Shown here piece by piece: positions 1 through 64,000 of a DNA stretch of 64,000 nucleotides. Origin of the DNA: an uncultured Campylobacter sp. GTDB taxonomy: Bacteria; Campylobacterota; Campylobacteria; Campylobacterales; Campylobacteraceae. Below the pieces are notes generated by a model. The model worked only from the letters and a program-made list of their open reading frames with translations, had not been told where the DNA came from and ran no database searches. Positions within the stretch are counted from its first letter, which is position 1, and every line of letters starts with the position of its first letter. A program made the translations under genes and the position numbers. The DNA is taken from positions 3,227 to 67,226 of the forward strand of contig CAKVAF010000011.1 in NCBI GenBank assembly GCA_934718785.1. Reading direction: 5' to 3'.

Positions 1-1872
1 GTATTCTATATAATCATTATTGATTAACTTGCCTTTTGGGTCTAAAATTTGATGCACTTCATGGACTATAAAGACTTTCACACCATTGACTTCTATTTTT
101 TTAAAAGTATTATTTTCTATGACAGGCGGCGTTTGAATAGGAAAATCTTCTTGGCTGAATTCATCTATTTTTTCAGCCTCGTCTTTGGTATTTATATCTT
201 CTTGCAAGTCTGTTAAAATCTCGCCATCAAAATCTTTATCGGCAAATAATCTCGTAACATTTTTAAAATCAAGTATTGTGAAATAGCGTTTGCCTAATTT
301 TTCATTGATTCTAGTGCCGCGCCCTATGATTTGCTTAAATTCTGTTAAGGAGTTGATATTGCTATCTATCACAATGAGTTTTACCATTTTTGTATCTGCA
401 CCTGTGGTTAAAAGCTTAGAAGTCGTGGCGATGACGGGGTAAGTTTCTTTATCACTTTTAAATTTATCCAGCAAGACTTTGCCTGTTTTATCATCTCCTG
501 TTATACGCACGATATAATCGCTATTTTCTTTCATCAAATCGCTATTTTCATTGATTAAGGCTTGGCGCATTAAAGCAGCGTGAAAGGTGTCTTGGCAAAA
601 GACAATGGTTTTAGCGTATCTGTCTTTTAAGGTGTATTTTAAAAAGTCTGTAAGCTTTTTTGCCACAAGAGCTGTGCGCTCATCGATATATAAAACGCGG
701 TTAAAATCAGAGCTTTGATACTCTTCATCGGGTATAAGCTCTCCTTTTTTATCTCTTTTTCCCTCTTCTGGACGATAGCCCATTAAATCAATATTTATCC
801 CATAACGTATCACTTTATATGGCGCTAAAAAGCCATCTTCAATGCCTTGCTTAAGACTATAAGTGTATAAAGGCTCGCCAAAATAATCAACATTTGACGC
901 CTTGCTATCGTGCTTTGGCGTGGCTGTCATACCCACTTGAATAGCAGAGCCAAAATACTCTAAAATCTTTCTCCAGCTAGAATCTTCCTTGGCACTGCCC
1001 CTATGGCACTCATCTACTAAAATAAAATCAAAAAAATCTTTGTCAAATTCTTTATAATGCTCCTGTATATTTCCCATAGAATCTGTGCTGATAAATTGTT
1101 GATAAAGGGCGAAATAAAGATTGTAACTTGAATCAAAATGTTTATGCTTAATGATAGTGGCTTTGCTTGCAAATGATTTAAAATCATTGCTTCTGGTTTG
1201 ATCGATTAAATTATTTCTATCTGCTAGGTATAAAATCTTTTTGATTTTGCCTGCGTGAAAAAGGCGGTAAATGATTTGAAAAGCTGTAAAAGTCTTGCCC
1301 GTGCCTGTTGCCATAACAAGCAAAATTCTTTTTTGCCCTTGTGCTATGGCTTCTATAGTTTTATTGACCGCAGTGGCTTGATAATAACGCAAGGATTTTT
1401 CTTCTAAAAAATAAGGCGTGTTGATAAGCTTTGCTTGCTCTTTATTGAAATTTTTACCTTTGATGAAGCGAGCTAATAATTCTTGTTCGCTTGGAAATTC
1501 ATCTAATTTTAAAATTTTTTGCTCGCCTGTGAAAAAATCATACTCCACAAAGCCAGATCCATTGCTAGAATAAGCAAATTTGCAGTCAAAAGCTTTGGCA
1601 TAGTCTATGGCTTGTTGCAAGCCATCATGAATACTATGGCTATCACTTTTTGCTTCAATAATAGCAAGAGCAGAGCCACTAAAATGCTCTAATAAATAAT
1701 CGCATTTTTTAACCTGAGCTCTTTTTATCTCCTTGCCCTTAAACTCTATCGCTCCATCTGTAAATGTGTAATCAACCTTAGCTATGCGCTCCATTGCGAT
1801 TTGATCTGTATGCCACCCGGCTTTTTGCAGCGCGGGAGTGATTAGCCTTAATTTTACTTCTTCTTCGGTCAT
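1..1872 (-). CDS. hsdR: Type I restriction enzyme R subunit (HsdR), N-terminal 624 residues, cut by window edge
   Basis: Open for 624 codons from ATG at 1872 to the window edge, with an AAAGG ribosome site just upstream. Near residue 65 a D...ExK arrangement (CDYLL then AIIEAKSD) fits the RecB-like nuclease of HsdR. The helicase motor follows: Walker A ATGTGKT, DEAD-box variant DECHR, motif III GMTATP, a TTGAD stretch and the arginine motif IIGRGTR. This order is that of EcoEI-like HsdR motor subunits, which move DNA using ATP and cut it when bound to HsdM and HsdS. Those partners are not in the window and would be expected to the left. The gene reads away from mutS2, whose 3' end lies about 100 bases upstream. 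Assignment to type I rather than a lone helicase-nuclease is inference from the family. Confidence 0.85.
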   Translation of the reverse strand, partial: MTEEEVKLRLITPALQKAGWHTDQIAMERIAKVDYTFTDGAIEFKGKEIKRAQVKKCDYLLEHFSGSALAIIEAKSDSHSIHDGLQQAIDYAKAFDCKFAYSSNGSGFVEYDFFTGEQKILKLDEFPSEQELLARFIKGKNFNKEQAKLINTPYFLEEKSLRYYQATAVNKTIEAIAQGQKRILLVMATGTGKTFTAFQIIYRLFHAGKIKKILYLADRNNLIDQTRSNDFKSFASKATIIKHKHFDSSYNLYFALYQQFISTDSMGNIQEHYKEFDKDFFDFILVDECHRGSAKEDSSWRKILEYFGSAIQVGMTATPKHDSKASNVDYFGEPLYTYSLKQGIEDGFLAPYKVIRYGINIDLMGYRPEEGKRDKKGELIPDEEYQSSDFNRVLYIDERTALVAKKLTDFLKYTLKDRYAKTIVFCQDTFHAALMRQALINENSDLMKENSDYIVRITGDDKTGKVLLDKFKSDKETYPVIATTSKLLTTGADTKMVKLIVIDSNINSLTEFKQIIGRGTRINEKLGKRYFTILDFKNVTRLFADKDFDGEILTDLQEDINTKDEAEKIDEFSQEDFPIQTPPVIENNTFKKIEVNGVKVFIVHEVHQILDPKGKLINNDYIEY

Positions 1873-1975
1873 TTTGAACCTTTGTTTTTCTATAATTTTA
1901 CCATTTTTTTATTTAAAGCATTTTAAAACAAGCTTGCATAATTCATTAAAACACTAAATTTAAATAATCTTAAGC

Positions 1976-4180
1976 CTAAAGCCTGACGACTTTTGCGCCG
2001 TAACCGCCTTGATTTATCGGTGCGTCGCTAAAGCTTTTGACACTTTTATGCGCTTTTAAAAACTCTTTTACCGCGTAGGCTAATTTTCCTGTGCCTATGC
2101 CATGATAAACAATCACTTCATCAAAGCCTGCTATTAAAGCGTCTGAGATGAATTTATCAAGTCTATCAAGGGCTTCTTCGGCTCTTAAGCCGTGCAAATC
2201 AAGGCTCATACTAGCGGTGTTTGGCTTTTGCACCTCAAAGCTGGTTTTTAAGGCTTGTTTTAAAGGTTCGCTACTTTTTTGAAGTAAATTTAAGCCCACG
2301 CGAAGCACGATTCCGCCACTTTCAATGCTAGCTTCATTTTTATGAAGTGCTTTAACAACGCCCTTTAGCTTGCCATATTTTACAAAATCGCCTATTTTTA
2401 AATCATCAGGCTTACTAAATTTAGGCTTTTGAATGCTTTTTTTAAGCTCAAAGGCCATATTTAAGGCTCTTTGCTTGTCTTTAATGTCGCTTAATCTTAT
2501 GCTTTTTTTAGCCTCCTCGCTTGCCTTAAAATACTCATTTTCAAGGTGGCTAAGCTCATTTTTAAGCGAAATTTCAGCAACTTGCTTTTGCTCTTTAAGC
2601 TCTTTTAAAAGCTCGTTTGCGCGAAGCTCTTTTTGCTCTAAAGCCCTTAATTTAGTCTTTAGCTCAAGCTCTAAATGAATGCTTTTGCTCACTAACTCTT
2701 CTAAATTTTCTTTATCTTCTCCATATCTTTTCTTTGCCTCAGCGATTAAATTACTAGAAACACCATATCTTAAAGCCGTCTCAAAGGCATAAGATTTACC
2801 GATAATGCCTTGCAAAAACTCATATTTTGGACGCGCTAATTTTTCATCATATAAAGCCGCCATAAGCTCTACTTGCTCGTTTTTTGCAAGCAAAAAGGCA
2901 AGGCGTTTGTGATGGGTTGTCAGCACGATTTTAACCCCTTGTAAAATGAGCTTTTCTATCAACACGCTATATAAACTGCTCGCTTCTTCAAAATCCGTTC
3001 CAAGCTCGATTTCATCGACTTCCAAAAGTAAATCTTTTTGATTAAAAAGTTTTGAAAAGGCTAGCATACGCCCGGCAAAAGTTGAAATGTCGTTTTTAGC
3101 ATTTTGTGGATCTTCTAAAATGAGTGCAAAGTCCTTAAAAGAGCCGATCCTACTCTCACTTGCTTTGATGTGCATAGGCAAAAGGTATTTTGAGAGCAGG
3201 CAAGCTGTGCAAATGCTCTTTAAAAGCATAGTTTTACCGCCTGCATTCACTCCTGTAATGATTAAAACTTGCTTTGTAAAGCTCACGCTCACGCTTTTGC
3301 CCTGTTTTAAAATGGGATGAATGAAGTTTTTTAGCACGATTTGCTTAGAATTTGGCGTGCTTAAAACAAATTCTAAATCCTTTTTCTTTGCCAAAATCAC
3401 GCGCGCAGCGTAGCTATCAAAGATATCAAAAGCCTTATTTAAAAAGCTTAAATTCCTTAAATGCTTGTAAAAAAGCGCGCTAAAACTTTTAGCATATTCA
3501 TAAAATATAGCTTCTTTTTCATTTTTAAGGCGCAAAAGCTCATTATTTAGGCTCTCAATGCCAGCTGGCACTATGTAAAAGCCGCCTGAACTGCTTCTAG
3601 CAATTACATTTGCCTTTAAAACATGATTAAAGCCTCCTCGCACTAAAAGCGCTTCTTCTTCATTTATGAGATGAATTTGTGTGTCGATGAGATAGGGTGC
3701 AAGTGCCTTTGTGTAGGCGATTTTCTTAAACTCAGCCTTGATTTGCTCTCTTTTAAGCCTTAAAGAAAGATTTAAATTTCTAAGCCTTTCATCGCTTTCT
3801 TCTTTAAGCTCGCCTTTGTCGCTAAATTTAAAAGCTATATCTAAAAGCTCGTTTTCAATGTCTATTTTATCAAGCCAAGAAGCGATTTCATCTTCAAATT
3901 TAAGCCCTTTTAAATAGCGAAAATAAAGGCAAATTTTAACAAACTCAAAGCAATGCTCAAGGTGCAAAACGCCTTGTTTGCTTAAATGTGCCAGCTCAGT
4001 GTCTAAATTTTTCACATTTGGCGGGGGATTAAAATCCATCTTAGCCAGGCTTTGAATGCGCTTAAAATGAAGCGTGCTATCTCCTTGTAAAAACACGCTT
4101 TTTTCGCGTGCTAAAAGGGAGTTGAACTCGTTTAGATACTGGCTTAAATCAAGCTTTTCAAATAAAAATTTCAATGACAA
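1976..4180 (-). CDS. mutS2: MutS2-type DNA-binding ATPase with C-terminal Smr nuclease domain
   Basis: 734 residues, normal for epsilonproteobacterial MutS2. The MutS core and clamp are followed by Walker A VNAGGKTML near residue 312, Walker B ILEDP and LLEVDEIELG, and a signature region rich in Ser/Thr. A long Lys/Glu-rich coiled coil (about 490-590) precedes the C-terminal Smr domain, recognisable by LDLHGLRAEEAL and VYHGIGTGKL. MutS2 proteins lack mismatch recognition; roles in suppressing recombination and in stalled-ribosome rescue are known in other species, and Helicobacter MutS2 has been tied to oxidative DNA damage. The start overlaps the end of the small membrane gene upstream by ten bases, so it is probably co-transcribed with that gene and murC. 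Confidence 0.95.
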   Translation of the reverse strand: MSLKFLFEKLDLSQYLNEFNSLLAREKSVFLQGDSTLHFKRIQSLAKMDFNPPPNVKNLDTELAHLSKQGVLHLEHCFEFVKICLYFRYLKGLKFEDEIASWLDKIDIENELLDIAFKFSDKGELKEESDERLRNLNLSLRLKREQIKAEFKKIAYTKALAPYLIDTQIHLINEEEALLVRGGFNHVLKANVIARSSSGGFYIVPAGIESLNNELLRLKNEKEAIFYEYAKSFSALFYKHLRNLSFLNKAFDIFDSYAARVILAKKKDLEFVLSTPNSKQIVLKNFIHPILKQGKSVSVSFTKQVLIITGVNAGGKTMLLKSICTACLLSKYLLPMHIKASESRIGSFKDFALILEDPQNAKNDISTFAGRMLAFSKLFNQKDLLLEVDEIELGTDFEEASSLYSVLIEKLILQGVKIVLTTHHKRLAFLLAKNEQVELMAALYDEKLARPKYEFLQGIIGKSYAFETALRYGVSSNLIAEAKKRYGEDKENLEELVSKSIHLELELKTKLRALEQKELRANELLKELKEQKQVAEISLKNELSHLENEYFKASEEAKKSIRLSDIKDKQRALNMAFELKKSIQKPKFSKPDDLKIGDFVKYGKLKGVVKALHKNEASIESGGIVLRVGLNLLQKSSEPLKQALKTSFEVQKPNTASMSLDLHGLRAEEALDRLDKFISDALIAGFDEVIVYHGIGTGKLAYAVKEFLKAHKSVKSFSDAPINQGGYGAKVVRL

Positions 4181-4509
4181 TCTTTGATAGAAAATTTCAA
4201 ATTTCTAAGGCTTTCATTTTTATCTTTTGCGATGAATGCCTTTGTGCCATAATCAAAATTAAAATTCTCAAGGCTTACATTAATATCCTTACAAATCAGG
4301 CTTTGTCCTTGAAAAAAAGAAGTGATACGCTGCGTTTGCAAGCTATTTTCACGCGCAGAATTAAGCTCAAAAATTATCATAAAAGCACAAATAATGATAA
4401 AAAATAAGATAAAAAAATGATAAGCTTTATCTCTTAATTTTTTCCTAAGCGAGTAAGTAAGTGCGCTTAAAAGCACGACAAGCAAGATAAAAAGTAAAAT
4501 TCTAGCCAT
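4171..4509 (-). CDS. Small membrane-anchored protein between murC and mutS2
   Basis: 112 residues. The first 18 or so residues are a hydrophobic segment (ILLFILLVVLLSALTYSL), a basic patch RKKLRDK follows, then a second hydrophobic stretch about residues 31-49 (FFILFFIIICAFMIIF). The remaining 60 residues are hydrophilic and probably outside the membrane. It overlaps murC by eight bases and mutS2 by ten, so the three genes are translationally linked. A membrane protein of this kind sits in the same place in C. jejuni (Cj1053c as I recall). No function is assigned; its conserved place next to murC is the only hint. Confidence 0.8.
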   Translation of the reverse strand: MARILLFILLVVLLSALTYSLRKKLRDKAYHFFILFFIIICAFMIIFELNSARENSLQTQRITSFFQGQSLICKDINVSLENFNFDYGTKAFIAKDKNESLRNLKFSIKDCH

Positions 4510-5797
4510 TTTTTCCCCTTAATTTCTCGCTCAAACTGCCCGCACTAAAGCCTATGATAAGCCCCTCATCAAGCACTGCGCCCCTATCATCGACAAGAAA
4601 TTTACCCTCTCTTTTAATGTCTTTTATAAACTTAGCATTCTTAAAAGTATCCTTTAAATTTAGCTTAATCTCAGCCTCGCCCGCACTATAAACGGGCAAA
4701 ATCACAAGCTCATCCATGCTTTCAAAAGCCTTAGCAAATTCTTTTAAATTCGCAGCTAAACGCGTGTAGCGGTGTGGCTCAAATAAAGCGGTGATTTTTT
4801 TAAAGCCTGCAAGCTTAGCATATTCTTTAGCTGCTTTTAAGGTGGCTGTGATTTCGCTAGGGTGGTGGCCGTAATCATCGATGATAGCTAGGTTTTTATC
4901 CGCATATAAAATGTCAAAGCGTTTTTTAATACCCTGATAATTGCGAAGCCTTGTTTTAATAGTCTCTAAAGGCTCGAAATTTAGGGCTGCTAAGATAGCA
5001 AGGCTTGCATCAAGGGCTAAATGCTCACCCATTCCTAAAATGCTAAACTCGCCAAAGTCCCTAAGCTCAAAGCTTATAAAGGGCTTGAAATCAATCACGC
5101 TCATTTTGAGATTTTTAATCTCCTTGCTAGGATAAAGCCTTGTAGCATCTAGGTTTAGGGTGCTTAAAAACTCATCTTCAGCGTTGATAACGCGGATTTT
5201 AGCCAAGCTTAAAAAATCACTATAAGCTTTTTGAAGGCTTGATAATTTATTATCATAATGCTCTAAATGCTCGGCTTCTGCGTTGGTAACCACGGCTAAA
5301 TAAGGATTTGAATTTAAAAATGAACTATCGCTTTCATCGGCTTCAAAGACGAGTTTGTCGCTGTTTTTGTATATCATATTTGAGCCAAATTCTTTCAAAA
5401 TCGCCCCGATAATCACAGAAGCATCGCTTATAAGCGTGGCTAAAATGCTTGAGGTGGTGCTTTTTCCGTGCGCTCCAGCCACTGCGATGACCTTTTTATC
5501 TTGCAAAATCAAAGGCAAGGCTTCTTTGCGAGATAAGCATTTAATGTCTAGCTTTTTAGCTTCTTTAAGCTCGACATTTTCAGGCTTTATCGCTGCTGAG
5601 TATATCACTAAATCAGCCCCTAAAACATTTTGAGCATTGTGCGGGATAGAAATTTTCACGCCCTCGCTGGCTAGCTCGCCTGTGATTTTGCTCTCTTTTA
5701 AATCACTGCCACTGATTTGATAGCCCTTTTCTTTTAAAAAACGCGCTAGGGCTGAAATGCCTATACCACCGATACCGATGAAGTGAATTTTTTCCAT
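4502..5797 (-). CDS. murC: UDP-N-acetylmuramate--L-alanine ligase
   Basis: 431 residues. The N-terminal Rossmann motif IHFIGIGGIGISALA is diagnostic of MurC, which adds L-alanine to UDP-MurNAc with ATP in the cytoplasm, the first step of the peptidoglycan stem peptide. The ATP loop GAHGKSTTSS lies near residue 108; the central-domain EADESDSSF and the C-terminal DDYGHHPSEI and EPHRYTR are also present, so the active site looks intact. The start ATG at 5797 is followed at once by the Rossmann motif. It is the first gene of a minus-strand group with the small membrane protein and mutS2, facing away from the antiporter gene across about 200 bases. Confidence 0.97.
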   Translation of the reverse strand: MEKIHFIGIGGIGISALARFLKEKGYQISGSDLKESKITGELASEGVKISIPHNAQNVLGADLVIYSAAIKPENVELKEAKKLDIKCLSRKEALPLILQDKKVIAVAGAHGKSTTSSILATLISDASVIIGAILKEFGSNMIYKNSDKLVFEADESDSSFLNSNPYLAVVTNAEAEHLEHYDNKLSSLQKAYSDFLSLAKIRVINAEDEFLSTLNLDATRLYPSKEIKNLKMSVIDFKPFISFELRDFGEFSILGMGEHLALDASLAILAALNFEPLETIKTRLRNYQGIKKRFDILYADKNLAIIDDYGHHPSEITATLKAAKEYAKLAGFKKITALFEPHRYTRLAANLKEFAKAFESMDELVILPVYSAGEAEIKLNLKDTFKNAKFIKDIKREGKFLVDDRGAVLDEGLIIGFSAGSLSEKLRGKNG

Positions 5798-5993
5798 TGA
5801 TTTCCTTACTCCTTTAAATCATTTTGCAATTATAGCCAATTATTTTTTAAGCTTTGTTTAATTTTAAACAATTTTAAGCGCTTGCAAGCTTTATCTAAGC
5901 AAGTTTTGACTATAATTTTAGATTATTTTTGTGTGAATTTAGCCTAAATCTTCATTCGCGCCCTAAATCAACGAAATACCGACAAGGATTTGA

Positions 5994-7757
5994 ATGAGAA
6001 TTTTAATCATTTTAGCTCTTTTTTTAAGCGCGCCCCTTTTAGCTGAGACTTCAAGCGCTATTCTTGCAAACACTCCGGCGCAAAATGCCGAGCTTTTCGG
6101 CGGCTTTACGCTTTTGCCCCCACTCATTGCCATTGTGCTTGCATTCATCACTAAAGACGTGATTTTATCACTATTTATGGGCGTTTTAAGCGGCACTTTT
6201 TTGCTTGCACTTTCTAAAAATATTTTTGGCTCTGCTGAAATAGGGCTTTTAAATATCTATCACACCGCAGTTGAAAGCTTTTCAAAAATCATTTCTTATA
6301 TGCTAAACTCCACTGCAGACCCTGTGAATGCGGGCATTATCTTGCAAATCCTTTGCATAGGCGGGCTTGTAGCACTGATTACAAAAATGGGCGGGGCAAA
6401 AGCCATCGCCCTAAGCTTTGCAAAGCGTGCAAAATCCGCCGTCTCAGCTCAGCTTAACACTTGGTTTTTGGGACTTTTGATTTTCTTTGATGATTATGCA
6501 AATTTACTCATCGTAGGACCTATTATGCGTCCTTTGGCGGATAAATTTAAAATCTCGCGTGAAAAATTTGCCTTCATTATAGATTCTACTGCTGCTCCTG
6601 TTGCTGGAATTGCCGTAATTTCTACTTGGATAGGGCTTGAAGTGTCTTTAATTAAAACAGCCTATGAAAACATAGGCATTGACAATATCTCAGCCTTTGG
6701 TATCTTTGTAGAGACCATACCTTATCGCTTTTACAATATTTTTATGCTCTTTTTTGTCGTAATGACAGCGGTAATGGGGCGCGAGTTTGGCTCTATGTAT
6801 CAGGCTGAAGTGCGAGCTAGAACCACAGGTCAAGTTGCCCCTATCAATAAAAGCGCAAATTTAGACACCGCCGAGCTTGAGGATCAGTTTCTAGCCCCAA
6901 AAGAAGGCATTCATATACGAGCTATAGATGCGATAATCCCCGTTTTTACTCTCATCATTTTAGCAATTTTAGGCTTTTATTTTAACGGACTTTCAAGGCT
7001 TGAGGGTGCTGAGAAAGCTATGGCTGAAGCGAGCGCGCTTTCTTTTGAAACGGTGCGCGCAGCCTTTGGAAGTGCTGATTCTTCTGTGGTGCTTTTTCAA
7101 GCGGCTTTATTTGCGGCTATTGTGGCGATTTTTATGGGTGTTAGGCGTAAGATTTTTAGCCTTAAAGAAGCGGTTGAGACCTGGATTTATGGCTGGAAAA
7201 CAATGATTTTTACCATTGTTTTACTGCTTTTTGCTTGGTCTTTATCAAGCATAGTTAAGGATTTAGGCACTTCGCTTTTTATCACTTCGCTTTTGGCCGA
7301 GCGTTTGCCCGAGTTTATCTTACCAGCGACGATTTTTGCTTTTGCAAGCGCCATTTCTTTTGCCATAGGCACGAGTTATGGCACAATGGGTATTTTAATG
7401 CCCTTAGCCGTGCCACTTGCTTATGAGATAGGCAAGATTAGCGGCTTTGACGCAGGTGCGCTTCATCATTATATGGTGATAAATATCAGCTGCGTGCTGA
7501 CTGGAGCGATATTTGGCAATCACTGCTCGCCTATTTCTGATAATGTGATTTTATCATCAATGAGCGCAAAATGCGATCATATGGAGCATGTGCGCACGCA
7601 AATCCCTTACGCACTTTTAATTTGCGCCGTTTCACTCATCTTTGGCTATGTGCCTGTGGCTTTGGGCGTTTCTGTGTGGGTGCTTTTGCCTTTAAATTTC
7701 ATTTTGATTGCGCTTATTTTAAGGCTCATTGGCAAAAAAGTGTCAAGCGTGGCTTAA
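5994..7757 (+). CDS. NhaC-family Na+/H+ antiporter
   Basis: 587 residues, strongly hydrophobic with about twelve membrane segments. The N-terminus looks like a cleavable signal (IILALFLSAPLLAETS). Features of the NhaC family (TC 2.A.35) include WFLGLLIFFDDYANLL near residue 155 with paired aspartates, IIDSTAAPVAGIAVISTW, and the late GTSYGTMGILMPL and FGNHCSPISDNVI segments. Expected role: exchange of Na+ for protons across the inner membrane; the substrate is not proven, and related members exchange malate/lactate or arginine/ornithine. ATG at 5994 follows an AAGGA ribosome site. In C. jejuni a homologue lies next to trmA (Cj0832c/Cj0831c as I recall), the same arrangement as here. Confidence 0.85.
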   Translation: MRILIILALFLSAPLLAETSSAILANTPAQNAELFGGFTLLPPLIAIVLAFITKDVILSLFMGVLSGTFLLALSKNIFGSAEIGLLNIYHTAVESFSKIISYMLNSTADPVNAGIILQILCIGGLVALITKMGGAKAIALSFAKRAKSAVSAQLNTWFLGLLIFFDDYANLLIVGPIMRPLADKFKISREKFAFIIDSTAAPVAGIAVISTWIGLEVSLIKTAYENIGIDNISAFGIFVETIPYRFYNIFMLFFVVMTAVMGREFGSMYQAEVRARTTGQVAPINKSANLDTAELEDQFLAPKEGIHIRAIDAIIPVFTLIILAILGFYFNGLSRLEGAEKAMAEASALSFETVRAAFGSADSSVVLFQAALFAAIVAIFMGVRRKIFSLKEAVETWIYGWKTMIFTIVLLLFAWSLSSIVKDLGTSLFITSLLAERLPEFILPATIFAFASAISFAIGTSYGTMGILMPLAVPLAYEIGKISGFDAGALHHYMVINISCVLTGAIFGNHCSPISDNVILSSMSAKCDHMEHVRTQIPYALLICAVSLIFGYVPVALGVSVWVLLPLNFILIALILRLIGKKVSSVA

Positions 7758-7810
7758 AAATACTCAAATTTATGGTTTAAATTTACAAATTTTAAAGGAA
7801 AAAGCGCGCT

Positions 7811-8896
7811 TTGAGTGAAAAATTTGATGAGTTCATAAATGATAAAACCCTGCCTCTTGAATTTAGTGATAAAATAGACTTTTCAAGGCATTTTTTTAAG
7901 GATTTTTTTAAAGGCGAGTTTGAATGCTTTGATTCTGCTTTAAAGCACTTTAGAACGCGCGCTGAGCTTAGTTTTTATCACGATGAAAATAATATTTCTT
8001 ATGCGATGTTTGAAAAGAAGAAAAAATACATTGTTAGAAATTTGGAATTTGCAGATATAAAGATAAATGAGCTTATGCCCACTCTTTTAAAGTCTTTAAA
8101 CTCAAATTCAAATTTGAAAGAAAGGCTTTTTGGCGTGGAGTTTTTAGCCACTAAAAAAGATTTGAGCGCGACTTTGCTTTATCATAAAGATATAAATTTG
8201 ATTAAAGAGGATTTAAATAATTTAAGCAAATCCTTAAATTTAAACTTAATCGCTAGAAGCCGTGCTAAAAAGCTCATTTTTGGCACTGAGATTTTAAGGC
8301 AAGAACTTGAGATTTTAGGCACACGATTTTTTTACGAGTTTAGCAATGATTGTTTTATTCAGCCTAATACCTTCATCAACGAAAAGATGATAGAATGGGT
8401 GCTTAAAAGCATTCAAAATGATAAAAAGGCTGATTTATTAGAGAGTTTTTGCGGCTATGGAAATTTCACTTTGCCCCTTGCTAGACATTTTAAAAAGGTG
8501 CTAGCGAGTGAGCTTTCAAAGAAAAATATAGAATTTGCTCTTAAAAACTGCGCGCTAAATCACATTTTAAATATAGCTTTTGTAAAGCTTTCAAGTAATG
8601 AGCTTTGCCAGGCTCTTACTAAAAAGCGCGCCTTTTTTCGCCTTAAAAATATCAATTTAGATGATTTTTCTTTTTCTCATCTTTTTGTCGATCCCCCACG
8701 CGCAGGACTTGATTTAGAAATGCTAAATTTGGCTAAGGATTTTAAAAATATCATTTACATTTCTTGCAATCCTTTTTCTCTAAAAGAAAATTTAAACACA
8801 CTTTTAAAAACGCACAAAATCGCTAAATTCGCGCTTTTTAATCAATTTGCAAACGCACCTCATCTTGAATGCGGCGTGATTTTAAGGAAAATTTAA
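7811..8896 (+). CDS. trmA: tRNA (uracil-5-)-methyltransferase
   Basis: 361 residues starting at TTG (7811) with AAAGG thirteen bases upstream. The SAM-binding segment [16 protein letters not shown] lies near residue 213, DPPRAGLD near residue 296, and the catalytic cysteine motif YISCNP near residue 316. FVDPPRAG followed by YISCNPF is the TrmA/RumA signature. No N-terminal TRAM domain or Fe-S cysteine cluster is visible, favouring TrmA, which makes 5-methyluridine at position 54 of the tRNA T-loop. It follows the antiporter by about 50 bases and may share its transcript. Confidence 0.93.
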
Positions 8897-9004
8897 TCAA
8901 TCTTAGCCAAATTTTTAAATGGATTTCACATTAAATTTAAATCAATTTAAAAATTAAAGCGAAATTTTAGGCTATAATTAGCCTTTATTTTTTAAGGTAA
9001 AACA

Positions 9005-10216
9005 ATGATAAAACTCAATAAAATCTATGAAGCCAAGCGACAAATCGCTGATTTTGTGATTAAGACTCCGCTTTCTCATTCTTATTTTTTAAGCCAATTT
9101 TTAGGGCGCAATGTGTATTTAAAAAGTGAAAATTTACAAATTACAGGCGCTTATAAAATACGCGGTGCTTTTAATAAAATTGCAAATTTAAGTAAAGAAC
9201 AAAAGGCTCTAGGTGTCATCGCAGCAAGTGCGGGCAATCACGCTCAAGGTGTAGCCCTTGCAGCAAGGCATTTTGGTATAGAAGCTGTGATTGTAATGCC
9301 TGAATCCACGCCACTTCTAAAGGTCATTGGAGCTAAAAATCTTGGCGCTAGAGTGATTTTAAAGGGCGATAATTTTGATGAAGCCTTTAGTTTTGCCAAA
9401 GCCTACGCTAAAGAAAAAAATCTCACTTTCATTCATCCTTTTGAAGATGAAGAAGTGATGGCAGGACAAGGCACAATCGCACTTGAAATCTTTGATGAGC
9501 TTGCAAACACTGATATGATCATCGCTCCTGTGGGCGGGGGCGGACTCATTAGCGGTATAGCAAGTGCTGCTAAGCAAATCAATCCTAAGATAAAAATCAT
9601 CGCCGTCAGCGCAAAGGGCGCACCTGCGATGTATGAGAGCTTTTTTGCTAAAAAAACCATCAATTCAACTTCTGTTCGCACAATTGCCGATGGCATAGCT
9701 GTTCGCGATGCAGACCCGATCAATTTAAAGCTCATTTTAGAGAGTGTGGATGATTTTTTACAAGTGGATGATGAAGAAATCGCCGAAGCTGTGTTGTTTT
9801 TACTTGAAAAGCACAAGCTTGTCGTCGAAGGCGCGGGCGCTGCGAGCGTGGCTTCACTGCTTCATAAAAAAATCAAGCTTAAAAATGAAAAAAACATCGT
9901 CGCCATTTTAAGCGGCGGCAATATCGACTCACAAATGCTCAATATCATCATCGAAAAGGGGCTTTTCAAGGCTCACAGAAAAATGCTCATCTCAGTAACG
10001 CTCGTTGATAAGCCAGGTGCGCTGCTTGCACTGAGTGAAGTGCTCAAAGAAGCGGGCGCAAATATCATAAAAATTGACTATGATAGATTTTCCACGAAGC
10101 TCAATTACGGCGATGCGATGATTAGCATCACGCTTGAAACCAAGGGCAAGGAGCATCAAGAGCTAGTGCGCGAACTTTTGAAAAAGAATAAATTTATTTT
10201 TAGCGAAAATGATTAA
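9005..10216 (+). CDS. ilvA: Threonine ammonia-lyase with C-terminal ACT domain
   Basis: 403 residues. The PLP lysine lies in ITGAYKIRGAF near residue 52; the glycine-rich phosphate-binding loop is VGGGGLISG near residue 177; ASAGNHAQGVA supplies the substrate contact. The last 75 residues (from about MLISVTLVDKPGALL) form an ACT regulatory domain of the short catabolic-type arrangement, shorter than the double domain of E. coli biosynthetic IlvA. It converts threonine to 2-oxobutanoate and ammonia, feeding isoleucine synthesis. The ATG has the sequence TAAGGTAAAACA ahead of it, and an extended -10 (GGCTATAAT) lies about 35 bases upstream. In C. jejuni it lies near trmA (Cj0828c as I recall). 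Confidence 0.95.
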   Translation: MIKLNKIYEAKRQIADFVIKTPLSHSYFLSQFLGRNVYLKSENLQITGAYKIRGAFNKIANLSKEQKALGVIAASAGNHAQGVALAARHFGIEAVIVMPESTPLLKVIGAKNLGARVILKGDNFDEAFSFAKAYAKEKNLTFIHPFEDEEVMAGQGTIALEIFDELANTDMIIAPVGGGGLISGIASAAKQINPKIKIIAVSAKGAPAMYESFFAKKTINSTSVRTIADGIAVRDADPINLKLILESVDDFLQVDDEEIAEAVLFLLEKHKLVVEGAGAASVASLLHKKIKLKNEKNIVAILSGGNIDSQMLNIIIEKGLFKAHRKMLISVTLVDKPGALLALSEVLKEAGANIIKIDYDRFSTKLNYGDAMISITLETKGKEHQELVRELLKKNKFIFSEND

Positions 10217-10297
10217 AGTGCTGCAAGTTTTTTGTAGCTTAAAATTTCATTTAAATTCTACTTTACCCCACAAATTGATTGACACCTTGAAATTTCT

Positions 10298-10469
10298 AAA
10301 ACAGCGGCGCGAGTTTTAAACTCTAAAACAACTGTGCATAATACTCTCATTATTTAATGACAATTTAAATTTATAAAAATTTTAAAAGACTTTAAAATTG
10401 ATTGCAGTAAATTAAACGATTTTTCTAATCTTTTGTAGAAACGAATTTTAAAACCCGCGCCGCTGTTTT
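10298..10469. repeat. Two inverted copies of the intergenic 20-bp GC-centred palindrome, 132 bases apart
   Basis: Within the 425-base gap between ilvA and amt, AAAACAGCGGCGCGAGTTTT (10298-10317) faces its near-perfect reverse complement at 10450-10469 (19 of 20 bases match). The interval between is AT-rich without an open frame. The pair resembles the ends of a small non-autonomous element, but no target duplication is obvious. Five further copies occur elsewhere in the window. The remainder of the gap, 10470-10641, is very AT-rich and supplies the amt promoter area; nothing else is recognised. Confidence 0.75.
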
Positions 10470-10641
10470 TAAGCTTTTATCATCTATAAATTCCTTTCAA
10501 AGCCTTTAAATTCATTATTTTAATGAATAAAAATATAAATTTTAATTTGGTTATAAAAAAAATATAAATATTTTCTTAAATTAAATTTTATTTTAAGAAA
10601 ACTTAATTTATAATTTTGGAAATTTTTCAAAAGGAGAGTTA

Positions 10642-11880
10642 ATGAATGGCGTAAATTCAAGCTTCATTATGCTTTGTGCGTTGCTGGTGCTGCTTATGAC
10701 ACCGGCTTTGGCGATGTTTTATTCGGGTATGGTAAGGAGTAAAAACACGCTCAATACCATTATGAACTGCTTCATCGTCTTTGGTGTGATCACTTTGCAG
10801 TGGATTATCCTAGGCTTTTCGCTCAGCTTTGATACGAGCTCGGGTGACTCTATTATCGGGGGCTTTGGAAATTTCTTACTCGCAGGTATCACAGGATACA
10901 ATGCTTCAGGCGTGCCAAATATCCTTTATGTCGTGTTTCAAATGATGTTTGCGCTCATTGCTTCAGCCATTATCACAGGCTCACTTGTAGGGCGCATTAA
11001 GCTGGGTGTTTTGGTGATTTTTTTAATCTTTTGGAGCACTCTTGTTTATGACGTGTTAGCGCATATGATTTGGAGCAGTGAAGGCTTTTTGTTTAAACGC
11101 GGCAGCCTTGATTTTGCCGGTGGTGGCGTGGTGCATATCAGCTCAGGTGTAGCAGGGCTTGTGGGCGCGCTTATGGTGGGTGCGCGCGTGCAAAAGACAA
11201 AAAGCGTTGCCGAGGGCGCTCACTCCATACCTTATGCGTTTTTAGGTGCGATTTTGCTATTTATTGGCTGGCTAGGATTTAACGCTGGAAGTGCTGGTGG
11301 CGTTGATGATATCGCGGTCAATGCCTTTGTGGTTACCATTATTTCGGCAGCGACTGGCTTTTTGGTATGGATTTTGGCTGAATGGCTTATTCATAAAAGA
11401 CCGACTGTGCTTGGGGGCTTAAGTGGGCTTGTAGCAGGGCTTGTGGGCATTACTCCAGCGTGCGGCTATGTAGGCGTGGGTGCTAGCGTGGTGATAGGCG
11501 GCTTAGCAGCTGTATTTTGCTACGCTGGACTTAGCTTTATCAAATATAAACTTGGACTTGATGATACACTAGACGCCTTTTCTTTGCACGGCATAGGCGG
11601 CGTTTGGGGTGGTATCGCCACAGGGCTTTTTGCAAGCAAGGCTGTAAATCCTAGCGCTACGGGGGAAGGCACACTTGGCGAAGGGCTATTTATCAGTGGA
11701 AATTACGCGCTTTTACTTGAGCAAATCGTTGCCATTGTCGTTTGTATAGTGCTTTCTGCGCTAGTAAGCTTTGTGATATTTAAGGTAATTTCACTATTTA
11801 CTAGCCTTAGAGTTGAAGAAGAAGTGGAAACTCAAGGACTTGATAAGAAACTTCACGGAGAAAGTGCTTATAATCCTTGA
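10642..11880 (+). CDS. amt: Ammonium transporter (Amt/MEP/Rh family)
   Basis: 412 residues with about eleven membrane segments. The start MNGVNSSFIMLCALLVLLMTP is typical of Amt proteins without a long signal peptide. The family signatures are visible: FYSGMVRSKNTLN, DFAGGGVVHISSGVAGLVGAL (the D and the conserved pore histidine), FIGWLGFNAGS, and the late DDTLDAFSLHGIGGVWGGIATG with the second pore histidine. It carries ammonium across the inner membrane. AAAGGAGAG lies six to thirteen bases ahead of the ATG. No glnK/glnB neighbour, normally paired with amtB in other bacteria, is present on either side; a hairpin terminator follows, so it appears monocistronic. Confidence 0.94.
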   Translation: MNGVNSSFIMLCALLVLLMTPALAMFYSGMVRSKNTLNTIMNCFIVFGVITLQWIILGFSLSFDTSSGDSIIGGFGNFLLAGITGYNASGVPNILYVVFQMMFALIASAIITGSLVGRIKLGVLVIFLIFWSTLVYDVLAHMIWSSEGFLFKRGSLDFAGGGVVHISSGVAGLVGALMVGARVQKTKSVAEGAHSIPYAFLGAILLFIGWLGFNAGSAGGVDDIAVNAFVVTIISAATGFLVWILAEWLIHKRPTVLGGLSGLVAGLVGITPACGYVGVGASVVIGGLAAVFCYAGLSFIKYKLGLDDTLDAFSLHGIGGVWGGIATGLFASKAVNPSATGEGTLGEGLFISGNYALLLEQIVAIVVCIVLSALVSFVIFKVISLFTSLRVEEEVETQGLDKKLHGESAYNP

Positions 11881-11896
11881 TTAAAATGCTTTATCT

Positions 11897-11919
11897 GCCA
11901 AGCTTTTTTAAAGTTTGGC
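11897..11919 (+). terminator. Hairpin terminator after amt
   Basis: A 10-bp stem (GCCAAGCTTT with AAAGTTTGGC, one G-T pair) closed by a TTT loop starts 16 bases after the amt stop and is followed by TTTCATTT. A second inverted repeat, ACTTGAAAG/CTTTCAAGT, follows at 11930-11961. Both are placed as transcription terminators for amt. Confidence 0.6.
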
Positions 11920-12122
11920 TTTCATTTATACTTGAAAGTCTTATTTTAAAGGCTTTCAAGTAAATTTATGTTTTCTAAAATTATTCTATCTTTTAAATCA
12001 ATTTTTCTTTAAATTTTTATATTAAAATTTTATAAATTTAAAATTTTTATCATCAAAATATTAAATTTTAATGCCTATATTTACATTGATGAAATTTTAG
12101 TTTTTTGAAAATATGCCTTGCT

Positions 12123-12220
12123 TGTCATTGCGAGAAGCGAAGCGCCGAAACAATCTATAGTTTATTTACGAAAGTAAAATAAAATTTGAAAATAAATTCA
12201 AAAACTGCGCCGCAGGTTTT
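12123..12220. repeat. Intergenic repeat: TCATTGCGAG unit followed by GC-centred palindrome
   Basis: A TGTCATTGCGAG...GAAACAATC unit (12123-12155) is followed by the palindrome AAAACTGCGCCGCAGGTTTT at 12201-12220. The palindrome is embedded in a longer inverted repeat, AAATTCAAAA on the left and TTTTGAATTT on the right. The unit lies in the 536-base gap between amt and the lipoprotein gene; 11962-12120 and 12230-12359 are AT-rich with no recognised gene. Confidence 0.7.
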
Positions 12221-12359
12221 GAATTTAAAATTTAAGCTCAAATCCTTGAGAATAGTTAATAAATGATTAACAAAAAGGTTTCAAAATAGCAAAATAATAT
12301 GAATTCAAATCCTTTCAAACAATGAATTTCCAGGTCTTTAAAAAATTTTTATCAAAAAC

Positions 12360-12385
12360 TTGACAAAAAAAATGTCTGCTATAAT
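12360..12385 (+). promoter_or_regulatory. Sigma-70-type promoter of the lipoprotein gene
   Basis: TGCTATAAT gives an extended -10 (TATAAT 12380-12385). A TTGACA lies 14 bases upstream, closer than the usual 17, but Campylobacter promoters depend mostly on the -10. The start codon is about 30 bases further on. Confidence 0.6.
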
Positions 12386-12416
12386 TTCATTACAAATTTT
12401 TTACAAAGGATTTAAA

Positions 12417-12785
12417 ATGAAAAAGAAAATTCTATTTGCAATTTTAACAGCAAGTTTTCTAGCAGGTTGTGGCGAGAACTTAAAAGAATTGCCAAAGGAA
12501 ATTACAGAGAATAAAAAATTTACCCAATGTGATAAAATTCTCAATGAGTTTTTAGATTACAAGGGTTGGAACTGGAGTAAATTTTTAGAAGTGAGTAAAA
12601 CGCAAAGAGAAAATGGAGAATCTTTATTACAAAGAAGATCGCTAGCAAGTATAGATTCTCATAGAGAAGTTCAGTATGAAATTTGCTTTTATAATCTAGA
12701 AGATGAGTCAAAGCCTGAAGCGGTGTTAGAAATCCTTAAAGAAAATTATAAAAGGCTCTGTTGTAATAAAGCGTTGATTTATTAA
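12417..12785 (+). CDS. Small lipoprotein, C-terminus altered by transposon insertion
   Basis: 122 residues from ATG 12417, chosen because AAAGGA stands six bases upstream and the protein then begins with a lipoprotein signal (KKKILFAILTASFLAGC, lipobox LAGC, Cys near residue 18). A longer frame from 12360 would begin inside the promoter. The mature part is hydrophilic with Trp and Cys residues; no family is recognised. The last ten residues (RLCCNKALIY) are encoded by the left end of the IS1595-like element. Joining the sequence across the 8-bp target duplication restores a protein ending ENYKNY and stopping at the TAA just right of the element, so the insertion only exchanged the final two residues for ten. 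The product may still be functional. Confidence 0.8.
   Translation: MKKKILFAILTASFLAGCGENLKELPKEITENKKFTQCDKILNEFLDYKGWNWSKFLEVSKTQRENGESLLQRRSLASIDSHREVQYEICFYNLEDESKPEAVLEILKENYKRLCCNKALIY
12746..12780. repeat. Left target duplication and left terminal inverted repeat of the R-M transposon
   Basis: The 8-bp TTATAAAA (12746-12753) is repeated exactly at 15754-15761. The element begins at 12754 with GGCTCTGTTGTAAT, which is identical to the first 14 bases of the right end read inward; over 27 bases 22 match. An 8-bp duplication is the usual size for IS1595-family insertion. Confidence 0.92.
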
Positions 12786-12833
12786 CAAATAAAAAGTGTC
12801 AAAATCGCACTTTAATTTAATAAAATATGCTTT

Positions 12834-13457
12834 TCATCCGCTATCAAAAATCTTATTATTTACTAGCATTTCCTTTAATATAAAAGGGTAGCCCTTTGCC
12901 TTTTTATCCCAACTATCAATATATGTTTTTAAGATATATCGTATAGCTTCAATTTCGCTACGACTACTAAAATCACGATTTTGCGACCAATCGCATTGAA
13001 AGGGTAAATTATTGCCATTTGAAGTTAGCGTTTTTATACGCTTTAACGAAGTCCAAAAACAATCACTCGTGTTATTTTTATTAACTACTAAAAAATAATA
13101 ATCGTAACCTGTTTTTAGTTCATTAGCTAATATTTGATGAAATTTTTCCCAGTGTATAGGTAAATTTTCAATACCACAAAGTGCATACCCCATACCAAGT
13201 TTAGAGCTACAATTATCAGCTGAGTTATTTGATAAATCCGATATCTTCACATTTACAAAAAGTTTGTTCTGTAATTGCATTACAAAATCATACCAACACC
13301 TTACTTGTGGTATATTTATATCAAATTTAGTGGATAATTTATCTAAAACAATATTTTCATTTGTAGCAGAATTTATTCTACCGTCATCATTGTCATTTAT
13401 TAATCTTACTGGATTTTCTCGTAAAAAATCAACCATATCTTGTAAATATATTATCAT
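12834..13457 (-). CDS. Putative type II restriction endonuclease (transposon passenger)
   Basis: 207 residues. No named endonuclease is recognised. Its place directly behind a DNA methyltransferase, with a 29-base overlap, indicates the restriction partner. A possible PD-(D/E)xK core is visible: Asp57 in CWYDFVMQ, then Asn69-Val-Lys71 in LFVNVKIS, with Glu34 in the preceding helix as a candidate for the missing acidic residue; Asn in place of Glu in the xK half is seen in some endonuclease families. Translation could start at 13457 or at the second Met (13436); both lie inside the end of the methyltransferase gene, so translation is coupled and follows the methyltransferase. The recognition sequence cannot be predicted. 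Confidence 0.7.
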   Translation of the reverse strand: MIIYLQDMVDFLRENPVRLINDNDDGRINSATNENIVLDKLSTKFDINIPQVRCWYDFVMQLQNKLFVNVKISDLSNNSADNCSSKLGMGYALCGIENLPIHWEKFHQILANELKTGYDYYFLVVNKNNTSDCFWTSLKRIKTLTSNGNNLPFQCDWSQNRDFSSRSEIEAIRYILKTYIDSWDKKAKGYPFILKEMLVNNKIFDSG

Positions 13458-14634
13458 CTATCATCGCTTCCTTTAATGATTTTTGAGCAAAAATATATCT
13501 ACCGCCAGTCATAAAGCCCATTTGTTCCCAATCTAGCGAATTTAATTGCTCTACTGTTTTTTCCAAATTTAATGGCACTTTTGGGAATAATGCTAAAACA
13601 GAGCCGTCCCATTTTTTACAATCACTTACAAAAAACGGATTTTTATTGCGAGTTTTGCAATTTACATAAATTCTAAGCTCATTTTCTCTAAAATTTACAG
13701 CTCTACCCCAGCCCCACCAATTATTTTCATTGAAATTTTTAATCTTGCGATTTATCAAAATATCTTTAAATTTTTCAAGCTCTTTATCATATCTTTCATA
13801 AATCATCTTTTTTAGCTTGCCAGTTTTAGCAGTCTGCGAATAAACAAATTCATCGCCATTTTCGTTAACAAACAGCTCATCTTTACCACTGACAGCACCT
13901 ACTTTAATATCAAAAAAATCGCCCAAAGAACGCACATTTAAAGTATTACTAAAACAGATTATTCCGTCATTTATAAGTAGAAATTTCTTGCCATTAAAAG
14001 TCTTTGTTTTGTATGAAAAATTTCCTTTTTCATATCTAAAAATACAAACATTAGGACAAGCTTCGCTAAATAATCTCTCATCACCATAATCATAAAAATG
14101 CGTGATAGTTCCATATTTTAAAAGCAGATTATTTGTGTATCTTGCCGAAGTAAGCTTTATAAAATCTCGTGGCACGATAAAAATAAGTTCTCCATTATCT
14201 TTTAAATGATGAAAGCATTTTTCTATAAAATAAAGGTATAAATTTGCTTCAACTTTAATGTCTGTTTTATGAGTAATAGTTAAAAATTTATTATCCACAT
14301 AGGGTGGATTGCCAATAATCGTGTCAAATTTTTCGCTTTGTGGATAATTAAAAAAATCAATATTTAAAACTCTTTTATCTTTAACTAGACTTTTATCAAT
14401 CTCAATAAAAACCGCATTTTCATTAAGACATTTTTTAAATGCCAAATCACCACAACTAGGCTCTAAAATTCTGCCATTTTTATTTTTTATCAAAGAAATA
14501 CACTTATCAACTAAAATTTTAGGGCTAAAAAATTGCCCCAAATTACGATTTAGTCCTAAATTTGTATATTGACTTTTTGCAATATGTGTATCAAAATTGT
14601 AGTTTTCTATGGTATTTGAAGCTTTACTTATCAT
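13429..14634 (-). CDS. Type II N6-adenine DNA methyltransferase (transposon passenger)
   Basis: 401 residues. Motif X is GQFFSP (33-38), motif I is EPSCGD (58-63), with FIEID (76-80) binding the SAM ribose, and motif IV is NPPY (109-112), the adenine-N6 signature. The order X-I-IV with the target-recognition region in the C-terminal half places it in the gamma class, like M.TaqI. It would protect host DNA from the downstream endonuclease. ATG 14634 follows AAGGG. The gene starts 14 bases after the transposase stop. All catalytic motifs look intact, so the protein is probably active; its target sequence is unknown. Confidence 0.9.
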   Translation of the reverse strand: MISKASNTIENYNFDTHIAKSQYTNLGLNRNLGQFFSPKILVDKCISLIKNKNGRILEPSCGDLAFKKCLNENAVFIEIDKSLVKDKRVLNIDFFNYPQSEKFDTIIGNPPYVDNKFLTITHKTDIKVEANLYLYFIEKCFHHLKDNGELIFIVPRDFIKLTSARYTNNLLLKYGTITHFYDYGDERLFSEACPNVCIFRYEKGNFSYKTKTFNGKKFLLINDGIICFSNTLNVRSLGDFFDIKVGAVSGKDELFVNENGDEFVYSQTAKTGKLKKMIYERYDKELEKFKDILINRKIKNFNENNWWGWGRAVNFRENELRIYVNCKTRNKNPFFVSDCKKWDGSVLALFPKVPLNLEKTVEQLNSLDWEQMGFMTGGRYIFAQKSLKEAMIDDNIFTRYG

Positions 14635-14648
14635 TTTAACCCTTGTTT

Positions 14649-15671
14649 CTATGCCACCAACAACGGCACAACAGGTCTATCTACTATATTCACACTCTTT
14701 ACTAAACAATTAGTTTCAAGTATATGCTTAAATAAAATTTGTTCTTTTTTCAAATTTGTTTCCTTTGTAAAATTTACAAAATTATGATAGACAAGATAGT
14801 TGTTAAGATACTTTGTAGATACTCCTTTAAAATTATACACTAGCATTGATTTAAGACAGCTGTGATAATTATTTACTACTTGGATATTAAAACTTCCATT
14901 AGAGTGTTTATTGCGTGGTATTCTTATGTGATTTAAACTCATTTCGTTTGATAGTTTTAAATAGCTTCTTAAACTATCTGTTACAAATATACTCTCACGC
15001 TCAATCCTACCCTGTATTACTCTGGATAAACTAACAATATTTGGTTTGCCTAAATTTGATATTTTTGCTATAGACTTCCCATCTAAATTCACAGCACAAG
15101 GTATGCAAACTAACTCTTTTGATAAACCACGCTTCGTGTTTGCCGTGCCACGATGTTTTGCCGAACGCGGAAAATTAAAATCCTTGTGATGACCTTTATA
15201 CGAGATAGGCATAAATGTTTTATCGGCTTCAATAATGCCGTCAAGTTTTACATTCTCTTGCATTTCTTGTAGTGCGTCAAGAATTTTATGTCGCCAGTTA
15301 AAAGCTGTATGAGTGTTTATGTTGCAAATTTTAGCAGTTTTTCTAATTGAATATTTTTCAACTAAGCAATGGATAAATAATTTCCAAGTTGTCATATCTT
15401 TTTTAGTGGCAAATAATATTGTGTTATTGCTAGTTGTAAAAGTTTTACAACAATCCTTACAAATAAATCTTTGAGAGTTGCCATTTTTACCATTTTTAGT
15501 AAAATGGGCTGATTTACAATGCGGACACTCTTTTATATCTTTTATAAAGGCAAAATTTGACCCTGATTTTTCTTTTGATTTGATAGATTTTAGAAATGAT
15601 TTTTTATCATCAGCACTTAGAGTGCTAAAAAGTTGTTTTACGATTTCAAGCCCTGCTTTAGAAGTTGCCAT
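14649..15671 (-). CDS. IS1595-family (ISXO2-like) transposase
   Basis: 340 residues. An N-terminal zinc ribbon is formed by Cys49, Cys52, Cys71 and Cys74 (CPHC and CKDC), followed by a helix-turn-helix-like segment (KYSIRKTAKICNINTHTAFNWRHKIL). The DDE-type domain follows, with candidate catalytic residues in IIEADKTF (about residue 145) and FVTDSLRSY (about 223); the third position appears to be the Asn of VVNNYHSCLK, matching IS1595 subgroups with D-D-N as I recall. GVSTKYLNNYL near the end is a typical family ending. The gene fills the right half of the element and is intact, so the transposon may be autonomous. Confidence 0.9.
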   Translation of the reverse strand: MATSKAGLEIVKQLFSTLSADDKKSFLKSIKSKEKSGSNFAFIKDIKECPHCKSAHFTKNGKNGNSQRFICKDCCKTFTTSNNTILFATKKDMTTWKLFIHCLVEKYSIRKTAKICNINTHTAFNWRHKILDALQEMQENVKLDGIIEADKTFMPISYKGHHKDFNFPRSAKHRGTANTKRGLSKELVCIPCAVNLDGKSIAKISNLGKPNIVSLSRVIQGRIERESIFVTDSLRSYLKLSNEMSLNHIRIPRNKHSNGSFNIQVVNNYHSCLKSMLVYNFKGVSTKYLNNYLVYHNFVNFTKETNLKKEQILFKHILETNCLVKSVNIVDRPVVPLLVA

Positions 15672-15726
15672 TTTGCCACCTTTATTGATACTTTTAATAT
15701 GGATATTTTAGCGAGATAAAGCTTAA

Positions 15727-15761
15727 AATTCAATAGTTAATTACAACAGAGCCTTATAAAA
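15727..15761. repeat. Right terminal inverted repeat and right target duplication of the R-M transposon
   Basis: ATTACAACAGAGCC ends the element at 15753 and mirrors the left end; TTATAAAA (15754-15761) is the second copy of the target site. The following bases ATTACTAAAAT restore the original 3' end of the lipoprotein gene. Confidence 0.92.
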
Positions 15762-16173
15762 ATTACTAAAATAAATTTAAGGTCGCCAAACTTAAGGATT
15801 TAAATCATTTCAAAGCTACACGCAAGCCAAGTGGCTTTGAAATTTAAAATTCTAAAAAATAATTGCATTATTGCAAGAAGCAATCCATAATTTAATCGCA
15901 AATTCAAAGAATGAATTGCCACGCGTTGCAAGCAACGCTCGCAACGACGAGTGATAGGATAGATTGCCACACTCATTTCATTTGCTCGCAATGACGGCTA
16001 AGTTTAAATTATCGATACATTCAAATTTTCGTGCAATGACAAAGAAATAAATAAATTTTATGCCCTGCTACGCTTGAGTGCGTCAAATCTCGCAACAACA
16101 AAGACGCAGTTTTTAAATTTTTAATACTCAACTCATTTACTCATTTGATTAAGCTTCATTAATAGCGCTTCAA
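15762..16173. repeat. Cluster of degenerate TCATTGCGAG/GCAATCC-type repeats
   Basis: This 412-base gap between the transposon and the chemoreceptor gene holds no credible gene. It contains at least four related units: GCAAGAAGCAATCCATAATT (15872-15891), ATTGCCACGCG...CTCGCAACGAC (15915-15948), ATTGCCACACTC...CTCGCAATGACG (15963-15995) and CGTGCAATGAC (16030-16040). They are the same family as units at 12123, 21307-21537 and 32743-32833, in mixed orientation and different states of decay. The short reading frame through them is an artefact. Confidence 0.65.
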
Positions 16174-17319
16174 TCAGCTTGCAAGGCTTGAAATTTCTTT
16201 TTCTAGCTCGTTAAAATCTTTTTTAATCTCCACGCAAATGCTTGAAATATTTTGCGAATTATTGAGATTATTTGCTGAAAATTCCACGATTTTAAAGATA
16301 TCAGCGATGATGATATCAAGCTTTTGGCGCACTTCATTAGAGCTTTGTGCTAGGCTTTGAATGTTTGCAAAGCTTTTTTCAAAAATGCTCTCAAAGCTTG
16401 AAATTTTGGTGTTTGTGTCTTCGTTTTTAGAGAGTAAATTTGACACGCTTTTTTTGCTTTTATCTAGCGAAATTTTACTCAAATCCACGCTTTTTGTCAT
16501 TGCTTTGACATTGTCATTGATTTGTGCGAGCGAGCTTTGTGTGGAGCTTGCAAGCTTTCCTATCTCATCAGCGACCACCGCAAAACCGCGCCCATGCTCG
16601 CCAGCTCTGGCTGCTTCAATGGCAGCATTGAGCGCTAAAAGGTGCGTTTGCTCGGCGATATCGCGCACGGCTGCGACGATATTTTCGATGCTGTTTGTGT
16701 TGCTCTCAAGGCTTTCAAAGCATTCTACAAGCTGAGTGTTTTGCGTGAAAATGCCTTGTATCAGGCTTTGGATGTGATTTAAAAGCGCACTGATATCCTT
16801 GATAATGCTTTGCATGGCTTCGCTGCTGCTTTTGCTTTGTGAAATTTGCTCTAAAAAGTGATTAAGCAGGCTTTCAATGCTTTGCGTTTGCGAATTTGTC
16901 GACTCTACGACCTTACTCATATCGCTTGAACACACTTGCAAATAGCCTGAAATGCTTTCTAAGCCCTTGATATTGCGGCTATTGTTTTTCATTGTTTGCT
17001 CGATAATGCTGACGATATTTTTGATTTTATCCTTGAATTCATCAATAAGCGCAAGGATTTTGCCATTTTCAAGACCAAAAGAAGTATTAGTATCAAACCT
17101 AGAGTTTAAAGTCATACTTTCAAGCTCGTTTGTGATGACGCGCGTGAGATTCACGCCCCAAATTTTCTCATCCAAATCATGCAGCAAAAGCCCGGCGACA
17201 AGGACGTATTGAACGATTTGTCCGATGAGATTATCGGTGTAAAAATAGGCGTTGCAAACAAGCACCACCATACTAAAAATATGCGTAATTCTCATACGCA
17301 AATAAAGCGAACGAAACAT
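16174..17319 (-). CDS. Methyl-accepting chemotaxis-type signalling protein without periplasmic sensor
   Basis: 381 residues. Two hydrophobic helices at the N-terminus (about 9-26 and 29-45) leave almost no periplasmic loop. The rest is cytoplasmic and largely coiled coil, ending in the chemoreceptor signalling domain with the hairpin tip [19 protein letters not shown] and [15 protein letters not shown], the residues that contact CheA and CheW. A receptor without an external ligand domain probably senses an internal or membrane signal such as energy state; the ligand is unknown. AAAGGAG stands ahead of ATG 17319. It lies between the R-M transposon and the degraded island, so may be accessory. 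Confidence 0.88.
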
Positions 17320-17434
17320 TTTTTCTCCTTTTTTTGTTAATTAAGACTTGATTTATATTTTATATAATTTTATCCTATTTAAATTATCAAATGTTAATTT
17401 TTTAATAAAAAAGATAAAATTTATATAAAAGTAA

Positions 17435-18832
17435 AGAATTTGGAATTTAAAGGCTTTAAACAAGACAGATGAAAATAAATTTTTAAATTTCTTTATCTTA
17501 GAATTAGCTCGCAAATTCAAAGAAGAAAATATCAATGAAAGTTTTTCTTATAAATTTAGCTCCAATGGTACTGAAGTTATAAAGGATATAGATGAGATTA
17601 TTTATTGGGGTTCTTTAAATAAAGAAGAAAAAGAAGAACTTAAAGCAAAAGCTAAAGAGCAAAATGGACTAAATGAAAAGGCTGTCCAAATGGCTAAAAA
17701 AGAAATCAAAGATGAAATCAATGCCCAAAGAGCCTCCCTAGCTAAAGATAGCACAACAAAAAGCCTAGAAGAGCAAAAAACGCCCGTAAGATTAGCCAAT
17801 ATCAAAGCGCTTAATGAAGAACTCCCAAAAAATCCAAAGCAAGAGGAAAACCCACAGGAAAAAATAGAAAAAATCATCAATGAGAGCTTTGAGCTTTATT
17901 ACCAAAAAGAGCTTGAAAAAACACAAATAAGACTTGAAAAAGCTAAGAAAGATAGCTTTAATGCCTATGATGATTTAAAAATGAATTTAAACAATGGCTT
18001 AAGCATTATAGAAGCCTTAAAAATTATCCAGCAAAAATATAGAAATGAAGACACCATTAATTTTGCTTCTTTGCTCTTTAGTAAGGATATTTTAAATATC
18101 AAAGAAAAAGAGCTTGAGCTTAAAAGCTTAAAAGAAGAGCTTGAATCCTCATATCATATTCAAAACACCTTAAATGATGAAATCACAAAGCGAGAGGAGA
18201 CCATTTCAAAGCTTAAAGGCACTATACAAGTTAAGGTTAATGAAATGACAGCATTAAAGCTTGAATTTGAAGAGGAAATAGAAAGCCTTAAAGAAGCAGA
18301 GCTTAAATTTAAAGAACTGGAAAAACATACAAAAGAGCAAGACGAAATCATCACTGACTTAGATAACGAAAATCAAAGCTTAAGCGATGAAAATAAAGCC
18401 CTAAAAGAAGAAAAAATCAAGCTGGAAGCAAATCATAGCTTTTTGCAAAACACACTTAAAGAATATAAAGAAAAAGAGGCTTTTTACAAGCAAGAACTAA
18501 TAAATTTAAAAAGCTTAGAAAAAAAGGCGATGAGCTTAGAGCTTGAAAATGAAAATTTAAAGACAAAAGAGCAGGGCTTTAAGGAAGAGTTGTTAGAATT
18601 AAATAGCAAGTTAAAAGATAGCTTTAGGCAAGAATTTGAGCTTGAAAGACTGAATTTAGAAAATACGCATTTAAAAAATTCTCTTAAAGAAAGCAATGAT
18701 AAAGAGCAGGCATACAAAGAAAAGATTGCGAAATTAGAAAGCCAACTTGAAAGCTTTTTAAACCAAGCACTAAAAGCACAAGAAGAGCCTAAAAAAGAGC
18801 TAAGAAGTAGGGATATTTTAGGAGGGGTGTGA
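17435..18832 (+). pseudogene. 5'-truncated coiled-coil protein, probably the tail of a mobilisation relaxase
   Basis: The frame is open from 17435 (after TAA at 17432) to 18832, but the first ATG is at 17690, giving 380 residues. The 84 codons before that ATG read as ordinary protein (ending LNEKAVQ before MAKKEI), so the natural start has been lost and only a C-terminal part remains. From about residue 60 it is one long Leu/Lys/Glu coiled coil with little else, ending RSRDILGGV. Relaxases of Campylobacter mobilisable elements often carry such a tail, and the genes that follow are typical of those elements, but the relaxase domain itself is absent; this identity is inference. A shortened product from ATG 17690 is possible (AAGG nine bases upstream). 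Confidence 0.55.
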
Positions 18833-18857
18833 GCTAAAATAATTGAGCTTTACATTA

Positions 18858-18888
18858 TATAATTATAAAATAATTACAATTCAAGGAA
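18858..18888 (+). promoter_or_regulatory. -10 box and ribosome site that fix the start of the antitoxin gene
   Basis: TATAAT at 18858-18863 is followed by AAGGAA at 18883-18888. With correct spacing the start codon should be 18894, where the sequence reads ATA. The TTG at 18843 lies upstream of the predicted transcript start and cannot be used. Confidence 0.5.
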
Positions 18889-18893
18889 AAACA

Positions 18894-19130
18894 ATAACAA
18901 AGCTTATTCAAATCGGTAGCTCTTATGGAATCCGCATTCCTAAAGTTATAATAGAAAAAGCTAATTTGCGTAATAGCATAATTGATTTGCGAATTGTTGA
19001 AGATGGCTTACTGCTTAAAAGAAGAAATATTAGAAGTTGTTGGGATAGTGAAACTTTAAGAAAAGAGGCGGAAAAAGAAAAATTAGATGAGAGCTATTTA
19101 GATGAAGATTTAAAAGAGTGGCAATGGTAA
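18894..19130 (+). CDS. MazE/AbrB-type antitoxin with ATA in the start position
   Basis: About 78 residues. TKLIQIGSSYGIRIPKVII matches the swapped-hairpin DNA-binding motif of MazE-like antitoxins; the acidic C-terminus (LDESYLDEDLKEWQW) is the usual toxin-binding tail. In a healthy gene ATG would stand at 18894, exactly five bases after AAGGAA; here it is ATA, so translation is likely very weak or abolished. The stop overlaps the toxin start, the normal antitoxin-toxin arrangement. It may be a decaying remnant, in line with the truncated toxin after it. Confidence 0.6.
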   Translation: MTKLIQIGSSYGIRIPKVIIEKANLRNSIIDLRIVEDGLLLKRRNIRSCWDSETLRKEAEKEKLDESYLDEDLKEWQW

Positions 19131-19363
19131 AATGGCAACAATTTGATATTTTTTGGATTGATTTAAATCCAACTCGCGGAGCAGAAATAGAAAAAATTAG
19201 ACCCTGTGTGATTATATCGCCTAATGAACTTTGTTATCTTAAAACAAGATTGATTGCCCCCATTAGCTCAAAAGGTTTTGAAGCTCCTTTTAGGGTAAAT
19301 TTCACACTTGAAAATAATATCGTAATAGGTAAGAATAAAGAGTGGAAACAAGAGTTCCATTAA
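19124..19363 (+). pseudogene. MazF-type toxin truncated by an IS605 fragment
   Basis: The first 64 residues carry the MazF/PemK signature (FDIFWIDLNPTRGAEIEKIR then RPCVIISPNE), an mRNA interferase fold that cuts single-stranded RNA. At about 19315 the MazF sequence stops and the frame runs into IVIGKNKEWKQE, which is an internal piece of the IS605-type TnpB encoded at 21617-22849, then stops. The last third of MazF is missing, so the toxin should be inactive. GTG 19118 or ATG 19124 could start; both overlap the antitoxin stop (19128-19130). Confidence 0.75.
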
Positions 19364-19463
19364 AAATTTCAATAGGTTTTTAATCTATGAAAAAGTTTAT
19401 AAAAGAAAACTATTTAAATCATAATATATCTTTAAATGGATTTAATTGTTTTTTGAGCGTTAA
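19315..19463 (+). mobile_element. Deleted remnant of the IS605-type element: short tnpB piece joined to the right end
   Basis: Bases 19315-19354 match the tnpB-internal stretch at 21968-22007 on the other strand, and 19355-19463 match 21538-21648, the tnpB 3' end and element right end. The 320 bases between them in the full copy are missing, and everything 5' of the tnpB piece is gone. Identity in both parts is essentially complete, so the remnant and the full copy diverged recently. The subterminal inverted repeat TTTAAATC/GATTTAA of the right end is retained. Confidence 0.85.
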
Positions 19464-19497
19464 AAGATAAAGCAATGCTAAACCAAAGGAAACTACA

Positions 19498-20293
19498 ATG
19501 AAAAAAGCCTTTATCTTTGCTGGGACAAATGGGGCGGGTAAAACCACGCTTTATTTTAATGAACTTGAAATTGCAAAAGATTTTGGATTTAGAATTAATG
19601 TTGATGAAATTGTCAGTGCCTTTGGAGATTCAAAAAATACACAAGATCAAAGTAGAGCTTCAAAAATAGCTTTAAAAATGAGACGAAACTATATTCAACA
19701 GGGTAAGGATTTTAACCAAGAAAGCACACTTTGTGGAAATTCTATTTTATCTTTGTTTCATCAGCTTAAAAAAGAAAATTATCAAATCAATTTATTTTAC
19801 ATAGGACTTGAAAATGCACAAATAGCTAAAGAAAGAGTTAAAATGCGTGTTTTAAAAGGCGGACACAATGTGGCAGAAAAATTTAATAGAAAAAAGATAT
19901 AGCGAATCTCTAAAAAATTGTATCAAAATTTCTCATCTGTGTGATAATATTGTTGTGTTTGACAATACTCAAAATTATAAAAAACTTTTTGAGATAAATT
20001 ACGATAAGCTCACTTTGTTTAATGAAGCTTCTTGGGCTTTAGAGCTTTTTAATTATTTAAAAAATCTCGTTAAAGATAGAGAGGATTTAAAAGCACAGCA
20101 AGAACACATTAATCAAATAATGCAAATACAAGAAAACATAGACTCAATGCCAAGAGCTAAAGATATTTTTACGCAAGATTTAGAGAAAAACTTTCAATTT
20201 AACAATGATGATTTAAAAAAGAAAGCAAACTTAACTTCTCAAAATAATGAAAGTAAAAACAAATCAACTCATATACTAAGGAAAAAACGATGA
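19498..20293 (+). pseudogene. Zeta-toxin-family kinase interrupted by a frameshift
   Basis: The first part (19498-19902) starts at ATG behind AAAGGAAA and carries Walker A AGTNGAGKTT and the zeta-type segments FRINVDEI and ESTLCG. After GGHNVAEKFNRK the frame breaks; the correct continuation RYSESLKNCIKISH lies in the next frame from about 19896. The break is at a run of six A (19890-19895); five would restore the frame. Zeta toxins phosphorylate UDP-sugars of cell-wall synthesis or other small molecules, and related genes sit beside transfer genes. The second part runs to 20293 with a Lys/Asn/Gln-rich end and overlaps the next start by four bases. Probably inactive unless slippage restores the frame. 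Confidence 0.75.
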
Positions 20294-20589
20294 AAAAAAA
20301 TTTATTTATTATTTTATTCTTATTTATTTTAGGTGCAAATTCTGCGTTTGCGTGTCTTTGTGCAGGTCAAATTAACTCATCTTATAGCGATTTTAGAACA
20401 CATATTAGCACCAAATTAAATGAGCAACTAGCTCATCTAAAAAAGCTAAATGCTTCTTTAGTGCAAACGACTGCAACACTTTCTTTGCAAAATGAGCTTT
20501 TAAAAGGGCATAATGCTCTCATTAAAAATGACTTATTAAAAGAAAAAAAGCTTATTTTTGAATTAACTAAAAAAAATGAAATGAGGTAA
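20290..20589 (+). CDS. Small exported protein of a transfer-type gene cluster
   Basis: 99 residues with an N-terminal signal sequence (NLFIILFLFILGANSAFA, cleavage probably before CLCAGQI; the Cys just after suggests possible lipidation). The rest is a predicted coiled coil (KLNEQLAHLKKLNASL and onward). Its place between the zeta-like gene and a coupling-protein gene, with a four-base overlap upstream and two bases downstream, suggests a component of a type IV secretion or conjugation system, but no family is recognised with confidence. Confidence 0.6.
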   Translation: MKKNLFIILFLFILGANSAFACLCAGQINSSYSDFRTHISTKLNEQLAHLKKLNASLVQTTATLSLQNELLKGHNALIKNDLLKEKKLIFELTKKNEMR

Positions 20590-20591
20590 TT

Positions 20592-21260
20592 ATGGAATTT
20601 GTAAATGCAGATATTAAACATTTTAAGCCTAAAAGATTAAGCATTAAGGAATTTTTACAAAAGGAAAATGGGATAATCAATTTTCTTTCTTTATCCACTT
20701 ATCTTTCTTTATTTTTTATTATTTTGATGAGTTTTAAGAGCGTAAATAATAATTTTACCCTATTTGTTTTTGTCGCTCTTATTATACTTTGCTCTCTTGC
20801 CTTAGCTCTTTATTTTCATACGGAAACTAAAGATGATAAAGAAGCCATTATCCCTAATGAAAAAGGCAAGGATTATCTTTTAAGTTTAGGTGTGGAAGTA
20901 AAAAAATTTTATGGCGATGCAGTAAAAAGCTCAAAGGCTAAAAATAATAAAATTCGTCCTCTTTTAATCAATGCTGAAACAATGAAACGACACTTTTTGG
21001 TAATGGCGACCATAGGTGCTGGAAAGTCTGTGCTTATGAAAGGTTTGATAGAGCAATATGCTATTTTAGGTGCAGGATGTTTTGTTATTGAGGGTAAGGG
21101 AACTAATGAATTTGCTAAGGAAATTTATGGGCTTCTTGCAAGTGTAGGTAGGGAAGATGACTTTGTGCATCTTAATTTTTTAGATATGGATAATACGCAT
21201 ACCATTAATCCACTTTTAAGCGGAGGAGCTTTAAGCATTTATGAATTTTTAAAATTTTAA
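20592..21260 (+). pseudogene. VirD4/TraD-type coupling protein, 3'-truncated
   Basis: 222 residues remain of a protein normally about 600 or more. Two membrane helices (about 35-52 and 55-75) precede the ATPase start: MKRHFLVMATIGAGKSVLMK contains Walker A TIGAGKSV, and FVIEGKGTNEFAKE and NPLLSGG are typical of the TraD/TraG/VirD4 family, which feeds DNA and protein to type IV secretion channels. The frame ends with TAA at 21258-21260, where the GC-centred palindrome begins (21259), so the gene is cut off at the edge of the repeat cluster. Walker B and the C-terminal half are lost; not functional. Confidence 0.8.
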
Positions 21261-21537
21261 AACAGCGGCGCAAGTTTTGGAATTTTATTTTATATTGAAT
21301 TTATAAATTGCCACGAATTTGCTTTCGCAAATTCTCGCAATGACAGGATTTTTAAAATTTTTTTCGAATTTTTATTTGTCATTGCGAGCGCAGCGAAGCA
21401 ATCCATAATTTATTTTTAAATTTTAATTTTTATTTTCTTAAAAATTTAATGGATTACCACGACAAAACTGCGTTTTATCTCGCAATGACAGTGTCTAGCT
21501 TCATTATTGCTGGGCGCAAGCAAAGCAGTCTATTTTA
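21259..21537. repeat. Composite intergenic repeat, five units
   Basis: Order: palindrome AAAACAGCGGCGCAAGTTTT (21259-21278); ATTGCCACG...CTCGCAATGACA (21307-21345); TGTCATTGCGAGCGCAGCG...GCAATCCATAA (21377-21409); GGATTACCACG...CTCGCAATGACA (21451-21490); TCATTATTGCTGGGCG...AGCAGTCTA (21501-21533). Adjacent units are inverted to each other. The first three units recur in the same order, reverse-complemented, at 32743-32877. The cluster fills the gap between the truncated coupling protein and the IS605-type element. Confidence 0.8.
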
Positions 21538-21616
21538 CAACGCTCAAAAAACAATTAAATCCATTTAAAGATATATTATGATTTAAATAGTTTTCTTTTA
21601 TAAACTTTTTCATAGA

Positions 21617-22849
21617 TTAAAAACCTATTGAAATTTTTAATGGAACGAACGCTGTTTCGCTATCCCTTAGAGTCTGCACTGCATCAGGGAATACTTTTCT
21701 AGCAATACCTATTGCACCATTTAAATCCGCATTTATAAATTTACCAATGCTTGATTTAAACAATCCACGCTTAACTCGTTTTCCTAAGTAATTTTCTCTA
21801 TGCTCTAAAGGCTCATTTGCTAAATGGTCGCATTTGCTAGTATAGCTTTCTTCGGTTAAATGAAGTTTTATGCCATAGTTTTCACATTTATAAGCCATTT
21901 TTTCAATAAAAGAGTTATAAGGAATTGAAACAAAATTTTGATTAATTTTTTTGCCTAGATTAATCTCTTGTTTCCACTCTTTATTCTTACCTATTACGAT
22001 ATTAGCTATTTTATGTTTCACACAATGCTTTATAATGAAATCGCTTGATTTATACATAAAGTCATTAATTTTGCAATCTCTTTTTAAAGCTAGATTTGCT
22101 AGTTTTTTTGAGTGAAATTTGTTATTTGAGAGTTTTAGCGTTTGTGTATATTTAGCTCTTAATTTATTAAAAAATTGATTTACGCTTTTAATTCCTCTGC
22201 CATTGATAATAAAAGGCTGTTTGCTTTGATTATCTATTGAAGTTACAAAGTTATTAAGTCCTAAATCAATGCTTAAAAAGCTATTTTTAATTAAATTTGT
22301 AGCTTTTGCTAAGCACTCATAAACAACTTCCACAATAAAACAAGTTGATTTTGGTATGAATCTAACTTGTTTTAGTATAGAAGTTTGAGTATCTATTTTT
22401 GTTATTAATGGTTGTAAATTAGTGTTTTTTGGAAAGTGGATTTTATTTAATGATTTACCTTGTTTGATTCTAGCTTGTTGATTAGTAAAAACAACAATAT
22501 TTACACCATTTTTAGCTTTATATTTTGGTAATTTTGGATTACTTGTAAATTTGCTTTTATCTTTTTGATAAGACTTTAAAGCCTTAAAAAAGCTCTTATA
22601 ATTTTTATATAATAGTTTTATTGTTTGTTGTGAGCTTTGAGCTGGTAGAGAAGTATAATCGGCTTGTTTTTCTTTAGCTAATTTTGTTGTTAAATCATAT
22701 TCTTTTGGGACAGATTTATTAGCAATGAAATCTTGTCTAATAATGTAATTTGCATAATTATAAAGATTTTTTGATTTATGGCAAATCTCTTTAATTGCAT
22801 TAAAGCGTTTATCACTAGGCTTTATAATGTGCCTTTCTACTCGTTGCAC
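21617..22849 (-). CDS. tnpB: IS605 OrfB / TnpB RNA-guided nuclease family protein
   Basis: 410 residues from GTG 22849. The RuvC-like centre is visible as LSIDLGLNNFVTS (catalytic Asp, about residue 196), the GKNKEWKQEI segment with the candidate Glu (about 300), and INADLNGAIGIARK with the last Asp (about 377). The usual four-Cys zinc finger is reduced; only one Cys (TSKCDHL) stands where CxxC is expected, followed by RVKRGLFKS, as in a common degenerate subgroup. TnpB proteins are guide-RNA-directed DNA nucleases that keep the element in place after excision. The frame is complete. Confidence 0.9.
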   Translation of the reverse strand: MQRVERHIIKPSDKRFNAIKEICHKSKNLYNYANYIIRQDFIANKSVPKEYDLTTKLAKEKQADYTSLPAQSSQQTIKLLYKNYKSFFKALKSYQKDKSKFTSNPKLPKYKAKNGVNIVVFTNQQARIKQGKSLNKIHFPKNTNLQPLITKIDTQTSILKQVRFIPKSTCFIVEVVYECLAKATNLIKNSFLSIDLGLNNFVTSIDNQSKQPFIINGRGIKSVNQFFNKLRAKYTQTLKLSNNKFHSKKLANLALKRDCKINDFMYKSSDFIIKHCVKHKIANIVIGKNKEWKQEINLGKKINQNFVSIPYNSFIEKMAYKCENYGIKLHLTEESYTSKCDHLANEPLEHRENYLGKRVKRGLFKSSIGKFINADLNGAIGIARKVFPDAVQTLRDSETAFVPLKISIGF

Positions 22850-22938
22850 TCATCATCTCCGCAAATTTTATTGACTTCATCTTTGTTAATTTTACTCTCA
22901 ATGAGTAACTTTTTAGCAATTCTACGCTTGGAATACAT
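22837..22938 (-). CDS. 33-residue basic peptide overlapping the tnpB start
   Basis: ATG 22938 with AAAGAA upstream; begins MYSKRRIAKKLLIESK and ends in an acidic GDDECNE just after the tnpB GTG, overlapping it by 13 bases. The basic first half resembles part of a DNA-binding helix pair. It could be a leader for tnpB translation or the remnant of an upstream tnpA; neither is shown. Confidence 0.4.
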   Translation of the reverse strand: MYSKRRIAKKLLIESKINKDEVNKICGDDECNE

Positions 22939-23093
22939 TTTGTTCTTTAAAAATAAATTTAGTTAATTATATTCATTATATTCTTTAAAATATATTAAAT
23001 GGAATTAACTACAATAAAGCGTTTAAAATTCTTTATATTTTAGCTTTGATTTAACTTAAAGCGCTATAATTTAAAGAAAATTTAAGGCTTTTA

Positions 23094-23894
23094 ATGCAAA
23101 GTTTAGAAGCGGTGCAAAATTACGCGCAAATTGAAGGCATTTATTATCTCATTTTATTTTTCATCGCACTTTTTGCAGGCTTTATCGACTCCATTGTAGG
23201 CGGGGGCGGGCTGATTACCTTGCCTGCGCTTTTAGCTAGCGGAGTGCCGCCACTTCTAGCCTTAGCTACAAACAAACTTCAAAGCGTTTTTGGCTCATTT
23301 ACTGCTGCGGCGACTTATTTTCACAAAAGAAGCCTTAAATTCCTTGCCCTTGGCGTGCTTTTTACTGCTTTAGGTGCATCGTTTGGAAGCTTTGCTGTGA
23401 TGCTTATAAGCGATAAACACCTTAAAATCATCGTTTTAGCTTGCCTTAGTCTTATTTTTATCTACACTGCATTAAAGCCAAATTTAGGAAAAGAAAAGGG
23501 AGTTCAAAGGCTTGATATAAGGGCTTTTCATCTTATATTTGGTCTGCTCATTGGCTTTTGGGACGGCTTTTTAGGACCAGGTACTGGCTCTTTTTGGATC
23601 TTTGCTTGTGTGCTATTTTTAGGACTTTCTATGAAAGAAGCCAGTATCAATACAAAAATTTTAAACTTCACAAGCAACGCCGTCGCACTTGGCATTTTTT
23701 TATACTTTTACGAAGTGCTTTGGGCTGTGGGTATTTTAATGGGGCTTGGGCAAATGATAGGTGCATTTTTAGGCTCAAAGCTTGTTTTAAAAACTGAGGC
23801 TAAATTTATAAAAGCTCTTTTTTTAATCGTCGTTTTTCTCACTCTTTTAAAGGTGGGTTGGGATTATTTAAAGGAGCTTAATATCATTCATTAA
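23094..23894 (+). CDS. TSUP (TauE/SafE) family membrane permease
   Basis: 266 residues, about eight membrane segments. GFIDSIVGGGGLITLPALLA near residue 25 and GFWDGFLGPGTGSFWIF near residue 155 are the repeated family signatures (formerly DUF81). Members move sulfite, sulfoacetate or other organosulfur anions; the substrate here cannot be told. ATG 23094 follows AAGG. It is the first chromosomal-core gene to the right of the IS605-type element, and the inverted repeat after it (23922-23946) may serve as its terminator as well as an operator for hrcA. Confidence 0.85.
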   Translation: MQSLEAVQNYAQIEGIYYLILFFIALFAGFIDSIVGGGGLITLPALLASGVPPLLALATNKLQSVFGSFTAAATYFHKRSLKFLALGVLFTALGASFGSFAVMLISDKHLKIIVLACLSLIFIYTALKPNLGKEKGVQRLDIRAFHLIFGLLIGFWDGFLGPGTGSFWIFACVLFLGLSMKEASINTKILNFTSNAVALGIFLYFYEVLWAVGILMGLGQMIGAFLGSKLVLKTEAKFIKALFLIVVFLTLLKVGWDYLKELNIIH

Positions 23895-23923
23895 ATAATG
23901 CTTATATAAAAGCTATAATAAAA

Positions 23924-24003
23924 CTTTAGTTAAATACACTAAAGTTACTTAAATAAATTTATTTAATTTTTTTATAAATTCACTTGACAAGTTTAGACTA
24001 AAT
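23924..24003 (+). promoter_or_regulatory. Two HAIR-like HspR operator candidates before hrcA
   Basis: The HspR operator (HAIR) consensus is CTTGAGT-N7-ACTCAAG. At 23924-23944 the sequence reads CTTTAGT-N7-ACTAAAG (12 of 14, perfectly palindromic). At 23983-24003 it reads CTTGACA-N7-ACTAAAT (10 of 14), overlapping the -35 box. In C. jejuni and H. pylori HspR is known to control the hrcA-grpE-dnaK operon; the assignment here is inference from the motif. Confidence 0.5.
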
Positions 24004-24013
24004 GTTGTATAAT
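23984..24013 (+). promoter_or_regulatory. Sigma-70 promoter of hrcA-grpE-dnaK
   Basis: TTGACA (23984-23989), 18-base spacer, TATAAT (24008-24013): both boxes are perfect, unusual in Campylobacter where the -35 is weak, and consistent with a strong promoter held down by repressors. Confidence 0.8.
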
Positions 24014-24043
24014 TGCGCTTAAATTTTAAAGGAAAAGGTGCTT

Positions 24044-24841
24044 ATGAAGCTGGATAAAAGGGCTTTGATTTTAAATTCTATCATTGAAGCTTATTTAAAT
24101 GAAAACACACCCATTAGCTCTCTTGCTTGTGAGGCGCATTTGAGTGAGAGCGATTTAAATATCGCAGCTTCGACAATCAGGCTTTATTTTAGGCAGCTTG
24201 TAGATGAGGGCGAGCTTGAAAAGGTTCATATTTCAAGCGGCAGAGTGCCTACACTGCGCGCGATGAAGCAGTACTGGAGCAAGATTTTAAAGCTGAATGA
24301 AAAGCTCATCATAAAAAATGCAAAGACTTTAGAAGAAGTGGCAAAAAACTTTGAAATTTATTGCTTGGTTTATGCGGGCAGGGCTTTGTATTTGCAAGAG
24401 GTCGCTAAGCTTAATGATAGATTTTTAATGCTTGATTTTGAAGAAGAAGAACTTGTTTTGAAATTTAGCCCACAAGCTTTTAGCTTTTTAAAAGAAGTGG
24501 TAGGACTTGATGTTTTCAGCCTTGAAAGCCTTGCTTTAAGGCTTAAATTTGATGAACTTTTTCAAAAAATCGCCCTTTTAAAACAGGGCTTAAATCTTTT
24601 CCGCACTAATGAAACAAAGGCTTATCAAATTTATCAAAGCGATGAATTTGTTAAGCTTTTGGATAGTTCTATTCATAGCTATTTTAAAAGCTTTTTGGAA
24701 TTTTCCCCGCTTTTTAATGAGGGCTTTATGGGGCTTTTGTTGGAGGCTGAGTTTTTGGGAAAAGAAGCAAATATTATCCTAGCGGGTAGTGTTTTTACGG
24801 ATTTTAAAAAGGTGATTCATCACATTAAGGAGGTAGCGTGA
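24044..24841 (+). CDS. hrcA: Heat-inducible transcription repressor HrcA
   Basis: 265 residues from ATG 24044, which has AAGG five bases upstream; GTG 24038 is the alternative. The N-terminal winged helix is seen in [32 protein letters not shown], with the characteristic S-SGRVPT ending; the inserted dimerisation and GAF-like domains follow. HrcA represses chaperone operons, normally at CIRCE sites, and depends on GroEL. No CIRCE (TTAGCACTC) is visible in this promoter; HAIR-like sites are. The grpE start overlaps the hrcA stop. Confidence 0.92.
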
Positions 24842-25353
24842 GCGAAGAAAAAAACTTAGAAGAAGAAAATCAAGCAGAAGAAACTTCAAGTGAAATTTCA
24901 AAAGAAGAAAGCGAGCTTGAAGCCTTAAAGGCTGAAAATGCCGAGCTTATGGACAGATATTTAAGAGCCAATGCTGAGTTTGAAAACATCAAAAAAAGGC
25001 TTGAAAAAGAAAAAGCATCCGCTCTTGAATATGCAAATCAAAGTTTTGCTAAAGATTTGCTCGATGTCATCGACGCGCTTGAAGCTGCTGTGAATGTAGA
25101 GGCAAAGGATGAAGTGAGCGAGAAAATCAAAGAAGGCGTTAAAAATACGCTTGATTTGTTCTTAAAAAAGCTTGAAAAGCACGGCGTCAAGGTCATTGAA
25201 GACAGCACAGAATTTGATCCTAACTCGCATGAAGCAATGTTTCATGTCGATAGCAAAGAGCATTCTAGCAATCAAATCGTGCAAGTGCTTCAAAAAGGCT
25301 ACAAGATGAATGATAGAGTCATTCGTCCAAGCAAGGTCAGTGTAGCTAAATAA
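24838..25353 (+). CDS. grpE: Nucleotide exchange factor GrpE
   Basis: 171 residues from GTG 24838 (GTGA overlap with hrcA), preceded by AAGGAGG. An acidic Glu-rich N-terminal coiled coil (1-60) leads to the family core [19 protein letters not shown]; the beta-domain ends with [18 protein letters not shown], the normal GrpE ending. It releases ADP from DnaK. Translation is coupled to hrcA, and dnaK follows after 44 bases. Confidence 0.96.
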
Positions 25354-25397
25354 AGCTAAAAAATGAGCAAAATTAAATTTCAAAAAAAGGATAAAAA

Positions 25398-27272
25398 ATG
25401 GCAAAAGTTATAGGTATAGACTTAGGAACTACAAATTCATGCGTGGCTGTGTATGAGCGCGGCGAAAGCAAGGTCATCCCAAACAAAGAGGGTAAAAACA
25501 CGACGCCATCAGTGGTAGCATTTACCGATAAAGGCGAAGTTTTAGTAGGCGATAGTGCCAAGCGTCAAGCAGTAACTAATCCTGAAAAAACCATTTATTC
25601 TATAAAAAGAATTATGGGGCTAATGATTAACGAAGAAGCGGCAAAAGAAGCTAAAACGCGTCTTCCTTATCATATCGTAGATAGAAACGGCGCTTGCGCG
25701 GTGGAAATTGCGGGCAAGCTTTACACCCCGCAAGAAATTTCGGCTAAGGTGTTGATGAAGCTTAAAGAAGATGCTGAAGCCTTTTTAGGAGAGCCAGTTG
25801 TGGATGCGGTCATCACTGTGCCAGCGTATTTTAACGACGCTCAAAGAAAGGCGACTAAAGAAGCAGGCACCATAGCAGGCCTTAATGTGCTTCGTATCAT
25901 CAATGAGCCTACTGCGGCGGCTTTGGCTTACGGGCTTGATAAAAAAGAAAGTGAAAAAATCGTCGTTTATGATTTAGGTGGGGGGACATTCGATGTTACC
26001 GTGCTTGAAACAGGCGATAATGTCGTAGAGGTGCTAGCAACGGGCGGAAATGCCTTTTTGGGCGGCGATGACTTTGATAATAGGCTCATTGATTATCTAG
26101 CAAGCGAGTTTAAAAATGAAACAGGAATTGATCTTAAAAAAGATGTGATGGCTTTGCAACGTCTTAAAGAAGCGGCAGAAACAGCGAAAAAAGAGCTGAG
26201 CTCATCGACTGAAACTGAGGTAAATTTGCCTTTTATCACGGCTGATGCTTCAGGTCCTAAGCATCTTGTAAAGAAAATCACAAGGGCTAAATTTGAAAGC
26301 TTGATTGAAGATTTAGTCGCTGAGACTATCACTAAGATTAATGAGGTGGTAAAGGATGCGGGGCTTAGCAAAGACGAGATTAAAGAAATCGTTATGGTGG
26401 GTGGCTCTACGCGCGTGCCTTTGGTGCAAGAAGAAGTGAAAAAGGCTTTTGGCAAGGAGCTTAACAAGTCTGTAAATCCTGATGAAGTCGTTGCAATAGG
26501 CGCTGCAATACAAGGTGCGGTCATTAAAGGCGATGTTAAAGACGTGCTTTTACTTGATGTAACCCCTCTTTCACTAGGCATTGAGACTCTTGGCGGCGTG
26601 ATGACAAAAATCATCGAAAAAGGCACGACAATACCGACTAAAAAAGAGCAAACTTTCTCCACAGCTGAGGATAATCAATCAGCCGTTACGATTAATGTTT
26701 TGCAAGGTGAGCGCGAATTTAGCCGTGATAATAAATCACTTGGAAATTTCAATTTAGAGGGCATTCCACCAGCCCCACGTGGTATGCCACAAATTGAAGT
26801 AACCTTTGATATTGATGCAAACGGCATTTTAACCGTCTCAGCTAAGGACAAAGCCACAGGTAAGGCACAAGAGATTAAAATCACAGGCTCAAGCGGCTTG
26901 AGTGAAGAAGAAATTGAAAAAATGGTCAAAGACGCCGAGCTTCACAAAGAAGAGGATAAAAAGCGTAAAGAAGCTGTAGATGCGAGAAATCAAGCCGAAG
27001 CTTTAGCTCATCAAGTGGAAAAATCTTTAAGCGAGCTAGGAGAAAAAATCGCAGAAGCTGATAAAGCACCTATACAAAAAGCTTTAGATGAACTTCGCGA
27101 AACGCTTAAAAACGAAAATGCAAGCAAAGAAGAAATAGAAAGCAAGATGAAAGCCTTAAGCGATATTTCTCACAAGCTTGCCGAAACGATGTATAAAAAA
27201 GATGACACAGGCGCCACAAGCGGGGATAAAAAGAAAAAAGATGATGATGTCATCGACGCTGAAGTTGAGTGA
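25398..27272 (+). CDS. dnaK: Chaperone DnaK (Hsp70)
   Basis: 624 residues. [14 protein letters not shown] at the start, [15 protein letters not shown] near residue 195 and [14 protein letters not shown] near residue 335 are the three Hsp70 signatures; the substrate domain and helical lid end with DDVIDAEVE, close to the canonical EEV-type bacterial ending. It refolds proteins with DnaJ and GrpE. dnaJ is not nearby, as in other Campylobacter. AAAAAAGGA stands ahead of the ATG. A hairpin terminator follows. Confidence 0.98.
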
Positions 27273-27277
27273 TACAA

Positions 27278-27307
27278 ACTTTGCAGGGCTGAAGCGCCTT
27301 GCAAAGT
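27278..27307 (+). terminator. Hairpin terminator after dnaK
   Basis: ACTTTGCAGGGC pairs with GCCTTGCAAAGT (12 bp, one G-T pair) around a 6-base loop, followed by CTTTAAATTT. It begins six bases after the dnaK stop and ends ten bases before the glycosylase ATG, so the two genes are probably mostly uncoupled. Confidence 0.65.
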
Positions 27308-27317
27308 CTTTAAATTT

Positions 27318-27821
27318 ATGCTTTTAACTCATCCTTTCAAGCCCTTTTTTAACGCTGATTCAAAAATTTTAATTTTAGGGTCTTTTCCTTCTGTAAAATC
27401 GCGCGAGCTGGGCTTTTACTATCAAAATAAAAACAATAGATTTTGGCGTATTTTTGAAAAAAATTTCAATGAAAAACTTATTTTTGATGATAAAAATTTA
27501 CAAATTAAAAGACAAAAAGATTTTTTAAAACGCTACAAAATAGCGCTTTGGGATGTTTTTCAAATGTGTTTTATCAAAGGCTCGAGTGATTTAAGCATTA
27601 AGGGCGCAAAATTCAATGACATTGAAAAACTTTTAGCAAAATCTCGAATCACGCACATTTTCATCACAGGTAAAACAGCCTACAACGCCTTTATCAAGGC
27701 TTTTGATGAGCTAAAATCAAGCACAACTTATTTGCCATCAAGCTCTAGCGCAAATGCAAATTTCAGCCTTGAAAAGCTTTGTGAAATCTACACGCAAATT
27801 AAAATTAGCCTTGAAGCTTGA
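27318..27821 (+). CDS. Uracil/hypoxanthine-DNA glycosylase-like protein (UDG superfamily, family 6 type)
   Basis: 167 residues. ILGSFPSVKSRELGFYYQNK followed by NRFWRIF near residues 19-46 corresponds to the UDG-superfamily active-site motif in the form used by the deoxyinosine glycosylases; IFITGKTAYNAF and LPSSSSANA match the second conserved block. Such enzymes remove deaminated bases (hypoxanthine, uracil) from DNA. The Asn in the first motif is consistent with family 6. It sits alone between dnaK and a probable small RNA. Substrate is inferred from the family. Confidence 0.75.
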   Translation: MLLTHPFKPFFNADSKILILGSFPSVKSRELGFYYQNKNNRFWRIFEKNFNEKLIFDDKNLQIKRQKDFLKRYKIALWDVFQMCFIKGSSDLSIKGAKFNDIEKLLAKSRITHIFITGKTAYNAFIKAFDELKSSTTYLPSSSSANANFSLEKLCEIYTQIKISLEA

Positions 27822-27958
27822 AATTTTTATAAGCGCATTTATTGAATTTCTTGCCATCACCAAGCATTTAAACGCACAACAAGGCACATTATCATAAAAT
27901 AAAATTAAGAAATTTAAACCATTATCGCCCAAAAAAGACTAAAAGCGTTAATATTACG

Positions 27959-28050
27959 AAAAAAAAAAAAAAAGAACCCAGCCAGCTTAGAAGGTCTTAA
28001 ATAAAAGCGTTTCAATCGTCGCAAGTGCTGAGAGACATTACCGCAGTGCG
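27959..28050 (-). ncRNA. Candidate small RNA with terminator-like U-run
   Basis: In the 489-base gap between the glycosylase and the GlcD-like gene, a patch of higher GC stands out. Read on the minus strand it has a -10-like TAAAAT at 28057-28052, then about 70 bases of structured sequence (CGCACTG with CAG...TGCG; AAGACC with GGTTCTT), ending in sixteen T. No open frame fits. I do not recognise the family; it does not show the conserved parts of SRP, tmRNA, RNase P or TPP elements. 28060-28310 is AT-rich with nothing recognised. Confidence 0.4.
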
Positions 28051-28310
28051 CATTTTACCTAGAACATTTATTTAAAATCACTGAAATTTTAGAAGTTGAA
28101 ATTTGTGAGTTTTTTAAATAATTTCTCATTTTTAGACAAAATTTTTAACTTTAAAATAAATTTTTAATTTTAGATCAATTTTGAAATTTAAATTTCAAAA
28201 CAGTTGCTGATGAATTAAAATTTAATTTTCTTAAACTATCATTTTATGATAAATTGCACCTTGGCACGATAAAATTTCATTAAATTTGGCTAATAAAAAA
28301 TAAATTTTAT

Positions 28311-29693
28311 TTATAAGCCCATTTTGTGTGGATTTAAGATATTATTTGGATCAAAAGCCTTTTTAATGGAGCGAAAAAGATTCATCTCAGCCTCGCTAAA
28401 AGCTAAGTGCATAAACTCAGCCTTGCTAATGCCTATGCCATGCTCGCCACTTAGCGTGCCACCAAGTTTTACGGTGAGCTTAAAAACCTCTGTGATAGCC
28501 TCATGCCCGTTTTTAACCTGCGCAGCATCGTTTTTGTCTAAAACCATCACATTTGTATGCACATTGCCATCTCCAGTATGACCAAAACAAGGGATTTTCA
28601 CCTTAAATTTACTTGAAATTTCAGCCACGCCTTTTAAAAGTGCGGGCAGCTTAGAGCGCGGGACGGTAATATCTTCATTTAATTTTAAGGTGCCATAAAT
28701 ATTAATGCTTTGAGAAGCATTGCGCCTTGCAAACCAAATGTCAGCCGCTTCGCTCTCATCCTTTGCGATCTTAAACTCGCTCGCTCCAGCCTTAAGGAAA
28801 TTTTCTTTTAACACCGCCAAATCAGCCTCAATGCTCTCAATCACATTGCCATCCACATCAGCAATTAAAATCGCTCCAGCATCCACAGGCAAGCCTTTGT
28901 GAAATTTCTCTTCAACCGCGCGAATGCTTAAATTATCCAAAAACTCCATAGACACAGGCGTTACGCCCTTTGCAAGCGTTTGATAAACTGCATTCATCGC
29001 TTCTTCAACGCTTTTAAAAATGCCCATAGCCGTTTTTTTAAACTTTGGTAGGGCGATGAGCTTTAAAGTGATTTCGCTAATGACTGCCAGCGTGCCCTCA
29101 GAAGCGATCAATGTGCCTACTAGATTGTATCCTGCGACATCTTTAATGGTGCGCTTGCCAGCACGAATGATATCTCCATTTGGCAAAACTGCGCGAAGTG
29201 CCATCACATAGTCTTTTGTGATACCATATTTTGCTGCTTTCATACCGCCAGCATTTTCGCTCACATTGCCCCCAAGCGATGAAAAATCCATACTTGCAGG
29301 ATCAGGCGGATAAAAAAGATTGAGCTTTTTAAGCTCATTTTGAAGATGCGCGTTTATAACTCCAGGCTGCACCACAGCGACTAAATTTTGCATATCCACT
29401 TCTAAAATTTGATTCATATATTTTTCAAAGCCAAGCACCAAGCCGCCATTTACCGCCAAAGCCCCACCCGTAAAGCCAGAGCCTGCACCGCGCGGGATGA
29501 TAGAAATCAAGTTTTCATTGCAGTATTTTAAAATCTCGCTGATATCTTTTTCGTGGCGCGGGAAAAGCACGCCATCAGGCAAATAATGCTTTTTTGTCGC
29601 ATCGTAGCTGTAAGCTCTTTTGTGAATATCGTCAAAATGGGCGTTTTCACTGCCCAATAATTTTTTGAAAAAGGTCTGGTGCTTCTTTTCCAC
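28311..29693 (-). CDS. glcD: FAD-linked oxidase, GlcD / D-lactate dehydrogenase type
   Basis: 460 residues. The FAD-binding PCMH fold is marked by ISIIPRGAGSGFTGGALAV near residue 60 and SLGGNVSENAGGMKAAKYG near residue 140; the C-terminal oxidase domain ends with CFGHTGDGNVHTNVM and LSGEHGIG, which supply flavin and metal contacts. It oxidises D-2-hydroxyacids such as D-lactate or glycolate and passes electrons to the respiratory chain. No glcE/glcF subunits are adjacent, so a single-subunit D-lactate dehydrogenase is as likely as glycolate oxidase. The start overlaps the upstream exported-protein gene by 47 bases. Same order in C. jejuni (Cj1213c/Cj1214c as I recall). Confidence 0.88.
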   Translation of the reverse strand: MEKKHQTFFKKLLGSENAHFDDIHKRAYSYDATKKHYLPDGVLFPRHEKDISEILKYCNENLISIIPRGAGSGFTGGALAVNGGLVLGFEKYMNQILEVDMQNLVAVVQPGVINAHLQNELKKLNLFYPPDPASMDFSSLGGNVSENAGGMKAAKYGITKDYVMALRAVLPNGDIIRAGKRTIKDVAGYNLVGTLIASEGTLAVISEITLKLIALPKFKKTAMGIFKSVEEAMNAVYQTLAKGVTPVSMEFLDNLSIRAVEEKFHKGLPVDAGAILIADVDGNVIESIEADLAVLKENFLKAGASEFKIAKDESEAADIWFARRNASQSINIYGTLKLNEDITVPRSKLPALLKGVAEISSKFKVKIPCFGHTGDGNVHTNVMVLDKNDAAQVKNGHEAITEVFKLTVKLGGTLSGEHGIGISKAEFMHLAFSEAEMNLFRSIKKAFDPNNILNPHKMGL

Positions 29694-30402
29694 TCAATAA
29701 ATCCTCGTAAAATTGATAATAATCTAAAATAATTTCTTCAGTAAAAAAGCCATAAAGACTTTGTCTATAGCCTGTTAAACGCGAGTAAAAGGGCTTTACA
29801 GGTGTATTTGTGCGTGCTGAAATTTGCGTCTCATCCAAAAGAGAAAACTCAAAGCAATCCACAACCTTGATTTTATCTTTCAAAACAAAGGCAAGCACGC
29901 CCGCGCCATTGTCTGCGCAAAATTTTTGCAAATGCTTTTTTTGCGGTGCGATTTTAGAATCTCTTATCAAATAAACACCGAAAATATCAGGATCGATAAA
30001 ATAAATATCTCGGTAAAAAGTCTTTACAAGCTCTGTGCTTTCTTCATCTGGAGCGATGATTAAACCCCTGTCATAAAGATAATTCATAATGACTTTATCG
30101 CCCGCTTGTGCGCTGATATTCAAATCAGGCAAAGCACTTTGTGAAAGAGCGGTGAAGTCTTTGAGCTCGAGCTTGAGTTCATCTGCTTCATCGCTTGTAA
30201 TGACAGCTTTTTTGATAATAGCCCTTGAAGCGCCAAAATCACGGATCACAACCCCACTCGCGCCCTTTTTTAAATTCACATTTTTCGCAATATAAGCATA
30301 ATTTTCATCCACGCGCTCAATCACGCTTTGAACTGGAGTAAAAGCAAAAAGTATCGATGAAAAAGCTAAAAATAGCCCTAAAAATAGCATTTTCCTTGAC
30401 AT
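29647..30402 (-). CDS. Exported protein of unknown function
   Basis: About 251 residues. The upstream DNA reads AAGG followed by three ATG codons in a row; the third (30402) has the best spacing and gives MSRKMLFLGLFLAFSSILFA, a clean signal peptide. 30420 is an alternative start close to the transcript start (TATAAT just before). The mature protein is periplasmic, with no motif recognised; it contains VNLKKGASGVVIRDFG and several Asp-rich turns. The 3' end overlaps the GlcD-like gene and the next gene on the other side is an M23 peptidase reading away, as in C. jejuni (Cj1214c, Cj1215). Confidence 0.75.
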   Translation of the reverse strand: MSRKMLFLGLFLAFSSILFAFTPVQSVIERVDENYAYIAKNVNLKKGASGVVIRDFGASRAIIKKAVITSDEADELKLELKDFTALSQSALPDLNISAQAGDKVIMNYLYDRGLIIAPDEESTELVKTFYRDIYFIDPDIFGVYLIRDSKIAPQKKHLQKFCADNGAGVLAFVLKDKIKVVDCFEFSLLDETQISARTNTPVKPFYSRLTGYRQSLYGFFTEEIILDYYQFYEDLLSGKEAPDLFQKIIGQ

Positions 30403-30520
30403 CATCATCCTTAAAATCATAAATTTATATGAAATTATAGTCTCTTTTTGTTACAAAATCATTAATTTTTATTAAGAAAAAAAAGTTAGAATTTGATTTT
30501 TAAAAAGAGTGGAGGTCGTT

Positions 30521-31702
30521 TTGATTAAAAAAAATTTATTGATTTTCTTATTTTTAAGCCTAATGAGCGTAAATTTACAGGCTGCTTTAAGCATTGAAGA
30601 AAGAGAATGGGCGAAAAATGAGTTTTTCTTAAATTTCTTAGAAAACAATCATTTGCCCCTATCGCTTTATTATGATTTAGACGCGCAGGATAAAGAGCTT
30701 GCGAGCGAAGTTAAAGAAGGTGTGAAGTTTCAAATTTTATGGAATGATGATAGTCAAATCGAGCAGGTTTTAATCCCCATCAATGGCTCAGATTTGCAAA
30801 TTCACATCTACAAGGACTTGCAAGGCAAATACACACTCACTTACTCGCCCATCATTTATCAAACACAAACAAGATTTTTAAGCCTTAATTTAAAAAATTC
30901 AGTCTTTCAAGATATCGAACAAGCTTCGGGTAGCACGCCACTTGCGCGCGCTTTTATGAATGCTTTTAAAGGCAGTGTGAATTTCAAAGGCATTCAAAAA
31001 GATGATAAAGTGATGATACTTTATGAGCGAAAAGAGCGCCTTGGCAAGCGCTTTAGCGATATTATCATTAAAATGGCAAGCATTGAAATTAATAAAAAAA
31101 CAACGCAGGTGTTTCATTTTAAGGATACTTTTTTTAGCGAAGATGGCAAAGAAGTAGAGAATTTTTTACTCGTAACGCCGGTAAAATACAAGCGCATAAG
31201 CTCCTATTTTACAAGGGCTAGGTATCATCCTATCCTAAAACGTTACCGCGCGCACTTAGGCATTGACTATGCAGCGCCTACTGGCACGCCTGTTGTGAGT
31301 GCGGGCAAAGGCGTGGTAAGCTTTATAGGCACGAAAGGCGGTTACGGAAAAACAGTTGAAATCACGCACAGCTCAGGCTATAAAAGCCTTTATGCGCATT
31401 TAAGCCGTTTTGCTGCGATTAAAAAGGGACAAAAGGTCAGCCAAGGACAAACGATAGCCTATGTGGGCTCGACGGGAATGAGCACAGGTCCGCATTTGCA
31501 TTTTGGCATTTATCAGGGAAATGACGCGATAAATCCTTTATCCGTCGTTAAAATCGCCAAATCAGAGCTCAAAGGCGAAAAGAAAAAGGAATTTAACAGC
31601 TTGATGAATGATTATAAGCGCCAAGTGGATGATTTCATCGCTAGAAATGAGCTTTTGCCATTAAGAGAGCCGCAAAATTTTGATAATTATATAGAATTTT
31701 AG
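30521..31702 (+). CDS. M23-family peptidoglycan endopeptidase (larger paralogue)
   Basis: About 393 residues from TTG 30521, chosen because GGAGG lies five bases upstream (30511-30515); the upstream GTG at 30509 overlaps that ribosome site. A signal peptide (KKNLLIFLFLSLMSVNLQA) is followed by an N-terminal helical and OB-like regulatory region and a C-terminal LytM domain: HLGIDYAAPTGTPV supplies the first zinc His and Asp, and SLYAHLSRF and GPHLHFGIY the remaining His residues. All four M23 zinc/catalytic positions are present. Enzymes of this class shape helical Campylobacter and Helicobacter cells by cutting stem-peptide cross-links. Confidence 0.9.
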   Translation: MIKKNLLIFLFLSLMSVNLQAALSIEEREWAKNEFFLNFLENNHLPLSLYYDLDAQDKELASEVKEGVKFQILWNDDSQIEQVLIPINGSDLQIHIYKDLQGKYTLTYSPIIYQTQTRFLSLNLKNSVFQDIEQASGSTPLARAFMNAFKGSVNFKGIQKDDKVMILYERKERLGKRFSDIIIKMASIEINKKTTQVFHFKDTFFSEDGKEVENFLLVTPVKYKRISSYFTRARYHPILKRYRAHLGIDYAAPTGTPVVSAGKGVVSFIGTKGGYGKTVEITHSSGYKSLYAHLSRFAAIKKGQKVSQGQTIAYVGSTGMSTGPHLHFGIYQGNDAINPLSVVKIAKSELKGEKKKEFNSLMNDYKRQVDDFIARNELLPLREPQNFDNYIEF

Positions 31703-31878
31703 GCTTTGTAATGAAATTTAAAGTGGTGCAAGTTGTAAAATTCATTTTGCAAATATTTGTGAAATAATGAAAATAAATTTAATCTCAACAAACATCGGCA
31801 AGGGTTTTTAAGGCGTGGATTTTATCCTTTAAAATTTAAACCTGCGCGTAAAATCCTACCGCATTTTAAAAGCCAATT

Positions 31879-31912
31879 TGCTGCTGATGATTTGAATTTA
31901 TCATCAGCAGCA
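31879..31912 (+). terminator. Perfect 12-bp hairpin with T-run, after the M23 peptidase
   Basis: CTGCTGATGA (31881-31890) pairs perfectly with TCATCAGCAG (31901-31910), extended by two more pairs, loop of 10, followed by TTTTTAAG. It stands 175 bases past the peptidase stop and 75 before the converging HdeD-like gene's stop, and could act for both strands. Confidence 0.65.
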
Positions 31913-31989
31913 GTTTTTAAGCTTTTTAAAATCTTTAAAGAATTTGCATAAATTTTCTTTTAAATTTCTTTAAAACCCCTAATTTTGCT

Positions 31990-32523
31990 TCACTGAGTGA
32001 GAAATTTTTTGATACCAAAAAAGGCGAGTAAATTAATCAAAGCGAAGAAAAAGACTAAAAATGAAATCATAAAGCCTATCGTGATACCGCCAATTTGCGG
32101 ATAGATGATGAAAATCACGGATATAATGATATTTAGCAGTGAAACGACAAGCACGAAAGCCCATTCGCCAAAGCCTGCTTTTTTAAGCTCAAACATATAA
32201 CTCAAGCCCAAAATTCCCTTAAACATACACATAAAAGCTACATAAAATACGACGACTTCACTCGTAAATTCAATGCCGCTAGCGATGAAAATGAGAGCAA
32301 AGAGCAGATTTAAAATCGCGTCAAAAAGGATGAAATTTGCGCCCGCAATTTGCCTGATACTCAGGTAATAAAATAAGCCGCAAATGCCGCTGATTAAGAG
32401 CAAGAAAGGCAAAAATATCACAAAGCTTGCAAAAACTTCAAGCGGGATAAAACAGCCCAAAAGCCCAGTCACAAGTAAAATCACAGAAAAAATAAGCCAC
32501 AAAGCACTTACAAAAGTTTGCAT
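31990..32523 (-). CDS. HdeD-family (DUF308) membrane protein
   Basis: 177 residues, six predicted membrane helices in three pairs (starting LWLIFSVILLVTGLLGCF), the fold of HdeD/DUF308 proteins. In E. coli HdeD helps acid resistance at high cell density; no mechanism is known and the role here is open. AGGAGG precedes the ATG at 32523. It stands alone, facing the M23 peptidase gene and followed upstream by a repeat-bearing gap of 430 bases before rpoD's 3' end. Confidence 0.75.
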   Translation of the reverse strand: MQTFVSALWLIFSVILLVTGLLGCFIPLEVFASFVIFLPFLLLISGICGLFYYLSIRQIAGANFILFDAILNLLFALIFIASGIEFTSEVVVFYVAFMCMFKGILGLSYMFELKKAGFGEWAFVLVVSLLNIIISVIFIIYPQIGGITIGFMISFLVFFFALINLLAFFGIKKFLTQ

Positions 32524-32742
32524 GATCTCCTCCTAAAAATTCGGGCTTGATTATAGCATAAAATGAAGACTTTTACTGCCTTTTATCAAAAAATCCACAT
32601 GCATTTAATTTGGCTTTAAAATGCGTTTTATCTAAATTTATTTTTCTTAAATTTAGGGTATTTTGAATTTGAGTTATTTTGAATTTAAAATATTTTAAAT
32701 TGATAAAATTTTAAAAAAAATGAATTAAAATTTAAAATTAAA

Positions 32743-32877
32743 CTATGGATTGCTTCACCGATAAAATCAGCTCACAATGACGACTATGTTATTGTCATTG
32801 TGAGAGCAGATTTATCCTTGCGTGGCAATCTACAAATTCAATATAAAATTAAATTTCAAAACTTGCGCCACAGTTTT
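32743..32877. repeat. Composite intergenic repeat, inverted copy of the 21259-21413 arrangement
   Basis: CTATGGATTGCTTC...CTCACAATGACG (32743-32782), GTCATTGTGAG...GCGTGGCAATC (32794-32830) and the palindrome AAAACTTGCGCCACAGTTTT (32858-32877). Reverse-complemented, the order palindrome, TTGCCACG unit, TCATTG..GCAATCCATA unit equals that at 21259-21413, including the AT-rich linker ATTTTATATTGAATTT. It occupies the gap between the HdeD-like gene and rpoD; the rest (32524-32742) is AT-rich with nothing seen. Confidence 0.8.
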
Positions 32878-32954
32878 GTGATTTTATTTTAAGAATTCAA
32901 ATGAATGATATCAATTTATCAATGCCGCAATTGATAAATTTTACTTCCAGCTTT

Positions 32955-34826
32955 CTATTTCCAGCCTTCGATGTAGTTTTTCAGCTTCCTGCCTACTTTT
33001 GGGTGTTTAAGCTTTTTGATAGCTGAGCTTTCGATTTGGCGCACGCGCTCGCGGGTTACATTGAGCTCTTTGCCGATTTCTTCAAGCGTTCTATCGCTTT
33101 CATCATCCATAAGTCCAAAGCGCATACGAATGACGGCTTTTTCTCTTTCATTGAGCTGGTCCAAAACTTCATCGATTTGTTCTTTTAAGTCATTTTTAAG
33201 AATGCTATCCATAGGAGAAAGCGATGCGCGATCTTCAACAAAATCGCCAAATTTACCATCATCTTCGTTGCCTATTGGAGCTTCAAGTGAAATCGGCTCT
33301 TTAGTGATTTTAATCACCTGTTTGACCTTATCCACGCTTAAATTCACTTCTTTAGCGATGACGGCGACTTCGGGTTCTTTGCCATTTTTTTGAATGTGCT
33401 CGCGTATGATTTTGTTGATTTGATTAATAGTTTCTATCATATGAATAGGGATACGAATTGTGCGTGCTTGATCGGCAATGGCTCTTGAAATAGCCTGCCT
33501 GATCCACCAAGTCGCATAGGTTGAGAATTTATAGCCGCGCTTATACTCAAATTTATCCACGGCTTTCATCAGACCTATATTGCCTTCTTGGATTAAGTCT
33601 AAAAATGGCAAACCGCGGTTTGTATAGCGCTTAGCAATACTTACAACAAGGCGTAAATTGGACTTTGCCATAGCGTTTTTGGCTTCATCGCTGATTTTTT
33701 TACCCCTTTTAATCTGCTCTAAAATCTCTTTCAAGCGCTCTTTATCTAAATCAAAGCTCGTTTTGCTCGCTTCTTTGGTTTGAAAAAGTTTTTTAATCTC
33801 CATATAAGTGCTGACCATGGTCGTTTCTAGTGCAAGTTCGGTGATTTCTTCTTTACTGAGCTTTGTAATGTCTTTTAAAATGTCTGCATGACGCTCTTTA
33901 AGCTCATCTGAAAACATCGGCAAACGGTATTCTAATCTCTTAAGCTCCTTATCAAACTCATCATCACTTTTTAAAGCCGTCTCCATAGACTTTACGATCT
34001 CGCTAATAAGCTTTGAAGTAGGTCCTAAATCCATTAATTTTTCTTTTAAAATATTTTTCTTAAAAGCGATACTAAGCTTGTTTAAAAGCTCGTTTCCTTC
34101 GACTTCTTTGAAATTTTGCGCGGTTTTAAGCCACTCTTTTTTTGCCTTTTCAAGGGCTTTGAATTTTTCGACGACTTTTTTTGTGCGTTCATCTTCTTTA
34201 GGCGAAGCAAGCTTTTTTTGCTTTTCTTCTTCTGCTTCTTCAATCTCTTCTTCAAGCTCTTCTAAATCATCAAGCTTGTCCTCTTCTTCGTTTTTTTCTT
34301 CATCATCAAAGCTTTTGAAAAGCTCTTTTACTCGCCTTTCTCTATTGATTAAAGGCTCTTTGTAATCAAGGATAAAATCAATCAAATAAGGCACAGAGCA
34401 AAACGCATCGATGATGATATCTTCGCCAAGTTCGATTTTTTTAGAGATATTGACTTCTTCATCCTTGCTTAAAAGCGAGATTTGCCCCATTTCTCTAAGA
34501 TACATTCTCACAGGCGAATCGCTTCTGCTCCACTCTAGCAAATCATTATCATTTGAGAGATTAAACTCGTTTTCAAGCCCGACGTTTTTGAGCTTTTGCT
34601 TTTCTTCTTTTTCTTTTTTCGCATCGGCTAAATTTTTCATCTTTGCAATTTCAGCTGAAGAATAGATTTTGACCTTATATTTTTTACACAAAGCATCGAT
34701 TTTTTTAGCTGTATTGACCCCTGGTGCTTTGGGCATAAACTTTACAAGTTTTTCATAGGTGATATAGTCTTTTGCGTTGTGTTTAAAATAATCTTCGAGT
34801 TCTTTTTCAGCTTTTTTTGGGCTCAT
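32955..34826 (-). CDS. rpoD: RNA polymerase sigma factor RpoD (sigma-70)
   Basis: 623 residues. Region 1.1 at the N-terminus, region 1.2 ([17 protein letters not shown]), a long non-conserved acidic stretch (about 165-260), region 2 with [20 protein letters not shown] and [20 protein letters not shown] (-10 recognition), region 3, and region 4.2 with [20 protein letters not shown] (-35 recognition). Complete housekeeping sigma factor. ATG 34826. It stands just downstream of the trp-amidotransferase operon on the same strand, with 69 bases between. Confidence 0.97.
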
Positions 34827-34895
34827 TTTTGTCCTTTTTGCGAAGTTTTGAATTTGACATTGTAATGAATTAGAGTTTAAAATCAGCTAATAAAA

Positions 34896-35504
34896 TCAAA
34901 TTTTTAAAAAATTCTTTAAAATTTTTTTGCCATGCTCGCTTAAAATAGCTTCAGGATGAAACTGAATTCCATAAATTTGCAAATTTTTATGCCTTAAAGC
35001 CATTAAAACTCCCTTTTCATCATAGGCTAAGGGCTCAAGCTCTTTTGAAAGCTTTTTAACATATAAAGAATTATACAAAGTGGCCTTAAAATTAGTTTTA
35101 ATGCCTTTAAATAAAGCATTTGGCTTAAAATTAATACAAGCAATCTTAGCGTGGCGAGGGCTTTTAAGAGTGGCAATTTCGCCTTTAAAAGCCTGAGCGA
35201 TGAGTTGATGACCTAGACAAATTCCAAGTATTTTTTTATGCTTAAAATGCCTTAAAATTTCAAAAAGCAAGGCATAATCTTTTGGCGCATTAGGAGCAGG
35301 AGAAAAGACAAGATGGCTAAAATCAAGGCTTTCAAGCTCCTTCACACTCTTTAAATCAAAATAATTAAGCACTCTAACATCAGCCTTAAGCTCTTTAAAA
35401 TAATAAATAATGGTCGCTGAAAAAGAATCAAGACAATCAATAAATAAAAGCTTTTTTCTAGTATTTAAAGTATCATTTTTGTCTAAAATAGTCTTTTTCA
35501 TCAC
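34896..35504 (-). CDS. Divergent TrpG/PabA-like glutamine amidotransferase
   Basis: 202 residues. It keeps the class I triad: Cys in ILGICLGHQ and His/Glu in QFHPEA. It is clearly a relative of the TrpG half of trpGD (same ICLGHQ-to-FHPE layout), but three usual positions differ: the N-terminal DNYDSF reads DCLDSF, the oxyanion loop SPGP reads SPAP, and RYHSL reads LYNSL. It starts within the trpF stop (ATGA) and so belongs to the operon, occupying the place where trpB would be in C. jejuni. It might serve as PabA (4-aminodeoxychorismate synthase) or a second anthranilate synthase subunit; TrpG function is already covered by trpGD. The N-terminus is about 18 residues longer than usual. Confidence 0.8.
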   Translation of the reverse strand: MMKKTILDKNDTLNTRKKLLFIDCLDSFSATIIYYFKELKADVRVLNYFDLKSVKELESLDFSHLVFSPAPNAPKDYALLFEILRHFKHKKILGICLGHQLIAQAFKGEIATLKSPRHAKIACINFKPNALFKGIKTNFKATLYNSLYVKKLSKELEPLAYDEKGVLMALRHKNLQIYGIQFHPEAILSEHGKKILKNFLKI

Positions 35505-36118
35505 TTTACTTTTGCTACAATATCCTTTAAAATACCTATATCCTTAAGCCCAGCTCTTAGTTCAATTTTTGAGTTTATATCGAGCAAAAAAGATTTTGTT
35601 TTTAAGGCGAATTCTAAATTATCAAGCCCAATACCCCCTGCTAAGCCAAAATTTATAGGCTTTAAAAAAGCATTTTTAAGGCTTAAATCATCAAGTAAGC
35701 TCCATTCAAAGCTAAGGCCGTTTCCGCCTTTAAATTTACCTTTGTAGTCAAACAGCACAAAATCAGCATAAATTTCGCCGGACAATTTTAAACTCTCTCC
35801 CACACTAATGACTTGCCAAAGCTCTAAATTTAAGGCCTTTAGCTCTTTAAAAAGGCTTTCATTAATGAAGCGATGTACTTGCAAAATATCAAGCTCACAC
35901 TCAAGGGCGGCTTTTTTTATAAAATCCTTGCTCTCATCCACAAAAACGCCCACCGCCTTTTTGCCGCCCTGATGAATAATATCGCTTAAAATTTTAGCCT
36001 CTTTAATGCTTACTTGTCTGGGGCTTTTTGCAAAAATTAAACCCATATAATCAACATTTAAATTCGCAATTTCGCGCGCATTTTCTTCATCTTTTATACC
36101 ACAAATTTTAAGCTTCAT
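35501..36118 (-). CDS. trpF: Phosphoribosylanthranilate isomerase
   Basis: 205 residues. KICGIKDEENA at the start holds the catalytic Cys7-equivalent; VGVFVDES, LDILQVHRF and FGLAGGIGLDNL are the TIM-barrel signature segments, with the catalytic Asp expected in FVLFDYKGKFKGGNG. It isomerises N-(5'-phosphoribosyl)anthranilate. It overlaps trpGD upstream and the amidotransferase downstream, so is translated with both. Confidence 0.93.
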   Translation of the reverse strand: MKLKICGIKDEENAREIANLNVDYMGLIFAKSPRQVSIKEAKILSDIIHQGGKKAVGVFVDESKDFIKKAALECELDILQVHRFINESLFKELKALNLELWQVISVGESLKLSGEIYADFVLFDYKGKFKGGNGLSFEWSLLDDLSLKNAFLKPINFGLAGGIGLDNLEFALKTKSFLLDINSKIELRAGLKDIGILKDIVAKVK

Positions 36119-37736
36119 TGAATTTTTTTCTAAATTCTTTCATCTTTTCTTGATAGTTGCAAAAATACTCATACACCCTGCCTGAATGTATAGCTTCAAG
36201 GATAATATCCTTTGCTAAGGCCGGCGTAGCCACTCTTTCAGCCGTATATAAAGCAAACATCGCATTTAAAATCACTATATCAAATTTAGCCCCGTCCAGC
36301 TCGCCCTTAAGCGTTTTGATTAAAATTTCAGCATTTTCTTTAGCAGCCCCGCCTACAATCTCGCTATGAAAAGCCCTTTTAAAGCCAAATTGCTCAGGGC
36401 TTATGCTGTAATTTATAATCTCGCCGTTATTGAGCTCAAAAATATTTGTCTCATCGCAAATGCTAAGCTCGTCCATTCCATCATTTCCGCGCACCACTAA
36501 AGCCCTTTTTCTGCCTAATTTTTTTAAAACTTCAGCTAAAAGCTTTGAAACAGGGGCGTGATAATTGCCTAAAAGCTGGTATTTAAGCTTTAAATTTGGA
36601 TTTAAAAGAGGTCCTAAAACATTAAAAACCGTGCGTATTCCAAGCTTTGCTCTCACTTCTTTAACCGCGCCCACTAAGGGATGAAAAAAAGGAGCGTGAA
36701 AAAAGGCTAAATTTTCTTGATTTAAAACTTCAATTTGTTTTGAAATAGTGTCAAAGCCGCTTACTTTCAGGCTTTCAAGCACATCGCTGCTGCCACTTTT
36801 GCTTGTAATTGCTTTGTTTCCGTGCTTTGCCACTTTCACACCAAGGCTTGCAAGTATGAAAGAAACGGTTGTGGATACATTAATGCTTTTAAAGCCATCT
36901 CCGCCCGTGCCTACGATATCAATCATATCGCTATCATCGCTAAAGGTGCTTGAATAAACGAGTATGTTTTTGACAAAAGCACTCAAGCTTTCTTCATTCA
37001 AGCTTTTTTCGCTGATTAAAACGAGTAGGGCAGCAAGCTGAATTTCTTCAAAATCTTTACTCATTATAATTTCACAAATTTTTTCAAAGTCCTTATCAAG
37101 CAATGCTTCATTTGTGCTTAATTTATTTAAAAAAGGCACAAAATTTGGCTTTTCGTGTTGCTTTTTAGGCTCTTTTTTAAGGCTTAAAAAATTGCTTAAA
37201 ATTTTAAGTCCATACTCGCTAAAATAACTTTCAGGATGAAACTGCACCCCAAAATAAGGCAAGCTCTTATGCCTAATCGCCATAATCACGCCATCATCGC
37301 TTTTTGCCAAAACTTCAAGCTCACTAGGCAAATCGCTAAGCTCTAGCGAGTGATAGCGCATCACTTCAAATTCCTTTGGCAAACCCTCAAAAAGCACATT
37401 TTCTTTTAACACTTCAATGCGCGAAGCCTTAGCGTGTGCTGGATTTTTAAGCCTTTTAACCTTAGCCTTAAAGCAAAGTCCCAGCGCTTGATGACCTAAG
37501 CAAATGCCAAGTATAAGAATATTTAAATTCGCTTTTAAAATTTCAAGGCAAATACCACTATCCTTTGGATGCTTGGGTCCCGGGCTTAAAATGATGAACT
37601 CAGGCTTCATTTTTTTAATCTCATCAAGGCTTATTGCGTCATTTCGAAGAACTCTGATTTCGCCTTTATAAGAGCTTTCAAGCATAGTTTTGACATTAAA
37701 AACAAAAGAATCGTAATTATCTATGAGTAAAATCAT
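36108..37736 (-). CDS. trpD: Fused anthranilate synthase amidotransferase / anthranilate phosphoribosyltransferase
   Basis: 542 residues. The first 190 are TrpG: LIDNYDSFVF, oxyanion loop ILSPGP, nucleophile Cys in ILGICLGHQ, MRYHSL and QFHPES. The rest is TrpD: DIVGTGGDGFKSINVSTT binds PRPP, KHGNKAITSKSGSSDVLE and GIRTVFNVLGPLLNP are typical. It supplies ammonia to TrpE and then attaches phosphoribose to anthranilate. The TrpGD fusion is known in Campylobacter. The start overlaps the trpE stop by four bases. Confidence 0.95.
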   Translation of the reverse strand: MILLIDNYDSFVFNVKTMLESSYKGEIRVLRNDAISLDEIKKMKPEFIILSPGPKHPKDSGICLEILKANLNILILGICLGHQALGLCFKAKVKRLKNPAHAKASRIEVLKENVLFEGLPKEFEVMRYHSLELSDLPSELEVLAKSDDGVIMAIRHKSLPYFGVQFHPESYFSEYGLKILSNFLSLKKEPKKQHEKPNFVPFLNKLSTNEALLDKDFEKICEIIMSKDFEEIQLAALLVLISEKSLNEESLSAFVKNILVYSSTFSDDSDMIDIVGTGGDGFKSINVSTTVSFILASLGVKVAKHGNKAITSKSGSSDVLESLKVSGFDTISKQIEVLNQENLAFFHAPFFHPLVGAVKEVRAKLGIRTVFNVLGPLLNPNLKLKYQLLGNYHAPVSKLLAEVLKKLGRKRALVVRGNDGMDELSICDETNIFELNNGEIINYSISPEQFGFKRAFHSEIVGGAAKENAEILIKTLKGELDGAKFDIVILNAMFALYTAERVATPALAKDIILEAIHSGRVYEYFCNYQEKMKEFRKKFNEA

Positions 37737-39163
37737 TTTTCAACCCCTTTTTTGCTCACTCTTGCGCTTTTTGTTTTTGAATTTTTTGACACATTTTTTG
37801 AATTTTTTTGTGATGTGCTTGATTTTGAAGTACTTTTTAAAGGGCTTGTTTTTAGAACTTTTGGCGCAGTTTTTAAAGTCTTTGTTTTTAAATTTTTTGG
37901 CGCAGTTTTGTGAGCTTTTTTAGCCAAATTTTCAAAAACAGCGAGCAAGGAGCGTCTTTTTGCCACAATTTCGGCGTATTCTTTTTCCTTATCGCTTGCA
38001 AGCACGATCCCAGCACCACTTGCAAGATAGAATTTATCCTTTACAAAAATGCCAGAACGTATTAAAATCGCTAAAATCACATCTTCATTAAATCTTAAAA
38101 AGCCTATAGCTCCACCATAAATGCCCCTATCTAAGCCCTCAAGCTCTGTGATAATCTCTAAAGCCCTGATTTTAGGCGCGCCGCTTAATGTTCCAGCTGG
38201 AAAAACCGCAGCAATAGCATCAAAAATGCTTGCTTCATCTTTTAAATTCGCATAAACTTCGCTTAAAATATGCATTACAAATTGATAGCTCACCACGCTA
38301 AAGGCGTTTTTTACGCGCGTGTTTGTGCCAAATTTAGAAATGTCATTGCGTGCTAAATCTACCAGCATTCTATGCTCGCAAAGCTCTTTTTCATCGCTTA
38401 ACAAGTCTTTTTCAAGGGCTTTGAAATCACTTTTTTCGTTTAAATTTCTAGTGCCAGCTATAGGCGCGATGAAAAGTTCTTTATTTTTAATGCTTAAAAC
38501 AAGCTCAGGCGATGAGCCTAACACCACGCCGTAATTTGTAGGGAAATAAAACATATAAGGACTAGGATTTTCCTTACTTAAAAGCTTGTAAAACTCAAAA
38601 CTATCAATGTTTGTCTCAATGCAAAGCTGCTTGCTTAAAACCACTTGAAAGATATCACCACTTAAAAGATACTCTCTTGCTTTTTCAAGCATAGCAAAAA
38701 AGTCCTTTTTTTGTGCTTCTAAATCATTTGTGATTTTAAAAAAATACTGATGATGAGATGATTTTTCTTCTTTTAATCTCATTTCATAAAGAGGCTTGAA
38801 ATAATGCTTTGACCCATATTTATAATACATTTTCGAGTTTTTTTCAAAGATTAAATAAGCCTTAGCATCGGCAAATAAAAAGGGTGGAAAATCATAATTT
38901 TTCTTTTCACACTCTGGCAGTTTTTCAAAAATATTGATAAAATTTGCCCTCAAAACCCCAAAAAGCCCAGCTTCTTTACATAGGCTTTTTTTAGTTTTAA
39001 GCTCGTAAAATTTAGCCTTAAACTCGCTAAAATCCATTTTAAAGCCGTCTAAAAAATCACAATCTATACCTATAATGATTTTATCTTTATCCTCAGCAAA
39101 ATAAGAATTTTCATAGTTTTCTAAGAGTTTTTTATAATAAATTTCAGCACTTTTTGTGAGCAT
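37733..39163 (-). CDS. trpE: Anthranilate synthase component I with an extra basic tail
   Basis: 476 residues. The chorismate-binding core is complete: SGDIFQVVLSKQL, IAGTRNLNE, LVDLARNDI, PAGTLSGAPKIRALEII and GGAIGFLRF. The feedback element near the N-terminus is not clearly recognisable. The last 58 residues (from about 419) are foreign to the family: Lys/Ser/Thr/Asn-rich with a repeated LKTAPK pattern and no hydrophobic core, probably disordered. Known TrpE proteins of this type end near the ENLAKKA segment. First gene of the trp operon, in divergent arrangement with glyS; no T-box or Trp leader peptide is visible in the 144 bases between. Confidence 0.93.
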   Translation of the reverse strand: MLTKSAEIYYKKLLENYENSYFAEDKDKIIIGIDCDFLDGFKMDFSEFKAKFYELKTKKSLCKEAGLFGVLRANFINIFEKLPECEKKNYDFPPFLFADAKAYLIFEKNSKMYYKYGSKHYFKPLYEMRLKEEKSSHHQYFFKITNDLEAQKKDFFAMLEKAREYLLSGDIFQVVLSKQLCIETNIDSFEFYKLLSKENPSPYMFYFPTNYGVVLGSSPELVLSIKNKELFIAPIAGTRNLNEKSDFKALEKDLLSDEKELCEHRMLVDLARNDISKFGTNTRVKNAFSVVSYQFVMHILSEVYANLKDEASIFDAIAAVFPAGTLSGAPKIRALEIITELEGLDRGIYGGAIGFLRFNEDVILAILIRSGIFVKDKFYLASGAGIVLASDKEKEYAEIVAKRRSLLAVFENLAKKAHKTAPKNLKTKTLKTAPKVLKTSPLKSTSKSSTSQKNSKNVSKNSKTKSARVSKKGVEK

Positions 39164-39307
39164 TTTTAAGCCTTTAAATTTAAAATTCTAAAATAATAAG
39201 TATAAAATTTAGCTTAAATTTTCATCATAAAAAAGTTGAATTTTAATTGTTTTTAAATTTAAATTAAGATAAAATGCCAAATTTAATTTTAGATTTAAAG
39301 AGGTTTT

Positions 39308-41299
39308 ATGCAATTACTCATTGAAATTGGCGTTGAAGAACTGCCCGCCATACCCCTTTTAAAAACTCTGCCAAATATCAAGCAAAAATGGCAAGAAGTG
39401 CTTGAAAATCATCATTTAAAAAGCGAATTTGACTTTTTTTATACCCCGCGCCGCTTGGTGCTTTTTCATAAAAATTTTGCCGCAAAACAAGCTGATAGTA
39501 TAGAACAAATCATAGGCGCACCTAAAAATGTAGCTTTTAAAGATGGCAAATTAAGCCCTGCTGGATCAAGTTTTTTGCAAAAAACGGGGCTAAAAGAAAA
39601 CGAGATTGAGTTTAAAGAGATTAAGGGTAAGGAAGTTTTGTATTTTGAAAAAAAAATCGAGGGTAAAAAAAGTGATGAAGTGCTACCTTTGATGATAGAA
39701 ACTTGGCTCAAAAGCTTAAATTTTGGCAAGTCTATGCGCTGGGGTAAGGGCGAGTTTGAGTTCATACGCCCTATTCGCTCTTTAGTTTGTGTGCTAGGAG
39801 ATGAAAATGTTCATTTTAGCGCTTTTGGGGTAAATTCTTCTAAAAAAACTTTCGTTCATCGAAGCGTAAGCTATGATTTAAAGGGCTTTGAGAGCATTGA
39901 TGAGTATTTTAAGCTTTTGAGAGAAAATTTTGTGATTTTAGATCAAAATAAGCGCCGCGCGCGTATAAAAGAGCAAATGAGCGCACTTTGTGCTAAAAAT
40001 GCACTCATTTTAGAAGAAGATAACGAGCTTTTAAATGAAGTTGTAGCCATTACTGAGTATCCTAGCACGCTTTTAGGCGGCTTTGAAAAGGAGTTTTTAA
40101 AGCTACCTAGTGAAGTCATCATCACTTCAATGCGCGAAAATCAGCGCTATTTTGCACTCTTTAACAAAGAAAATTTAAGCAATCATTTCATCGTCATCGC
40201 AAACGCCATTTGTGATGATTTTTCGCAAATTATTGCGGGTAATGAAAGGGTTTTAAGAGCAAGGCTTGCTGATGCGATGTTTTTTTATGAAAATGATTTA
40301 AAAGAAGGGCTTGTGCCTGAAAAACTTGAGAAAATTCAGTATTTAGAAGGGCTTGGCACACTTAAAGATAAAGTAGCGCGCGAGCAAGAAATCGCTAAAT
40401 TTTTATGTGAAATTTATCAAAATGATCAAATTGATGATATTTTGACCGCGCTTAAATACGCTAAGGCTGATTTATGCACGCAAATGGTGTATGAGTTTGG
40501 CAATTTACAGGGCGTTATGGGCTATTATTATGCTAAAAATCAAGGCTTTAGCGATGCAATTTGCACCGCTATAAAAGAGCAGTATTTGCCAAATTTTGAG
40601 GGTGCGCCCCTGCCAAGCTCGATTTTTTCAAGCATAGTCGCACTCGCAAATAAGCTTGATACCTTAATGGCGCTTTTTAGTATCAATAAACTTCCAAGCG
40701 GCACGAAAGATCCCTACGCTCTTAGGCGCGCAGCCAGCGGGGTGATTAAAATCATCTTAAATTTAGGAAAATCTTTTGATTTAAAGACTTTTCTAAGCCA
40801 AATTTCAAGGCTTTATCAAAACTTTGATGTAAATCTTTTGCTTGATTTTATCTTTGAAAGACTTTTCACGCTCTATAGTGCTAATGCTTCTTTCATTAAA
40901 GCCACCCTAGCCTCAAATAATAAGGATTTAATTTATGTTGATAAAAGCATTAAAGCCTTAATAAAACTTGCTAAGGATAGCGATTTTGAGCAAAAATTCT
41001 CCACTTTCAAAAGGCTTGCAAATATTGCTGTAAAAAATGATTTTAAAGTCGATGAAAAGCTCTTTGTTTTAGACGAAGAAAAAGCACTTTTTAAAGCCTT
41101 CAAGGCTTGTAATTTAGGCTCTGAGCCTGAATTTATTTTAAGTGCGCTTTTTGAGCTTAAAGACGTGATTGATAGCTTTTTTGATAAAGTGATGATTAAT
41201 GATAAAGATGAAAGGCTTAAAAACAACCGCCAAGCCTTGATTTATCAAATTTATAGCGCATTTTTAGACATCGCTGACATTAAGGAGCTGAGTTTATGA
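39308..41299 (+). CDS. glyS: Glycine--tRNA ligase beta subunit
   Basis: 663 residues. LLIEIGVEELPAIPL opens the protein as in all GlyS; RWGKGEFEFIRPIRSLV, PSEVIITSMRENQRYF and KLPSGTKDPYALRRAASGV are further signatures. With GlyQ (not in the window) it forms the alpha2-beta2 enzyme that charges tRNA-Gly. An AAAGAGG ribosome site precedes the ATG. The stop overlaps the start of the second M23 gene (ATGA), as in C. jejuni (Cj1234/Cj1235 as I recall). Confidence 0.96.
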   Translation: MQLLIEIGVEELPAIPLLKTLPNIKQKWQEVLENHHLKSEFDFFYTPRRLVLFHKNFAAKQADSIEQIIGAPKNVAFKDGKLSPAGSSFLQKTGLKENEIEFKEIKGKEVLYFEKKIEGKKSDEVLPLMIETWLKSLNFGKSMRWGKGEFEFIRPIRSLVCVLGDENVHFSAFGVNSSKKTFVHRSVSYDLKGFESIDEYFKLLRENFVILDQNKRRARIKEQMSALCAKNALILEEDNELLNEVVAITEYPSTLLGGFEKEFLKLPSEVIITSMRENQRYFALFNKENLSNHFIVIANAICDDFSQIIAGNERVLRARLADAMFFYENDLKEGLVPEKLEKIQYLEGLGTLKDKVAREQEIAKFLCEIYQNDQIDDILTALKYAKADLCTQMVYEFGNLQGVMGYYYAKNQGFSDAICTAIKEQYLPNFEGAPLPSSIFSSIVALANKLDTLMALFSINKLPSGTKDPYALRRAASGVIKIILNLGKSFDLKTFLSQISRLYQNFDVNLLLDFIFERLFTLYSANASFIKATLASNNKDLIYVDKSIKALIKLAKDSDFEQKFSTFKRLANIAVKNDFKVDEKLFVLDEEKALFKAFKACNLGSEPEFILSALFELKDVIDSFFDKVMINDKDERLKNNRQALIYQIYSAFLDIADIKELSL

Positions 41300-42123
41300 A
41301 AAGGCTTTTTTTCATCCTTTTAAGCATTTTTTTTGTGCAAGCTTACGCGCAAGATTTAAACATTATCAAGGGCAAATCCTTACTTTTAAGCTTTAATAAA
41401 GCAAATTTTAAAGAAGCAAGGCTCAATGATAAAAGCCTAATCCCCTTGCCTCATCCCACGAACAAAGATAAAATTCTCATTCTCATCACCTCGCCTTATA
41501 AAAAGCCCTTAAAAGAAGCGAATTTAAGGCTTGTTTGTAGCGATAAAACCTTGGAATTTAAGATTAAAGGCGAGCAAGGAACTTATCCTAAAGAAAGCTT
41601 GCAAGTGCCAAAACACAAGGTCAGCCCGCCAAAAGAAGTGCAAAAGCGCATCCAAGATGAGCTTAAAATCGCTAATCAAGTCTATGCGAGTTTTACCAAA
41701 GAAATGTTTTTGAAATCAGCTTTTGAAATGCCCTTAAACTCGGCAATCACAAGCCAGTATGGAAGCGCAAGAGTCTATAATAACGGCGCATTAGCTAGCT
41801 TTCACGGCGGCACTGATTTTAGAGCCCCTACAGGCACGCCCATAAAGGCGGCAAATGATGGTATAGTAAGACTTTCAATGGATCGCTACTATGCAGGAAA
41901 AAGCGTCATTATCGATCACGGCTATAAGATTTTCACGCAATATTATCATTTAGACAAGCTTTTGGTCAAAGAAGGGCAAAGGGTTAAAAAAGGCGACATC
42001 ATCGCACTGAGCGGAGCTAGTGGCAGAGTTACAGGCGCGCATCTTCATTTTGGCATTTTTGCAAATGGCACTCAAATTGACCCCCTTGATTTCATCGCCA
42101 AGTTTAATGCTTTATTAAAATAA
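41296..42123 (+). CDS. M23-family peptidoglycan endopeptidase (smaller paralogue)
   Basis: 275 residues. Signal peptide (KRLFFILLSIFFVQAYAQ), a middle domain with a Lys-rich linker, and a LytM domain: FHGGTDFRAPTGTPI, ITSQYGSARV, QYYHLDKLLV and GAHLHFGIFA carry the zinc and catalytic His/Asp residues, all present. It acts in the periplasm on peptide cross-links; the larger paralogue lies at 30521. Translation is coupled to glyS by a four-base overlap. Confidence 0.9.
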   Translation: MKRLFFILLSIFFVQAYAQDLNIIKGKSLLLSFNKANFKEARLNDKSLIPLPHPTNKDKILILITSPYKKPLKEANLRLVCSDKTLEFKIKGEQGTYPKESLQVPKHKVSPPKEVQKRIQDELKIANQVYASFTKEMFLKSAFEMPLNSAITSQYGSARVYNNGALASFHGGTDFRAPTGTPIKAANDGIVRLSMDRYYAGKSVIIDHGYKIFTQYYHLDKLLVKEGQRVKKGDIIALSGASGRVTGAHLHFGIFANGTQIDPLDFIAKFNALLK

Positions 42124-42151
42124 TCACTAATTTTAAAATCTTACATTTTTA

Positions 42152-42186
42152 AAATCACAAAACCACGCGCCGCTGTTTTGTGATTT
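42152..42186. repeat. GC-centred palindrome inside a perfect 12-bp inverted repeat, between convergent genes
   Basis: AAATCACAAAAC (42152-42163) and GTTTTGTGATTT (42175-42186) pair perfectly around CACGCGCCGCT. The core is a member of the AAAAC-GCGGCGC-GTTTT family. Placed 29 bases after the M23 stop and 100 bases before the converging histidine-kinase stop, it could terminate both. Confidence 0.7.
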
Positions 42187-42286
42187 ATTAACAATTAACA
42201 TAAAGGATTTTACGCCTTGTAATGATGAAAATTTTGCATTGATGATAATAAATTCTTAATCGTTGAATTTAGAAAATTTAACTATT

Positions 42287-43651
42287 TTATTTAAGTTCTT
42301 TTGAATTTAATGTAAAGCTAAATTCGCTGCCTTTGTTAAGCTCTGATTTTATAATGAGGCTTACTTCGTGCATATTGAGAATTTTTTTAACCAAAAAAAG
42401 CCCGATACCGAAGGAATTTTCGCTTGCAGAGTCGATTTTGTAGAATTTTTTTGTTACAAGCGTGATTTGATTTGCGGCAATGCCCTTGCCCCTGTCCTTG
42501 ACGCAAACTAAAGCACCTTGAATGCTAAGTGTAACTTCATCTTGGCTATATTTTAGCGCATTGCTTAAAAGATTAATAATGACTTGTTCGATTAAAAGCT
42601 CGTCTGCAAAGACTTTTGCGCCTACTCCTTCAATCTTTACACGTTCAAAGCCCGGATTTTGCACGATTTTTGCACAAAGCTTGAAAATGTCAAATTCTTT
42701 TTTATTTAAAGCTTGATAGCTAAGATTGAAAACAAAATTTAATTTATCAGTCAAAGCATTGAGTTTAGCACTTTGCTGAGAGATTTTTTCAAGTAAATTT
42801 GCCTTGAGTGCTTTGTCTGCCATTTTGTCGTTTTTGATGAGATCAAGGCTTAAATCAATCACGCTTAAAGGATTTTTAAGCTCGTGTGAAATGGCGCTGA
42901 TGACACTGCTTAATTGGGTATTTTTAAGCGAGATTTTAGCTTCTTGCTTTTTGCTTTGTCTGTCTTTTTTAAGTAAAAATTCCTTTGTTTTGTAAAGCTT
43001 TTGATTGAGCTCGTTAAGCTCTTTAAAAATGGATGAAGAGAGTAAAATTTGTTCTTTTTTATCAATTTTTTCTAAGAAAATAAGAATTTTTTCAAAGCTC
43101 ATTCTAAGTTTTTTAGAAAAAATTTGAAGCAAAATAAAAAAGATCAAGCCACAAAAAAACAGCATCCACAAGGCTTTATTTCCATAATCATAAAGCTGAG
43201 AATACCTAGGATAAGTGATTAAAATATAGCGGTAATTTTGAAACTCATAGGATTTATAAAAAATTTCATTGCCATAAATTTGTGCTTTTTTAAGCACATT
43301 GGCTGAGTTTTGAATAAAATAATTAATGAGTTTTTGCGATTCATCGCTTTTTAATGTTTCATTGCTTAGACCAAAAAGGCTTGAATTTTCATCAATAGAG
43401 CTGATTATAAAATTATCCTTAAGGATGATTAAATCAATTCTTGTTTGCTTGGCAAAAGCACTGATATTGCTTGTATTAAGCTCATCAATCAAAGAAAAAT
43501 GCAGCATATCATCGATAGTTTTTAACTTTTGCTCGTATTGATTGATGATAGAAATGTTAAGACTTTGCTTGACAACGACATAAAAACCAAAGCTTAATAC
43601 AAACATAAAAGCGCAAAAAAGCAGGATGAAAATATATTTTGTCTTTAGCAT
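42287..43651 (-). CDS. cprS: Sensor histidine kinase, CprS-like
   Basis: 454 residues. Membrane helix at about 6-28, a periplasmic sensor of about 135 residues, second helix near 163-182 (LWMLFFCGLIFFILLQIF), then SAISHELKNPLSVIDLSLDL with the phosphorylated His (about residue 255), and the ATPase with INLLSNALKYS (N box), VKDRGKGIA (G1) and FGIGLFLVKKI (G2). The gene follows its response regulator by 22 bases. The pair resembles C. jejuni CprRS (Cj1227c/Cj1226c), linked to biofilm and envelope homeostasis; that name rests on general resemblance and the presence of other genes from that chromosomal neighbourhood. Confidence 0.75.
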   Translation of the reverse strand: MLKTKYIFILLFCAFMFVLSFGFYVVVKQSLNISIINQYEQKLKTIDDMLHFSLIDELNTSNISAFAKQTRIDLIILKDNFIISSIDENSSLFGLSNETLKSDESQKLINYFIQNSANVLKKAQIYGNEIFYKSYEFQNYRYILITYPRYSQLYDYGNKALWMLFFCGLIFFILLQIFSKKLRMSFEKILIFLEKIDKKEQILLSSSIFKELNELNQKLYKTKEFLLKKDRQSKKQEAKISLKNTQLSSVISAISHELKNPLSVIDLSLDLIKNDKMADKALKANLLEKISQQSAKLNALTDKLNFVFNLSYQALNKKEFDIFKLCAKIVQNPGFERVKIEGVGAKVFADELLIEQVIINLLSNALKYSQDEVTLSIQGALVCVKDRGKGIAANQITLVTKKFYKIDSASENSFGIGLFLVKKILNMHEVSLIIKSELNKGSEFSFTLNSKELK

Positions 43652-43673
43652 TAAAAGCCTTTATAGCAAGCTT

Positions 43674-44330
43674 TTAGCACAGCTTATAGCCCACGCCGCG
43701 CACATTTTGAATATAGTCTTTAAGTTTTGGAATTTTATTTCTAAGCCTTGTGATAGCGATATTTATGCTTTTATCGCTGATACTATCATTTTGCCACACA
43801 TTTTCACTTAAAAAATGACGACTCAGTAAAATACCTTTGTTTTCGAAAAAGCAACGCAAAAGCTCATAATCTAAATTTGAAATTTTAAGCTTTTCATCTT
43901 TCATAAAAAGCTCGTGATTTTCTAAATCTAGGCTAAATTCTTTATAAATGAGCTTTTCACTTTGCTTTTTGCTACGTTTTAAAAGCGCTTTGATCCTGAG
44001 TAAAAGCTCATTAAAATCAAAAGGCTTAGTGATATAATCATCACAACCGCTCTCAAAGCCTTGTAAAATATCACTTTGCAAGGTCTTTGCAGTGAGAAAA
44101 ATCACGGGCTCATCATAGCCTCTTTTGCGAAGATTTAGAATAAAAGGCAAAATATCGCCGCTGGGTAAGTTTCTATCAGCGATGATGAGATCGATTTCTT
44201 CTTCTTCGAGCAGATTTTCAAGGTTTAAAAAATCAAAAAGACTTAAAAGCTCATATCCTTGACTTTTAAGTCTAAGGCTCAAAAGCTCGTTTAAATCTTT
44301 ATCATCTTCGATCAATAATATCTTGCTCAT
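43674..44330 (-). CDS. cprR: OmpR-family response regulator, CprR-like
   Basis: 218 residues. Receiver domain with the acidic pair ILLIEDDKD, phosphorylated Asp in LIIADRNLPS (about residue 52), Thr in VIFLTAK and Lys in YITKPFDF. The C-terminal winged helix ends IQNVRGVGYKLC, standard for OmpR/PhoB regulators. It is the first gene of the pair with the kinase. In C. jejuni the regulator is reported as essential while the kinase is not. Identification as CprR is probable, not certain. Confidence 0.75.
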   Translation of the reverse strand: MSKILLIEDDKDLNELLSLRLKSQGYELLSLFDFLNLENLLEEEEIDLIIADRNLPSGDILPFILNLRKRGYDEPVIFLTAKTLQSDILQGFESGCDDYITKPFDFNELLLRIKALLKRSKKQSEKLIYKEFSLDLENHELFMKDEKLKISNLDYELLRCFFENKGILLSRHFLSENVWQNDSISDKSINIAITRLRNKIPKLKDYIQNVRGVGYKLC

Positions 44331-44640
44331 TTTTAGTTCTCTTATGATGATTTGGTTTTTTGAGTGTTTTTAAATTTCTACCCTGCTCCGCTTCTAAGCC
44401 TTGCAGTGGCGCAATTTAAATCCCTTAAATGATAAAAACTAAATTATAAAAACTAGCTTTTATCAAAATTTAAAAAGCAAAATATTTTTGAGTGGCTTTG
44501 TAAATTGCAGGGATTTTTTGGGCGGATAATTAATCTGCCAAGCAAGAAAAATTCAAGCTCCCACAAAGCCAGCAAAAAGACGCGCCACTTTCAAGCTCGC
44601 TTAAAAGCAAAGCCTAATTTTTGCTAAATTCCAAAGTCTT
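44331..44640. other. Intergenic region between serA 3' end and the response-regulator gene
   Basis: 310 bases, AT-rich. It must hold the promoter of the response-regulator pair (leftward). A short piece TACCCTGCTCCGCTTCTAAG (44380-44399) resembles CCTGCTACGCTT at 16064-16075 in the repeat cluster, perhaps another dispersed repeat. No open frame, tRNA or array is seen. Confidence 0.4.
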
Positions 44641-46224
44641 TTAAATTTCAGCATATCTTGCAAACACACAAGGCTTAAGTGCATTCAGCTCATCAAGCAA
44701 ATCCTTACTCACCCCATCATCAATACGAATGACTGCTAAAGCATAACCCGAGCCATCGCGTCCCAGTCTAAAATCAGCGATATTGATATTTTTCTTTGCT
44801 AAAATGTCGCTAATGGTAGCGATGACGCCGGGCACATCTTCGTTTTTAAAGATGATCATCTTACCCTTTGGCTTAAAATCTGTTTTAAAGCCATTAAGCT
44901 CAACAATGCGCGGTTCATTCTCATCAAAAATCGTCCCTGCAATCGCAAAATTCGCATCGCCTGTCGAAATTTTCACACAAAGCTTGTTTTTATAGCCACT
45001 TTGTGCTAAAACTTCATAAGATAAATCAATGCCCTTATCCTTAGCCACAAACTCGGCATTGAGATAATTAATGCTATCTCCTAATATGCTTTTAAGCGCT
45101 CCCACAACAGCAAAAGTGAGCATGGATTTTGCAAACTCAGCGATCTTGCCCTCAGCTTCAAGCTTGATACTTTGAATCGCTCCTTTTTGAATTTGCGCGC
45201 ACAAAAAGGCCATTTTTGAAACAAGCTCGATATAAGGAGCTGCAAAGTCCGGTAAATCCTCAGTTTTAATAGGCAAATTTAAAGCATTCGCAAAGCTGAT
45301 ATCTCGCGCTGCGTTTAGGGCATTTTCACAAGCTTGAATGGCGATATTTCTTTGACTCTCAAGCGTGTTTGCACCCAAATGTGCGGTGGCTGAGACATTT
45401 TCAAAGTCTAAAATCGCGTTATTTGTCGCGGGTTCTTTGTCAAAAACATCAATGCCCAGCCAAGCGATTTTCCCACTCTCAAGCCCAGCTTTTAAGGCTT
45501 CTTCAATGTAAAGCCCACCGCGCGCGCAGTTAATGAGCCTAATGCCTTCTTTCATTTTTTTAAGCTCATCAAACCCTATCATCGCGGTGGTTTCTTTAGT
45601 TTTTGGGGTATGAATAGTGATGAAATCACTTTGTGTTAAGATATCGTCTAAATTTGTGGTATAACTCATGTCTAAATCCGTGACTTTAGCAGGATTGATA
45701 TAAGGATCGTAAGCTAGAATTTTCATGCCAAAAGCCTTAGCGCGAATAGCCACGCGAGAGCCGATGTTACCAAAGCCTATAATTCCAAGCGTTTTATCCT
45801 TTAGCTCTACGCCATACCATTTTTCGCGCTTCCACTCGCGCTCTAATTTAAGATGATTACAAGCATTTGTAAAAGATCGGGCCGCGCAAAGTAAATGCGC
45901 CATCGTAAGCTCCACCGCAGCGATGGTGTTGGCAGTAGGCACGTTCATCACGATAACGCCTCTTTTGCTCGCTTCTGCTATATTGACATTATCCACGCCC
46001 ACACCCGCGCGCACCAAAGCCTTTAAATGAGGTGCAGCATTTAAAAAGGCTTCATCCACATCGGTCGAACTTCTAGTAATCGCCACATCCACATCTTTTA
46101 AAAGGCTTAAAAGCTCGTCCTTTGGCACTTTTGCCGCTTCGATCAAATCAATATCATCGGCCTTTCTTAAAATTTCAAAACCCTCATCTAAAATCGCATC
46201 ACAAACGATGATTTTCTTTTTCAT
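44641..46224 (-). CDS. serA: D-3-phosphoglycerate dehydrogenase
   Basis: About 527 residues from ATG 46224 (GGAG nine bases upstream; it overlaps the preceding stop as ATGA; TTG 46230 is less likely). Rossmann motif LGIIGFGNIGSRVA near residue 148, catalytic Arg in NCARGGLY, Glu in DVFDKEP and His in TAHLGANT. The C-terminal half holds the allosteric substrate-binding and ACT domains (MIIFKNEDVPGVIATISDIL), the long type-1 SerA form regulated by serine. First committed step of serine synthesis. Member of the conserved run serA-x-rpsA-ispH-aroA-pheT-pheS. Confidence 0.96.
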   Translation of the reverse strand: MKKKIIVCDAILDEGFEILRKADDIDLIEAAKVPKDELLSLLKDVDVAITRSSTDVDEAFLNAAPHLKALVRAGVGVDNVNIAEASKRGVIVMNVPTANTIAAVELTMAHLLCAARSFTNACNHLKLEREWKREKWYGVELKDKTLGIIGFGNIGSRVAIRAKAFGMKILAYDPYINPAKVTDLDMSYTTNLDDILTQSDFITIHTPKTKETTAMIGFDELKKMKEGIRLINCARGGLYIEEALKAGLESGKIAWLGIDVFDKEPATNNAILDFENVSATAHLGANTLESQRNIAIQACENALNAARDISFANALNLPIKTEDLPDFAAPYIELVSKMAFLCAQIQKGAIQSIKLEAEGKIAEFAKSMLTFAVVGALKSILGDSINYLNAEFVAKDKGIDLSYEVLAQSGYKNKLCVKISTGDANFAIAGTIFDENEPRIVELNGFKTDFKPKGKMIIFKNEDVPGVIATISDILAKKNINIADFRLGRDGSGYALAVIRIDDGVSKDLLDELNALKPCVFARYAEI

Positions 46225-46709
46225 AGCCAAATCTCCTTTATTTCAGTATGTATGTCATAGACAAGTAGCCTTTTTTTGATGTCTTCAAGCAAGGTTTTAT
46301 TATCCGTGTCTAAAAAAATTTTGGTCTCTTCGCCGGTATGAATGAGCGAATATTTAACTTCAAAGAAATTTAAAGTCTGCTTGAGACAAAAAAGTGAATA
46401 AATGTCATTTTTATCGATTAAAAGTTGATAGTATTTGTTTTTAGGAGCAAAGGCGCTTGTATCAGGCGTGAAGACCATAGAAAAATACTCAGCTGCGGGC
46501 GCGTAATCCTTTGCCTTGAGTTTAGCGAGCTTATCTTGCCACTGTAAAGGCGTATAAGAAGTGCTTTGGCTTTGATTTGTCTCGCTTTCTTCAAGCACAT
46601 TGCTTTCGCCCTCATAAATGAGTGCATTTGCCTTAAACACATACACTAAAGCCACAATCAAAGCTAAAAAAAGCAGGGCTAAAACGATAAAAAAGCTATA
46701 TTTTTTCAT
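46221..46709 (-). CDS. Conserved membrane-anchored protein between rpsA and serA
   Basis: 162 residues. One N-terminal membrane helix (about 5-26, SFFIVLALLFLALIVALVYVF), then a Ser/Gln/Asn-rich linker (VLEESETNQSQSTS) and a compact periplasmic domain of about 100 residues with no recognised motif. It overlaps serA by four bases. A homologue sits in the same place in C. jejuni (Cj0892c as I recall). Function unknown. Confidence 0.8.
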   Translation of the reverse strand: MKKYSFFIVLALLFLALIVALVYVFKANALIYEGESNVLEESETNQSQSTSYTPLQWQDKLAKLKAKDYAPAAEYFSMVFTPDTSAFAPKNKYYQLLIDKNDIYSLFCLKQTLNFFEVKYSLIHTGEETKIFLDTDNKTLLEDIKKRLLVYDIHTEIKEIWL

Positions 46710-46724
46710 CCTACTTTCCTAAAT

Positions 46725-48365
46725 TTAAGAAAGTTTTTCCTTGATAATATCTCCTAAAGTTACCTTATCTTCATTATTTAGCTCTTTAAGAACTTGTCTT
46801 TCTTTTATTCTTTGTAAATTTTTCACACTGAGACGAATGTGATGCTTTTTCTCATCAATCAAACTTATCGCAACTTCTATTTCAGCGTCTTTTTTAAGCT
46901 CTTCTAAGTCCTTAGCGCTAATATCTTCTTTGTGAATGAGCGCATCAATTCCTGGCTCAAGCTCCACAAAGACACCAAAGTTTTTAATGTCTTTGATTTT
47001 ACCCCTTACAATGTCGCCTGCTTTGTGGCTTTTAGCGTAGTTTTGTATAGGACTTGTGCTAAGCTCTCTTAAAGAAAGGGATATTTTTTGTTTTTCGCTG
47101 TCAATTTTAATGATTTTTACCTCAATTTCATCGCCAGCCTTAAACAAATCTTTGCATTTGACATTTCTATCCCATGAAGAATCTTCATTATGCAAAAGCC
47201 CCTCGACATTATCAATCTTTATAAAGGCTCCAAAAGCAGTAAGCGAGACTACTTTTCCTTTGACAATATCACCCACCTTATACTTTTTTAAAAACTCATC
47301 AAAAGGCTTATCTAAAAGGGCTTTTAAAGATACTCGCAAACGCCTTGCCTCAGGATTGATCTCGATAACTTCGACTTCAAGCTCTTGATTTTTGCTAATG
47401 TATTCCTTAGGATGTTTAATATTTTTATCCCAAGAAATTTCGCTAATATGCAAAAAACCCTCGATATCATTTCCCAAATCTACAAAAGCACCGTAATTTT
47501 CGATATTTGAGACGACCACCTTAATCGTATCTCCCACATCCAAAGCCCCTTTTATCTCGCTCCAAGGATCAGGTAAAGCCGCTTTTATAGATAGTGATAA
47601 ATGCTTTTTATCGCTGTCATATTTGAGCGCTTTTACCTTGACTTTGTCGCCTTCTTTATAAAGTGCGCTAGGATTTACATGCCCCTTGTATGAAATTTCA
47701 CTATAATGCACGAGTCCGTCAACACCCTCAACATTCACAAACATTCCATAACTTGTGATTTTTTTAATAATTCCTTCTAAAATTTTATCCTCTTGTAAAA
47801 GCTCACTCACGATTTCTTTGCGTTTTTTACGCTCTTCATCGACGATTTTTTTGCGAGACACTACCACGCTTTGTTCGTCTTTATCAATTTTTATGATTTT
47901 TACTTTTAAGCTTTTACCTAGGGCATTATCCTTTGTATTAAAGTGTGATTTAGGTAAGAAAAACTCCACACCATCATTATCCACGCAAACAAAGCCGCCC
48001 TTATTTTTTTCTATGATTTTCACATCCACGAAAGGCTCGCTATTTTCATCATAATTTTTAATAAACTCAATGACCTTTTTCTTTCTCAAAGCCTTCTTAT
48101 GAGACAAAAGAGCCCTGCCTGAGTGGCTCCCTGTAATTGCGACTTCTATCGTATCGCCCGCTTTAAAATCTCCATCAAGCTCGCTTAAAGGCAAAATGCC
48201 CTCTGATTTCTTGCCAATATCCACAAAAGCTTCATCGCCATCTATTTTAACAATCACGCCCGTTGTCACAGAAGAATCGTGCTTATTGTCATACTGCTTT
48301 AAAAGCTCTTCGAAATTTTCGGCTTCAAAATCCTCAAATTTGGCCTCTTTGTTTGCCTCGTTCAT
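46725..48365 (-). CDS. rpsA: Ribosomal protein S1
   Basis: 546 residues made of about six S1 (OB-fold) repeats; clear repeat starts include GVIVKIDGDEAFVDIGKKSE, GIIKKITSYGMFVNVEGVDG, VVVSNIENYGAFVDLGNDIE, GKVVSLTAFGAFIKIDNVEG and GKIKDIKNFGVFVELEPGID. The first two repeats are the ribosome-binding type, the later ones bind mRNA. It recruits mRNAs with structured or weak ribosome sites to the 30S subunit. Acidic leader before the first repeat. Own promoter likely in the 66 bases before ispH's stop. Confidence 0.96.
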   Translation of the reverse strand: MNEANKEAKFEDFEAENFEELLKQYDNKHDSSVTTGVIVKIDGDEAFVDIGKKSEGILPLSELDGDFKAGDTIEVAITGSHSGRALLSHKKALRKKKVIEFIKNYDENSEPFVDVKIIEKNKGGFVCVDNDGVEFFLPKSHFNTKDNALGKSLKVKIIKIDKDEQSVVVSRKKIVDEERKKRKEIVSELLQEDKILEGIIKKITSYGMFVNVEGVDGLVHYSEISYKGHVNPSALYKEGDKVKVKALKYDSDKKHLSLSIKAALPDPWSEIKGALDVGDTIKVVVSNIENYGAFVDLGNDIEGFLHISEISWDKNIKHPKEYISKNQELEVEVIEINPEARRLRVSLKALLDKPFDEFLKKYKVGDIVKGKVVSLTAFGAFIKIDNVEGLLHNEDSSWDRNVKCKDLFKAGDEIEVKIIKIDSEKQKISLSLRELSTSPIQNYAKSHKAGDIVRGKIKDIKNFGVFVELEPGIDALIHKEDISAKDLEELKKDAEIEVAISLIDEKKHHIRLSVKNLQRIKERQVLKELNNEDKVTLGDIIKEKLS

Positions 48366-48431
48366 CGTGGTCCTTCTTTAAATAAAATAAAATCGAGCCT
48401 GATTATATCTTAATTTTTCTTTACATTAGCT

Positions 48432-49265
48432 TTAATATGCGCTTAAATTTTCAATTTTTTTAATCACTTGCTCGATGATCCAATCAGGCGTGCTAGCCCC
48501 AGCAGAAATACCACAATGCTTTTTGCCCTCAAACCACGCTTTTTGAAGTTCTTTTTCAGTTTCTATGAGGTAGCTATCTTCACAATTTGCTTTTGAGATT
48601 AAAAAAAGTTGTTTTGTATTTGCTGAGTTTTTACCGCCCACGATAATCATCACATCGCTTTTTTTGGAAAGCTCGGTAATGGCGGCTTGATTTTTAAAAG
48701 TCGCGTCACAAATGGTGTTAAAAACGCGCACTTCTTTAACTTTGAGCATTAAAAAATTTACAATTTTCATAAATTGCTCGATTTTTTTCGTCGTCTGGCT
48801 CACCACAGCGACTTTTGGGCCCAATTTAATATTTTCAAGCTCTTTTTCATCAAGCACCACATAAGCTTTCGTGCTGACATAGCTTTTTACGCCCTTTACC
48901 TCAGGGTGATTTTCATCGCCAAAAATGACCACTTCATAGCCTTGTGCGCTCATTTCTTCACAAATTTGCTGAGGCTTGGTTACAAAAGGACAAGTCGCAT
49001 CAAAGATTTCTATATTTTTCTTTTTAAGCTCGGCTAAATCGCCCTTTGTGATACCGTGCGTTCTTATAATCGCCTTTTTTTCGCCCTTTAGCTCGTGGAT
49101 ATTTTCTAAAGTTTTTACATTAAAGCTTGTTTTAAGCCTTGAAATTTCGGCATTATTGTGAATTAAAGGTCCTATTGTCGCAGCGTCTTTTATCTGCTCG
49201 GCTTTTTTAATGGCTCTTTTAACGCCAAAACAAAAGCCATAATTTTTAGCAAGCTCAATGATCAA
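48432..49265 (-). CDS. ispH: 4-hydroxy-3-methylbut-2-enyl diphosphate reductase
   Basis: 277 residues. The three cysteines of the [4Fe-4S] cluster are present: NYGFCFGVKRA (Cys12), DATCPFVTKP (about 94) and NTICDATFKNQ (about 191). HPEVKG and ISAGASTPDWIIEQV are further family marks. It makes IPP and DMAPP in the last step of the MEP isoprenoid pathway. Overlaps the aroA end by 11 bases. Confidence 0.96.
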   Translation of the reverse strand: MIIELAKNYGFCFGVKRAIKKAEQIKDAATIGPLIHNNAEISRLKTSFNVKTLENIHELKGEKKAIIRTHGITKGDLAELKKKNIEIFDATCPFVTKPQQICEEMSAQGYEVVIFGDENHPEVKGVKSYVSTKAYVVLDEKELENIKLGPKVAVVSQTTKKIEQFMKIVNFLMLKVKEVRVFNTICDATFKNQAAITELSKKSDVMIIVGGKNSANTKQLFLISKANCEDSYLIETEKELQKAWFEGKKHCGISAGASTPDWIIEQVIKKIENLSAY

Positions 49266-50550
49266 TTTTTGCTCCCATTTTTTTCAAAAGTTTAACAAAA
49301 TTTGGAAAAGAAGTGTTAATGCAAGCACTATCATCAATTTCAACCCCACAAACAAGTCCCAAAATCGCAAAGCTCATCGCTATACGGTGATCGCCATAAC
49401 TTTGAATTTTAGCCGCTTTAACCTTCCCGCCTGTGATTTTAAAGCCATCCTCAAGTTCTTTAGCCTTAACTTGACATTTTTTTAAATTTTCTATCATAAC
49501 GGCTATTCTATCGCTTTCTTTGACTCTTAATTCTTTAGCATTTTTAAGCACGCTTGTGCCGCTAGCAAAGGCAAATGCTATGGCTAAAGCAGGCGCTTCA
49601 TCAATGAGCCAAGATATATTTTCACTCACTTCAACAGCCTTTAAAAAACTGCTTTGTGCGGTAATTTCTCCTATTTTCTCATAAGAGTTTTGCTTTATTT
49701 TAAACTCAATTTTTGCGCCCATTTTTTGTAAAATCTTAAAGGCTTCAATGCGCGTTTCATTAAGCAAAACATTTTTTAAAACGACCTTAGAATTTGGCAA
49801 AAGCACAGCCGCTAGGGCAAAATAAAAGCTTGAGCTAGGATCATTAGGGATAGTGATATTTAAGGGCTTTAAAGGAGTTTTTAAAGGCGAAATTTCAAGC
49901 TTTTGAGCGCCTTTTTTATCACTTTTTAGCACTTTTAAAGGTGCATTCATAAATAAAAGCATATTTTCGCTGTGATTACGGCTAAGCTCAAATTCAGTAT
50001 AAAAGCTTTTTTTGTCTGCCTTAAAGCCTGCTAAAATGAGAGCTGTTTTAACCTGAGCTGAAGCGATTTTGCTTTGATAATCAAAGCTTTTAAGCCTTGC
50101 TCCTACGATGGCAAGGGGGGCTAAATTTGCATTTTCTCGCCCATAAATTCTAGCTCCTATCTCACTTAAGGGCTGGCTAAGCCTTTTCATCGGCCTTTTA
50201 TTAAGATAAATATCCCCACTTAAAACAAAAAATTTTCCCTCAACGCCCGCTAAAAAGCCCATTAAAAGTCTCATCGCTGTGCCTGAGTTCCCACAATCTA
50301 AAATATCATTAGGCGATAAAATTTGCTTTGGCGGTGTGATGCTGACCTCGCCGCCTTTTCGCTCAACTCTAGCGCCCAAGTTTTCAATGATTTTAAGCGT
50401 GTTTAGAGTATCTTCAGCTAAAAGATAGTTTTTTGCCACGCTTTTTTTAGCACAAAGCATTGAAAAAAGGCTAAATCGGTGGCTAATGCTCTTATCGCTT
50501 GCGATTTTGCTAAAGCTTGCGTTAAAACAAGTCAGGGGATAAACTCTCAT
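49255..50550 (-). CDS. aroA: 3-phosphoshikimate 1-carboxyvinyltransferase (EPSP synthase)
   Basis: 431 residues. SDKSISHRFSLFSMLC near residue 15, LDCGNSGTAMRLLMGFLAG near residue 85, and the late LRVKESDRIAVM and SYGDHRIAMSFA are the EPSP synthase signatures, with catalytic Lys and Asp/Glu residues retained. It adds enolpyruvate to shikimate-3-phosphate, ahead of chorismate, the substrate of TrpE in this window. Overlaps ispH downstream; three bases separate it from pheT. Confidence 0.96.
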   Translation of the reverse strand: MRVYPLTCFNASFSKIASDKSISHRFSLFSMLCAKKSVAKNYLLAEDTLNTLKIIENLGARVERKGGEVSITPPKQILSPNDILDCGNSGTAMRLLMGFLAGVEGKFFVLSGDIYLNKRPMKRLSQPLSEIGARIYGRENANLAPLAIVGARLKSFDYQSKIASAQVKTALILAGFKADKKSFYTEFELSRNHSENMLLFMNAPLKVLKSDKKGAQKLEISPLKTPLKPLNITIPNDPSSSFYFALAAVLLPNSKVVLKNVLLNETRIEAFKILQKMGAKIEFKIKQNSYEKIGEITAQSSFLKAVEVSENISWLIDEAPALAIAFAFASGTSVLKNAKELRVKESDRIAVMIENLKKCQVKAKELEDGFKITGGKVKAAKIQSYGDHRIAMSFAILGLVCGVEIDDSACINTSFPNFVKLLKKMGAKIDH

Positions 50551-50553
50551 TGC

Positions 50554-52878
50554 TTACCTTAAATTTAAACCCAGCTTATCTTTAAGCGCCAACACAATTA
50601 CATTCATCGCGTCGCTGACTTCACTATCTTCAAGCGTTCTTTCTAAATTTCTAAAGATAAAATTAAGGCTTAAGCTAAAATTATCCTTCAAACTTTCATC
50701 ACTGTATAAATCAATGATTTTAAACTCGGCTAAATTTGGCACTTTCAAGCTTTCTATAAGCTCTTTAATCTTTGTATAATCAAGGCTTTTTGGCACGATA
50801 ATGCTTAAATCCCTGCTGATACTTGGAAATTTTGAAAAGGGGCTCGCCGTTTTAAGACCACTTTTTAAGGTGCTTAAATCAAGCTCGCAAATATAAGTTT
50901 TAGGCAAATCTTTTTGCTTTTCATATTTTAAATGAAGCCTGCCGACTACTCCTATTTTAACACCCTTTTGATAGATAAAGGCTTGCTCATAAGGGCTTAA
51001 AAACTCTACTTTGCTTTCTTTAAGCTCAAAATCAGCGATGATATTTTGAATGCTGGCTAAAAAATCATAAAAGCTAAAAACCTTAGGCTTAGCCTTGTTT
51101 CTTATTTTAGGCTCTTCTTGCAAGCCACTGGCTACAAAGGTGATTTTAGCACTCTCTCTACCCTCATAATCAAACACAGCCCCGCTTTCAAAAAGCTTCA
51201 CACTTTTTTTATTATTCTTAACATTCAAACTTGCAGCGTTTAAAAGATGATTAAGCAAAGTCGGGCGCAGGGTGTTAAGCTCGTTGTTTAAAGGATTTAT
51301 AAGCTTTAATTTACTTGTAGCAAAGCCCAAATTTACAAGCTCTTCCTTGCTATCAAGCACATAATGAACGCTTTCAAAAAAGCCCTCGCTCACAGCCTTT
51401 TGCCTTAGGCTTTTAAGCTCTAAATACTCCTTGTAAGTCTCATTTATGCGCGTTTTTTCGCTAAATTCCAAAGGCTTTGAAGCGATATTATCAATGCCTA
51501 TGATGCGCACGATTTCTTCGCAAATATCATATAAATTCTCTACATCGCTTCTGTGCTGTGGCACTTTGACATTGATTAAATGCTCATCAATAACGCTCAC
51601 TTCAAACTCAAGACGTTTTAAAATGCGCACGATGTCGTTATTATCAATATCCTTGCCGATAATCTCAGCAAGTTGCTTGGCTGAAATTTTAACCTCCTTT
51701 AAAGGCTTTTGACAAATGACTTGCTGAGTGCCTGTGTAAATGCTGACATTTTCATACTTTGAGAGCTTACACATCAAATAATTAAGCCCGATTTCAAGCT
51801 TAGGCTCACTGCCCCTAAAACTTCTATAAAAACTATCTTCATCAAGCTTTTTATAAGTACTTTTAGCTTCTGCGATGATATAAGGCAGAGTGTAGCTTGA
51901 CTGAACGATGATGAGCCTTGAGTTTTCATCAATCTTAGCAAAATCTTCTTGTTTAATACCTGCGACATCAAGCTTTTTATCCTCGTAAAAAACCGCGCTT
52001 TCGCCGTGCTTTTCTTTGGTGATTTTAAGCAAAACTTCCTCGTTTTCACTCTCCTTTAAAGCCTTAAAATCATAAGCGTTAAAAAGCACGCCTGTTGCGT
52101 GCGTGGTGTAGTTTAAGAAATTTAAAAACTCATTTTTTTCAAGCTTGTCTATCAAAGCAAGGCGTAGTTTCATAAGAAGCGATGGCTTAAGCTCGCCATT
52201 TAACTCAAGCATTTTGTAAGCAAAAGTTGAATTTAGATCTTTATCTGAGCTCAAGCGAAACATTCTGCCTATGCCCTTAGCATTTTCATTTTCAGTGCAA
52301 ATTTGCCTTTTTTTCATATCGATATCATAAACAGCGCTTAGATCTCTAGCAATGCCATAAATGCTTAAGCAATCGCCCCTATTTGGCGTAAGTTCTACTT
52401 CTATCAAGTCATCATTAAAAAGCGCGTAAGAATTTAAGGCTTTGCCAAGTTCTAGCTCTCCTATGCTCTCATCCAAAACCATAATGCCATCGTTGATTTT
52501 AGCAAGGCCTAGCTCAGTGGATGAGCATATCATACCCGCACTTTCAACACCCCTTAATTTCGCCTTTTTAATGACTAAATCCCCAAGCTTTGCGCCCACA
52601 AGTGCCACGGCGACAAACTGCCCCTCAGCGACATTTTTCGCCCCACACACAATTTGCAAGTCCTCATTTCCTACATCGACCTTGCAAACATTGAGCTTAT
52701 CGCTGTTTTCAAGCTTTGTCTTTTCTTTGACAAAGCCCACGACCACTTTATCAGCCACTCTTAAATTTCTCGTACTATCTACTTCTATACCGATATCATT
52801 AAGAGCCTTGCTTAAATCCTCTAAGCTCTTATTTTTTATGTCTATAAACTCACTCAGCCAAGTTCTTGTGATAATCAT
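50554..52878 (-). CDS. pheT: Phenylalanine--tRNA ligase beta subunit
   Basis: 774 residues. N-terminal tRNA-binding OB domain ([20 protein letters not shown]), B3/B4 editing region with [21 protein letters not shown]5 domain ([12 protein letters not shown] neighbourhood) and the anticodon-binding FDX-ACB domain at the end ([15 protein letters not shown]). It overlaps pheS by four bases (start inside the pheS stop), so the two subunits are translated together and form the alpha2-beta2 synthetase. Confidence 0.96.
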
Positions 52879-53867
52879 TTAAACTGCTCCAACAATCTTA
52901 AATCTCCTTCAAAAAGCGAGCGCAAATCAGGAATTTTGTGTTTTAACATCGCAAAGCGCTCCACACCAAGCCCAAAGGCATAGCCGCTGACATTTTCTAA
53001 ATTTACAAATTTAAAAACATTAGGATCAACGACCCCACAGCCAAGCACTTCAAGCCAAGTCGTGTGCTTACAAACCCTACAGCCACAGCCCTTACAAAAA
53101 ACACAACTTATATCAACTTCAGCACTAGGCTCTGTGAAAGGGAAAAATGACGGGCGAAAGCGCACTTTAACATCGCCAAAGAAAAAGTGTAAAAACTCTT
53201 CTAAAATGCTTTTTAAATTTGCAAAACTTACCCTAGCTCCTTCCTCAACCACAAGGCCTTCTACTTGATGAAACATCGGCGTGTGTGTTAAATCAAAATC
53301 GCGCCTAAACACAGCTCCTGGTGCTATCATACGAATGGGCGGCTTTTGAGTGAGCATGGTGCGAATTTGCACGGGCGAAGTTTGAGTGCGTAAAAGACGT
53401 TTATCCTCAAAATAAAAAGTATCTTGCATATCTCTAGCAGGGTGTGATTTGGATAAATTTAGGGCTTCAAAATTGTGAAAATCATCTTCTATCAAAGGTC
53501 CTTTTTCAACGCTAAAATTAAGGCTGATGAAGTATTCAATGATAGTGTCCATAGTTTGCATTACAGGATGAAGCGCGCCTGTGCCTGTGCTTTCATCAAA
53601 AAAGCTAAAATGCTGGGCATTTTCTCTCATCTTTTCATCAAAACTGCTGCTTTCAAGCTCTTTAAATTTAGCCTCAAAGGCTTCGTTAAAGCTTTGTTTT
53701 GTTTGATTGAGCTTTGCGGCAAAGTCCTTTTTCTCATCATCTTTTAAATCTTTAAGCTTGGCAAACTCAGCACTTAAGGCACTTTTTTTACCCAAAAGCT
53801 CGACTTTTAATTTTTCAAGCTCGTTTAAATCCTTGCAAGCTTGTATTTTTTCTAAATTCTTTTGCAA
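52875..53867 (-). CDS. pheS: Phenylalanine--tRNA ligase alpha subunit
   Basis: 330 residues. N-terminal coiled coil that grips tRNA (1-85), then the class II core: motif 2 [20 protein letters not shown] near residue 180, [15 protein letters not shown] near 240 and motif 3 [18 protein letters not shown] near the end. [14 protein letters not shown] segment shows four cysteines. All aminoacylation residues look intact. First gene of the long minus-strand run down to serA, facing away from the HIT gene. Confidence 0.96.
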
Positions 53868-53939
53868 AATTTATCCTTAAATCTCTTTTTTAAAGCTTTA
53901 ATTTTAACTAAATTTCATTAAAAGTATCTAAAATTTAAG

Positions 53940-53945
53940 TATAAT
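53940..53945 (+). promoter_or_regulatory. -10 box of the HIT gene
   Basis: TATAAT preceded by AAG and followed 30 bases on by the ATG with AAAGGAGA upstream. The -35 region has no clear match, as usual for Campylobacter. Confidence 0.55.
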
Positions 53946-53975
53946 TATGAAATTTCAGTCTAAAAAGGAGAAAAA

Positions 53976-54287
53976 ATGAGTGAAAAAACGATTTTTGAAA
54001 AAATCATTGATGGCGAATTACCCAGCGAAAAAGTGCTTGAAAGTAATGATTTCCTAGCCTTTAAAGATATCAATCCAAAAGCACCGATTCATATTTTAAT
54101 CGTTACAAAAGAGCATTTCAAGGATTTCAACGAGGTGCGCCCTGAAGTGATGGCTAAAATGACAAGCTTTATCCACGAACTCACCGCATTTTTAAATCTC
54201 AAAGAGTATAAACTGCTTACAAATTGCGGCAAAAAAGCCGGCCAAGAAGTCTTTCATCTGCATTTTCATTTACTTGCTGGCTTTTAA
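53976..54287 (+). CDS. HIT-family nucleotide hydrolase (HinT-like)
   Basis: 103 residues. IFEKIIDGELPSEKVLE at the start and the histidine triad FHLHFHLLAGF at the end define the HIT family, which hydrolyses nucleoside phosphoramidates and related nucleotides. The protein ends two residues after the triad region, somewhat short for HinT (about 110-120), so the usual last few residues are missing. AAAGGAGA precedes ATG. Divergent from pheS, as in C. jejuni (Cj0897c/Cj0898 as I recall). Confidence 0.92.
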   Translation: MSEKTIFEKIIDGELPSEKVLESNDFLAFKDINPKAPIHILIVTKEHFKDFNEVRPEVMAKMTSFIHELTAFLNLKEYKLLTNCGKKAGQEVFHLHFHLLAGF

Positions 54288-54340
54288 CTAAGACGCTAAA
54301 GACAGCGATTAATGAAGCAAATTGCATCATCAAATTTTAT

Positions 54341-54377
54341 TTTGCAATGATAAATAAAAAATTTCTATCATTGCAAA
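54341..54377. terminator. Bidirectional hairpin between convergent HIT and dctA genes
   Basis: TTTGCAATGATA (54341-54352) and TATCATTGCAAA (54366-54377) are perfect inverted repeats with a 13-base loop, with AT-rich tracts on both sides, 40 bases before the dctA stop. Confidence 0.6.
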
Positions 54378-54416
54378 TTTACTTTAATTTATATGATAAA
54401 TTTATAATAAGGGTTT

Positions 54417-55847
54417 TCACATTACCCTAAATTCATCCGGATGATCTAGAGCATAGCGCAGTTTATCTCTATCCACGCGCTTGTCCCAAATGCTCACGAT
54501 CAAGCACGCAACCGCGTTGCCGCAAAGATTTCCCACGCTTCTCATTTCGCTTAAAAACTTATCAATGCCAAGTATAGCAGCCACGGTTACAGCTGGAATA
54601 ATGCTTGAGCCATCGCTTGTTGTAAGGGCTGAGAGCGTGCCAGCAAGCACGATGAAGCCACTTCCAGTAACGCCCACAGCACCTTTTGAAGAAATCATTA
54701 AAATAATTACAAGCGTGATGATTTGCTCTAAACTCACAGCAATATCAAAGGCTTGAGCTAGGAAAATGACGGCTAGGCTTAGATAAATATTCGTCGCATC
54801 AAGGTTAAAGCTATAACCTGTGGGTATCACAAGCCCCACAGAAGCCTTTTGAATGCCTGCTTTTTCAAGCTTTCTCATCAGTGGAGCCAGCGCACTTTCA
54901 CTGCTTGAAGTGGCAAAGACGACTAAGACTTCGCGGTAAATAAAGCGCATGAATTTAAAGATATTCACACGAGCCAGCGCACAAATCACGCCTAAAATGA
55001 TGAAAATAAATGCCAGCACGGCTAAAGCCATAGTGATTAAAAGCATGGCCATGCCGCTAATGGAGCCAAAGCCAAATTTGGCGATTAAAAACGCCATCGC
55101 CCCAAAAGTAGCCAGTGGACTATACCATATAAGTATCGTAAGCACCTTAAAAAAGGTCTCTTGCATACTTTCAAAATAATTTAACGCTTTTTCTTTAAAA
55201 GCAGGCTTTATCAGCGAAATGATAATGGCTAGAGCTAGAGCCATAACCAAAACTTGCAAGGTCTTGCCCTCAACAAAAGGAGAGATAGGATCGTGCGGGA
55301 TGGCGCTCATTAAAATATGCCACAGCTCTTCGCCGGCTGTTTGTGGGGCTGCTGCGCCTTTTTCAATATAGCCTGCAACGCTTGAGCTATCAAGGCTTTC
55401 AACCTTTAAATGCATGCCCTCGCCCGGCTTTAAGCCCAGACCAAAAACCACGCCGATAATGAGCGCAAAGGTGCTGACCACTTCAAAATAAATGAGCGTT
55501 TTAAGCCCTAAGCTGCCTAAAGTCTTTAAATCCTCAAGTCTGATAATGCCCGTGATAATGGTAAGAAAGATGATAGGACCCATTAAAAGCTTAAGTCCCT
55601 TAATGAAAGGATCGATAGTATAGGCTTTTGCGCCAACGCTAAAATTATAAAAAAACTCCACTACGCTAGAGTTTTCAGGCTGTAAAGTATTCGCACTGGG
55701 CGGGGTGTAAAAGCTTCCTAAAGTGCCAAATAAAACGCCCAAAAAAAGTCCCACAAAGACCCAGAAAACAAGACTTTTCGTCCATTTTCTTGAGATAGGA
55801 TTGTGATCTTTAGGTGCATGAACGCCTTGTGTGAAAGAAGTGTGCAT
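54417..55847 (-). CDS. dctA: Dicarboxylate:cation symporter, DctA type
   Basis: 476 residues, eight membrane helices plus two re-entrant loops. The serine-rich loop FATSSSESALAPLMRKLE, the IPTGYSFNLDATNIYL motif and the second loop SSKGAVGVTGSGFIVLAGTL are those of the DAACS (GltP/DctA) family; DGSSIIPAV follows. The motif usually reading NLDGT reads NLDAT here. Expected cargo: C4-dicarboxylates (succinate, fumarate, malate) or acidic amino acids with Na+ or H+. In C. jejuni DctA (Cj1192) serves aerobic dicarboxylate uptake; the exact substrate here is inference. Confidence 0.85.
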   Translation of the reverse strand: MHTSFTQGVHAPKDHNPISRKWTKSLVFWVFVGLFLGVLFGTLGSFYTPPSANTLQPENSSVVEFFYNFSVGAKAYTIDPFIKGLKLLMGPIIFLTIITGIIRLEDLKTLGSLGLKTLIYFEVVSTFALIIGVVFGLGLKPGEGMHLKVESLDSSSVAGYIEKGAAAPQTAGEELWHILMSAIPHDPISPFVEGKTLQVLVMALALAIIISLIKPAFKEKALNYFESMQETFFKVLTILIWYSPLATFGAMAFLIAKFGFGSISGMAMLLITMALAVLAFIFIILGVICALARVNIFKFMRFIYREVLVVFATSSSESALAPLMRKLEKAGIQKASVGLVIPTGYSFNLDATNIYLSLAVIFLAQAFDIAVSLEQIITLVIILMISSKGAVGVTGSGFIVLAGTLSALTTSDGSSIIPAVTVAAILGIDKFLSEMRSVGNLCGNAVACLIVSIWDKRVDRDKLRYALDHPDEFRVM

Positions 55848-56071
55848 AATGGGCCTTTGAATTGATTTATTTAAAAGTTAATTGTAACTTATTGTAACTT
55901 TTTATGCGGTTAAAGATAAGAAATTTTTGCTTAAAAATTGCTTTTTTGCTTAGTTTTGTAACAAAATTTTTTAAATTTTTATGAAAGAGTTTTTAAATTT
56001 AGGCTGAAATTTCAGCAAAATTGGCATAAAATTTGTTACAATTAACAAAAAATTTAAGTTAAGGACAAAAT

Positions 56072-56716
56072 ATGAAATTTATAAAATATGCCCTTTTAAG
56101 CCTTTTAGCTCTTTTTTTAAGTGCTTGTAGTATGGCGGGTAAAACGAATTTAGACAAAATCAATGATTTTGCAAAATCCACTCCTTGCGTGAGTTGTGAA
56201 AGCACAACAGCCTTTGAAGCTAAAATTCGTGGGCTTTTGTATGTAAGCGATGTGGGCTTTCAGTGTTGTGCGGATAAAAGAACGCTTGATCCAAGCGTGG
56301 CGCTTAAAAAAGTATCCATTCACAGCGTCATTGACTTGCCCGAAGAAAAAAAGATTCTTCAAACAAGCTCGCAAAACTTCTATATCAACGAGAAATTTAA
56401 TGCAGCTTTTTATGTTTTCTTAAAGCAAGAGCTTGAAGCAAGGGGTATTTTAGTCGTTGATGATACAAGTTCACCTTATACGATCCGCCTTTCTTTGCAG
56501 TTTTTAGACTTTAGCTCTAGGCTTGATAGAGTGTCTTTACATTCAAATCTAAGCGCTAGAGTGCAGTTTAAAAATATCAATATCGATAGATTTTATACTG
56601 TGCGCACCAGACAAGAAGTCAAGGGCTTTTATGATATAAAAGATATTTCTTTTTACACTTTTTTACTCATCAAACAGCTTGCAAATAAAACGGCTTCGAT
56701 GATTTCAGCTCTTTGA
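56072..56716 (+). CDS. mapA: Outer-membrane lipoprotein MapA
   Basis: 214 residues, the length of C. jejuni MapA as I recall. Lipoprotein signal KYALLSLLALFLSACSMAG with lipobox LSAC (Cys near residue 19). The mature part contains a Cys-rich stretch (CVSCESTT, FQCCADKR) and is otherwise soluble beta-rich. The position directly before ctsW and gyrA is that of mapA (Cj1029c). mapA has been used as a species-marker gene in Campylobacter; its function is not settled. The stop overlaps the ctsW start. Confidence 0.8.
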   Translation: MKFIKYALLSLLALFLSACSMAGKTNLDKINDFAKSTPCVSCESTTAFEAKIRGLLYVSDVGFQCCADKRTLDPSVALKKVSIHSVIDLPEEKKILQTSSQNFYINEKFNAAFYVFLKQELEARGILVVDDTSSPYTIRLSLQFLDFSSRLDRVSLHSNLSARVQFKNINIDRFYTVRTRQEVKGFYDIKDISFYTFLLIKQLANKTASMISAL

Positions 56717-57405
56717 GATGTTTTAATTGTGGGGCTTTTGCCCTGCTTGATTTTTGTTACACTTGCTCGCTAGAACTTAGCGAGCTGAGTTTAAATGTAA
56801 GAGAGCTTGAAATTTCAAAAAAATCCTCAAAAAGACTTTTAGGAATGCCTGATTTTCAAAATGAGGCATTTTTAAAGCCAAATTCAGTCTTAAATGATGA
56901 AATTTTCAAATTTAATGATTTTCAAAGCGATAAGCTCAAGGTTTATTCTTTTTACAAATATAGCGATATCAAGCATTTGCTGCTTTCAAAGCATAAATTT
57001 TATGGTTATTTTATCTATCATTTTTTAGCTAGGCTTTCTTTTGCGCGCTTTAAAGAATTTTTCGCTCCAAATATTAAAATTTCAGCCCTTCCCCTTGATG
57101 ACAAGGTAGAAAATCAGCTTTATTCACATTCTGCGATTTTAGCTAAGTATTTAAAAAGTAAAAGCATTAAGCCTATTTTTAACGCCTTAAAAGCGCAAAA
57201 TCATATTAAATACAGCGGGCAAAGCTTAAACTTTCGCATGAAAAATAAAAGAAAATTCAAGCTCTTAAAAGCCATAAAAGAACCTGTCATTTTAGTCGAT
57301 GATATCATCACGACGGGTTCATCTTTGCTTGAGGCGCGTCAAGTTTTAAAAAAGCATAAAATCAACGTGCTTTTTGCCCTTGTTTTGGCAGACGCTAGGG
57401 AGTGA
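56713..57405 (+). CDS. ctsW: ComF-like phosphoribosyltransferase, competence protein CtsW
   Basis: 230 residues from TTG 56713 (overlapping the mapA stop TGA). Two CxxC pairs at the start (CFNCG and CYTC) form a likely zinc ribbon, and the C-terminus holds the PRPP-type motif VILVDDIITTGSS, the layout of ComF/GntX proteins. In C. jejuni CtsW (Cj1028c) is needed for natural transformation. The TTG start is weak; no ATG with a ribosome site lies nearby that would keep the first CxxC. It runs into the gyrA promoter region 105 bases later. Confidence 0.85.
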   Translation: MRCFNCGAFALLDFCYTCSLELSELSLNVRELEISKKSSKRLLGMPDFQNEAFLKPNSVLNDEIFKFNDFQSDKLKVYSFYKYSDIKHLLLSKHKFYGYFIYHFLARLSFARFKEFFAPNIKISALPLDDKVENQLYSHSAILAKYLKSKSIKPIFNALKAQNHIKYSGQSLNFRMKNKRKFKLLKAIKEPVILVDDIITTGSSLLEARQVLKKHKINVLFALVLADARE

Positions 57406-57510
57406 ATTTCAATAAGCCTTGGGGCTAAATTTCAAACAAAGCTTTTTCTAATGTAAATTTAAATAAAAATTTGCTAGAATACAACTTTTAAATTTCAAGG
57501 ATAAACCCTC

Positions 57511-60072
57511 ATGGAAAATATTTTCACTAAAGATAATGATATTGAAGTTGTGGATATTGAAAATTCCATTAAAACGAGCTATTTAGATTACTCAATGAGC
57601 GTGATTATCGGGCGTGCGTTGCCTGATGCAAGGGATGGGCTAAAGCCTGTGCATAGGCGCATACTTTATGCGATGAATGATTTAGGCGTGGGAAGCCGCT
57701 CAGCTTATAAAAAGTCCGCTCGTATCGTGGGTGATGTCATCGGTAAGTATCATCCACACGGCGATATAGCCGTTTATAACGCTCTTGTGCGTATGGCACA
57801 AAGCTTTTCTATGCGCTATCCAAGCGTGGATGGGCAAGGAAATTTTGGCTCAATTGATGGAGACGGCGCCGCTGCTATGCGTTATACTGAAGCTAGAATG
57901 ACGATTTTAGCTGAGGAGCTTTTGCGCGATATTGATAAAGATACGGTGGATTTTATCCCAAATTATGATGATTCTATGCAAGAACCTGACGTGCTGCCTG
58001 CGCGTGTGCCAAATTTACTGCTTAATGGCTCAAGCGGTATTGCTGTGGGTATGGCTACAAATATCCCGCCACACAGCCTAAACGAGCTAGTTGACGGGCT
58101 TTTGTATTTACTTGACAATAAAGACGCGAGTTTAGAAGAGCTCATGCAATTTATCAAAGGACCTGATTTTCCAACTGCTGGCATTATCTATGGTAAAAAA
58201 GGCATTATAGAAGCTTATCGCACGGGGCGCGGGCGCGTTAAAATAAGAGCAAAAACGCATATAGAAAAAAAGCCAAATAAAGATATCATCGTTATTGACG
58301 AGCTTCCTTATCAAACAAATAAAGCGCGATTGATTGAGCAAATTGCCGAGCTTGTGAAAGAAAAGCAAATCGAGGGCATTGCTGAAGTGCGCGATGAAAG
58401 CGATAGAGAGGGCATTCGCGTGGTTATCGAGCTTAAGCGCGACGCGATGAGTGAGATAGTGCTGAATAATCTTTTTAAATCAACAACTATGGAGAACACC
58501 TTTGGCGTGATTATGCTGGCCATTCATAACAAAGAGCCTAAAATTTTCAGCCTTAAAGAGCTTTTAACTTTATTTTTAAATCACAGAAAGACCATCATCA
58601 TTCGCCGAAGTATTTTCGAGCTTCAAAAAGCGCGCGCTAGAGCTCATATTTTAGAAGGGCTTAAAATCGCCCTTGATAATATAGACGCTGTGATTAAACT
58701 TATCCGTGCGAGTGCTGAAACGAGCGAGGCTAAAGAAGGGCTTATGTCTAAATTTAATCTTAGCGAGATTCAGGCAAATGCGATTTTAGAAATGCGCTTA
58801 TCGCGTTTAACTGGGCTTGAGAGAGAAAAAATCGACAATGAGCTAAGTGATCTTAAAAAAGAAATCGCAAGACTTGAAGATCTTTTAAAAAGCGAAGAAT
58901 TGCTTGAGAATTTAATAAGAGACGAGCTTAAAGAAATTAGAGCTAAATTTGATGTGCCTAGAATTACGCAGATTGAGGATGATTATGAAGATATCGAGAT
59001 TGAGGATTTAATACCTAATGAAAATATGGTCGTAACTATCACTCATAGAGGCTACATCAAAAGAGTGCCAAGTAAGCAGTATGAAAAGCAAAAACGCGGT
59101 GGCAAGGGCAAGGTCGCGGTAACGACTTATGATGATGATTTCATAGAAAGCTTTTTTACAGCAAACACTCACGATACGCTAATGTTTGTAACAGATCGCG
59201 GCCAGCTTTACTGGCTAAAAGTGTATAAAATTCCAGAGGGAAGCCGCACCGCTAAGGGCAAGGCTGTGGTTAATCTCATCAATTTACAAGCGGATGAAAA
59301 AATCAAAGCCATCATTCCAACGAGTGATTTTAACCCTGATAAATCGCTTTGCTTCTTTACTAAAAACGGCCTTGTCAAGCGCACAAATTTAAGCGAATAT
59401 CAAAATATAAGAAGCGTTGGCGTGCGCGCTATAAATTTAGATGAAAATGACGAGCTTGTTACTGCTATTGTCGTTTTAAAAGATGAGAGCGAAACTAAGT
59501 TTAATTTAGATGAGAGCTTAAATGATGAAAACTTCGGTGATGAAAATTTAGGCGAAAATACTAACGAAAAGCCGGGTAAAATGCTCTTTGCGGTAACTAA
59601 AAAGGGTATGTGCATTAAGTTTAATCTCGCACGCGTGAGAGAAATAGGACGCGTGGCGCGCGGGGTAACGGCGATTAAATTTAAAGAAAAAAACGATGAG
59701 GTCGTGGGCGCTGTCTTTATAGAAAATGACGAGCAGGAAATTCTAAGCATCAGCCAAAAAGGTATAGGCAAACGCACAAATGCTGGAGAGTATCGCTTGC
59801 AAAGTCGTGGCGGTAAGGGCGTCATTTGTATGAAGCTCACTGATAAAACAAAGGATTTAATCGGCGTTGTGATTGTCGATGAGAGTATGGATTTAATGGC
59901 TCTTACAAGCAGTGGCAAGATGATAAGAGTCGATATGCAAAGCATAAGAAAAGCAGGGCGCAATACAAGCGGCGTGATTGTCGTTAATGTCAAAAATGAT
60001 GAAGTCGTAAGCATTGCAAAATGCCCAAAGGATGAAAATGAAGATGAAGAAAACACAGAAAATGAGGAGTAA
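57511..60072 (+). CDS. gyrA: DNA gyrase subunit A with quinolone-resistance residues Ile86 and Asn90
   Basis: 853 residues. [20 protein letters not shown] at residues 24-42, catalytic Tyr in MRYTEARM (about 126), GyrA box QKRGGKGK near 529, and six C-terminal blade repeats with an Asp/Glu/Asn-rich insertion near residue 670 as in C. jejuni. Counting from Met1, the resistance region reads HPHGD then Ile86 (codon ATA at 57766-57768), AVY and Asn90 (AAC at 57778-57780). Wild-type C. jejuni has Thr86 and Asp90. Both changes are one transition from the wild-type codons ACA and GAC. The enzyme introduces negative supercoils with GyrB. Confidence 0.98.
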
Positions 60073-60081
60073 GCAAAAGTT

Positions 60082-60095
60082 GGAATGCTTTTTGC
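60082..60095 (+). promoter_or_regulatory. Sigma-54 (RpoN) promoter candidate before flgP
   Basis: GGAATGCTTTTTGCTT has GG (60082-60083) and GC (60094-60095) with exactly ten bases between, the required -24/-12 spacing, and the TTGCTT seen in Campylobacter RpoN promoters. It lies ten bases after the gyrA stop and about 38 bases before the flgP ATG. In C. jejuni flgPQ is reported as only weakly sigma-54 dependent, so activity is uncertain. Confidence 0.6.
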
Positions 60096-60132
60096 TTATA
60101 AACAAATGCAAAAATATTTTGAAGGTTGCAAA

Positions 60133-60690
60133 ATGAAAACAAAACTTTTCGCAGCGCTACTTTCAGCGCTATTTATCAGTGCGTGTGCTTTAACTCCACG
60201 AAGTAACGCATCAAATCCTATCACAAACCCGCTAGGCGACGCTCCTGCAGCGAGTGCAAACTCAAATGCAAGTGGCAACAGCCAAGACATTATCGTGCAA
60301 AAGGTCGATAAAGACGATGTTCGCGCGATCATTCAGCAAGAAAAAATGCTCGCTCTTGACAATAGCGAAAACGAGCTCAGTTTCTCAGCTGTAGGCGAGG
60401 GTATCGCTCCATTAAATACCGTCTCAGCAGCGCAGGCTTTGGCGCTAGCTAAAAGAGCGGCGATTACGGATGCTTACCGCCAACTTGCAAGCAAGCTTTA
60501 TGGCGTTAAAATCAATGGTAAAGATACCGTCAAAGACGCTATGCTAGGCAGTTCAACAATCACAGCGCAAGTTAATGGTCTCATTAAAAACGCAAGTGTG
60601 ATTGATGAGAGCTTCAATCAAGGACTTTATAGGGTCAATGTCGAGCTTAAAATCGACACAAATAAGTGGAAAGAATTATTCGCTTATTAA
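60133..60690 (+). CDS. flgP: Flagellar motility lipoprotein FlgP
   Basis: 185 residues from ATG 60133, with GAAGG eight bases upstream and a lipoprotein signal KTKLFAALLSALFISACALT (lipobox ISAC). A longer frame from 60085 would begin within the sigma-54 motif and is rejected. The mature part is an LPP20-type domain (LALAKRAAITDAYRQLASKL and LYRVNVELKID). In C. jejuni FlgP (Cj1026c) forms the large outer-membrane basal disk that widens the flagellar motor scaffold; it is needed for rotation, not filament assembly. flgQ follows with overlap. Confidence 0.9.
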   Translation: MKTKLFAALLSALFISACALTPRSNASNPITNPLGDAPAASANSNASGNSQDIIVQKVDKDDVRAIIQQEKMLALDNSENELSFSAVGEGIAPLNTVSAAQALALAKRAAITDAYRQLASKLYGVKINGKDTVKDAMLGSSTITAQVNGLIKNASVIDESFNQGLYRVNVELKIDTNKWKELFAY

Positions 60691-61118
60691 TCCTTTGTTT
60701 CTCGTGGCTGTGCGCTCAGGATGAGTTTATATTCTGGGCGGAGCTCTCGAGCAAGGATTTAATGCTTGTTCATCAAAACTCAAATCTTTCTATGGCAATG
60801 ACTGCAAGTAAAAATATCGGCAAAATCTATACTTGCGAGCTTGATTTTAGCGATGAAGATTTAAAATATCTGCCAAAAACAAATTTAGGTCTTATTGATA
60901 ATGAAATGCCAAAAGCGCTGAAATTTCGCTTTTTAAACGCTCATAAAGATGAGCTTATCGAGTGCTTTAACAGCGCAAATGTTAGAGTAAGAGATAAAAT
61001 CACAAACAACGAAATGAAAGCCAGCACACAAACATTTATCCAAATGCTCCCTTTACGCTTTAGAGTGGATTTTTCACAAGATAAAGCCTTAATCTACCAG
61101 CTTATTAAAGAAAAATAG
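60666..61118 (+). CDS. flgQ: Flagellar motility protein FlgQ
   Basis: 150 residues from GTG 60666, which overlaps the flgP end by 25 bases. A short hydrophobic signal (IIRLLILCFSWLCAQ) is followed by a mature periplasmic part with no named domain. Its place after flgP and its size match C. jejuni FlgQ (Cj1025c), needed for FlgP stability and motility. The GTG start is the only one giving a signal sequence. Confidence 0.8.
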   Translation: MERIIRLLILCFSWLCAQDEFIFWAELSSKDLMLVHQNSNLSMAMTASKNIGKIYTCELDFSDEDLKYLPKTNLGLIDNEMPKALKFRFLNAHKDELIECFNSANVRVRDKITNNEMKASTQTFIQMLPLRFRVDFSQDKALIYQLIKEK

Positions 61119-61272
61119 AAATTTAAAGCTTGAATTCAGCAGATTAATTTTAAAATTTTAATTTCAAATCAAAAGCAAGGTGAGAAATTTAATCATAAAT
61201 TTACAAACTAGAAATTTTAAAAAGTCTAAAAATTCACACTTTATAATCAATTAAAACAATAAAAGGTAAAAA

Positions 61273-62343
61273 ATGAGTAAATTTGTAACACAACTTCAAG
61301 CAATTTTTGCATTCAATCCTACTGAGCGCGTTTGGCAGCTGCCCTTTTTTATGGCTCTTGGTGTGGGTTTAGTGCTGAGCTTGGGTGCATATTTTGAGCG
61401 TATAGACTTAGGGCTCATCTCTATGATAGGTGCAATGGCGTTTTTATATACGCCGAGCACACCGCTGTATCACAGAATGGCGGTTGTGATGTGCTGCTCC
61501 TTTGGCATGAGCCTTTGCTTCTTGCTCGGGCTTTTGACACACCTTTTGCCCGCACTTGCCCCACTTCTCATCGGGGCTGTGGCTTTTGCAAGTTCGGTGC
61601 TTGTGCGCTACTATAGTCTAGGTGCTCCGGGCTATTTTTACTTCGTTTTATCTGCGCTTTTGGCGTCGTTTTTTCCTTTTGAGACTAAGGATTTTATTTT
61701 CCTTGTGGGGCTCATCTGCGTGGGCGGTATGGTGGCAAATTTAATGGCTTTTTTATACTCTTTAAGCGTGATTTATATTTTCAAAAATACACCCGTGCAA
61801 AATGTGCCAAAACGCGGACATTTAGGCTTTGACGCTGTGGTTGTGGATAGTTTAATTATGGGCTTTTTTATCGGGCTTGCGCTTTTTGTGGGGCATTTTT
61901 TAGAGCTTGAGCGCAGCTACTGGGTCGCGGTAAGCTGCACTGTGATTATGCAAGGCATTACGCTTGATTCTGTATGGATAAAGCAAACACAGCGGATTTT
62001 GGGCACGCTCTTGGGTGTGCTTTTTGCATGGTTTTTACTCAGCATTCATTTTAATGCCCTTGCTTTCGTGCTTTTGATGATGTTTTTAGTGTTTATGACC
62101 GAAACTTTAGTGTTTCGAAATTACGCACTTGCGATGATTTTCATCACGCCTTATGTGACTTATTTGGCTGAAGAAGCAAATTTTATGCATTATGATACAA
62201 ATTTACTCATTATCGCTAGACTTGAAGATGTCATCGTAGGCAGCATTTTAGGTCTTATGGGTGGCTTTGTGATTTATAAAAAGGCGCTTCGCGTGCCTTT
62301 TAAATTTATTGCAGATTTGATTTTTAAAATGAAATGGGGCTGA
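61273..62343 (+). CDS. FUSC-like aromatic-acid exporter family membrane protein
   Basis: 356 residues with ten or so membrane helices in two similar halves; the second half contains LERSYWVAVSCTVIMQG and WIKQTQRILGTLLGVLFAWF, close to the FUSC repeat motif (YWvpls..v...p....t..R...Ri.GT..G). The long cytoplasmic domain of AaeB/YccS is absent, so this is a short form. Possible export of small aromatic acids; unproven. AAAAGGTAAAAA precedes the ATG; the 154 bases upstream carry an AT-rich promoter region. Confidence 0.75.
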   Translation: MSKFVTQLQAIFAFNPTERVWQLPFFMALGVGLVLSLGAYFERIDLGLISMIGAMAFLYTPSTPLYHRMAVVMCCSFGMSLCFLLGLLTHLLPALAPLLIGAVAFASSVLVRYYSLGAPGYFYFVLSALLASFFPFETKDFIFLVGLICVGGMVANLMAFLYSLSVIYIFKNTPVQNVPKRGHLGFDAVVVDSLIMGFFIGLALFVGHFLELERSYWVAVSCTVIMQGITLDSVWIKQTQRILGTLLGVLFAWFLLSIHFNALAFVLLMMFLVFMTETLVFRNYALAMIFITPYVTYLAEEANFMHYDTNLLIIARLEDVIVGSILGLMGGFVIYKKALRVPFKFIADLIFKMKWG

Positions 62344-62416
62344 AAAAGACATCAATTTATCAAAATCTTAAGATTTTTTAGTTATAATTTTATAATTTTG
62401 AGAATTTAAAACCTCA

Positions 62417-62436
62417 AAAACTGCGGCGCGGGTTTT
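62417..62436. repeat. GC-centred palindrome copy
   Basis: AAAACTGCGGCGCGGGTTTT, flanked by AAAACCTC and TTAAAATTT, 74 bases after the FUSC-like gene. A TCAATGCGAG piece follows at 62450. Intergenic, as for all other copies. Confidence 0.75.
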
Positions 62437-62534
62437 TAAAATTTAAATCAATGCGAGATTTTAAGCATTCAATCAAAGCTTTTGTGTGAAGTTTATATGA
62501 AATTTAATGAAATTTGATAAAAAAAGGATAATGA

Positions 62535-62981
62535 ATGGACTTTTTAATAAATTATTATGTGTGGATTAAGGCACTTCATTTTTTGGGCTTCATTTCGTGG
62601 ATGGCAGCACTTTTTTATCTGCCGCGTCTTTTTGTATATCATGCTGAAAATATGCAAAATAAGGGCTTTGTAGATGTTGTTAAGGTGCAAGAGCGCAAGC
62701 TTTTTTTTGCTATTTCTACACCTGCGATGTTTGTAACGATAATTACAGGATCACTCATGCTATTTTTAAACCCTACCCTACTTCAAACCCCACACATCCA
62801 CGCTAAGCTTACTTTTGCTCTGCTGATGCTTTTGTTTTATTTGGATAATTTTCGCTATCTTAAACAGCTGCAAAAAGACACTTGCAAAAAAAGTGGTAAA
62901 TTTTTTAGAGCCTATAATGAGATCCCTACCCTACTTCTCATCGCCATTTTAATCAGCTTTGCAAGCGCTGAAGCTTTATAA
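62535..62981 (+). CDS. hemJ: Protoporphyrinogen IX oxidase HemJ
   Basis: 148 residues, four membrane helices. WIKALHFLGFISWMAALFYL near the start with His and the following PRLFVYHAE is the HemJ signature; a conserved Lys/Arg in FRYLKQLQK lies after helix three. It oxidises protoporphyrinogen IX to protoporphyrin IX in haem synthesis and replaces HemG/HemY in epsilonproteobacteria. AAAAAGGATA precedes the ATG. No other haem gene is in the window. Confidence 0.9.
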   Translation: MDFLINYYVWIKALHFLGFISWMAALFYLPRLFVYHAENMQNKGFVDVVKVQERKLFFAISTPAMFVTIITGSLMLFLNPTLLQTPHIHAKLTFALLMLLFYLDNFRYLKQLQKDTCKKSGKFFRAYNEIPTLLLIAILISFASAEAL

Positions 62982-63262
62982 TTTGGCTTTTAAAAGACTT
63001 TAAATTTAATCCCGCTCAATAAAATTTTATTTTAATTTTTCTAAATTCACTTTATTTTAAATTTTTAAAGCAAAATATATTTTTTTTGCAAATTCTTTCA
63101 TCCATTAACCAAGCATTTTTTTTTTTTTTGTATTCTTGCTTAAAATGATTTAAGTTTGGGATTTTAAAAGCATTGTGAATGAATGAAAATTCATCATTTC
63201 GCTCAGTTTAAGGCTTTTGATTTTCTTAAATTTAAATGATAAATTTTAAGAAAAGAGTAAAA
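62982..63262. other. Gap with a 14-base T tract before the last gene
   Basis: 281 AT-rich bases. A run of 14 T lies at 63116-63129, and AAGAAAAGAG just before 63263 serves as ribosome site. No gene is seen. The tract could influence expression of the next gene if its length varies. Confidence 0.4.
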
Positions 63263-64000
63263 ATGGCTAAAAATGTGATTTTATTAGGCGGGTCAAATTC
63301 AGTAAAAGTATTTGGACTTCAAGCAGGTTTTTTAAAAGCCAAGGCTAATTTAACGAATTTGGCACTTGGTGGTTCTACTTGTATGCAAAGTTTGTATGCG
63401 ATTTTGCATACAAAAAATCAACAAGCACTTGAGAAGGCTGATTTAATTGTTACTGAAAGCAATATTAATGATATAGGCAATTTTCATCATCTTAGTTTAA
63501 ATACAGGTAAACTTAGAATTATTGATTATTTTTATGAAAATTTATATAAATTAAATAAAAAAGTTTTGATCTTACTTTTACCTTTTAGAGAGAAAAATTA
63601 TAAGGCTATTATTAATAATATACATAAACTCAATGCTATAAAATATGGTTTTAATCTCATTGATATGCAAGAATATTATAAAACATATCATTTGCAAGAA
63701 TTTGGAGAAAGGCACGATAAATATCATCAATTCTCAACGATTATGAATAAGCTTAGTTATAATATTGTATATAATATTGATAAATTTAAATATCCTAATC
63801 AGTCAATTTTAATTCCCACCCAAAGCCCTAAATTTAAAATTTGTAAAACAGATGAACTTATAGGTTCAGAACAATTTGAAAGTATTGAATATAAAAATTC
63901 AATGTTTAATGAAAAAATTAAACATCTAAATAAAGATACAAAGCTTTATTTTCCAAAAAATTATGAAGGATGTGAAATTCTAGCTTTCAATGCTTGGAAT
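63263..64000 (+). CDS. SGNH-hydrolase-like protein, 3' end outside window
   Basis: 246 codons are visible from ATG 63263 and the frame is still open at the edge. NVILLGGSNSVKVFGLQAG at the start stands where the GDS block of SGNH/GDSL esterases is expected (Ser in GSNS), ALGGSTCMQ resembles block II, and ESNINDIGN resembles block III (GxND); a later RHDKYHQFS may supply the DxxH pair. Proteins of this class in Campylobacter are often linked to glycan or surface-polymer acyl changes, but no role is assigned. AT content is high and Asn/Lys/Ile codons dominate compared with neighbouring core genes, suggesting an accessory gene. Confidence 0.6.
   Translation, partial: MAKNVILLGGSNSVKVFGLQAGFLKAKANLTNLALGGSTCMQSLYAILHTKNQQALEKADLIVTESNINDIGNFHHLSLNTGKLRIIDYFYENLYKLNKKVLILLLPFREKNYKAIINNIHKLNAIKYGFNLIDMQEYYKTYHLQEFGERHDKYHQFSTIMNKLSYNIVYNIDKFKYPNQSILIPTQSPKFKICKTDELIGSEQFESIEYKNSMFNEKIKHLNKDTKLYFPKNYEGCEILAFNAWN

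Follow-up and report, generated by a model that had tools for sequence, protein, structure and literature searches.

A probable type II restriction-modification passenger inside an IS1595-family element, and related transposases with R-M genes in the same slot

Introduction

Elements of the IS1595 family typically duplicate 8 bp of target, encode a transposase with a DDE-type triad containing N and K, and have ends that start with GGC. Siguier, Gagnevin and Chandler are said to have described transporter IS (tIS) of this family in 2009 (as cited in PMC3129680, PMC7986276 and PMC11891212). Among the passengers of tIS, in the part of the source available to us, ISNha5 (IS1595 family) carries a regulator, IS220 (IS1380 family) a methyltransferase and ISCgl1 (IS481 family) resistance genes (PMC11891212). 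Restriction-modification (R-M) systems are widespread in bacterial genomes; their carriers, as named in the available portions of reviews, are plasmids, prophages, transposons, ICEs and integrons (PMC4176335), and an account of composite transposons and IS-linked movement describes, in the sections accessible to us, IS functions that move R-M genes and R-M systems that select for their own retention (PMC3031569).

Here we analyse an element in a 64,000-nucleotide stretch of DNA from an uncultured Campylobacter sp., which is referred to in its entirety as the window. Positions 12754-15753 are very probably an IS1595 element with a type II R-M passenger; its transposase falls in a clade in which, as far as examined, every member has R-M genes in the same slot.

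Results

Boundaries, transposase and further copies of the element

The 3,000-bp element contains three open ORFs, all on the minus strand: a 340-aa IS1595-family transposase (14649..15671), a 401-aa methyltransferase (M; 13429..14634) and a 207-aa protein (R; 12834..13457). The sequence GGCTCTGTTGTAAT at 12754-12767 recurs as its reverse complement at 15740-15753, so that the cargo-side terminal inverted repeat (12754..12780, plus strand) and the transposase-side repeat (15727..15753, minus strand) share their first 14 bp exactly and agree, by hand count, at 22 of their first 27 positions. The ends read GGCTCTG, and the two arms are the longest inverted repeat listed in an inverted-repeat search. 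When up to two mismatches are allowed, the 14-mer occurs three times in the window, with two exact occurrences, those at the element ends; the mean in shuffled sequence was 0.48. An 8-bp target duplication, TTATAAAA, lies on both sides (12746..12753 and 15754..15761). The inverted ends, the exact duplication and a 3,000-bp unit with three genes on one strand had all been claimed in an earlier note on this DNA, and each was borne out by direct reading of the sequence and its ORFs. A composite transposon was considered and rejected, there being only one transposase, one pair of ends and a cargo without two flanking IS copies.

The insertion point falls in the last codons of a small putative lipoprotein gene of the host (12417..12753, plus strand; no Pfam match above cut-off), whose frame ends ...KENYKNY-stop when one copy of the duplication is joined to the right flank. 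A putative -10 box, GCTAAAAT (15705..15712, minus strand), lies in the leader that separates the transposase from its end; it was read by eye from a leader alignment drawn from a list of 20 elements, the delimited subset of the survey below. GCTAWAAT is exact in 7 of the 14 aligned leaders and differs by one or two changes in the remaining seven; the box may serve as a promoter.

The transposase matches NF033547 at 177.4 bits (cut-off 75) and PF12762 at 37.3 bits (cut-off 27), and displays a four-Cys zinc ribbon together with D150, D232 and N267-x6-K274. These catalytic residues are strongly conserved across 122 aligned rows (D150 in 121, D232 in 118, N267 in 121 and K274 in 121). Residue 151, adjoining the catalytic Asp150, is Lys in the window and in 4/122 rows altogether (window included), as opposed to Glu in 118/122. 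The description of this transposase as intact needs one qualification, at Lys151, where it departs from the clade.

That the element is a unit, and more than a chance arrangement, is established by two further copies with the same ends, at different sites and with their own perfect 8-bp duplications. The first (G063, C1:1689270-1692268) is full length, 98.4% identical over a 3,015-bp alignment and flanked by TTTTACTT, in a host of a different species (gyrA 74%, ilvA 69% identical). The second lies on a viral contig (L070, 2941-4982; aligning at 97.5% identity across 1,945 bp and at 92.7% across 110 bp), is flanked by TAAAAAAA, and lacks 948 bp of the transposase region while keeping M and R. 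One base is changed in one end of L070; otherwise the ends are the same in all three copies, and M and R lie inside them in each case. The element thus matches the IS1595 family in its family model, its 8-bp duplication (window, G063 and L070), its triad with N and K, and its GGC ends. As far as sequence comparison can, these copies demonstrate a unit bounded by two ends and by 8-bp duplications at AT-rich sites, present at three unrelated places. Transposition of the R-M module, as the earlier note had proposed, accounts for three insertions with the same ends and three different duplications, and the comparison of insertion sites that it had suggested reveals no single fixed locus.

All three ORFs in the window are open, R and M are respectively 96% and 98% identical to those of L070, M is identical to its G063 counterpart at 394/401 residues, and the window duplication is still perfect; these high identities and the perfect duplication argue for recent insertion. 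It is accordingly unlikely, though still a serious alternative, that the element is an immobile relic with an impaired transposase and an inactive R or M, whose copies owe their spread to DNA uptake or to transposases encoded by other copies. Such a relic would fit with Lys151, with ends that match at only 22/27 positions, and with L070, which is without most of its transposase at another site, unless this was lost after insertion.

R-M genes across the transposase clade

Searches with the transposase only were made in 153 Campylobacteraceae, 121 Helicobacteraceae and 83 Neisseriaceae genomes and in plasmid and viral records. Element matches are rare (12/153 Campylobacteraceae and 8/121 Helicobacteraceae genomes), and the sample is therefore small; at stricter cut-offs, 369 Gammaproteobacteria and 104 Arcobacteraceae genomes gave no matches. 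R-M genes are present at every one of the 27 clade loci examined, which come from the three families, two plasmids and one viral contig. By our own grouping these represent some 17 different systems, among them m5C and adenine type II systems, AlwI types, fused systems, systems with a specificity subunit, and type III. Pfam searches of 40 cargo proteins from 19 clade loci matched an R-M or endonuclease family in 32 cases, at least one at each locus; one of the 32 is an HNH_2 match labelled REase_II by PADLOC. Ends and a perfect duplication delimit 19 of the 27 loci, plus the window, although perfect duplications were partly selected for since 7 or 8 of 8 matching positions were accepted and the best kept. 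The other eight were not delimited owing to contig ends, partial transposases or failure to find a second end.

There are irregular cases. At L141 only an endonuclease fragment remains, and at L137 the R-M genes adjoin a second, truncated transposase and are not directly behind the full-length one. Three of six transposase relics (L131, L158 and L161) have no nearby R-M match, nor was one found within 1.5 kb of two short transposase-region DNA matches (L092 and L095). In the tree, which omitted identical or near-identical copies (G008, four of five G083 copies, L144, L149 and L150) and kept partial transposases, two long-branch rows without R-M (L156 and L157) fall inside a supported 24-row fork. 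On this tree the R-M label is not one clade: two changes are needed and 0% of 200 bootstrap trees had one, while none of 500 shuffles was as low as two. Eight more distant IS1595 transposases (29-43% identical; three represent the same element) served as an outgroup: no R-M gene turned up in their vicinity, where 0/75 ORFs matched methyltransferase or specificity HMMs.

These results also bear on whether an ordinary IS1595 element made a one-off capture of an R-M pair, with the cargo of its relatives reflecting only the R-M-rich genomes of Campylobacter and Helicobacter. Transporter IS with varied passengers are known from the parts of two sources available to us (PMC11891212, PMC3129680), and some of the 27 loci are near-identical copies, five of them in one genome. 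The loci were, however, found by transposase and not by R-M, and the pattern reaches Neisseriaceae and a viral contig, with its many different systems behind the transposase. Moreover, the HMMs matched 4/204 flanking ORFs (≥130 aa) outside 20 elements (L126 included, L144 and L070 left out), compared with at least one match inside all 20, a figure that is circular for most elements, unlike the outside one, as the HMMs were built from clade cargo. One-off capture is thus already disfavoured and, in our estimate, improbable.

A conserved vehicle with an exchangeable slot

Homology among the elements begins at the 5' end, spans the transposase and breaks off near its stop codon. Between the window element and L120, L122 and L124 it ends at bp 1104-1131, the transposase stop being at 1105. 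Two elements in G160 are 99.3% identical over bp 1-1080 and carry unrelated R-M systems beyond that point. Conversely, G035 and G166 share cargo that is 83.6% identical over 809 aa, whereas their transposases are 57% identical over 253 aa. On these alignments, the transposase-side half (end, leader and transposase) is shown to behave as a conserved vehicle, and the part past the stop codon as exchanged between unrelated R-M systems. A new system might enter the slot through use of a second, cargo-distal end, supplied either by two neighbouring copies or by a sequence that resembles an end on the far side of an adjacent R-M locus. The two inverted transposase copies around the R-M genes at L137 would fit such a route.

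The methyltransferase and its presumed partner

M contains GQFFSP, ILEPSCGDLAF and NPPY, which we take to be motifs of gamma-class N6-adenine DNA methyltransferases, and matches Eco57I at 71.7 bits (cut-off 25.3) and PADLOC MTase_II with an E-value of 6.3e-101; with its open 401-aa frame, it upholds the earlier reading of an intact gamma-class enzyme. The reading frames of M and R overlap by 29 bp. The description of R as a 207-residue putative endonuclease is likewise supported by an open frame and by a predicted fold resembling the SwaI/HincII/EcoRV nucleases. Residues E34, D57, N69 and K71 are each invariant in 40/40 aligned rows, and E34, D57 and N69-x-K71 form a candidate active site. Relative to the PD-(D/E)xK pattern, D57 and K71 are kept and the middle position is Asn in all 40 rows. 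The pair therefore has the makings of a type II R-M system: a methyltransferase of an R-M family, and a partner with a predicted endonuclease fold and conserved coupling to M. Searches with R found nothing above cut-off in Pfam or NCBIfam and no sequence match in PADLOC or PDB, and its invariant Asn occupies a position that is acidic in most PD-(D/E)xK nucleases; both points would suit an accessory protein of another kind in place of the cognate endonuclease, a reading that we consider very unlikely.

Finally, the idea that the R-M pair and the IS are neighbours by chance or separate insertion is scarcely credible, for although the M-R pair occurs without this transposase in the stretches covered of 69 GTDB loci, the idea is refuted by three insertions with their own ends and duplications, by ends that enclose all three genes, and by L070, which keeps M and R without most of the transposase.

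Discussion

An IS1595 element with an R-M passenger would work as follows. The transposase would cut and join at the two ends, while M and R would be read as one unit behind it, M first, such that a newcomer could methylate its host before R appears. M would protect and R would cut unmodified DNA, both defending the host and making loss of the element costly. The clade as a whole suggests one transposase lineage specialised in moving bacterial immune modules. We lean, with some reserve, towards a lineage of Campylobacterota and Neisseriaceae in standing partnership with many kinds of R-M, which would keep one half, swap systems in the slot that starts at the transposase stop, and depend on them for retention and spread: a dedicated shuttle, not the host of an accidental passenger.

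At about 1.1 kb the vehicle is compact, its cargo extends from m5C and adenine type II to type III systems, its ends are clean and its insertions are open to comparison. It makes testable how Campylobacter and Helicobacter strains gain and exchange methylation patterns, whether R-M helps its carrier transposon to persist, and by what route a transposon replaces its cargo. One genome, G083, contains five near-identical copies of an R-M element, a natural experiment in recent spread.

Comparison with known systems

The element shares with tIS of the IS1595 family the transposase, short inverted ends and non-transposition passengers inside them, M and R lying between the transposase and the second end. 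A named relative is ISCaje5, the NCBI name for a transposase on the Campylobacter coli plasmids pAR-0411 and FDAARGOS_1466 unnamed1, which is 76.5% identical and has the same architecture. The ISCaje5 element was delimited to 2,899 bp, flanked by a duplication of its own; its cargo, a DNA methyltransferase and a 188-aa protein, is unrelated to M and R. The ISfinder entry for ISCaje5 may already list its passengers. ISSag10 elements likewise place cargo behind an IS1595 transposase, within matching ends and 8-bp duplications, but their transposase is 42% identical, their cargo is of resistance type (one plasmid record annotates lnuC next to the transposase) and they fall outside the R-M group on the tree. 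In R-M movement by composite transposons, as described in the available sections of PMC3031569, the genes are flanked by IS copies or sit on plasmids, whereas here a single IS encloses M and R, which follow its one transposase. L070, with the same ends, passengers kept and most of the transposase gone, resembles the mobile insertion cassettes (MIC) named in the accessible part of PMC3129680; the window copy differs in retaining its transposase. R shares its predicted fold with R.SwaI, HincII and EcoRV but shows no detectable relation to them in sequence. In the portions of the literature on passenger-carrying IS available to us we found no mention of a lineage whose regular cargo is a complete, exchangeable R-M system. 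IS with passenger genes and mobile R-M systems are both known; what is apparently new is a lineage that consistently has an interchangeable R-M system as its passenger.

Restriction-modification cargo of the transposase lineage

We surveyed IS1595 transposases related to that of the window (the clade) using the transposase as the only query, and examined the genes lying between the transposase stop and the second element end (the cargo). Campylobacteraceae contributed 14 full-length copies in 10 genomes, with any match in 12 of 153 genomes, while matches were present in 8/121 Helicobacteraceae and 5/83 Neisseriaceae genomes, two Neisseriaceae matches at 41–42% identity being counted as outgroup. 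There was none among 369 Gammaproteobacteria or 104 Arcobacteraceae at stricter cut-offs, an empty result that carries little weight. The 27 clade loci examined comprise 14 from Campylobacteraceae (L120–L124, L126–L130, L133–L136), seven from Helicobacteraceae (L137–L143), three from Neisseriaceae (L153–L155), two plasmid records (L144, L145) and one viral contig (L147); three further plasmid-collection matches repeat insertions already counted as L144 and L155. Restriction-modification (R-M) genes are present at all 27, amounting to some 17 to 20 independent cases since some loci are copies of each other. Pfam R-M or endonuclease families are matched by 32 of 40 cargo proteins from 19 loci, with at least one match in every locus; of ten cargo proteins submitted to PADLOC, eight were matched. 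L121, L128, L133–L136 and L144 were scored through cargo shared with a scanned copy or the window element, and the call at L141 rests on an endonuclease fragment (69% identical).

Methyltransferase and specificity HMMs built from clade cargo matched 4/204 ORFs outside 20 elements and none of 75 ORFs near eight outgroup (more distant IS1595) transposases. In the tree, all 18 Campylobacterota rows form one group with support just under the starred level (93/99). The R-M label takes two changes because the long-branch rows L156 and L157 sit inside a wider fork (support 100/98); none of 500 shuffles was equally low. Three of six transposase relics adjoin R-M-like ORFs, the neighbour of L160 being just a short one, and no R-M ORFs were found near the shorter DNA matches L092 and L095.

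By our own grouping there are about 17 cargo types, the beta and gamma methyltransferase classes likewise being our labels. A gamma methyltransferase with a SwaI-like endonuclease occurs in the window and genome G063, and a beta methyltransferase with a 188–190-aa protein in G090, G008 and C. coli plasmids. Cytosine (m5C) methyltransferases accompany an enzyme with an NgoFVII-like C-terminus (G081) or an HNH enzyme (G160b), and two D12 methyltransferases accompany an AlwI enzyme (G160a, G272; broken up in H. pylori plasmid pY95). N6-methyltransferase systems, fused or split and mostly with a specificity subunit, are found in G065, G133, G061, G025, G035/G166, G247, L147 and G304. The remainder include an Eco57I-type fused enzyme (G161), a type III Mod-Res pair (G329), an N6/N4 methyltransferase with a 372-aa protein without known family (G299), and a Tsp45I-type endonuclease with methyltransferase (G083; fragment in G205). 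The G083 element is present five times (L127, L128, L134, L135, L136) with five different target duplications and at most one mismatch to the first copy across 3,071 bp.

Separate histories of vehicle and cargo

Two elements in G160 share 99.3% identity over their first 1,080 bp but are unrelated thereafter; the cargoes of G035 and G166 are 83.6% identical (809 aa) and their transposases 57%. The window element, whose transposase stop lies at element bp 1105, is 73–78% identical to L120, L122 and L124 from bp 1 or 2 to bp 1104–1131, with no match elsewhere at 1e-5. The histories of the vehicle (end, leader and transposase) and of the cargo are therefore separate.

Element anatomy

Perfect 8-bp duplications delimit 19 of the 27 clade loci plus the window element. 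The 21 duplications (these 20 elements and L070, an IMG/VR contig) are all different and are 94% A+T, versus 67% in the flanks of the 20. The first cargo ORF (≥130 aa) has the orientation of the transposase ORF and begins 11–31 bp past it in 15/20 elements. The gap is 132–447 bp in the remaining five (L122, L137, L139, L143, L153), with a shorter ORF beginning 15–17 bp past the transposase ORF in L137 and L139. An exact GCTAWAAT stands in the leader upstream of the transposase in 7/14 cases; the other seven differ from it by one or two changes.

Some loci are more complex. L137 holds an 8,828-bp unit (6392–15219) with one perfect duplication and two inverted transposase copies, its R-M genes lying behind the second, truncated one; four further ORFs (117, 287, 249 and 231 aa) also lie between the copies, the three longest without a Pfam match. 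In L145 (pY95), a D12 methyltransferase ORF (4235–5650) continues into an IS200-type transposase domain. Annotation places an AlwI-type enzyme beyond the IS1595 transposase, on its far side from this ORF; the element is therefore rearranged. L155 (G304) and two N. gonorrhoeae records (L163, L165) share one element at one site (duplication TTCTATTT), comprising a truncated transposase, an N6-methyltransferase fragment and a specificity gene.

Transfer of the window element and origin of its cargo

The earlier note had proposed that the window element (12754–15753) spreads its R-M module by transposition, and two additional copies, each with its own duplication, bear this out. G063 contains a second full copy of 2,999 bp, 98.4% identical across a 3,015-bp alignment (duplication TTTTACTT). 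The third, in L070 (duplication TAAAAAAA), has lost 948 bp from its transposase region and retains both ends, the methyltransferase (M) and the 207-aa putative endonuclease (R). This deletion also spares the leader, consistent with a shared promoter. The window and G063 host genes are only 74% (gyrA) and 69% (ilvA) identical, and the best gyrA match to the window among 153 family genomes is 83%, indicating that the two hosts are not closely related. Near-identical copies despite such strongly diverged hosts mean that the element was recently transferred between species.

Among the host genes in the window are Hsp70, sigma-70, gyrase A and PheT types; searches of positions 1–64000 for tRNA and tmRNA genes and for Rfam families found none. 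Within M, TAAAACAGAGCC (13594–13605) resembles an element end (11/12 to the left arm) and could act as an internal end; the G063 copy has a similar site. Transposase residue 151 (15219–15221), beside catalytic Asp150, is Lys, which may weaken this copy; it is Glu in 118/122 rows and Lys otherwise only in P0143, P0178 and P0211.

R relatives are encoded at 69 loci in GTDB genomes (30–74% identical, best segment), with hosts including Saccharibacteria, Bacteroidales and Mycoplasma relatives. An M match is present within the fetched stretch (≤8 kb per side, shorter where contigs end) at 67/69, and at all 16 closest loci (L001–L016) M precedes R on the same strand. No match to the window transposase was obtained by tblastn (1e-5) in the 74 fetched loci (69 GTDB and five viral, including L070 with its deleted transposase). 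M-R is therefore an independent R-M system, captured by the window element. Cyanophages also encode R relatives (H14–H33), the P-HM2 match overlapping a feature named dam. Residue 69 of R, where the D...(D/E)xK motif normally has an acidic residue, is Asn in 40/40 aligned rows.

Comparison with known systems

The portions consulted of four IS1595 accounts (PMC6211672, PMC8504540, PMC3339403, PMC7371123) contain no description of an R-M-carrying lineage, and no account of one with regular, exchangeable R-M cargo was found in the literature covered, which excludes most subscription papers. Passenger-carrying insertion sequences, IS1595 included, are already established (PMC3129680, PMC7986276, PMC11891212), as are R-M systems on insertion sequences, transposons and other mobile DNA (PMC3031569, PMC4176335). 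Individual clade members already carry NCBI labels, such as ISCaje5, which has a site-specific DNA-methyltransferase next to its transposase.
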